From Armatimonadetes bacterium 55-13 (GTDB taxonomy: Bacteria > Armatimonadota > Fimbriimonadia > Fimbriimonadales > Fimbriimonadaceae): 32,181 nt of DNA. Every line of letters begins with the position of its first letter. Position 1 is the stretch's first letter. This document shows positions 1 to 32,181 of this stretch, piece after piece. The position numbers and the translations under genes are program-made. The DNA lies in assembly GCA_001898035.1 (NCBI GenBank), contig MKRX01000011.1, positions 94,364 to 126,544 of the forward strand. The letters are read 5' to 3'. The notes beneath the pieces are model-generated. The model did not search any database. It saw only the letters and a program-made list of their open reading frames with translations, and was not told the origin of the DNA.

Positions 1-729
1 CAGGGTATGCACAATGGTCAAGATATCTGAGTTCTCAAAGTGTCTGACCAATTTCACTGCCGAAGCTAACGGGTCTTGAGGATTGCCGATCTGCCGGGCA
101 AGGCGACTAACGAAAGTTCTCCTTCGTTCAATTGCGCGCTGCCGCTCGTCCGCATTCAACCCCACGAGTTCCGTGGCTAGATGCCAAGCGTCCTGACGTG
201 CCAGCCGAAGACTGAAGTTAATCAGTTCTGCATCGGCATCGCCACCTACGTTATCGACGACATAGAGCAACGGAGAGAGGGCCTCCAGTCGAGCGCTGAC
301 AATGGGAAGTATCTCTGCGAGAATTCCATTGATTCGGTCGAAATCGTAGCGAAGGTTGTTTAGGGTTGTAGGCGTCGAAATTTCCGCGGCGGCCGCTCCT
401 AAATCCAGGTTGATATGAGCATTCATGCCCAAGAGCAGGTGTTGCAAAACGATGGGTTTCGATCCGACTTCAAAGACTTCTCGCCAGCAAGAGCAAGTGA
501 AAGGATCATCTAAACGCCATCTGCGGAAAGCGACTAGATAGCGCTCGGCGAACACCGCGTCGAATCGATCCATGCGTGGACCATCATCGAACTCATGGTT
601 AAGGATGCCTTGCTTTACCCGTTCCGTAACTTGACGATAGAGGCACGCGAAGAAGGCAAGGGGGTGTCTGTTTTGGATGGACCAATCGATGATCTCATCG
701 ATGCCCTGAAGCGCCAGATCAATTTCCAT
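1..729 (-). CDS. DUF5995 family protein, 3' end outside the window
   Basis: The minus strand is open from an ATG at 729 to the left edge, giving the first 243 residues of a protein that continues outside. It matches what I know of the DUF5995 family: an N-terminal stretch reading HPLAFFACLYRQVTERV, then GPRMDRFDAVFAERYL, then the family's most recognisable block VLQHLLLGMNAHINLDLG at about residues 101-118, followed by a YDFDRIN motif. The family is alpha-helical, usually about 230-280 residues, of unknown biochemical function. There is no signal peptide or membrane segment. No clear Shine-Dalgarno sequence precedes the ATG, so the start rests on the fit of the N-terminus. It is divergent from the protease gene at 798, with 68 bases between them. 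Confidence 0.8.
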   Translation of the reverse strand, partial: MEIDLALQGIDEIIDWSIQNRHPLAFFACLYRQVTERVKQGILNHEFDDGPRMDRFDAVFAERYLVAFRRWRLDDPFTCSCWREVFEVGSKPIVLQHLLLGMNAHINLDLGAAAAEISTPTTLNNLRYDFDRINGILAEILPIVSARLEALSPLLYVVDNVGGDADAELINFSLRLARQDAWHLATELVGLNADERQRAIERRRTFVSRLARQIGNPQDPLASAVKLVRHFENSDILTIVHTL

Positions 730-797
730 GGGAGGCTCGGCTTAAGTTTGACGTAACTTCTTTACTTTATCGCAGGCCCTAAGCTAACGTAACCTTA

Positions 798-3326
798 ATG
801 CTTGCGCTCATTGCGATTGCGACTCCGTTGTTCGCTCCCCCAGTGCCCTGGGCCTTGAACTTTGCCGCACCCCCCCGAATCCCTCTGGTGGGTGATGTGG
901 ACAATGATGGCTATGCCGACTTGATCGCTGTTTATCCTACGGGCGCCTCGATTATCGACGTATCACTCAATCGCAAAGGTCAAAAGGCAGGATTCGGATT
1001 TCAAGCGCTCAACCCTTGGGGCCAAGACTGTCAGGCGGCAGCTTCAGGTCAATTCGATGATAAGCCAGGCGCCGACGTGGTAGGGCTCTTTGGCGGCGAC
1101 AAACTTCAACTCGCGGGCTCCTTTGAAAATGGGCGATTCAAGAACACGTCCAATTGGATCAAACTTCCAACTAAGCTCGAAAATGGAGCTTTAGAGATGA
1201 GTTCAGATGGAACCACCCTCTTTGCCTTCTCCGACCCCGGCTCGGTTTGCTATGCCATCGACCTCAAGACCAAGGCAATCACGAAGGCTAAGAAACCCCC
1301 ACTATCGTCTGGAAAGAGCATTTTTTACGACGCCGACATGGATCATGACGGGGACTTGGACCAAGTGGAGTTCCGGTACGGAAAAGAACCCCATACCGCT
1401 TACGAGATCCTGGTTCATCGGCGAATTTCTCCCGACGAGGTCGACTCAGACAATGACGGTCTGTCCAATGCGGAAGAAGAGAAACTCGGAACCGACCCCC
1501 TCAATCCCGACACCGACAACGATGGGCTCTTGGACGGGTGGGAGGTAGGGACGTTTCGTGGGCTTGATTTGAAGGCAATGGGTTGCGATCCGAAGCGAAT
1601 GGATCTCATCTGCTATGTCGCCCGTTTTGAGGATGTTAACGACGACCATTTTAAGAAAGAACTAACTAGAGTCGAAAAAACATATAAAGAACTAGACGTC
1701 ACCAATGTCGATGGATCCAAGGGCTGGGACCTTCATCTAATCTATCTCGACCCGATCAAGGGCGAGGATATGAAGAAGCCTTGGCAAGCAAACCGTGACA
1801 AATATCTTCCTTCACAACATCGAGGGGTCGCTCACTTCATGCAGGTTACCAATGGTGGTGGCGGTCAAGCCGATCAATTGGGTGACGGCGGGGGATGCGG
1901 ATCGAACGCTCTGTGGGCAGTGTTCCTCCACGAATTTGGTCATCAGATAGGCATGGACCACAACGGATTCTGGGGCCCCGCATTTTGCCCCATTTATAGA
2001 AGTTTGATGAACTATGCCTATTCTTATTCCCTGGAGGACGATCCCAACAAGATCGCCTATTCTAACGGGCAACTGAAGGGCTACGTCCTCAAAGAAACCG
2101 ACCTGGATGAAGAGATACCACTTCCCTACGACCAGGTCAAATTCTTGGAAAAGGGTCCCTACCGATTCCGACTGAAGCCGAACGGTAAGACGACCTTAAT
2201 CGACTGGAACTGGAACGGCATTTTCGGTGAAAAGCACATTCGGGCTGACATCAACTATTCTTACGCGACCGGCGGCGGGAGGAGAGACGATGTCGATAAA
2301 TCCAACTGCGCACCTTGGTTAGTTATCCATAAGGGCGAAGCCTACGTCCTTTATGGAAAGCCAAACAAGCCGGGAGATGGTAAAACCGATCCGACGATTT
2401 CTATTAACAACCCAGGAACGCTCTATCTTCGTAAGCTCATAGAGCCCTTCAAATGGGAGCCTCCCGTTAAGATCGCCGAAAATCTGACCGGAGATCCCGT
2501 AGCCGCGAGCCATAACGGCTACATCGTCATTCTCTACCCTAGTTCTCAAGGAGTCATGAAGAAGACTTTCGGAGTAGAAAGCCAGCCGGAAGTCGTTAGC
2601 ACCAATCCCGCCCTTGTGCCAACGGTGGGGACAAGCGGCAAGCGAATGTACGTTTTTCTTTGGGATCCCACAGATCATTCGATCATTTACCGTTCGATGG
2701 TCAAAGGCAAGTGGGACGTTGAACATACCCTTGCCGAAAAGAGCACGATTCCCGTGGGCTTCACGGTGGACACCATCCGCAAGCAGGCGGTGATTGGCAT
2801 GGCTCAGGACCAGACGGACGAAAAGACATCTCGGTGGCAGATTCGTCGGTATCAAGAACAGGATGGCGAACTGATCGAAAAGAGTATGGATTGGATCGAA
2901 GGAAGCAAAGGCAACTCCCGTGGCTCCTCACGATGCACCCTTCTCTTCGATAACACCCGCGATGCAGGTCCTGAGGGCCGCATCATGTTCTTTGCTCAGG
3001 GATTGACCTCCGCAAAGTCGCCTTGGGCTTGTAGCTATGTCGCAGTCCAGATTGCCGATAAAACCATTCGCGGAGGATGGTTGGTGAAACGTTTTTACGA
3101 TGAGTGGACGCAAACTCGGTCCGCGCCGGCCGCCGCTTGGTTCAAAGGCGATATCATCTGGTCGTACCGCTGGGTTGACGGGGGCCAGGGTCCGACCGAT
3201 AACAACTTGCATGTGGCCTACCGGGCATCAGGAATCGACGATGCGCCGATGGGCGATCACGACGATCTGAGCCTCTTTCGCGACTTTGGAATTCGCCACT
3301 CGATTCTCTACATGAACGGCGATTAA
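798..3326 (+). CDS. Secreted metzincin-like metalloprotease with FG-GAP and thrombospondin type 3 repeats
   Basis: 842 residues. The N-terminus (MLALIAIATPLFAPPVPWA) looks like a short signal peptide. Residues about 28-200 carry FG-GAP/VCBS-like calcium motifs (DVDNDGYAD; DADMDHDGD). Residues 216-249 hold two thrombospondin type 3-like repeats (DSDNDG, DTDNDG). A zinc site HEFGHQIGMDH at 378-388 fits the metzincin HExxHxxGxxH consensus, and SLMNY at 402-406 is a plausible Met-turn. The C-terminal 350 residues look like beta-sheet or propeller structure with no assigned family. I infer an extracellular, calcium-stabilised zinc endopeptidase. No good Shine-Dalgarno is visible before the ATG. 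The gene is followed 40 bases later by the beta-helix gene on the same strand, so the two may be co-transcribed. Confidence 0.82.
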   Translation: MLALIAIATPLFAPPVPWALNFAAPPRIPLVGDVDNDGYADLIAVYPTGASIIDVSLNRKGQKAGFGFQALNPWGQDCQAAASGQFDDKPGADVVGLFGGDKLQLAGSFENGRFKNTSNWIKLPTKLENGALEMSSDGTTLFAFSDPGSVCYAIDLKTKAITKAKKPPLSSGKSIFYDADMDHDGDLDQVEFRYGKEPHTAYEILVHRRISPDEVDSDNDGLSNAEEEKLGTDPLNPDTDNDGLLDGWEVGTFRGLDLKAMGCDPKRMDLICYVARFEDVNDDHFKKELTRVEKTYKELDVTNVDGSKGWDLHLIYLDPIKGEDMKKPWQANRDKYLPSQHRGVAHFMQVTNGGGGQADQLGDGGGCGSNALWAVFLHEFGHQIGMDHNGFWGPAFCPIYRSLMNYAYSYSLEDDPNKIAYSNGQLKGYVLKETDLDEEIPLPYDQVKFLEKGPYRFRLKPNGKTTLIDWNWNGIFGEKHIRADINYSYATGGGRRDDVDKSNCAPWLVIHKGEAYVLYGKPNKPGDGKTDPTISINNPGTLYLRKLIEPFKWEPPVKIAENLTGDPVAASHNGYIVILYPSSQGVMKKTFGVESQPEVVSTNPALVPTVGTSGKRMYVFLWDPTDHSIIYRSMVKGKWDVEHTLAEKSTIPVGFTVDTIRKQAVIGMAQDQTDEKTSRWQIRRYQEQDGELIEKSMDWIEGSKGNSRGSSRCTLLFDNTRDAGPEGRIMFFAQGLTSAKSPWACSYVAVQIADKTIRGGWLVKRFYDEWTQTRSAPAAAWFKGDIIWSYRWVDGGQGPTDNNLHVAYRASGIDDAPMGDHDDLSLFRDFGIRHSILYMNGD

Positions 3327-3366
3327 CATCCAGCCCGTCATCCAGCAGGCAAGAGCTAAAAAATCC

Positions 3367-5649
3367 ATGGTGATAGCAGGAGCGTTGGCGTTGGTGAGTG
3401 CGATGAGTGGGGGAGATACTGTCCAGGTCTCGCCCGACGGCAAGCGCAAAGGAACCGTGACGTTGTCCCAGGCGCTTAGGTCCAGGGCCAAAACTATCGT
3501 GGTTCACTCGGGACGGTATGAGTTTTTCCACTTTGAGACCGTTGCCTCGACGGTGACGATCAAGGCGGCGCAGGGGGAAAAGGTCATATTTTCGGGAGCC
3601 GTGAAGGTGGATGCGACTTGGACCCCAGAGGCTGGAGGCATATGGCGATTCCCGTTGAATAACGGCAAACTCTCCGCGAACCGTCTCTGGCTCAACGGTC
3701 AACTCCTCCAACGCGCCCGATATCCAAATTTCGATGCTGGCGCCAGGTATCTCAATGGAACGGCTAAGGATGCACTTTCACCTGAACGGGTAGCTCGTTG
3801 GAAGAATCCCAAAACTGGACTGATCCATTCCATGCACCAGGGCTTGTGGGGCGACGAATGGTTCAAGATCGAAGGTGTTAACGCAGACGGGACGGCGCAA
3901 CTGAGCGCGCCTATCGGAAACAATCGCCCTTCGGGTGTGCATCCAGAGCTGCGATATGTCGAGAACATTCGAGAAGAGCTCGATGCTCCCGGAGAGTGGT
4001 TTGAGGAGAACGGAACCCTCTACGTCATTCCGCCTCAAGGAATCGATATTCAAAAGGCTCAACTCGAGGTTGCTGCTACCGACGTGATGTTTATCGTTCG
4101 GGGTGAGAAGGATCGACCCGTTAAGGGCGTCCGCTTCGAGGGCATAACCTTCGAAAAGTCCGGTAGCACCTTTCTTCACACCACCGAGCCCTTGCTACGC
4201 AGTGATTGGCAGATTGCACGAATGGGCGCGGTGATGCTCTGGGCTACAGAGAACTGCTCCTTCGTCGACTGCGATTTTCAAGTCCTCGGGGGTAACGCCG
4301 TTTTTGTCAGCGGCCAGAATAAGGGAGTCTCCCTCGATCGATGCCACTTCAGGGACATCGGGGCGAGCGCCGTTTGCTTTGTCGGAAATCCCAAATCGGT
4401 GCGCACCCCGCTGTATAGCTATGGCGAACGACTCTCCTTCAACCAAATCGATTCGAATCCCGGGCCGTCTTCGGATCACTATCCCGTGGATTGCCTCGTT
4501 AATGACTGCCTGATTGAGCGGGTGGGACGCGTGGAGAAGCAATCGGCCGGCGTGCAGATATCCATGGCTCGCCGCATCTCGGTCAAAAACACCACCATCC
4601 ACGATTGCCCTCGGGCTGGAATCAACATCGGCGATGGATGCTGGGGCGGCCATTTGATCGAAGGCTGTGACGTGTTCGATACCGTTCGGGAGACGAGCGA
4701 CCATGGCGCCTTTAATTCGTGGGGTCGAGATCGGTATTGGGGAGTGGACTTCAAAGGACTGCCCATGCCACCCGATATGCCCAAGTGGGACGCGATGGAA
4801 ACCACTATCCTCCGGGGAAACCGTTGGCAGTGCGCCCACGGGTGGGACATCGACCTAGACGACGGTAGTTCGAACTACCTTATCGAGAACAACCTCTGCC
4901 TGGAAGGTGGTTTAAAGCTCCGCGAGGGCTATTTCCGAATCGCGAGAAACAACATCTTGGTCGAGAATGGTCTGCACCTTCACGTCTGGTACCCCAATAG
5001 TCGCGACGTGGTCGAGCGGAATTTAACATGGCGAGGGCACGCCGGTCCGGTAGGAATGCCCGAAAAGTGGGGAGATTCGGTGGATTACAACTTCGTCCAC
5101 CACGCAGGTTCCGGGGTTGGACCGGCAACTCAAATGCAATCGATCAGTCACGCTGACTCCCATTCGCTCGTCGGCGACGCCGGTTTTATGGACGCCGCAG
5201 GGGGAGATTGGCGTCTCAATCCAGGTTCTCCGGTTCTCAAAACGGGATTCAAGCCGTTCCCACTTGATCGATTTGGGGTTCAGCACGGCAGACTCCGGGA
5301 AGCTGCTAGGCTAGCCTTCGTCAATCGCCCTCAAAAGACCGGCGTTGCTTCTGCCCTCGATCACCAAGAATATTCGATGCTTGGCGGTCGGGTTAAAAAT
5401 CTTTCGGGAATAAGTGAAGTCTCGGCCACCGGCATGCAAAGTGAGACGGGAGTGCTAGTCGTCGAATCGCCTAGCGGCTCTCCTTTGGCCAGGTTGGGAT
5501 TGCAGCGGAATGACGTCTTGTTGAGTTGGGATGGGCGTACGATCTCCCGGATCAAGGATTTGGAGTCTGCGGTGAAGACATCCCCCCGCCCTCGCACCAT
5601 CGTCGTATGGCGAGGACAGTCTCGTCAGGAGGTTCATCCCAGTTCGTAG
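3367..5649 (+). CDS. Secreted right-handed beta-helix protein with C-terminal PDZ domain
   Basis: 760 residues. A short hydrophobic N-terminus (MVIAGALALVSAMSG) suggests export. Residues about 25-90 resemble the opening of a pectate-lyase-like fold (a VHSGRYEF strand and an EKVIFSGAV turn). A WLNGQLLQRARYPNFD segment follows, of a kind I associate with GH141-like and other carbohydrate-active beta-helix proteins. Many short helix rungs with N, G and D turns run to about 650 (DCDFQVLGGNAVFVSG; NTTIHDCPRAGINIGDG; RGNRWQCAHGWDIDLDDG). Residues 692-760 read as a PDZ domain, with a GSPLARLGLQRNDVLLSWDG core. I infer a periplasmic or extracellular polysaccharide-acting protein; substrate and exact family are not readable. 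The stop lies two bases from the convergent NYN gene, leaving no room for a separate terminator. Confidence 0.8.
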   Translation: MVIAGALALVSAMSGGDTVQVSPDGKRKGTVTLSQALRSRAKTIVVHSGRYEFFHFETVASTVTIKAAQGEKVIFSGAVKVDATWTPEAGGIWRFPLNNGKLSANRLWLNGQLLQRARYPNFDAGARYLNGTAKDALSPERVARWKNPKTGLIHSMHQGLWGDEWFKIEGVNADGTAQLSAPIGNNRPSGVHPELRYVENIREELDAPGEWFEENGTLYVIPPQGIDIQKAQLEVAATDVMFIVRGEKDRPVKGVRFEGITFEKSGSTFLHTTEPLLRSDWQIARMGAVMLWATENCSFVDCDFQVLGGNAVFVSGQNKGVSLDRCHFRDIGASAVCFVGNPKSVRTPLYSYGERLSFNQIDSNPGPSSDHYPVDCLVNDCLIERVGRVEKQSAGVQISMARRISVKNTTIHDCPRAGINIGDGCWGGHLIEGCDVFDTVRETSDHGAFNSWGRDRYWGVDFKGLPMPPDMPKWDAMETTILRGNRWQCAHGWDIDLDDGSSNYLIENNLCLEGGLKLREGYFRIARNNILVENGLHLHVWYPNSRDVVERNLTWRGHAGPVGMPEKWGDSVDYNFVHHAGSGVGPATQMQSISHADSHSLVGDAGFMDAAGGDWRLNPGSPVLKTGFKPFPLDRFGVQHGRLREAARLAFVNRPQKTGVASALDHQEYSMLGGRVKNLSGISEVSATGMQSETGVLVVESPSGSPLARLGLQRNDVLLSWDGRTISRIKDLESAVKTSPRPRTIVVWRGQSRQEVHPSS

Positions 5650-5651
5650 GT

Positions 5652-6458
5652 TTATCTCAGCATCTGGGTGACCACGTCGTTTTCGCGACTAAGAACGCAG
5701 GCGGTGGTCGGGTGCTCTGGATCCTCCGGGTTGGGGACGGGATAGGATTGAATCAGTCCGCCCTCCAATGCGCACGACAGAGCTTCGCTGATTTCTACCG
5801 CTGGGTATCGGTCTAAGAGTCGTTTGCGGAAGTAATTGAGTCCAATGAAGTCCTTTTTGAGTTCCCGCTCACAGTAGTCCAGGTGGCGAACAACGTGACC
5901 GACGTTCTGGTTCGTCAGGAGCGTTCGGACTCTCCGTTCGCGCTCCGATTCGGTGACCTTTCGCATGATCTGCGGGTAATCGTCCAAGGCGATGAAATGA
6001 TCCACCATTTCTCGGACGGTGCGACTGGTGTGGCATTCGAATCCCATCAACCGGACACTCTTTCCGTGAAGCATCAGACGGCGGACGACATGCGCCAAAT
6101 CCCCATCGCCAGACAACAGAAGAAAGTCTGTGATGTGAGGATAGTCGTACATCGTCTGGAGAATATCGAGCGATAGTTCGATATCGGTAGAGCCCTTCAG
6201 ATACTGATGAGGCGTTTTGGTTACAACATGACGTGGCTCGATTCCAAGTCGTATAAGTCGGGTTTGCAGACCGGCATCGCCTCGGTCGAAGTCGCCATGA
6301 GCGAAAATCCCGACGGAGCGTAAATCACCCTGGGTCGCCACATCTTTGACAACTTCCACAAATCGGTCGAAGTCCAAAACGGAGCCGAAGGCCTCGCGTA
6401 TGGTTTTTTCTAGGTTCTCGAAATCGATAAAGGCGCAGGTATACACAAGTTTTCCCAA
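5652..6458 (-). CDS. NYN domain (LabA/DUF88-like) PIN-fold protein
   Basis: 268 residues from a TTG codon. A GTG four codons further in (6446) is an alternative start; neither has a strong ribosome binding site. Residues 9-15 (AFIDFEN) carry the first acidic residue of a NYN nuclease-like core. GSTDIELSLD at 89-98 and LLLSGDGDLAHVVRRL from about 114 are the two hallmark acidic motifs of LabA-like proteins. Family members are PIN-fold proteins thought to bind or cleave RNA. The C-terminal 100 residues (VGHVVRHLDYCERE... FRKRLLDRYPAVEISEAL) look helical, possibly a winged-helix module as in other NYN proteins. The protein is cytoplasmic with no membrane segment. It is convergent with the beta-helix gene and divergent from the orphan at 6621. 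Confidence 0.83.
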   Translation of the reverse strand: MGKLVYTCAFIDFENLEKTIREAFGSVLDFDRFVEVVKDVATQGDLRSVGIFAHGDFDRGDAGLQTRLIRLGIEPRHVVTKTPHQYLKGSTDIELSLDILQTMYDYPHITDFLLLSGDGDLAHVVRRLMLHGKSVRLMGFECHTSRTVREMVDHFIALDDYPQIMRKVTESERERRVRTLLTNQNVGHVVRHLDYCERELKKDFIGLNYFRKRLLDRYPAVEISEALSCALEGGLIQSYPVPNPEDPEHPTTACVLSRENDVVTQMLR

Positions 6459-6620
6459 GAGCTAAACAAACATCTATTAATAAGGTACCTATTATCTTAT
6501 CGTCATTTGAAGATGATTTGCAACATCATCCTTGGATTGCGAAACGACCGAAGGTTTGGGGAAAAATAGGCGCGCCCTTTTAAGGCTGGAGGCCGTCCCG
6601 AATGGTGAAGGGACTCGCTT

Positions 6621-6914
6621 ATGGCACAGCTCATTGGCAATCTATGGGAATACAATCTGGCCAAAGTCGTAATTGTCGACGTCACGGATGACTACAAGTT
6701 GATGCAGCCGCCCATGCCTTCGGATTTCTATCCGGTGCTGATGGAAACGTGGTTGCCTCGACACAACCTCTCCCAGCACCTTCCGGGAACCAATCTCGTG
6801 CAGGGGTACCTCTACGACTGGCATGAGACGCCGGACAACGAGGATGGGGCGTGGTATGTAGGCGTTGTCATGGCGGACTTGGCCAACGAACTGACCACGC
6901 AAATAAGGGCTTGA
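6621..6914 (+). CDS. Small hypothetical protein, 97 residues
   Basis: I do not recognise the family. The ORF is believable because AAGGGA sits about eight bases before the ATG and its stop codon lies inside a well-formed terminator hairpin on the same strand. The product is acidic and soluble-looking, with a hydrophobic strand near the start (LAKVVIVDVTDDY), proline- and tryptophan-rich middle segments (PPMPSDFYPVLMETWLP) and an aromatic stretch (VQGYLYDWHETPDNEDGAWY). There is no signal peptide or transmembrane segment. It stands alone, divergent from the NYN gene with about 160 bases between, and convergent with the FlgM-like gene. Confidence 0.68.
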   Translation: MAQLIGNLWEYNLAKVVIVDVTDDYKLMQPPMPSDFYPVLMETWLPRHNLSQHLPGTNLVQGYLYDWHETPDNEDGAWYVGVVMADLANELTTQIRA

Positions 6915-6946
6915 GACGGCGGGCGCCGTTTCAAGCCCTCTTTGTA
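6906..6946 (+). terminator. Intrinsic terminator of the 97-residue gene
   Basis: A 14-bp stem (AGGGCTTGAGACGG at 6906-6919 with CCGTTTCAAGCCCT at 6926-6939; one G-U pair) closes a six-base loop and is followed by CTTTGT. The gene's stop codon (6912-6914) lies in the left arm. The stem is nearly symmetric, so it could also stop the convergent minus-strand transcript of the FlgM-like gene. Confidence 0.8.
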
Positions 6947-6988
6947 TAATTTCCGGCTTCGGCAGCGCGGAGCCATGCGGCTACGCGA

Positions 6989-7252
6989 CTACCGAATTCG
7001 ATCGGCGATGGAACGTCGAATCATCGCATCCGCGATATCATCGCCCGTTGGGTTGTAGGTTCCGGCTTCAATCCGGGCCTTCAAATCCGCGACCAGGTCT
7101 TCCCTGTCGCCCATCTCTAGGACGTTTTGCGTTACTTGCGCGGTCAGTTTCTCGTCCGCCTCGCGGTCCGATTCCTTCCCGATATGCACGATTTCGTCAA
7201 CGATGGACTGGCCATCGAGGATCTTTTTCACTTCATTGTCTGATATCCGCAT
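6989..7252 (-). CDS. FlgM-like anti-sigma-28 factor
   Basis: 87 residues from the ATG at 7252. An in-frame GTG at 7264 is rejected because GAAGGTG sits well placed before the ATG and MRISDNEV is a typical FlgM N-terminus. The C-terminal half (VADLKARIEAGTYNPTGDDIADAMIRR, about residues 53-79) matches the FlgM consensus of a short helix, a GTY turn and a helix that binds FliA. Known FlgM proteins hold sigma-28 inactive until the flagellar hook is built. No other flagellar or sigma gene is visible here, so the partner is unknown. The gene lies about 320 bases downstream of the phosphonate-type operon on the same strand and is probably a separate unit. Confidence 0.78.
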   Translation of the reverse strand: MRISDNEVKKILDGQSIVDEIVHIGKESDREADEKLTAQVTQNVLEMGDREDLVADLKARIEAGTYNPTGDDIADAMIRRSIADRIR

Positions 7253-7264
7253 GGTTCTTATCAC

Positions 7265-7575
7265 CTTCGAGCTGATCTCAGACAGGTAACCCGGCTTTCT
7301 CGTCCTTCCTTAGAGCTTTTCCCCTCGGCGGTCTCGAGACCCTTAGGCTTTGCGTGTGTAGAGTCGCCTCTACCGTGCCCTTTTCTGTCGCAGACGTTGC
7401 GTCGCTACATTTGGTATCGGGCAGTCTACGCCCCCTCATTAGGGTAGGCCCGAAAAAAGTGATAAAAAACTTTAGGTTTCCACCAAGTCTCGTTCGCGTT
7501 CGCCTCATCTACACGCCAAAAGCGCTACATTCTCAATCTTTGGAAGCGTTGGTTTCAACTGAATCGAGAGATTTG
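7265..7575. other. Gene-free stretch with small palindromes
   Basis: I see no credible gene in these 311 bases. They contain a perfect 12-bp palindrome GGTCTCGAGACC (7330-7341), a hairpin GTAGAG-TCGC-CTCTAC (7358-7373), and two CGCTACATT motifs (7403 and 7523) that resemble the arm sequence of the array at the right edge of the window. A run of A and T around 7455-7470 could belong to a terminator or promoter, but no clean stem precedes it. Confidence 0.5.
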
Positions 7576-8301
7576 CTAGGAACTGAAAAGACGTACGATT
7601 TGCTCCCTCGCGGAAGTCAATTCCCCTTCGAAATCGTCCCAGCGCACTTCCAAACTCACCCTTCCGTCGTAGCCCAGGTCTCGGAGTCGAGCAACGAAAG
7701 GTATAAGCGCGGGGTCCTCTGCCACTCGCCATGTTCTTTCGCGTGTGGCAAGATGAACGTGAGCAGGTGCAAACGGGACCTCCTTCTTCCAAAAGGCCGC
7801 CGTAGGCTTCTTCCCTCCCTGCTGCGCCAAGACGTGATAGGAATCGGCGGTGAAGGCGCACCCGCGGGCAGCAAGCTCTCCAGCCAAAACACCCAGATCG
7901 TTCCCCACGTTTGTCTCTTCCCTTCTCAGCGACTCCGGGGCGACGGTGACACCAAGAGGTTGGGCGATCGAGTGCATCGTTTGGATGGCTTCAAGAAATT
8001 CTTCGGTTGCCTTCTCGACCGAATACCCCTCCGGGGCCCGGCGAGCACCCCCGCTTCCGATCACCATGACCTGCACTCCAAGCTGAGCCGCTTTGGGAAT
8101 CAGATCTCGTCCATATTCACCAATGTCTCCCTTTTCCGGACCCACCAGTTTGAGATCCGTAAACACAAAGAGGTTAGTGACTTCGGTTCCTCGAGGAACA
8201 ACACCCGTCGCCACCGCGAGAGCAGGCGCCTCCACATAGTCGAAACCCGCCTCCAGGACGGCCTTGGCTCGGTCGGGATTACAGCAGACGCCAAATCTCA
8301 C
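7576..8301 (-). CDS. Sugar phosphate isomerase/epimerase-like TIM-barrel protein
   Basis: 241 residues from a GTG start, 26 bases after the HAD gene. The fold is that of the xylose-isomerase-like TIM barrel (AP endonuclease 2 superfamily): MRFGVC strand, AGFDYVEAP strand, VQVMVIGSGGARRAPEG, LGVTVAPESLRREETN, a metal-site-like DSYHVLAQ, HVHLATRERT and a final VSLEVRWDD. The conserved E, D/H and E positions at strand ends fit a divalent-metal isomerase or epimerase. The usual length in this group is 250-290, so this is slightly short. It closes a five-gene minus-strand operon with a transporter, phosphoesterase, FAD oxidase and PhnX-like hydrolase. It probably processes a small oxidised or phosphorylated carbon product; the substrate is not readable. 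Confidence 0.83.
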   Translation of the reverse strand: MRFGVCCNPDRAKAVLEAGFDYVEAPALAVATGVVPRGTEVTNLFVFTDLKLVGPEKGDIGEYGRDLIPKAAQLGVQVMVIGSGGARRAPEGYSVEKATEEFLEAIQTMHSIAQPLGVTVAPESLRREETNVGNDLGVLAGELAARGCAFTADSYHVLAQQGGKKPTAAFWKKEVPFAPAHVHLATRERTWRVAEDPALIPFVARLRDLGYDGRVSLEVRWDDFEGELTSAREQIVRLFSS

Positions 8302-8327
8302 ACCGTCAGTCTAACCGGAGCGCGCCT

Positions 8328-9002
8328 TTACGCCAAGACGTCAAGTCTTTCAAGCAAGGAAGGCAGGTCGGCCACCGACTCGATCAGGTGCGTGTGAGGG
8401 TAGCTCGAGAGCTGTTCTTGGGTATGAGTACCTGCCCACACGCCAATTACCATGCCACACCCCGCCGAGGTTCCTTCGCCCAGATCAGACGGCGTATCCC
8501 CCACTTTAGCAACGGCCTCTACATCGGAAACGCCCAGGCGTTTCATCGCTTCAAAAATGAGGTCGGGATGGGGACGTCCTCGTTCGACTTCGTCGCTGGT
8601 GACACTGGCATCGATGAGCCCTTGCCATGGGAGACGGTTCAGAAGTACCTCTACCGTCGCTCGATCAAAGCCCGTATCGAGACCAATCTTGATCCCTTTC
8701 GACTTGAGCCAACGAAAGGTATCGGAGGCTCCCTCAATCTCTTTCACATCAGGAGTTTCTCGATAGAAGGCGATCATTCGGCGCTGGAAATCGGCATGAA
8801 TCGCTTCGATCTCCTCGTCGCTGGCCCCCGTCGCCACTTGCCGAACGGCTAAGGGCTTCGGAATTCCCATTCGTCCGTTTAATTCCGCAAAAGCGACTTC
8901 GTATCCACCCGCTCTTAAGGCGTCGTCCAGGCACTTGACAACCGAATTGTCATCCTGCACAGTAGTTCCGGCGAGGTCAAAAATTACCGCTTGTATCTTC
9001 AC
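8328..9002 (-). CDS. Phosphonatase-like HAD hydrolase (PhnX-like, TIGR03351 type)
   Basis: 224 residues from a GTG start whose GTGA overlaps the stop of the FAD oxidase gene. Motif I reads DLAGTT (nucleophile Asp9, with Ala11 where phosphatases have the second Asp); DxAGT is the hallmark of phosphonoacetaldehyde hydrolase. MGIPKPLAVR aligns by eye with the PhnX segment that carries its Schiff-base lysine, giving Lys49 here. Later motifs are a DTGFDR motif II region, GRPHPDLI, and VGDTPSDLGEG as motif IV. At 224 residues it is shorter than PhnX (about 265). From memory, TIGR03351 proteins occur next to TIGR03364 FAD oxidases, exactly as here. I infer cleavage of a carbon-phosphorus bond in a phosphono-aldehyde. 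Confidence 0.86.
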   Translation of the reverse strand: MKIQAVIFDLAGTTVQDDNSVVKCLDDALRAGGYEVAFAELNGRMGIPKPLAVRQVATGASDEEIEAIHADFQRRMIAFYRETPDVKEIEGASDTFRWLKSKGIKIGLDTGFDRATVEVLLNRLPWQGLIDASVTSDEVERGRPHPDLIFEAMKRLGVSDVEAVAKVGDTPSDLGEGTSAGCGMVIGVWAGTHTQEQLSSYPHTHLIESVADLPSLLERLDVLA

Positions 9003-10183
9003 GCTCGAACCTCCGATTTGAGCACATGGTCGGCGAGGCCAAACGAAAGGGTCATCCCGATGCCGCTGAGGACATTGACGACCGTCACTCCGGGGAATGG
9101 CGACTCAACAAGAAACGATTCCGTGGGATGCTTGGGATAAAAGCCTTGCCAGCGCTGGACGATCTCAAATTCCTCGCAGGGCAAGAATGTGTCCAGATAG
9201 TCAAGGATGAGCTGATCGATACGATCGTCCGAGAACGGCGCAAAGCTACGGCCGTACTCGTGCGAATCCCCAATCGTCAATGCGCCATCACCATGTTGAG
9301 ATACCAAGAGATGAATATGATTCTCCAGGTATTCCGGCAATTCGGATGCGAACCGATCCCGAACCCATGACAGCGATGGACACGGTTCGAAATTGTTGTA
9401 GTGCAAGAGCGTCAAACCCGCGCAAAGATGAGGGCCGATTCGATAGTTCGGCGACTTGGGACGGGCTCTCATCATTTGAAGCTTGCAGAGCTTCACTCCC
9501 CGATCCCACAGCAACTCTGGGAAGAGGTCGCCTGGAGTGGGTCCCACGCAGACAAAGACTTCGTCCGCTTCAAAGACTTCTGAACCCACTTTCACAATCC
9601 CGGAGCGAATGTCGGTGACTGACATGCCAAAGCGAAAGGTCACATCCCACCGCTCCGAGAGATGGCGAGTTAGGGACGAGGCGGTGAGGCGAGGATCAAC
9701 GCACAGTTCGCTCGGGCTGTACATCGCCCCTCGCAATCCCTCTTGCCGAATCGGCGGACTCATCCGACTTGCCTCTTCCGGAGAGACAATGGCCGGACCT
9801 TCCGGCTCCTCTTGCGCCAAATCGACGAACTCTCTCAAAACTTCAAGTTCGTCGTCAGCATAGGCAAGGTGAAGGGATCCTTTGGCCTCATACCAAGTGC
9901 CCGATTCGTCCAGGATCTCTTTCCAGAGATCGCGACTGCGCATCGCCATGTCACGCATCGGTCCAAGCGGTTGCCCGATGGGCCAAATCATGCCAAAGTT
10001 CCGGACGGATGCGCCAATGGCACGCTGTTCTCGCTCCAAAACCAAGACCCGTTTGCCCTGACGGGCTAGGAGCGCGGCGTGGGCAAGCCCTATGATGCCT
10101 GCGCCAACCACGATGGCATCGAACAGGAATTGGCGCGACGGAGAGATAGAAAGGGAGGGAGAACTGGAATTAAGGTCAATCAT
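8999..10183 (-). CDS. FAD-dependent amine oxidase of the phosphonate-associated TIGR03364 type
   Basis: 394 residues from the ATG at 10183; an in-frame TTG at 10210 would add nine residues and cannot be excluded. A Rossmann motif DAIVVGAGIIGLAHAALLA (Gly27, 29, 32) and an ER-ending second strand bind FAD. RNFGMIWPIGQP follows, and the C-terminus ends with VVNVLSGIGMTLSFGLADHV, as in glycine-oxidase/DAO-like flavoproteins. No signal peptide is apparent. Its close coupling to the PhnX-like gene is the known syntenic pair for proposed oxidative deamination of an aminophosphonate to a phosphono-aldehyde, which the HAD enzyme would then split. The upstream gap of about 125 bases to the phosphoesterase contains a small hairpin (10265-10283). 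Confidence 0.86.
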   Translation of the reverse strand: MIDLNSSSPSLSISPSRQFLFDAIVVGAGIIGLAHAALLARQGKRVLVLEREQRAIGASVRNFGMIWPIGQPLGPMRDMAMRSRDLWKEILDESGTWYEAKGSLHLAYADDELEVLREFVDLAQEEPEGPAIVSPEEASRMSPPIRQEGLRGAMYSPSELCVDPRLTASSLTRHLSERWDVTFRFGMSVTDIRSGIVKVGSEVFEADEVFVCVGPTPGDLFPELLWDRGVKLCKLQMMRARPKSPNYRIGPHLCAGLTLLHYNNFEPCPSLSWVRDRFASELPEYLENHIHLLVSQHGDGALTIGDSHEYGRSFAPFSDDRIDQLILDYLDTFLPCEEFEIVQRWQGFYPKHPTESFLVESPFPGVTVVNVLSGIGMTLSFGLADHVLKSEVRA

Positions 10184-10264
10184 GCGAGCGGTCGATCCGA
10201 CTCTTCCCAAACGCGGGTTCCTGCACCGCGTTCAGAACGTTCGCCGCCGGTTCTCTCGGCGACA

Positions 10265-10283
10265 CCTTGAGTGTATCTCAAGG
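10265..10283. other. Small intergenic hairpin inside the operon
   Basis: CCTTGAG and CTCAAGG are separated by five bases, a 7-bp perfect stem between the phosphoesterase and the FAD oxidase genes. There is no T-run on either side, so it is more likely a processing or stability element, or chance, than a terminator. Confidence 0.35.
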
Positions 10284-10308
10284 AATCACGATGAAACCCG
10301 GCTCAAGG

Positions 10309-11166
10309 TTAATCCTTAATGCTCTCTTGATCACAGGCCACGACGCGGAGTCTGAATTCTCCGTCATCGGAGAGATCCACGACGGTTAGTCCCGCTGGAT
10401 TTCCCAGGAACTCCCCTCTCCACCAAGCGCCCGACACGGACGGACCGCTGAAGTAGGTCACTCCATCTAGATCAATGCGCTGAGAGGCATGCGTGTGTCC
10501 TGTGAGACAGAGACGGACGTTTCCAGCCGCTGAAAGCGCCCTGTGCAGACGATAGCTATCCACATGGACTTGGTGACGCGGCAATGGCCAAATATTCTTT
10601 TCATTCGGCCCCATAAGGTTCATCGCGAAAAGATCGATTGGCCCTGGGACGATCGACACGTGCGACAAAACGAGGGTAGGAGTGAGCCGGTCAGCGGACA
10701 GTTCGTTCTCTAGCCAGGCCCATTGCTCAGCTCCCAACATCGGTTCGAAACCATGCTTGCCTCCACGTTGGATGGAATCCAACACCAAGATTCTCCATGG
10801 CCCCAAACGGTACGCGCCGTAAGAGCTAGACATGCCCAATCGATCCATGGCGAGACGCTTGCCAAACATCGGCTCACTCCCGGTACATCCGCTCGCCTTT
10901 TGATTCCATCCCCAGACGTCCTGATTCCCTAGACATGCGAAAGTAGGAATTGCTGGAAACTGTGAGCGCGCACGGTTCCACAACTCCCAGAGCTGACTCG
11001 CCCGATCCCAGTCAGCGCTTACGGTGTTCATCACCGTATCGCCCCCTATCAGCAAAGCCTCGGGTGTGGGATCAAGAGCGAACGCAACTTCAAAAGCTCT
11101 CACGAGCCCTTCGAAGGCGTCGCGCTCAGGTTGAACGTGGATATCGGTTAGGTGAACCAGTCGCAC
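10309..11166 (-). CDS. Calcineurin-like metallophosphoesterase
   Basis: 285 residues from a GTG at 11166, eight bases after the transporter stop. The longer frame beginning at 11217 would run into the transporter gene and adds 17 non-family residues. All five metal motifs are visible: LTDIH (Asp8, His10), LIGGD, CLGNQD (GNHD variant), VLSHVS and LTGHTHAS. Family members are binuclear-metal phosphomono- or diesterases, often acting on small diesters or nucleotides. There is no signal peptide, so it is probably cytoplasmic. Placed between an organophosphate-type transporter and a phosphonate oxidase, it may release an ester group from the imported compound before oxidation; that is inference from context. 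Confidence 0.85.
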   Translation of the reverse strand: MRLVHLTDIHVQPERDAFEGLVRAFEVAFALDPTPEALLIGGDTVMNTVSADWDRASQLWELWNRARSQFPAIPTFACLGNQDVWGWNQKASGCTGSEPMFGKRLAMDRLGMSSSYGAYRLGPWRILVLDSIQRGGKHGFEPMLGAEQWAWLENELSADRLTPTLVLSHVSIVPGPIDLFAMNLMGPNEKNIWPLPRHQVHVDSYRLHRALSAAGNVRLCLTGHTHASQRIDLDGVTYFSGPSVSGAWWRGEFLGNPAGLTVVDLSDDGEFRLRVVACDQESIKD

Positions 11167-11174
11167 AGTGAAGC

Positions 11175-12485
11175 TTAGGCCGTTTCTGCCTTTCGGTAGA
11201 ACGCCGCCACGATACAACTAAGTGCCGAAACTGCCGCTAAAATGAGGAACGCTGATTTCCATCCCGCCTGCTCAGCCACTTCCGCGATGACGTAGCCGCT
11301 CAGGATTCCCCCTACATAACCGATGCCATCGATCCAGCCGCAAGCCGTAGCGCTCGCATCCTTTCCCCCGAAGTCGAGTGAAATGGCCCCGCCCAGCAGT
11401 GAGTAGGGGCCAATCAAAACGAATCCGATGACCGCGGTAAGGGCAACGATGGCCATGGGCGCGGTGACCAGATTGAGCCCCAACAGAAGTAAGCCGATCG
11501 TGCCCAGGGCCAGACCCGCGGTGATCAGCAGAGCTCGATTTCTGAGCCGATCCGCCAGGCAACCCACGGCAAGGACACTAAAACCTCCAAACAATGGGAA
11601 CAGCGAGGAAGCCTGAGCCGCGTCGCCCGTGGAAAGTCTCCCAACTTCGTGCAGGTAGGTCGGGGTCCATTCATTAAAGGTCTCCCTCATAAAGGTAAAG
11701 CCGAACGATAGCGTACAAACCGTCCAAAAGCCGCGACTCTTAAAGAGAACCTTTAAGAGCTGGCCAAGAGGCATTTTGTGGGGTCGGTCTCGATGAAATA
11801 GCGTTTTGTCCCCTGCTTCCGGCTCGGGCAACCCTCGGTCGCCGGGCGCGTTTCTCAGCAGAATCCAGCACGGGATAGCAATGGCGCCCAGGATAGCGGC
11901 GGACACAAAGAAAATCTGACGCCAACCTAGTCCGTGGTTGATAAGCTGCCCGAGAAGCAACCGTGAGAAGAAATCTCCGAACAGGTAGCTGAGACTGATC
12001 ACTCCCATGGCTCGGCCGTAGGTCTTGTGGGAGAACCAGCGAGACGTCATTTTGACCATTCCCACCCATCCGGCGCTTTGAACAAGCTTGTTGGCGCTCC
12101 AAAAGATGCCGAACGCCAATAGTCCGCTGCTCAGGCCAAAGAAGAAAGTGAAAAGAACCGCGCCGACCATTCCGTAGAGAAAGAGCCGACGGCCTCCCAG
12201 TCGATCCGCCAGAGAACCGTGAAAGAATTTCCCAAAAGCATAAAGAACAGTGGCGACCGAGGCAATCAGCCCAATCTTGGCTTTATCTAGATCCTTGAAC
12301 TCGTCAAGGATCAAGGGACGCGCCACGCTAAGGTTAGAACGACAGAGGTAGTAGCCCGAATAGCCGACGACCATCAAGACGACCGTCAGCACGGGCCAAA
12401 GCACCGACTCCTTGGAAGCAACTCGCGTGGCGGTTACGGCTTTCTCTTCAAGGCCCGATCCGGTGGGAATTTGATTGATTGCCAT
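11175..12485 (-). CDS. MFS transporter of the organophosphate:phosphate antiporter (OPA) type
   Basis: 436 residues, about 12 membrane segments. GYSGYYLCRSNLSVARP near residues 41-57 is the first-helix signature shared with GlpT and UhpT. The MFS loop 2-3 motif reads GSLADRLGGRRLF, and WTPTYLHEVGRLS marks the second half. The long hydrophilic linker (RNAPGDRGLPEPEAGDK and following) sits between helices 6 and 7. OPA proteins exchange glycerol-3-phosphate, hexose phosphate or similar esters against phosphate in the inner membrane. As first gene of a minus-strand operon followed by phosphoesterase and phosphonate enzymes, it probably imports the organophosphorus substrate. About 300 bases of divergent intergenic DNA with a 22-bp palindrome lie upstream. 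Confidence 0.88.
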   Translation of the reverse strand: MAINQIPTGSGLEEKAVTATRVASKESVLWPVLTVVLMVVGYSGYYLCRSNLSVARPLILDEFKDLDKAKIGLIASVATVLYAFGKFFHGSLADRLGGRRLFLYGMVGAVLFTFFFGLSSGLLAFGIFWSANKLVQSAGWVGMVKMTSRWFSHKTYGRAMGVISLSYLFGDFFSRLLLGQLINHGLGWRQIFFVSAAILGAIAIPCWILLRNAPGDRGLPEPEAGDKTLFHRDRPHKMPLGQLLKVLFKSRGFWTVCTLSFGFTFMRETFNEWTPTYLHEVGRLSTGDAAQASSLFPLFGGFSVLAVGCLADRLRNRALLITAGLALGTIGLLLLGLNLVTAPMAIVALTAVIGFVLIGPYSLLGGAISLDFGGKDASATACGWIDGIGYVGGILSGYVIAEVAEQAGWKSAFLILAAVSALSCIVAAFYRKAETA

Positions 12486-12686
12486 GGGTTATGTCACAGG
12501 ACCTGCCTGCCATCGCGCCCTGGGACTGCCCACGACACGCTTGGGTGATTCCTGGGTCTAGGGCTTCCCACTCCTTCGACCGTTAGGGCTTGCCGCCGCT
12601 TCTTACGACGCCTTGTCTTATAGTGAATCATGCTTCAGGATCGAATGGTTAACCTGGGGTTAAACAAAAGAAAATAATCCTTGGTG

Positions 12687-12708
12687 TTTTACGAATTAAT
12701 TCGTAAAA
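12687..12708. promoter_or_regulatory. Perfect 22-bp palindrome, probable operator
   Basis: TTTTACGAATT is followed immediately by its exact reverse complement, in the A+T-rich divergent region between the OPA transporter (start 12485) and the YciI-like gene (start 12784). It lies 76 bases before the latter start, a usual distance for an operator overlapping a promoter. Symmetry of this kind suits a dimeric repressor. The rest of the 298-base gap shows no gene. Confidence 0.6.
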
Positions 12709-12783
12709 TAATCTTCATTGGAATACGGCTTGTGTATTTCGCTTGCCATTCGCCGCGTTTCGAGTGATGGAGGATTTGAAGAT

Positions 12784-13374
12784 ATGAATCACAACCGATG
12801 GACTTTGGCCTGCGCCATTCTCTTTCTGGCCGGATTGGTCGTGGCACAAAGCAACACTCAGAGCCAAAGCAATTCACAGAGTCAAAACGGTCGCTCTTCC
12901 GCTTCCAGTTCCAGTTCAGCCCGCTCGTCCAGCAGCAACTCGGCTTCAGCTGGCAACATGATGAATCGGCTGTTTGGTGGTGGCGCAAATGGGATGAGTT
13001 TTGGCTTCGATGGTCGTCCAACTCATGCGATTCTCTACTCCTTGACGGGCCGCGCTGCCGACTCGAATAAGGCATTTCAGAGCCATACCAACTACTTGGG
13101 AGAACTGCAATCGAAGGGCAAAGTCTTGCTCTTTGGCCCCTGGCGAGACCTGCCTGGCTCGATGGCGCTGGTCTTGGCTCAGAGCGACGACGAAGCCAAC
13201 AATATCGCCAAGAACGACCCTGCCGTGAGTTCCGGGGCGTTGACCTACGAGGTTCGAGCATGGACGGTGATGGCGCCGCAGGGCAAGCCTGGTTCCGGAT
13301 CTCAGTCCAGCCAACAATCCGGAAGCTCACAATCGAGCCAGCAATCCTCTGGATCAAACTCCGGCGGAGGCTAG
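12784..13374 (+). CDS. Secreted YciI-like (YCII domain) protein with Ser/Gln-rich flanks
   Basis: 196 residues from the ATG at 12784, chosen over an ATG at 12718 because GGAGG lies about 11 bases before it and the protein then begins with a signal peptide (MNHNRWTLACAILFLAGLVVAQ). Residues about 22-60 are low-complexity serine, glutamine and asparagine. Residues about 75-165 resemble the YCII/dimeric alpha-beta barrel fold: HAILYSLTGRAADS, a helix ending YLGELQSKGKVLLFGPW, MALVLAQSDDEANNIAKNDP and YEVRAWTVM. The last 25 residues are again S, Q and G. YCII proteins are usually cytoplasmic and about 95 residues, so export and the disordered flanks are unusual. Function unknown. Confidence 0.8.
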   Translation: MNHNRWTLACAILFLAGLVVAQSNTQSQSNSQSQNGRSSASSSSSARSSSSNSASAGNMMNRLFGGGANGMSFGFDGRPTHAILYSLTGRAADSNKAFQSHTNYLGELQSKGKVLLFGPWRDLPGSMALVLAQSDDEANNIAKNDPAVSSGALTYEVRAWTVMAPQGKPGSGSQSSQQSGSSQSSQQSSGSNSGGG

Positions 13375-13379
13375 CCCTT

Positions 13380-13435
13380 CTCGGTTGTACCGAGATGCTC
13401 AACGTCTGGCACCGTCCACCCTGGCACGGCCAGAC
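13380..13435 (+). other. Two hairpins after the YciI-like gene
   Basis: CTCGGT-TGT-ACCGAG (13380-13394) begins six bases after the stop codon, and GTCTGGC...GCCAGAC (13404-13410 with 13429-13435) follows. Neither has a T-run. They may act as weak or factor-dependent terminators or protect the 3' end of the transcript. Confidence 0.4.
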
Positions 13436-13553
13436 TCTCAATGGCATCGTTGCCGAGCCTGCATCTCAGCAAAGCGGAGATTCTCAGATGAGTTCGATCG
13501 GCTCGTACCCTAGCCTGGCTCTTCTCAGGGTCAATGGGTAACTACCAACCCGT

Positions 13554-13597
13554 GCAGATTCCGAAACACAGCGAACGCGCTGTCCTTCGGAATCTGC
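13554..13597. terminator. Long hairpin between the convergent YciI-like gene and leuB
   Basis: GCAGATTCCGAA (13554-13565) pairs perfectly with TTCGGAATCTGC (13586-13597), and an inner ACAGCG/CGCTGT pair extends the structure. It lies 18 bases beyond the end of leuB on the minus strand and downstream of the YciI-like gene on the plus strand. The symmetry suits a bidirectional transcription stop, but a T-run is missing, so termination is not certain. Confidence 0.5.
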
Positions 13598-13615
13598 GAC
13601 GTAGACGCACAAGGG

Positions 13616-14686
13616 TCAGTTCAGCTTTGTGACGATGGCGTCGCCCATCTCTCGGGTCGAAACCAGCTTGGTTCCCTTCTCGAAGATATCGGCGGTGCGC
13701 AGACCATCTTCCAAGACTGCCTCGACCGCGCGCTCGATTCGTCCCGCGTTGTCCAAATCCTCAAAGGTGTACTGGAGCATCATGGCGACGCTCAGGATCG
13801 CGGCTAAAGGGTTGGCCCTTTGCTGACCGGCGATATCGGGCGCTGAGCCGTGAATCGGCTCATACAATCCAAAAAGTTTGCCGTCCTTAGGATCGCTCAG
13901 CGAAGCGGAGGGTAACAAGCCTAGCGAGCCGGTGATCATGGAAGCCTCGTCGGAAAGGATGTCGCCGAACATGTTCTCCGTCAGCATCACGTCGAACTGC
14001 TGCGGGTTGCGTACCAGTTGCATCGCAGCGTTGTCGATCAGCATGTGAGTTACCTTCACATCCTTGTTTTGCTCCGCCATCTCGGTAACCACTTCACGCC
14101 AGAGACGACTTGTTTCCAGCACGTTTGCTTTATCGACGCTGACGATCTCGCGGCGGCGTTGTCGTGCGATCGTAAAGGCTTGCTTGGCGATTCGCTCGAC
14201 TTCATGCTTCGAGTAGATGCAAGTGTCCACCGCCGTCGTCCCGTTATCCCGTCGTTCTCGTGGTTGACCAAAGTAAATGCCGCCGGTCAGTTCGCGCATG
14301 ACGACCAGATCGATCATTCCATTTGCACCCTTGAGCGGGCTGGCCTGAAGCAAAGGCTTTAGCGTCTTGGCGGGTCGAACGTTAGCGTAAAGGTTGAGTT
14401 CGGACCGTAGCGGAAGCAGTGCACCCACCTCGGGTCGCATGCTCGCAGGCTGAACTTTATCCCACTTGGGGCCGCCGACCGCACCCAGCAAAACGGCATC
14501 CGCCTTCTTGCAGAGGTCGAGCGTTTCCGGGGGAAGCGGGTGACCTTTCTCATCGTAGGCAATGCCTCCAACGAGGGCGTCTTCAAATTCGAAGGAGACT
14601 CCGGTGGCTTTAAGAACTTTGACGGCTTCGGCGGTAACTTCAGGCCCGATTCCGTCGCCGGCGAGAACGGCGACTTTGTACGACAT
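13616..14686 (-). CDS. leuB: 3-isopropylmalate dehydrogenase
   Basis: 356 residues, the usual family length. LeuB oxidises and decarboxylates 3-isopropylmalate with NAD in leucine synthesis, in the cytoplasm. Visible landmarks are [21 protein letters not shown] at the start, [28 protein letters not shown] with the substrate-binding arginines, [14 protein letters not shown], the [19 protein letters not shown] block that supplies metal-binding aspartates, and [12 protein letters not shown] near the nucleotide site. It stands alone: neither leuC, leuD nor leuA is adjacent. A long hairpin follows the stop codon, and the plus-strand proline-rich gene starts 54 bases from its ATG on the other side. 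Confidence 0.97.
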
Positions 14687-14740
14687 CGTCAGGATTATGG
14701 CAGGCGAAACCGTTTGTCAACGCCGGAAGTCTGACAAGAT

Positions 14741-14947
14741 ATGAGACCCGATCATCCCATTCAACCGGATCCCGGTCAACCAAGCCCCCGGCCGCCGGTT
14801 CCGCCCATGCCTCCCGAGACGCCGATGCCCACGCCACCCATCCCAGGACCCGTCGAGCCTGAGCCCGATCACATCCCCGGGGTCGGAGACCCGCCACAGG
14901 TTCCCGAGCCGGAAAGGCCGAATCTACCGGATGAGCCGGAGCGATGA
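14741..14947 (+). CDS. Proline-rich 68-residue peptide
   Basis: About half of the residues are proline, glutamate or aspartate (PGQPSPRPPVPPMPP; PERPNLPDEPER), so it has no fold I can name and no signal peptide or membrane segment. The case for a real gene is its position: the stop overlaps the ATG of the next gene in an ATGA, a normal sign of translational coupling. GGAAG lies about 12 bases before its own ATG. Such proline-rich sequence can also appear by chance in GC-rich DNA, so confidence is moderate. Confidence 0.5.
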   Translation: MRPDHPIQPDPGQPSPRPPVPPMPPETPMPTPPIPGPVEPEPDHIPGVGDPPQVPEPERPNLPDEPER

Positions 14948-15417
14948 GGGCTTTCATCGCTCTCAGCGCGCTGGCCGTCATGGCTGTGCCTGCCCTCGCC
15001 AGCGAACCGGTCCAGCTTCCCGTCGCGGATAGTTTCTTTCAGCGCCCCCGGATCGGACTCCGGCTCGGGGTTGGAAACTGGCATGACACCACGGTAGCAG
15101 CGGGCGTGGATGTGACCTTCAAAGCCCCGTTGCTTCCGGTGCTTCGGTTCGATGCCGAGGCATGGAGTCGGCCCGATGACCTTGGCGGCGCAAGGCGAGG
15201 AAACGCCGTCTCGCTCTTAGGCATGCAGAACTTCTCCCTGGCCTACGCCGGGGTGGGATTGTCTTACTACTTCACCAGCGATCATGGCGACCACCGCAGT
15301 GGATTCGGCGCGAAGCTGCTGGTGGGGGCGAACTTTAAGAACTTCTACGTGGAGGGCAGCACTATTCTGGGACCGTCGCCGGTACCAACGACGATTTGGG
15401 TGGGAACGCGCTTCTAG
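14944..15417 (+). CDS. Secreted hypothetical protein, outer-membrane barrel-like
   Basis: 157 residues. A clear signal peptide (MRAFIALSALAVMAVPALA, cleavage near SEP) is followed by alternating hydrophobic beta strands: PRIGLRLGVGNWHD, AAGVDVTFKAP, LRFDAEAWSRP, FSLAYAGVGLSYYFTSD, GFGAKLLVGANFKNFYVEGS and a terminal TTIWVGTRF. A C-terminal phenylalanine after alternating residues is the usual signal for outer-membrane barrel insertion. Function unknown. It is coupled to the proline-rich ORF upstream. Its stop shares the bases CTAG with the stop of the convergent Clp-N-like gene. Confidence 0.75.
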   Translation: MRAFIALSALAVMAVPALASEPVQLPVADSFFQRPRIGLRLGVGNWHDTTVAAGVDVTFKAPLLPVLRFDAEAWSRPDDLGGARRGNAVSLLGMQNFSLAYAGVGLSYYFTSDHGDHRSGFGAKLLVGANFKNFYVEGSTILGPSPVPTTIWVGTRF

Positions 15418-16637
15418 AAGTCGCTTGCCGTGAGGCCAGCAGAAGTCAGCAGACCATGGGAAAGGGTTTGCGGTTCATTCAAAACCGCCTTGAGAAAGTG
15501 GAGGTCCGAAAACTCCTCACCAGTCGGCTTGGACTGATAGAACTTGAGGATCTCTTCTCTCGGCAAATTGTCAAAATCGATCTCGGAGATGGGGCGGGTT
15601 GTCTCCATCTTTTGATCGGAAGGAAGGTTCATGGTCAGATCTCGCGAGTTTTCTGGCCACCTGGGCCCAGATTCTTGGCGAGCCAATCGCTTATCGAGTT
15701 GCTTGTACCAGGATTCGGGATCGATCCCCCGGGATTCCAGGAAGTCAAAAGTATGCGTGCCTGGCTGAAGCAGCGCGGCGATCATGTGGTCTAGCGTGAC
15801 GAAGGGCGCTTTACGGATTCGCGCTTCGTTGCCTGCGGCATGGAGACACAGCCCGGTAAGGGCTAGAAACTCCTTTCCTTCCGGCAACTCTCGGGAGTAG
15901 GCATCCGAGAGAGGAAGTCGCTCCTCATACCGGCTGGGGTCCTGCTCGTACAGTTCATCTTTAACTGCTTGGGCTCGTGCCAATTCGGGACGGTTACTCA
16001 GCGCTTCTTCCTGGAGTTTGGGCCACATTTTGTCGAGAAGTCCCCGCATGTTGCTCATGGTTGCCGCCATGAAATCAACGGGCTTCTCGGGGGTTTCCTT
16101 GAGCACGGAGAGAGAACGCTCTAGTTCATCGGGTGAAACGACTTGCAGGACCGTGTCCCGCACTTCCCCTTCGCCCTCCAGCAAGGCAACGGCAAGATCG
16201 CCAATCTTGGGTTGAGTACCGGTCTGCTTTCCGTGGTGTTTAATCCTCTTGAGCGCATCGCGAACCACTGAAGAAACGACGCGGTTGTTTTGAAGCATCC
16301 GTTTTGCCCCGGGATCGAGTTCAGCTGCTTCGGCAGAGAAGGCATTAGGTTCCGGCGCGGGCTCGTTGGTATCACCAACCGAATTCAGGAGTTCGAGAAT
16401 CTTTTCTTGGTCTACCGACAGGGCGCCGCACCAACGGTCCGTCATTTCGTGCTGATGTTGGAAAAGCCCAAGGACGATATCCACCGATCCCATCATCTGG
16501 TTCTCCAATGCATCCAGCCCCAGGTGGGCGTTTCTAAGGGCTGTCTCTTGCTGCGTGACAAGCAGGAACTGAACCAACGATGGGTTCATGCCCGTGAAGT
16601 TCTGTTCTGATGAATCGCGGTCCGACAAGAAACCCAC
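15414..16637 (-). CDS. Clp N-terminal-repeat-like protein without ATPase domain
   Basis: 407 residues from a GTG at 16637, supported by GGAG eight bases before it; an internal ATG at 16589 has no such signal. The protein contains segments that resemble Clp R-domain (Clp_N) repeats: about 17-85 (ALRNAHLGLDALENQMMGSVDIVLGLFQH), about 110-190 (PKIGDLAVALLEGEGEVRDTVLQ), about 275-330 (FVTLDHMIAALLQPGTHTFDFLESRGID) and a shorter one at the end (FSDLHFLKAVLNEPQTLSHGLL). Each has the pattern of a helix, a HLLLALL-like helix and a glycine turn. No Walker A or B motif is present. In Clp proteins this domain binds substrates or adaptors, so an adaptor or decoy role is possible. The repeat assignment is mine by eye. 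Confidence 0.58.
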   Translation of the reverse strand: MGFLSDRDSSEQNFTGMNPSLVQFLLVTQQETALRNAHLGLDALENQMMGSVDIVLGLFQHQHEMTDRWCGALSVDQEKILELLNSVGDTNEPAPEPNAFSAEAAELDPGAKRMLQNNRVVSSVVRDALKRIKHHGKQTGTQPKIGDLAVALLEGEGEVRDTVLQVVSPDELERSLSVLKETPEKPVDFMAATMSNMRGLLDKMWPKLQEEALSNRPELARAQAVKDELYEQDPSRYEERLPLSDAYSRELPEGKEFLALTGLCLHAAGNEARIRKAPFVTLDHMIAALLQPGTHTFDFLESRGIDPESWYKQLDKRLARQESGPRWPENSRDLTMNLPSDQKMETTRPISEIDFDNLPREEILKFYQSKPTGEEFSDLHFLKAVLNEPQTLSHGLLTSAGLTASDF

Positions 16638-16684
16638 CCCTTTGACTCCAATGAGTCACTCAAGTTGTGAGCATAGTCGAAAGA

Positions 16685-17851
16685 TCACAGGGCACGAGAA
16701 ATCACCGACAACTTGTTGTGCAATGCCCAGTCAAAGTCATCCCAAATTTCAACCACAGACTCGTGTAGAAATCCCTCCAAAACGTGCCAGACTTTTGATT
16801 CTTGGTAGACCTTCAACCTTGCAGGATCGTATCGAACAATGCTTCCAAACCAGTACATCACGAGATACGCGATTTCCATTTGATCTAACCTGCACCACTT
16901 TGGCATCCACTCCGAAAGATCCAGATATCGGTAAAGTTCGGTTCCATTCCCGCCAGAATGTTGCCGGTAACTGGCGCCCATTTGTCGAAACAACTTCGCG
17001 GTGAAGTCCAAGGCTTCCGAATCTGTTTTGTAGGGCCATGAATCGCTTGATTTGTATGATCTGCATTCAACGCCAACAGACATTCCAGGGGAGAGCTTCC
17101 TAGAGACTTTTGTGATTCCGAGTTCTTCAATGCTGACGCCAGCGTTGGCGAGAACATCTATAAGAGAACGACTCGATTCATCTGATTTTAACTGGCTCGT
17201 AGAGACAGAAAACTCAAATCGGAATTCATTAACGTTGGGGTCAATTACTAATAGTGGATCAAGGATATATGTAGGAGAAAACGACTTTCCAAACACAAGA
17301 TCACATTCTGAAGTGATTGATTGCATGGACGAAAGTAAATCCACAATGGCGATTCTGTGCGATCGTCGCCCCCAAGCAAAATTCTTGCGTATCGAAATAA
17401 GTTCTGGAAAGATCCCCTCTTGTTTGATCTCTATGGACTCATCCAAAAATGAAGAGGCACTCGTTTGCCTAGAAATTCCATGAACAAGTTTCCTAAGCCT
17501 TAGACCAGGGTTTCTCAACTCCACAATAGCCTTAGCAATATTCATGTAACAGTAGTAAAGATACAGAGGCCTAGTGCTTTCACTTGTGGTATGAGAACTC
17601 AAATAAAAGTCGAGAGCTTGTTGAAGATATGCGGCGATATCTGTAGCGGCTTCAGAAACCCTTTCTGCATCCAAATTCGGATTAAACGCTTTAAGTTGTT
17701 CTTCCGCAATTTCTCGAACGCATAGAAGCTTAATAGATGACCATCTTAGAGTCTCGATAGCCCCTCGAGTTGTTGATTCTGAGAAAGACGGATATCCTTC
17801 AAACTTGACTCGTTTGACACCGCCGTAGAATTGCGTAGGCTCGTGCGTCAT
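16685..17851 (-). CDS. YaaC-like family protein
   Basis: 388 residues. The best family fit is YaaC-like (as in Bacillus YaaC). RPLYLYYCYMNIAKAIVEL at about 94-112 matches its PMLLFYGMVQLLKA-type helix, LVHGIS at about 122 matches the LxHG motif, and IEIKQEGIFPEL at about 139-150 matches VKIQKNGLF. The C-terminal block MEIAYLVMYWFGSIVRYDP fits the helical end of that family. Function is unknown. No signal peptide or membrane segment. The gene is visibly A+T-richer than its neighbours and lies 18 bases after the ThuA stop and 47 bases before the Clp-N-like start, so the three could form one transcript. The composition suggests recent acquisition. Confidence 0.68.
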   Translation of the reverse strand: MTHEPTQFYGGVKRVKFEGYPSFSESTTRGAIETLRWSSIKLLCVREIAEEQLKAFNPNLDAERVSEAATDIAAYLQQALDFYLSSHTTSESTRPLYLYYCYMNIAKAIVELRNPGLRLRKLVHGISRQTSASSFLDESIEIKQEGIFPELISIRKNFAWGRRSHRIAIVDLLSSMQSITSECDLVFGKSFSPTYILDPLLVIDPNVNEFRFEFSVSTSQLKSDESSRSLIDVLANAGVSIEELGITKVSRKLSPGMSVGVECRSYKSSDSWPYKTDSEALDFTAKLFRQMGASYRQHSGGNGTELYRYLDLSEWMPKWCRLDQMEIAYLVMYWFGSIVRYDPARLKVYQESKVWHVLEGFLHESVVEIWDDFDWALHNKLSVISRAL

Positions 17852-17869
17852 CGCTTTTTCTCTTTCAGA

Positions 17870-18616
17870 CTATTGTTGGATATTGACCACCTGCAAGATC
17901 CCGCCCTTCACATGAGCTTGGAACTTCTCAGATTCCCACAGGTCTTCTCGATGGCCGAGCGCAGTGTAAAAGACCTTTCCCTTGCCATAGGGTCTCACCC
18001 AAGCAAGAGGAACATCTTCGGGTTGTCCGGCTTCGGGAGCGCCGTCGGGCGGGTGGGTGTCAAGGGACAGGAGGACCGTTCCCCGATTGCGGATGGATCC
18101 GTCTCTGTGGGGATGGAAAAGGTAAATTTCATCCTTCACTTTCCAGGCGCCTCCTAGCGGTTTGATGGCGGGGTTCTCGGGATGTTCGAGTTTGAGCACA
18201 ACCTCGCATTGGTTGCCATGCCCCTTAAAGTTGAGACCGAGCATGTCCATGAACGACGCGTCTCCCTTCATCTGCTCAGGTTGGCAAGTATTGGCGGCGC
18301 TGTGGATGCCGACGAAGCCGTGACCCTCTTTTACCCAGTTCAGGAAAGCGGTCATGTCTGGGATACCGATATCTCCGGTGGTGCTATTGAAGATTACGGC
18401 GGAATACTTCTTCAAAGCTTCGGGCGAGAGTTTGGCTTTGACCTCTTCCCCATTCTTCGCCGTCTCCACGTCCATCTCATCTTTCAGGATGCGGGTGAGA
18501 ATCTCCGTGCTCATTTCAATGCACGAGTGGCGGTAACCCGTGGTGTGGGTGACGATGAGAACGGTGGGACGGGCGGGGGTGGTGAGCATGGCGGCGGTCG
18601 CGATTAGGGCCAACAT
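17870..18616 (-). CDS. Secreted ThuA domain protein
   Basis: 248 residues from the ATG at 18616, chosen over one at 18709 because AGAGG lies nine bases before it and a signal peptide follows (MLALIATAAMLTTPARP). The ThuA fold, a glutamine-amidotransferase-like sandwich, is seen in VLIVTHTTGYRHSCIEM, AVIFNSTTGDIGI, FLNWVKEGHGFVGIHSAANTC, FKGHG, DEIYLFHP and the closing PLAWVRPYGKGKVFYTALGHRED. ThuA domains are common in secreted sugar-related proteins of planctomycetes and relatives; the founding member acts in trehalose use, but most have no proven activity. It is divergent from rplJ and probably first in a unit with the YaaC-like gene. Confidence 0.88.
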   Translation of the reverse strand: MLALIATAAMLTTPARPTVLIVTHTTGYRHSCIEMSTEILTRILKDEMDVETAKNGEEVKAKLSPEALKKYSAVIFNSTTGDIGIPDMTAFLNWVKEGHGFVGIHSAANTCQPEQMKGDASFMDMLGLNFKGHGNQCEVVLKLEHPENPAIKPLGGAWKVKDEIYLFHPHRDGSIRNRGTVLLSLDTHPPDGAPEAGQPEDVPLAWVRPYGKGKVFYTALGHREDLWESEKFQAHVKGGILQVVNIQQ

Positions 18617-18833
18617 CGGCTTTACCTCTTTCCTATTCTGATTCGAGAACAAGGCGGAAAGTCCTGCCATTGCGCGGGTCAGGAATCTTGTGCCATACTG
18701 TTTGGACACTCTGAAGACAGCAGGTGGCTTAGCGCCCTAATCGATCTATACGAGATCGGCCCGCCGAGGGGATGATTGAGACAGTTTTGTCGAATGCCGT
18801 TTTACGGTGTTTGAACGACCATCAGGGTCACAC

Positions 18834-18878
18834 AAGGCTTCCGCATCTACCTCCTGCGGAAGCCTTTTCTGTTTTCTT
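18834..18878 (+). terminator. Leader terminator/attenuator upstream of rplJ
   Basis: A perfect 12-bp stem (AAGGCTTCCGCA at 18834-18845 with TGCGGAAGCCTT at 18855-18866) has a nine-base loop TCTACCTCC and is followed by TTCTGTTTTCTT. It lies about 40 bases before the rplJ start, pointing with the gene. Many bacteria regulate rplJL through an L10-binding leader that ends in such a terminator, so this is probably the off state of that switch. The antiterminator partner is not resolved by eye. The divergent gap from 18617 to here holds no gene. Confidence 0.75.
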
Positions 18879-18919
18879 CAGGACTCCCGTTTTCGAACGG
18901 GAAAGGTGCGAATACAAAA

Positions 18920-19594
18920 ATGCCAACCGCAGATAAAGCACGCACAATTGAGCAGGCCAAGGAGTGGTACTCCAAATCGGTCGGCGTAGTCTTCACGGAC
19001 TATCGCGGGCTCAAGGTGAAAGAGGTCCAGGCTCTTCGCCGATCCCTTCGAGAGAAGGGTGGCGAGATCCACGTCCTCAAGAACACCTTGTTCCGCCTTG
19101 CCGCCGGTGACGATGTCACCAACATGCCGGATGAGTTCCACAACGGAACGACGGCAGTTGCGTTCGTCTTCGAAAACGAAGCCGAGTGCGCCAAGGTTCT
19201 TCTCGATTATGCGAAGTCCAGCAAGATTCTCAAAGTCAAGGGCGGCTATTTCTCCGGTAAGGCCTTCACCTCGAAGGAAGTCGAGGCGCTCTCTGAACTC
19301 CCACCGCGCGATGTTCTCATCTCGCAGGTCATCGGAGCCATTGCCGCGCCGCTCACCAACCTCGTTGGCACCATCGAAGCCCTGTACGCAGATCCGATCC
19401 GCGTTATTGGCGCCGTGGCCGACAAGGTAGCAGAAGGCAGCCCCTTGCCCGAGCCGACCGCTGAAGAAGCACCCGCTTCCGAAGCCGCCGAAGCTCCCGC
19501 AGAGGCCGCCGCTGAGGAGACTCCCGCCGCTGAAGCGCCTGCCGAAGCCGAAGCTGCTCCCGCCGAAACGAATTCTGAGGAGACCGCTGAGTAA
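18920..19594 (+). CDS. rplJ: Large ribosomal subunit protein uL10
   Basis: L10 forms the base of the L12 stalk and binds 23S rRNA. The N-terminus (RTIEQAKEWYSKSVGVVFTDYRGL), VQALRRSLREKGGEIHVLKNTL, AVAFVFENEAECAKVLLDYAKS and PPRDVLISQVIGAIAAPLTNLVG are typical in order and spacing. The L12-binding helix follows at about 145-170. Residues about 171-224 form an extra tail of almost only A, E, P, S and T (AEEAPASEAAEAPAEAAAEE), making the protein 224 residues long against a usual 165-180. GGGAAAGG lies upstream of the ATG. The gene is followed 38 bases later by rplL. Confidence 0.96.
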   Translation: MPTADKARTIEQAKEWYSKSVGVVFTDYRGLKVKEVQALRRSLREKGGEIHVLKNTLFRLAAGDDVTNMPDEFHNGTTAVAFVFENEAECAKVLLDYAKSSKILKVKGGYFSGKAFTSKEVEALSELPPRDVLISQVIGAIAAPLTNLVGTIEALYADPIRVIGAVADKVAEGSPLPEPTAEEAPASEAAEAPAEAAAEETPAAEAPAEAEAAPAETNSEETAE

Positions 19595-19632
19595 GCGCTC
19601 CCAACCGTTAACCCGCAACCAAGGAAAACACA

Positions 19633-20028
<396 letters not shown>

Positions 20029-20046
20029 ACCGATCCGACTCTTTAC

Positions 20047-20087
20047 GGGACCTACCTCTACGAGGTGGGTCCCATTTTTATTTTTTC
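20047..20087 (+). terminator. Intrinsic terminator of rplJL
   Basis: GGGACCTACCTC (20047-20058) pairs with GAGGTGGGTCCC (20062-20073) with one G-U pair and a three-base loop. ATTTTTATTTTTT follows. It starts 18 bases after the rplL stop. The T-run contains the stop codon of the convergent small membrane-protein gene. Confidence 0.9.
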
Positions 20088-20257
20088 TCGACCGCCCATT
20101 CCGGCGGAAGCACCCGTTGCCAGCCTCCTGACATGTCAAATATGCGATATGCGACCAGCGCCACGGTCAGCGCGGCGAGACTCAAGGTCAAGATTCGGAT
20201 GCGGTGCGTGAGGACCGCTCGACGAATGGCGTCCTCGGAGCGCTCACCGGGGGACAT
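20078..20257 (-). CDS. Small single-pass membrane protein, 59 residues
   Basis: The frame runs from an ATG at 20257 to a TAA at 20080-20078. A charged start (MSPGERSEDAIRRAVLTHR) precedes one strongly hydrophobic segment (ILTLSLAALTVALVAYRIF, about 22-40), then a short tail (MSGGWQRVLPPEWAVEKK). The ATG lies inside the end of the previous small gene, overlapping it by 14 bases, and GGGTGG lies just before it. I do not recognise the family. It is probably an inner-membrane peptide made together with its upstream neighbour; both lie on the nuoG strand directly after nuoG. Confidence 0.6.
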   Translation of the reverse strand: MSPGERSEDAIRRAVLTHRIRILTLSLAALTVALVAYRIFDMSGGWQRVLPPEWAVEKK

Positions 20258-20399
20258 ATTCCACCCACGGAAGTTCGCTCAGCAATACCGATAACACGAG
20301 GCACACAAGGACTCCCAAGTTCAACATCATCAGGAATCCAACCGCCGCCTCCAAAAATGTCAAAGACGGTCGCCATTGCCATTTGCGAACATTCGTCAT
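20244..20399 (-). CDS. Small single-pass membrane protein, 51 residues
   Basis: The frame runs from an ATG at 20399 to a TGA at 20246-20244. The start is basic and aromatic (MTNVRKWQWRPSL). A long hydrophobic helix follows (EAAVGFLMMLNLGVLVCLVLSVLL, about residues 17-40), then SELPWVEYVPR. Positive charge before the helix predicts an N-in topology. It begins 38 bases after the nuoG stop and overlaps the next small gene by 14 bases. No family recognised. An accessory role near complex I is possible only by position. The coding case rests on membrane-like composition, the overlap and the tight packing. Confidence 0.55.
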   Translation of the reverse strand: MTNVRKWQWRPSLTFLEAAVGFLMMLNLGVLVCLVLSVLLSELPWVEYVPR

Positions 20400-20437
20400 A
20401 GCAAAACCAACCGCCTTAAGTGCGTAAAGGGTTCCCT

Positions 20438-22534
20438 TTAGCGGATCACGAAGCCTTCAGCCGGAAGCTTGTCATAGGTTGCTCCTTCGAACGCCGGGTT
20501 TTCCTTGGCGATCTCGGCCATGACCTCACCTGGATTGAAGAACGGGGTTGCGGGGCGAAGGCGGACGGCGATCTCGGAGAAGATGTTCCAGCCCGGCTTG
20601 GTGGAGCCCTTCGGCTTCAAGACGGGGCGCATGCGCTGGACGCGTCGCTCGACGTTCGTGTACGTTCCGTCCATTTCGGCCGGGGCGCACTGCGGCAGGA
20701 CCACGCTGGCATAGTGCATGGCTTCCGAGGCCACTGTGCCTTGAACGGCAAGGAACTCGACATTTTCAAGCGCTTGCTGGACCAGTTCTCGGTCGGGATA
20801 AAGAGCAAACGGATCGACATTGACCAGCCACAGAGCCTTGAGCTCGCCAGCGGCCGCGGCGTTCAGGATCTGGTGGGTGTGCATTCCCTCCTTCGTGCCG
20901 AGCAAGGTCGCTCCCTCGGCGTTGGCCTGAAGGCTGTAGCAGTTGAACTTTCCGTTGGTCACCATCGCCAGACCCGCCAAAGCCTCCAGAGCGTCAACAC
21001 CGCTGGCTTGGTTATACATGGATCGGGTGGTGATGATGGGGGCGCCTTCCAGAAGCTCGGCGGCGACTCTTAATTTTTCGGCAGGGACGCCGGAAAGCTG
21101 CTCCACGTGTTCTGGAGTGAAAGGCTTGATCGCGTCAGCGGTGGCGGCAGGAACCTGGGCCTTCCCTGCGCTCACCAGGAGCGAAAGCAATCCGCTAGCC
21201 ACGGCGGCCTCGGTCCCTTCCTTGTAACGAAGGATGACTTCGGCGAACGAATCGGCATCGGTCGGGGCGTGGTGAGCGACCACGACCTTGGCGCCATTTT
21301 TGAACCAAGCTTTGCGGACGCGGAGGAAGACGATGGGAAGTTCGTCAGCAAGGGACGTGCCGAATACGAGCATCGACGGCGCATCTTCCAGCGATGCGAT
21401 GGTGCTTTGAACTTCCGAGACGCCCAGTTTCTCGCCGACGCCGGTGACCAAGTTTCGCTCAAAGCGGTGGTCGAGATTCTTAGTGCCAAAGATGCCGGTC
21501 ATCAGCCGGTTGAGCATGAAGACATCTTCGTTCGAGTTCGCGGCTCCCCCGAGGGCGGCAACCTTGTCTCCGCCGTTGGCGAAGGCTCGGATCACATCGG
21601 AATAGACGCGCGCCCAGTCCGTCGGGACCAGTTGGTCGCCTTCACGAACGAGCGGGGTCAACAGCCGATCCTCGGAGTTGTAAAATTCGTGGCCAAACTT
21701 ACCCTTGTCGCAAGTCCACTCCTCGTTCACGCCTTCGTTCGTTCGACCATTGATGCGGACCATCTTGCCCACGCGGTAGTCGAACCAGACGTTACAGCCG
21801 TTAGAGCACACCGTGCAGACCGCAGGTTTGGTCTCCAGGTCCCACGGCCTGGCTCGGAAGCGATACTTGGCAGAGGTGAGAGCGCCCACCGGGCAGATCT
21901 CAATCACGTTGCCAGAGAATTTCGATTCAAAGTCTCGGAGTTCAAACGTCGAGGGCTGCATATTCGCGCCCCGGAATCGGAATGCCAGTTCGGAGTCGCC
22001 GGAGATCTCTTCCGTAAAGCGAACGCATCGTCCGCACTGAATACAGCGCTCAAGGTCCAGGGTGACGTACTTGCTCAGCGGGAACGCCTTCGGCGCGTGG
22101 CGCTTCAGTTCCACGTAGCGGGAAGTGGACGGGCCGTAGAAAAGTGTGTTGTTCTGAAGGGGGCACTCGCCACCGCGGTCGCAGATCGGACAGTCCAGCG
22201 GGTGGTTAATGAGGAGGAATTCCAGGACACCCTTTCGGTCTCGGTGGACCATCTCGGTGTCGGTGTAGACGGCCATGCCTTCGGAAGCGGGCAGGGTACA
22301 GGCGGCTTGCGGCTTGGGCATCTTTCGAACGGTGCCATCCGGCTGCTTGAAACCGACTTCGACGATGCACATGCGACACATGCCGACCGGCTTCATTCGG
22401 GGGTGGTAGCAGAAGATCGGAATCTCCAATCCCAATCGTTTGACTGCTTCAACGATCAGCTCGCCTTTAGGGACCGCGATCTCGATGTCGTTGATCGTAA
22501 TGTTTACCGTCTCGATTTGAACTGCCGCTGCCAT
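20438..22534 (-). CDS. nuoG: NADH-quinone oxidoreductase subunit G
   Basis: 698 residues. NuoG carries iron-sulfur clusters of the peripheral arm of complex I. The 2Fe-2S site is C42, C53, C56, C79. The HxxxCxxCxxxxxC site is H111, C115, C118, C124. A 4Fe-4S site is C164, C167, C170, C214 (ERCIQCGRC, EICPVG). The N7-type site is C240, C243, C247, C275, present only in some lineages. The molybdopterin-oxidoreductase-like region then runs to the end, with degenerate late motifs (SVVLPQCAPAEMDGTYTNVERRVQ). The protein is on the shorter side for bacteria. None of the other thirteen nuo genes is adjacent. Two tiny membrane-protein genes follow it on the same strand. Confidence 0.95.
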   Translation of the reverse strand: MAAAVQIETVNITINDIEIAVPKGELIVEAVKRLGLEIPIFCYHPRMKPVGMCRMCIVEVGFKQPDGTVRKMPKPQAACTLPASEGMAVYTDTEMVHRDRKGVLEFLLINHPLDCPICDRGGECPLQNNTLFYGPSTSRYVELKRHAPKAFPLSKYVTLDLERCIQCGRCVRFTEEISGDSELAFRFRGANMQPSTFELRDFESKFSGNVIEICPVGALTSAKYRFRARPWDLETKPAVCTVCSNGCNVWFDYRVGKMVRINGRTNEGVNEEWTCDKGKFGHEFYNSEDRLLTPLVREGDQLVPTDWARVYSDVIRAFANGGDKVAALGGAANSNEDVFMLNRLMTGIFGTKNLDHRFERNLVTGVGEKLGVSEVQSTIASLEDAPSMLVFGTSLADELPIVFLRVRKAWFKNGAKVVVAHHAPTDADSFAEVILRYKEGTEAAVASGLLSLLVSAGKAQVPAATADAIKPFTPEHVEQLSGVPAEKLRVAAELLEGAPIITTRSMYNQASGVDALEALAGLAMVTNGKFNCYSLQANAEGATLLGTKEGMHTHQILNAAAAGELKALWLVNVDPFALYPDRELVQQALENVEFLAVQGTVASEAMHYASVVLPQCAPAEMDGTYTNVERRVQRMRPVLKPKGSTKPGWNIFSEIAVRLRPATPFFNPGEVMAEIAKENPAFEGATYDKLPAEGFVIR

Positions 22535-22586
22535 TCCGTATCCTTCAGATTCAATCTAGGAGTCTACCATCGGAATCTCCCCGGTT

Positions 22587-22608
22587 GCTTCGCCGGTTTT
22601 GGCGAAGC
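22587..22608. other. Hairpin between nuoG and the 120-residue gene
   Basis: GCTTCGCC and GGCGAAGC are separated by GGTTTT, an 8-bp perfect stem in the 101-base gap. No T-run follows on the minus strand, so it may be a weak terminator for the upstream gene or a transcript-processing site. Confidence 0.4.
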
Positions 22609-22635
22609 GAACGAACCTGGGAAGAAGCCACCTGG

Positions 22636-22998
22636 TCAGGCAGCTTGTACGGCTTTGAAGAAACGGGCGACTCGGATAAAGAACGCCTGGATTTCGCCCA
22701 ATTTTTTCTCGAATCCTCGGATTTGATCGTCGGGGGACATTGGGAGCGACATCTCCTTTTGAGCATTCAAGACTTTGAGAAGGAGATCCAGCCGATACCA
22801 ATTCACATCGTCAGCAGATACGTCAAGACTCACGACCCCCCGGTCGCGAAGAGCCCTCAGATAGAGGCTCCCAACTTCCACTTGAACTTCAGCGTTTCCA
22901 AAGCACTCTTGATCGCGCTCTTCACGGATGATGAAGCCGTTATACTGCTCCACTAACCGGAACAACTCCGGCGACAGTTCACGAACCAATTCAGACAT
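22636..22998 (-). CDS. Hypothetical protein, 120 residues
   Basis: The family is not recognised. The start is well supported: GGAGGAAGG lies four bases before the ATG, the best ribosome binding site in the window. The product looks soluble and mostly helical (SELVRELSPELFRLVEQYNGF; FEKKLGEIQAFFIRVARFFKAVQ), with a central mixed segment (EVQVEVGSLYLRALRDRGVVSLDVS) that could be a small alpha-beta fold. No signal peptide, membrane segment or metal motif. It lies 101 bases upstream of nuoG on the same strand and could share its transcript. A palindrome CAGCAA-TTAC-TTGCTG (23043-23058) sits about 45 bases before its start and may be an operator. Confidence 0.72.
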   Translation of the reverse strand: MSELVRELSPELFRLVEQYNGFIIREERDQECFGNAEVQVEVGSLYLRALRDRGVVSLDVSADDVNWYRLDLLLKVLNAQKEMSLPMSPDDQIRGFEKKLGEIQAFFIRVARFFKAVQAA

Positions 22999-23166
22999 CT
23001 AACCTTCCTCCGTGGGTTTGCAGACAAATCCACTTAGACCTGCAGCAATTACTTGCTGAATACAACCTCGAATACAGGAAAGACCTTGTTCGTGCGCAAC
23101 AAACTCTCTCCACCTACAGAAGAGATTGGGCGCTCCGATTGATTTCTGTCCTGAGCCAATTACCGC

Positions 23167-23187
23167 TTTTGACCGGCTCGGTCAAAA
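23167..23187. other. Symmetric hairpin after the PhyH gene
   Basis: TTTTGACCG-GCT-CGGTCAAAA is a perfect 9-bp stem with a three-base loop, 26 bases past the end of the dioxygenase gene. It carries T on the 5' side and A on the 3' side in either reading. That helps pairing but gives no T-run after the stem, so termination is possible but not standard. The surrounding gap (22999-23212) shows no gene. Confidence 0.5.
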
Positions 23188-23212
23188 AACCGGCCATTGA
23201 ACTAGGGTTTTG

Positions 23213-23884
23213 CTAAAACGGATTCCATTCCAGAGGGAGTGGTAAGTCTTCGGCGGCGAATTCGAGATGAAGAACTCTGCGGTGAGAGGGGTTTACCGCA
23301 GGCGAAGAAGCGTGCAACAGCAGGGGCCGCATGAACAAAACGGAACCCACCCCTCCCACGCAAGCCACCTCATTTTTGATCCATCCCGATATGTCGGATT
23401 CACCAATCTTTCCATGTCGGTGAGAACCAGGAACGACGCGTACGGGACCATTTTGAGCGCCACAGTCATCTAGATGGATGCGAGCCGTTAACATCTTTTC
23501 CAGAATGATCGCCGGCGGTTGAACGTGAATCGCCCCGTCCTTGGGGGGCCAAGGACCAAACCCGTCAATAGCGTGCTTTTCCTTGACGCAAATCGTGAGA
23601 TCTTGATGCCAAGGTACCGACCAATTTGCGCCCGGTACCTTATCGAAAAATATCGCTCGGACTAAACGACTATTTAATCCCAATACTTCATCTACTAATT
23701 CAATTAGATGTGGAAGCTTAGCCGCATCCTGGACAATAGGCAACACGGTTAAATTCCTAAGAGAGTGGCCACCTTTCCGTAGCGATCTTTCCAATTCAAG
23801 ACCCTGGGCAATAGCCATTGCATTTGCCACAGAAACTACATTTTCAACAACGCAGTACCCTTTAGATTCAAAGTCTATGAGCAA
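23213..23884 (-). CDS. Phytanoyl-CoA dioxygenase (PhyH) family protein
   Basis: 223 residues from a TTG at 23884; GGAGG lies 13 bases before it and no ATG fits better. The PhyH fold binds Fe(II) and 2-oxoglutarate. The iron ligands are visible as WHQD (His93, Asp95) and the distal LLLHASSP (His191). The 2-oxoglutarate arginine is in HRRVLHLEF (Arg202 or 203). RIHLDDCGAQNGPVRVVPGSH is the usual central signature. The substrate cannot be told: members hydroxylate lipids, amino acids and secondary metabolites. The gene stands alone and is A+T-richer near its start than its neighbours. Confidence 0.88.
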   Translation of the reverse strand: MLIDFESKGYCVVENVVSVANAMAIAQGLELERSLRKGGHSLRNLTVLPIVQDAAKLPHLIELVDEVLGLNSRLVRAIFFDKVPGANWSVPWHQDLTICVKEKHAIDGFGPWPPKDGAIHVQPPAIILEKMLTARIHLDDCGAQNGPVRVVPGSHRHGKIGESDISGWIKNEVACVGGVGSVLFMRPLLLHASSPAVNPSHRRVLHLEFAAEDLPLPLEWNPF

Positions 23885-24031
23885 GGATAATTACTAGCCT
23901 CCAAATGTTGCGCAATTCTTGGCGATTGGATGTTCTCATGACTACAATTAGCCAAGAATTTAGGAAAATACATTAACACTTAGCGCGATTTGCGCGAATT
24001 ACTTGCCGGAGAAAGAGCGACGGAGAAACGA

Positions 24032-26548
24032 ATGACTGCCAAACGACTATGGATGTTGACGGCGGCTTCATTTTTGGTTCTTCTTGCCTTTGGTGGAGTG
24101 CTGGAATGGCAGCGTGAACGATCTCGCATTGCTCAAAAGCGCCACAACGGCTTTATCGCCGCCACAGAATACTCCGAGCGACTGAAGGACCGGCTCTCCC
24201 GCTCGCTTGCTGCCGCCTACGCGCTCTCTGCCGTCGTCCACCAGACCGACGGCAAAGTCGAACGATTTGACTCGTTTGCGGAGAACCTGATGCACGTTTA
24301 CGGAGGCATCAGTTCCCTTCAATTGGCTCCGAGTGGAGTGATCCAATCGATTCACCCACTCAAAGGAAATGAAGCGGCCATGGGCCACCGGCTGTTTGCA
24401 GATCCGAAGCGCAATCAGGCGGCAATTGTGGCTCGACAAACAGGCGAAATGACTTTGGCGGGCCCCTTTGAATTGATCCAAGGTGGTGTCGCCGTCGTAG
24501 GAAGACTCCCAATCTTCCTTTCCTCCTCTGCCGAACCCGACAAGTTCTGGGGTTTTGCCACGGTCGTCATTGGCATTCCTGAGTTGTTGAATTCGAGCGA
24601 CTTCGAGAAGCTCGAAATTAGCGGTTACAACTATCAGTTGTGGCATATCGCAAGGGAAACAGGCAGTCGGTCCGTTTTCGCATCTTCACACGGCTCCAAT
24701 CTGACCGATCCCCTGTCCTATGCTTTCGATGTTCCAAACGGGAAGTGGCACTTGAGCCTTGCCCCCCGCCAAGGCTGGTACTCAATGCCGGCGACCCTTG
24801 CCGAGAGTTCTATCGTCTTAGTCGTGGCTTTGGGACTCACGGCGCTGGTTCACTTCTTCCTAAGGCAGCCTCTGATTCTTTCTAAACAAGTGGCCGAGCA
24901 AACCGCTGAACTCAGAAATGCCAACGCCAACCTCGAATCAGAAGTCCAGGAACGTGCAACGGCTCAACGCGCCTTGGCCGAGAGCGAACGGCGTTTCCGG
25001 AGCATATTTGAGCACGCTCCGGTTGGCATCATCAATATCGCTAGGGACGGCAAACTCCTCGGATCTAACTTGGCCTTCCAAAAAATGTTGGGCTATACGG
25101 CGGAAGAGCTGTCCCAGATGACGGTGATGGACATCACTCATCCCAACGATCTTGAGCGAACGATGGAGGCTTTTCGCGTGTTTTGTGAGACCCGCGCCAA
25201 TATCGCTGAGCTAGAGAAGAGATATCTGCGAAAGGATGGAAAGCCGATCTGGGTCCAGGTCAATGCTTCAACCGTGTTGGACGAGGACGGAAACTTCAGT
25301 CACAGCGTGACGATGCTATTAGACATCACGGAGCGGAACAACTTAGAATCTCGTCTCAGGCAATCGGAAAAGATGCAGGCCATCGGCACCTTGGCGGGCG
25401 GGATCGCGCACGACTTCAATAACATCTTGGCCGCCATCCGGGGAAACGCAAAGATCATCTCCGAAGACCTTCCGCCCGGACATCCCTGCTTAGAGAACAT
25501 CGAAGAAGTGAATAAGGCCAGTCGTCGGGCCGCCGAATTGGTCCGGCAGATCTTATCGTTTAGCCGAGCATCGGATTCCGAACGAGCCCCCCTTTCGATC
25601 ACTCCGTTGGTGTCAGATGCTCTTAAGCTGCTGCAAGCGACCCTTCCGAGCACGATTCTTATTCAAACCGACTTTCCCAAGGAAGATCTGTTCGTCCAAT
25701 CGAATCCAACGGAAATGCACCAGATTCTGCTCAATCTGGGCTCCAATGCAGAACATGCGATGAGAGGCGGAACGGGCAAACTCGTGGTGAGTCTTTCTTC
25801 CGAGGACATTCAAGCACCCGCTGTGTTACAACAAACGGGACTGCCTCCCGGACGTTATGTAATTCTCACGGTCACCGATACAGGAATGGGAATGTCACCC
25901 GATGTGAGCGTACGCGCCGCCGAGCCTTTCTTCACCACCAAACCGGTGGGGCAAGGAACCGGTCTTGGTCTTTCGGTCGTTCACGGCATCATGGCTTCCG
26001 TCGGCGGGACACTTTCCATTGAGTCTCGTCCCGGTATTGGCACCAAGGTTGCCCTCTACTTCCCTCAGATCGCGGAGTCCCTTACTATGCAGGACCAGGA
26101 AAGCACTCCTCCCCAAAAGGGCCATGGAGAAAGAATTCTGTTCATTGACGACGAAGAGCAACTGGTGTTCTTAGCCAAGCGCATGCTTGGCAGGCTGGGA
26201 TATCAAGTATTTGGCTACACCCAACCGGAAGCTGCCCTCCAGGCATTCTTGGATAACCCGACCGAATTCGACGCAGTGATGTGCGATGTGTCGATGCCCG
26301 GAATGAGTGGGTTTGAAGTTGTGAAGAAGATGCGAGAGGTCAAAACTTCTGCCCCTATCGTCATCATGTCTGGCTACATCCGAGCCGAAGACGAGGTCAG
26401 GGCGAAGGAGGTAGGGGTGACCGACATAATTCTCAAGCCAAACACGGTTGAGGAGATTGGTCCGATCCTCCATCGGATCTTTAACAATATGCCCGCGACA
26501 CGGGTGTCGCGGGCATTTCTAGGCGAAACTCACCAGTCCGCTTACTAA
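24032..26548 (+). CDS. Hybrid sensor histidine kinase: CHASE, PAS, HisKA, HATPase, receiver
   Basis: 838 residues from the ATG at 24032, preceded by GGAG at six bases; an upstream in-frame TTG at 23990 is less likely. Order: membrane helix about 7-23; periplasmic CHASE domain about 45-250 (GGISSLQLAPSGVIQSIHPL; FWGFATVVIGIPELL); second helix about 255-277; a short coiled coil; PAS about 315-435 (FRSIFEHAPVGIINIARDG); HisKA with phosphorylatable His460 in GGIAHDFNNIL; HATPase from about 555 (LLNLGSNAEHAM, DTGMGMSP, GTGLGLSVVHG); receiver about 700-815 with phospho-acceptor Asp752 (MCDVSMPGMSG). CHASE senses small extracellular molecules such as cytokinin-like or peptide ligands. No partner response regulator is adjacent. 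The 3' end contains a terminator hairpin, and the stop overlaps that of the WD40 gene. Confidence 0.93.
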   Translation: MTAKRLWMLTAASFLVLLAFGGVLEWQRERSRIAQKRHNGFIAATEYSERLKDRLSRSLAAAYALSAVVHQTDGKVERFDSFAENLMHVYGGISSLQLAPSGVIQSIHPLKGNEAAMGHRLFADPKRNQAAIVARQTGEMTLAGPFELIQGGVAVVGRLPIFLSSSAEPDKFWGFATVVIGIPELLNSSDFEKLEISGYNYQLWHIARETGSRSVFASSHGSNLTDPLSYAFDVPNGKWHLSLAPRQGWYSMPATLAESSIVLVVALGLTALVHFFLRQPLILSKQVAEQTAELRNANANLESEVQERATAQRALAESERRFRSIFEHAPVGIINIARDGKLLGSNLAFQKMLGYTAEELSQMTVMDITHPNDLERTMEAFRVFCETRANIAELEKRYLRKDGKPIWVQVNASTVLDEDGNFSHSVTMLLDITERNNLESRLRQSEKMQAIGTLAGGIAHDFNNILAAIRGNAKIISEDLPPGHPCLENIEEVNKASRRAAELVRQILSFSRASDSERAPLSITPLVSDALKLLQATLPSTILIQTDFPKEDLFVQSNPTEMHQILLNLGSNAEHAMRGGTGKLVVSLSSEDIQAPAVLQQTGLPPGRYVILTVTDTGMGMSPDVSVRAAEPFFTTKPVGQGTGLGLSVVHGIMASVGGTLSIESRPGIGTKVALYFPQIAESLTMQDQESTPPQKGHGERILFIDDEEQLVFLAKRMLGRLGYQVFGYTQPEAALQAFLDNPTEFDAVMCDVSMPGMSGFEVVKKMREVKTSAPIVIMSGYIRAEDEVRAKEVGVTDIILKPNTVEEIGPILHRIFNNMPATRVSRAFLGETHQSAY
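26489..26520. terminator. Terminator hairpin inside the end of the kinase gene
   Basis: ATGCCCGCGACAC (26489-26501) and its exact complement GTGTCGCGGGCAT (26504-26516) form a 13-bp perfect stem with a two-base spacer, followed by TTCT. It lies within the last 60 bases of the kinase ORF, encoding MPATRVSRAF. Because the convergent WD40 gene also ends here, it may stop both transcripts. Confidence 0.65.
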
Positions 26549-27600
26549 CCGCCGCGCTTCTTGGTCGTCTTCTTGGTCGTCTTTTTTGCCGGAGCCTTGG
26601 TGGGCGCCTTGGTCGCGTCCGCTTGGGCGGGATTGAGCGAGTAGATCTGCATATAGTCGCTCACCCCTACGGTCACGAGATACTTACCATCGGCCGTGAA
26701 CGCGACTGGAGACCCTACGCCACTCTGATTCTCAATCAGGGCAAGCTGCTTGAGGGACTTTGGCTCCCACAGACGGACGGTTCGATCTGAAGAGCCGGTC
26801 GCAGCGACCTTTCCGTTTGGCGAGAAAGCAACTGAAGTCACCCAGTCCGTGTGCCCTTTAAGCGTGCCTAACTTCTTCATCTTTTTGGCGTCGAAGATGA
26901 CGGCGTTTCCGCTCTTCTCGCCCGTCATGATCATGGTTCCCTGCTTATTCCAGCAGATGTCCACCGCGCCCTGTGGGTCCACGCTCGTCAGGAAACCTAC
27001 CACTTTGGGCCCCGCGCTGGTTTGCCGATAGATGCGACCATTAGGGGTCAACGTAGCCGCAACAAACATATCGGTCAAGGGATTAAACACGCCCCCATAT
27101 AGATTGGAACCCTGCCCCAGAATTTGCCCGACCTTCTTTCCGGTGGGGATGGACCAGACGTCGATCTTGTCGTCCTTACCCGTACTGATCAAAAGATTGC
27201 GTGCATGGTTGAAACTAAGCTTCTGAATCCCTCGTTGGTGATCGCCGTAAATCGTTTGGATCTTCTTTCCCGTCCGCGTGTCCCAAACAAAAATGCGGGC
27301 TGACTCATCGCCCGTGGCAAGAAAAGAACCGTCATCGCTCCAAGCAACGGCGTAAGCGGGCTGCGGATGTCCTTCGAAAGTCTTAACTGTTTGAGACGTC
27401 TTGGCATCGATGATGCGGACAGTGCGGTTCTCCAAGGTCACCGCAACCAAAGAGCCAGTGGCAGCCGGAGCGAAGGCAAGGGGTCGAATACCCATGAGTT
27501 CGCGAACAAGTTTGACGGACACCGCAGGGGCGGCATCGGCGCTGGCCATCGAGGCCGATTGGGCCATGGCAAGGGTGGCTAAAATTGAGATTGCGGGCAT
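26545..27600 (-). CDS. Secreted WD40 repeat protein
   Basis: 351 residues from the ATG at 27600, chosen because GGAGG lies six bases before it and a signal peptide follows (MPAISILATLAMAQSASMASA). An upstream in-frame start at 27756 has no such support. About seven WD40 repeats run from residue 45 to 325 (AVAWSDDGSFLATGDESARIFVWD; SVAFSPNGKVAATGSSDRTVRLWE), so a closed beta-propeller is expected. The C-terminus is a basic lysine, threonine and alanine tail (KAPAKKTTKKTTKKRGG). Propellers of this kind act as binding platforms; the partner is unknown. It is convergent with the hybrid kinase, the two stop codons overlapping as CTAA. Confidence 0.9.
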   Translation of the reverse strand: MPAISILATLAMAQSASMASADAAPAVSVKLVRELMGIRPLAFAPAATGSLVAVTLENRTVRIIDAKTSQTVKTFEGHPQPAYAVAWSDDGSFLATGDESARIFVWDTRTGKKIQTIYGDHQRGIQKLSFNHARNLLISTGKDDKIDVWSIPTGKKVGQILGQGSNLYGGVFNPLTDMFVAATLTPNGRIYRQTSAGPKVVGFLTSVDPQGAVDICWNKQGTMIMTGEKSGNAVIFDAKKMKKLGTLKGHTDWVTSVAFSPNGKVAATGSSDRTVRLWEPKSLKQLALIENQSGVGSPVAFTADGKYLVTVGVSDYMQIYSLNPAQADATKAPTKAPAKKTTKKTTKKRGG

Positions 27601-27864
27601 TGAGTTCCTCCGTGAACAGTTTGAATTGTGACGCCTAAAGGCGCTCACGGCTTCGGGGATATACGTTGAGATTACGGATATTGCTCCCAAATTGTTCATT
27701 AATTGGTTGAGGGTTTTGCCGTCTCGCAATGATGTTTCGATGGCATTGTTTCGCACCTGTACACTTTTCCGGGCTCGGCGTGGTTCCCTCCTTTCAACCT
27801 TTGTGGCCCTTGTTAGACTCGCACTTTAACCAGCAAACCGTTCTTGTGCAAGAATCGGGCAAGG

Positions 27865-30117
27865 ATGCACGAGTACGTCACGCATTGGCAGGTTCACTAC
27901 GGCGAGGGAGAGCCGGTGTCGGTTCTGATCCCACACGCATGGAAGCAAGAAGTTCCGGTTACCTTCGAAGGCCCCGTGGTCTATTCGACCACCATCGACG
28001 TCCCTAGAGAACCCGCTGTCCTCGTCTTCCACGGGGTGAGCTATGAAGCCATCGTGGCCATCAATGGGAAGGAGGTTCTCACCCATCGCGGTATGTGGGA
28101 TGCGTTCGAAGTCCCCCTCGACGCCTGGATGAATAAGAAAGTCGAAATCCAGGTTACGATCACTAAAAATGGCGGATCGAAGTTTCCGGTACGGGACGTG
28201 GCCAGCGGCTTTCTTCCTTACGTCTACCACACTTTCGGCGGGATTCACGGACGTGTGGAAATCGTCAAGAGAAGCGAAATCGATGCGCCTGCTCCCTCTG
28301 AAGGCTCTCGGGTCTATGCGGAAGGGTCCCAAATCTATGTAGATGGCGAACCTTTCTATATACGCGGACTTTTGCACTGGGGCTGGTATCCCGAACTAGG
28401 GCACACCAATCCTCCGGAAGAAGTCATTCGGCGCGAAGTTCGGGAAGCGAAGGCGCTCGGATTCAACTTGGTCAAGTTTTGCCTTTGGGTTCCCTCTCAC
28501 GCTTACCTCGACATTCTGCGCGAAGAAGGAATGGAGGCATGGCTGGAACTTCCTCTTTGGGATCCCACCTCCGACCCCCACAAGTTAGAAGAAATCGGAC
28601 AGGAGATGGAGCGAATTGTGCGCCAATACCGCCACCACGACAACATCATCGTCTGGACGGTTGGGTGCGAACTGAGCCATGCCACACCTCCCGAGTATCG
28701 CGAGTACTTGGTGAACCTCGTCCACAACCTCACCGGATGCCCCTTGGTCAAGGACAATTCAGGCGGCGCCGAAATGTATGGTGGCGATCTGCGGGAATTC
28801 GGGTCGTTCTATGACTACCATCCCTATTGCGACACGCCTTTCTATCCCTCTGTTCTAGACTCTCTTCTCCCCGGCCCTCGCCAATCGATGCCCCTCCTTC
28901 TGGGTGAATTTAACGACATTGACGTTCACCGAGACCTCGCGCGGCTGCATGAGGAGATGCCCTATTGGGCCTCCTCCATGTCCGAGTTAAACGACCAAGG
29001 CGTACGCTGGCAGCACGATTTACCGGGATTTATTCGCACAAGTCCGCTTGCCACCGGAGACGAATATGAACGACACGAGCGGCTCATGAAATCTTCCGCG
29101 GAGAAAGCACTCTTCATGAGAAAGTGCGTGCATGAATGGGTGCGCGCACGCGATCCCATTTCTGGGTACGCGATCACGGGTTGGCGAGATACCCCAATAT
29201 CGACTTCCGGATTCTTCGATGACTGGGACCGTCCCCGCTACCGTCCCGAAGACTGCTTGGCATGGAATGGCCCGGATGTGCTCTTCCTCATCCCGGTCCG
29301 ACGCCCACCTTGGATCAACGGCGGCAACCGCCCCGGATTTTTGGATCCCTTTAATTATTTCGTCGGTCAGATCTTCTTCAGGATCGGCATTCACTCTGAA
29401 TCCGGCCAAGTTAGCGGGCTTGTTTGGCGCATCTTGGATTCCCAAGGACAGGTCTTGGCCAGAGGAGCAGAGCCATCGATGGAGGCAGAGCCCCTTCGTT
29501 CAGTGGAAGTAGCCCAATTGAGCTGGGTCTGCCAAACGCCTGGCGCCTATCGATTAGAAGTCGAGTTTGGACCGGCTGCCAATGCCTGGAACTTTTTCGT
29601 CGAGCCGGAGACCGAGGAATTCGCGGGATGGTCTCTCGAAGATCCTCGAAACGACTTCGTCGGACTAAAGGTTGGGGAGGGAGAGCATAAGATTTTCGTC
29701 GGCACGACCGAAGGGTTGGCCGATCATCTCTCAGCTGGCCTGAATGCGCTGGTGTTTTTGGATGGACCGGGCACCGCACCCGCTCCCTTCTGGAGAGAAT
29801 CGGCGTACGAGTTCGCTAAAAATGCGCCCTTCGCCGAACAGTGGGAGAGACTTCTCGCCTTATCCGGTGACCGGGTTCTAGAGTTGAAAGGGTTACAGGA
29901 AAACCTCCCTTCGGGCTACAATATCTCGACTCTGATCAACCGCGTCGATGCGCGTACCTATGCGGAATCTCCCGTTCTGGTTCGCGCCACCGGTGACGGA
30001 GGCGCCGCCTACATTTCGACTTTGCGTCCCCAAGGCGGCCTCGGTGTCCAGCCTTTGGGTCTCGTTCGTAATCCGGCGGGAATCGCGCTCTTGCGCAGCC
30101 TAATTGAGAATCTGTGA
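27865..30117 (+). CDS. Glycoside hydrolase family 2 type protein
   Basis: 750 residues from the ATG at 27865; an in-frame TTG at 27844 is the alternative. No signal peptide, so likely cytoplasmic. The N-terminal jelly roll (about 15-145; VVYSTTIDVPREPAVLVFHGV, FEVPLDAWMNKKVEIQV) is the GH2 sugar-binding domain. The TIM barrel runs from about 155 to 480: YIRGLLHWGWYPELG, EVREAKALGFNLVKFCLWVP, then TVGCELSH with the predicted acid/base Glu269, and LLLGEFNDID with the predicted nucleophile Glu348. The C-terminal 250 residues are beta-rich and not assigned. Beta-glucuronidase, galactosidase and mannosidase activities all occur in GH2, and I cannot choose among them. Its stop TGA overlaps the ATG of the DUF1460 gene. 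The 264-base upstream gap holds no gene. Confidence 0.88.
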   Translation: MHEYVTHWQVHYGEGEPVSVLIPHAWKQEVPVTFEGPVVYSTTIDVPREPAVLVFHGVSYEAIVAINGKEVLTHRGMWDAFEVPLDAWMNKKVEIQVTITKNGGSKFPVRDVASGFLPYVYHTFGGIHGRVEIVKRSEIDAPAPSEGSRVYAEGSQIYVDGEPFYIRGLLHWGWYPELGHTNPPEEVIRREVREAKALGFNLVKFCLWVPSHAYLDILREEGMEAWLELPLWDPTSDPHKLEEIGQEMERIVRQYRHHDNIIVWTVGCELSHATPPEYREYLVNLVHNLTGCPLVKDNSGGAEMYGGDLREFGSFYDYHPYCDTPFYPSVLDSLLPGPRQSMPLLLGEFNDIDVHRDLARLHEEMPYWASSMSELNDQGVRWQHDLPGFIRTSPLATGDEYERHERLMKSSAEKALFMRKCVHEWVRARDPISGYAITGWRDTPISTSGFFDDWDRPRYRPEDCLAWNGPDVLFLIPVRRPPWINGGNRPGFLDPFNYFVGQIFFRIGIHSESGQVSGLVWRILDSQGQVLARGAEPSMEAEPLRSVEVAQLSWVCQTPGAYRLEVEFGPAANAWNFFVEPETEEFAGWSLEDPRNDFVGLKVGEGEHKIFVGTTEGLADHLSAGLNALVFLDGPGTAPAPFWRESAYEFAKNAPFAEQWERLLALSGDRVLELKGLQENLPSGYNISTLINRVDARTYAESPVLVRATGDGGAAYISTLRPQGGLGVQPLGLVRNPAGIALLRSLIENL

Positions 30118-31007
30118 TGACCCGAAGAGACTTTCTCCGCTTCGCCCTCGCCGCGCCTATCGCTTTGCGTGCCGGTCAAGTATTTGCCCATCAGTCCCCT
30201 CAGAACGAGGACTACTTCACGGGCAAGGATGTCTTTGCCAAGCTGATGGCGGAAGCCAAGGAGAAAGACTGGAAAAAACTTCCGATGGGCGAGTTGGTTG
30301 GCACAATCGGTCTTACCTTTGTCGGAACCCCGTACGTGGCCCACACCTTCGAGATCTTTGACGACAAGGAGGTTTGCGTCATCAATTTGGCGGGATTGGA
30401 CTGTGCCACGTTCTACGAAGCCTCGCTTGCTTTGGCACGAACCATCAAGGGAGGACGGCTCACCGATAGTGAATTCAAAAAGCAGATCACCCGCATTCGA
30501 TATCGCGACGGTCGGTTGAAAGGCTACGTGAGTCGTCTGCACTATGCCAGTGACTACTTCTTTGATAACGACAAAAAAGGCACGGTCAAACTGATCACCC
30601 AGGATCTGCCGGGCGCTGAAGTCTTCACCCATCCCGTTGGATTCATGAGCAAGAACCCCGACAAATATCGGCAGCTTAATGCGAACCCCGACCTGGTGCC
30701 CGAAATCGCGAAAACGGAAGCGGAGATCAATGCCCGCAAGAACTACTTCCTGCCCACGGCACGAGTGGCTGACGCCGAGCAGCTCTTAAAAACGGGGGAC
30801 ATCGTCGGACTCACCACAACGATGGAGGGCCTGGACTGCTCTCACACGGGCATGTGCTACCGGGATAAAGAGGGCGTTCTCCGATTTCTTCATGCCTCGT
30901 CAGCCAAATCGGTGATGCAGGTGACTCTTGGCCCGCGTCTCTCGGATTACCTCAAAAACTCAAAGGTAAACGATGGCCTTATGGTGGTTCGACCACTGGA
31001 ACTGTAA
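30117..31007 (+). CDS. Tat-exported DUF1460 (amidase-like) protein
   Basis: 296 residues. The N-terminus MTRRDFLRFALAAPIALRA is a twin-arginine signal. The body matches the DUF1460 family, a NlpC/P60-like fold annotated as N-acetylmuramoyl-L-alanine amidase-like. GTPYVAHTFE precedes the LAGLDCATFYEA motif with catalytic Cys96; HYASDYFFDN and a long inserted segment lie in the middle; LDCSHTGMCYRD carries His243. The closing LRFLHASSAKSVM fits the family end. It probably cuts peptide bonds in cell-wall or similar material in the periplasm. The ATG overlaps the GH2 stop by one base (TGATGA), so translation is coupled and the two are one operon. Confidence 0.86.
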   Translation: MTRRDFLRFALAAPIALRAGQVFAHQSPQNEDYFTGKDVFAKLMAEAKEKDWKKLPMGELVGTIGLTFVGTPYVAHTFEIFDDKEVCVINLAGLDCATFYEASLALARTIKGGRLTDSEFKKQITRIRYRDGRLKGYVSRLHYASDYFFDNDKKGTVKLITQDLPGAEVFTHPVGFMSKNPDKYRQLNANPDLVPEIAKTEAEINARKNYFLPTARVADAEQLLKTGDIVGLTTTMEGLDCSHTGMCYRDKEGVLRFLHASSAKSVMQVTLGPRLSDYLKNSKVNDGLMVVRPLEL

Positions 31008-31040
31008 GGCTGAGTGGCCAAGCCACCCAGCCCTATCAAT

Positions 31041-31754
31041 TTAAAATTTGTACTGAGCGATGAACTCGGCCCAGAGATCGTCCAGCTTCTTGCCGGTCGA
31101 CTTCTCCCAGATATCCGCCGTGTAGTTTCCGTGACGTAGACCGCCGTCGAGCTTTCGCACAAGTTGTCGGTCGTACTTACCAACCGCCCATGCCAGGAAG
31201 GCAGCAGTGGTGCGGTAGGCGTCTCGGTAGCTTCCCTTTTCCTTGTCGATGTGCGGTCGGGGAGTCTCCGGCTCGTAGCGCCACCAGCGAACGTAGTCGG
31301 CAATTCCCTCAACCAGCCAACCGGTATCTCGAGGAGTTCGATTGTAGCTTTGGATGATGTGGGTCATTTCATGGATGACAATCCCGAAATCCTCTGGATG
31401 GGCCTTGATCCACTCGACCTTGATCGTGATGCCCTTGCCATCGGCATACGCAGGAGGATCGATTCCCTTCTTGAATGTCAGCGTCACCGTCTTAGGCGGC
31501 TTGTAGTTGTCAGTGTCAAGGATCTGCGCAATGTTGACGAACCATTCGGCAGCGAGCTTGCGGACCTCTTCCGCCCAAGGCTTGACCTCGGGAGCATCGG
31601 TTACATCGATCTCGATGGTGGGTGGTTGGACCGGCTTCGCCAGGCTAAAAATCTGCTTGGAATAGTCCGGCTTCGCATCCTGACTGAATGCGGGGACCAT
31701 AACCGCCGTCAGGACCAGGAGACCTGAAATCTTAAGGATATGATTTCGAAGCAT
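31041..31754 (-). CDS. Secreted basic-secretory-protein-type metallopeptidase
   Basis: 237 residues. A signal peptide (HILKISGLLVLTAVMVPAFSQ) precedes a fold matching the plant/bacterial basic secretory protein family: TIEIDVTDAPEVKPWAEEV, VTLTFKKGIDPPAYADG, then the zinc site IVIHEMTHIIQSY (His128, Glu129, His132), followed by GWLVEGIADYVRWW, which supplies the third ligand region, and YRTTAAFLAWAVGKYD. Activity in this family is inferred from the HExxH site, and few members have been assayed. GAAGAT lies just before the ATG. The gene is convergent with the DUF1460 gene and followed, on its 5' side, by the repeat array at the window edge. Confidence 0.87.
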   Translation of the reverse strand: MLRNHILKISGLLVLTAVMVPAFSQDAKPDYSKQIFSLAKPVQPPTIEIDVTDAPEVKPWAEEVRKLAAEWFVNIAQILDTDNYKPPKTVTLTFKKGIDPPAYADGKGITIKVEWIKAHPEDFGIVIHEMTHIIQSYNRTPRDTGWLVEGIADYVRWWRYEPETPRPHIDKEKGSYRDAYRTTAAFLAWAVGKYDRQLVRKLDGGLRHGNYTADIWEKSTGKKLDDLWAEFIAQYKF

Positions 31755-31880
31755 ATCTTCAATTTACCGATGGGCACGATGCGTAGTGCCCCGCTCATCG
31801 GGCCAATTTGAACGAGTGGTTCAAGTTGGGTCCGTATTGCCCAACTTTGTAAATTTTGTGAGATGGCTCCTTTAAAGAGT

Positions 31881-32181
31881 AGGACCGTCGCCCACATCGC
31901 GCTCTGAAATCAATAGAGCGCGAACAAACACCGAGCGAAAAATGTAGGCGTCAGTCCCCCTGACGTGAGCGCAACCAACCCCAGAGCGCCCTCGCCAAAA
32001 CCAACGCGCGTACGACGATAGGACCGTCGCCTACATTGCGCTCGGTTTTCCATAACGTGTGAATAATCACCGAGCGAAATGTAGCCGTCAGTCCTCCTGA
32101 CCTGAGCGCGATCTGAAACAGAGCGCCCTGTTTGGCCATCGCGCGTACGACGGTAGGACCGTCGCCTACATTACACTCGGT
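31881..32181. repeat. Array of nested inverted repeats, period about 135-139 bp, cut by the window edge
   Basis: The arm AGGACCGTCGCCTACAT recurs at 31881 (one mismatch), 32020 and 32155. The complementary arm, starting ACCGAGCG, occurs at 31930 and 32069. Paired arms therefore bracket units 31930-32046 and 32069-32181. Inside each unit are smaller hairpins: GTCAG-TCCTC-CTGAC, AAACAG-AGCGCC-CTGTTT and CGACGG-TAGGA-CCGTCG are perfect in the second unit, and the outer pair GCGCGAT/ATCGCGC closes around the middle one. A perfect 9-bp pair TCGCGCTCT/AGAGCGCGA (31897-31923) links the first half-unit. The single strand could fold as a multi-branched form. No ORF is credible here. The array continues beyond 32181. 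The part from 31755 to 31880 shows nothing clear. Confidence 0.8.

Follow-up and report, generated by a model that had tools for sequence, protein, structure and literature searches.

A GTAG-REP/BIME family and its RAYT gene in Armatimonadetes bacterium 55-13

The tandem array of palindromes at the right-hand end of the window (the whole 32,181-nucleotide stretch analysed here, C11:94364-126544 in a genome of 4.53 Mb and 27 contigs) is very probably a BIME-2-type cluster of REPINs from a GTAG-REP family, i.e. non-autonomous mobile DNA, associated with a RAYT encoded on contig C25. The GTAG-REP/RAYT system is known mostly from Proteobacteria, and the elements described here are a new GTAG-REP/BIME family of this well-known kind, together with its RAYT. 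Among the readings offered in the earlier note on this DNA, the REP-like family and the non-autonomous mobile element, which here amount to the same thing, both held: GTAG-tagged inverted REPs were found in BIME arrays, with a RAYT gene between two of them.

The array at the window edge and its unit

Direct repeats were found at positions 31880-32181 with spacings of 139, 137 and 135 bp, in agreement with the arms ACCGAGCG..ATGTAG and CTACATT..CTCGGT that had been seen to alternate at 135-139 bp. Within the window, the array consists of a truncated unit remnant and two full units of 117 and 113 bp, at a period of ~135-139 bp. Its left border is the truncated inverted REP TAGGACCGTCGCCCACAT (31880-31897, + strand), a 3' remnant of an initial unit, which is followed by the 3' outer arm of this truncated unit and the linker to unit 1 (31898-31929, +). 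Unit 1, a REPIN/BIME module of 117 bp (31930-32046, +) with the outer stem ACCGAGCG..AATGTAG / CTACATTGCGCTCGGT, contains a REP (31944-31965, +; GTAG tag at 31944-31947 and hairpin CGTCAG-TCCCC-CTGACG at 31949-31965), a middle hairpin (GAGCGC / GCGCCC; 31967-31991, +) and an inverted REP (32013-32034, - strand), the latter composed of the hairpin CGACG..CGTCG (32013-32029) and CTAC, the complement of GTAG (32031-32034). A linker of 22 bp (32047-32068, +) leads to unit 2 (32069-32181, +; 113 bp), with its REP (GTAG tag 32081-32084, hairpin 32086-32102), middle hairpin (32104-32128) and inverted REP (hairpin 32148-32164, CTAC 32166-32169). The three inner hairpins previously described for each unit are present, the middle one being degenerate and weak in unit 1.

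The last base of unit 2 directly adjoins an assembly gap of 103 N, which forms the right edge of the window. The array does not stop there, and in full it extends from C11:126243 to about C11:127110, with three more units and one partial unit past the gap. The earlier impression of an array running off the right edge was correct in that the array continues, although the edge itself is the gap. The array sits between two leftward-read genes: on the left it lies upstream of the start of a gene for a BSP-family peptidase (PF04450; 31041-31754, - strand), while the right neighbour, judged from its translation, presumably encodes a tRNA nucleotidyltransferase/poly(A) polymerase-like protein.

The consensus of 58 units, ACCGAGCGaaATGTAGsCGTCAGTCCcCCTGACGTGAGCGCGTTCTGTTTCAGAGCGCtCTG...GCGCGTACGACGGTAGGACCGTCGsCTACATtGCGCTCkGT, contains, in this order, GTAG and a hairpin (CGTCAG/CTGACG), the middle hairpin (GAGCGC..TCTG/CAGA..GCGCTC) and an inverted hairpin (CGACGG/CCGTCG) with CTAC, all three hairpins being enclosed by one outer stem. 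Across these units, G15-T16-A17-G18 was nearly invariant before the hairpin at consensus positions 20-36, and it was mirrored by CTAC after the hairpin at 85-101. In the unit, a third hairpin lies between a REP and an inverted REP, which makes it a REPIN, and its tandem layout is of the BIME-2 type. Up to nine units follow one another head to tail in an array and recur about every 134 bp; the linkers measure about 22 bp, and the CTACAT-to-ATGTAG core distance is 38-43 bp, mostly 41 or 42.

Palindromic repeats that are regularly spaced and separated by such linkers are also what integron attC-type or CRISPR-type arrays would look like. These readings are nevertheless vanishingly improbable, since both array orientations occur on one contig in ordinary intergenic positions and the linkers of different units are related to one another and not unique; for CRISPR, moreover, the repeat of 113 bp is far above CRISPR repeat length. 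As a separate observation on array structure, about 442 bp appear to be duplicated within the array L040 (8477-9306), and some of the units were fusions of two copies, which suggests recombination between units.

Copies in the genome and the RAYT gene between two arrays

A covariance model of the unit, built from the 58 units, was run on the genome and gave at least 147 matches, with 150 candidates scored. Once both-strand hits to one palindrome had been merged, these corresponded to at least 134 distinct places, which provides the genome-wide copy count that the earlier note had proposed. In the genome regions examined, 151 non-overlapping hits, fragments included, formed 41 arrays of one to nine units, with a single orientation within 40 of them. 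None of the 41 arrays fell within an ORF of 100 aa or more, as judged by simple longest-ORF calling; 14 were located between unidirectional, nine between convergent and seven between divergent ORFs, the other 11 being at contig ends or undetermined. Numerous contigs start or finish within a unit, indicating that the assembly breaks there and that the copy number is probably underestimated. The same model, under the stricter filters applied there, yielded no match in any of 60 related genomes, which included two of the same genus; among the genomes searched, only this species carries the family. At least 134 genomic places and none in 60 relatives together exclude a chance origin of the array. 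When the two genomes of the same genus were compared in search of an empty site, neither such a site nor an insertion event came to light: there was no synteny at the window-edge locus within the stretches examined, in which the peptidase homologues (47-50% identity) were not adjacent to the other neighbour genes.

The hits were strongly concentrated on the 82 kb contig C25, where 64 of the 151 (42%) fall within 1.8% of the genome (binomial probability about 1e-69, an overstated value, as copies within one array are not independent). Clustering near the replication origin was also considered and was rejected, dnaA being located on C6, a contig without hits.

PF01797 gave seven above-cut-off matches in the genome. 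A protein of 181 aa encoded at C25:51939-52484 scored 87.1 bits against NF047646 (REP-associated tyrosine transposase; cut-off 80), and its sole PDB match was TnpA_REP (4ER8, E 1.7e-7). The HUH motif H67-V-H69, Y126 and N130 were invariant in eight homologues and were aligned with 4ER8. In E. coli TnpA_REP, an Asn follows the catalytic Tyr by about four residues (PMC6006769), and the spacing of Tyr126 and Asn130 matches this description. The gene is bracketed by inverted arrays of the unit, at 51325-51795 (+) and 52488-52906 (-), the second of which begins 4 bp past the RAYT stop codon. The RAYT gene and its flanking arrays are a REPtron, and the C25 RAYT has apparently spread the unit. The acting enzyme is here singled out by position only, because a paralogue with 54% identity on C26 has no such elements beside it.

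This paralogue, a second RAYT of the host (C26:203957-204472, -), has none of the units alongside; a pair of 117 bp direct repeats, 85% identical, was observed just downstream of it. A further RAYT gene of the host, at C26:88900, has another palindrome, GCCTCCACCGCAAGCGGCGGAGGC, on its flanks, which is a probable second REP family. Finally, an IS200-like transposase gene was observed at C13:64820 (54.2 bits against NF033573, cut-off 55), with repeated GACGCAACCCCNTTGGGGTTG hairpins upstream.

The elements could alternatively be MITEs, moved with target-site duplications by a DDE (cut-and-paste) transposase and not by a RAYT, a reading that we consider most unlikely. The long inverted repeats would fit it, as would an imperfect 18 bp direct repeat (15/18) that flanks the window-edge array, with GATGGCTCCTTTAAAGAG on the left (31862-31879, +) and GATGACTCCTAAAAAGAG just beyond the point where the array ends on the right (C11, about 127110). 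This repeat is the one candidate that the search for target-site duplications suggested in the earlier note turned up; array borders are eroded, and at the other arrays tested nothing approaching it in length and identity was seen outside element sequence. The GTAG-tagged hairpins and a RAYT gene bracketed by the same elements further argue against a MITE. The 18 bp repeat may be due to chance, or may be a remnant or a target duplication.

Pairing and strand composition

Both strands of the window-edge array fold far below shuffled sequences (z = -7.2 for + and -7.5 for -), and over the 58 units 92.6% of the cells of the full structure were paired. Such a strong fold on both strands, with pairing so well kept, would be expected of a structured intergenic RNA (riboswitch-like, or a tandem ncRNA) maintained by selection on RNA folding. 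High pairing is, however, expected anyway among recent copies of a palindrome, and covariation over the 58 units was not above that of shuffles (0.096 observed compared to a shuffled mean of 0.102). Similarly, cells changed on both sides were fewer than in shuffles (20 compared to 26.4). The differences between unit loops, previously taken as a hint of selection for structure, are accordingly not compensatory. The earlier note had named a single copy together with a lack of compensatory change as the outcome that would count against it; many copies were found, contradicting the first part, while the second part was borne out by the missing compensatory signal. The absence of the unit from the 60 relatives makes a cross-species comparison of structure impossible.

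The distribution of imperfect pairs was more informative. G.U pairs averaged 3.3 per copy in the copies rich in G/T and 0.5 in those rich in C/A, and A.C mismatches averaged 0.5 and 3.2, respectively. Whether a copy was of the G/T-rich or the C/A-rich class tracked the chromosome strand, regardless of array orientation, and in all 31 arrays tested the GC skew of the array had the same sign as that of the 5 kb on its flanks (r = 0.89). The skew sign shared with the flanks and the split between G.U and A.C make strand-biased composition, acting on non-coding DNA, the best explanation of the apparently kept pairing. This strand bias probably originates from replication. The local GC skew was also observed to be unusually strong, compared to the rest of C11, in the repeat-rich stretches (the last 12 kb of C11, the first 40 kb of C14, and C19).

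A functional RNA is, in light of these data, very unlikely. G.U pairs are common only in the G/T-rich copies, with A.C mismatches taking their place in the C/A-rich ones, both orientations of arrays with respect to the neighbouring genes are seen, and an Rfam search of the array gave no match at E values up to 1. The suggestion of an intergenic RNA element is consequently not supported, given covariation no higher than in shuffles, the strand-composition effect and the lack of an Rfam match.

Proposed mechanism and relation to known systems

For the REPIN clusters, we infer a scheme of recognition, cleavage, transposition and tandem-array formation in which the unit would be exposed as a single strand, as may happen on the lagging-strand template, whereupon the C25 RAYT/TnpA_REP would most likely recognise and cut its GTAG-tagged hairpins. 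Cut units would then be rejoined elsewhere, between genes, and tandem copies could arise if the module is re-inserted, recombines or is amplified. E. coli TnpA_REP has been shown in vitro to cut and rejoin single-stranded GTAG-tagged REPs, the in vivo spread of REPs being left unresolved (PMC8266576). RAYT genes are known to have inverted REPs or BIMEs on their flanks, and in Thauera the REPs are enriched near the rayt gene (Nunvar et al., PMC2817692), a tendency also displayed by the clustering of units on C25; tandem REPIN clusters likewise adjoin RAYTs (PMC3116915). A bolder and rather doubtful possibility is that the RAYT spreads this BIME mainly locally, near its own gene, which would give the strongly clustered distribution of copies, and that the three-hairpin module of 113 bp, and not the single REP pair, is what is amplified into tandem arrays, in a phylum without a described system.

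The arrays resemble the BIME-2 or tandem REPIN clusters of E. coli, Stenotrophomonas, Xanthomonas and Pseudomonas fluorescens SBW25 in their alternating inverted GTAG-tagged REPs, as well as in the head-to-tail arrangement of modules, the intergenic location, the many copies and the arrays beside a RAYT gene (PMC2817692, PMC3116915). In contrast to those clusters, they have a sequence of their own and an Armatimonadota host, and they differ from typical REPINs by a larger module (113-117 bp) with an extra conserved middle hairpin. The C25 locus is similarly comparable to the REPtron of E. coli (TnpA_REP, 4ER8; Quentin et al. 2018, PMC6006769) with respect to the HUH/Tyr/Asn residues, membership of NF047646 and the inverted REPs bracketing the gene, though the identity of the C25 RAYT to E. 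coli TnpA_REP is low. A 5' GTAG, a 6 bp stem, a small loop and pairs in opposite orientation are shared with the GTAG-REP families 1-24 as described in the accessible text of Di Nocera et al. (2013, PMC3733652), a likeness to these 24 families drawn by description and not sequence by sequence. That text lists GTAG repeats for Proteobacteria, Cyanobacteria, Chloroflexi and the PVC group, with Armatimonadota not among the groups it names (PMC3733652). Among the papers searched, none joined Armatimonadetes with repetitive extragenic palindromic sequences.

RAYT homologues were identified in three more genomes of the host's family (G006, G012 and G014). The RAYT gene of G006 has a distinct GTAG REP, GTAGCCGCATCCTTTAGGTTGCG, on its flanks, part of a 53 bp tandem array; this REP gave 33 matches in G006 (none with a reversed control) and none in G000 or in G012. 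It shares with the present unit the GTAG tag, the REP doublets and a tandem array flanking a homologous RAYT, but has a different hairpin sequence, a smaller module and only about 33 copies. G012 contains three RAYT genes with long inverted palindromes on both sides. The surroundings of the G006 and G012 genes indicate that RAYT/REP pairs are not the same from one genome of the family to the next. Of the named records, the nearest to the host was a Fimbriimonadaceae MAG, whose genome G061 contains a NuoG fragment with 79% identity over 356 aa to the NuoG of the window; this one protein fragment agrees with a place of the host in the Fimbriimonadaceae.

The results extend the GTAG-REP/RAYT system to Armatimonadota, where the phylum itself, the strong concentration of copies on the RAYT contig and the explanation of an apparent structural conservation by strand composition are the points of some interest. 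They also call for caution, as strand-biased composition, with G.U on one strand and A.C on the other, can mimic pairing kept by selection on RNA structure. Finally, RAYT/REP pairs that differ between the genomes of one family could be used for studying the coevolution of RAYTs and REPs.
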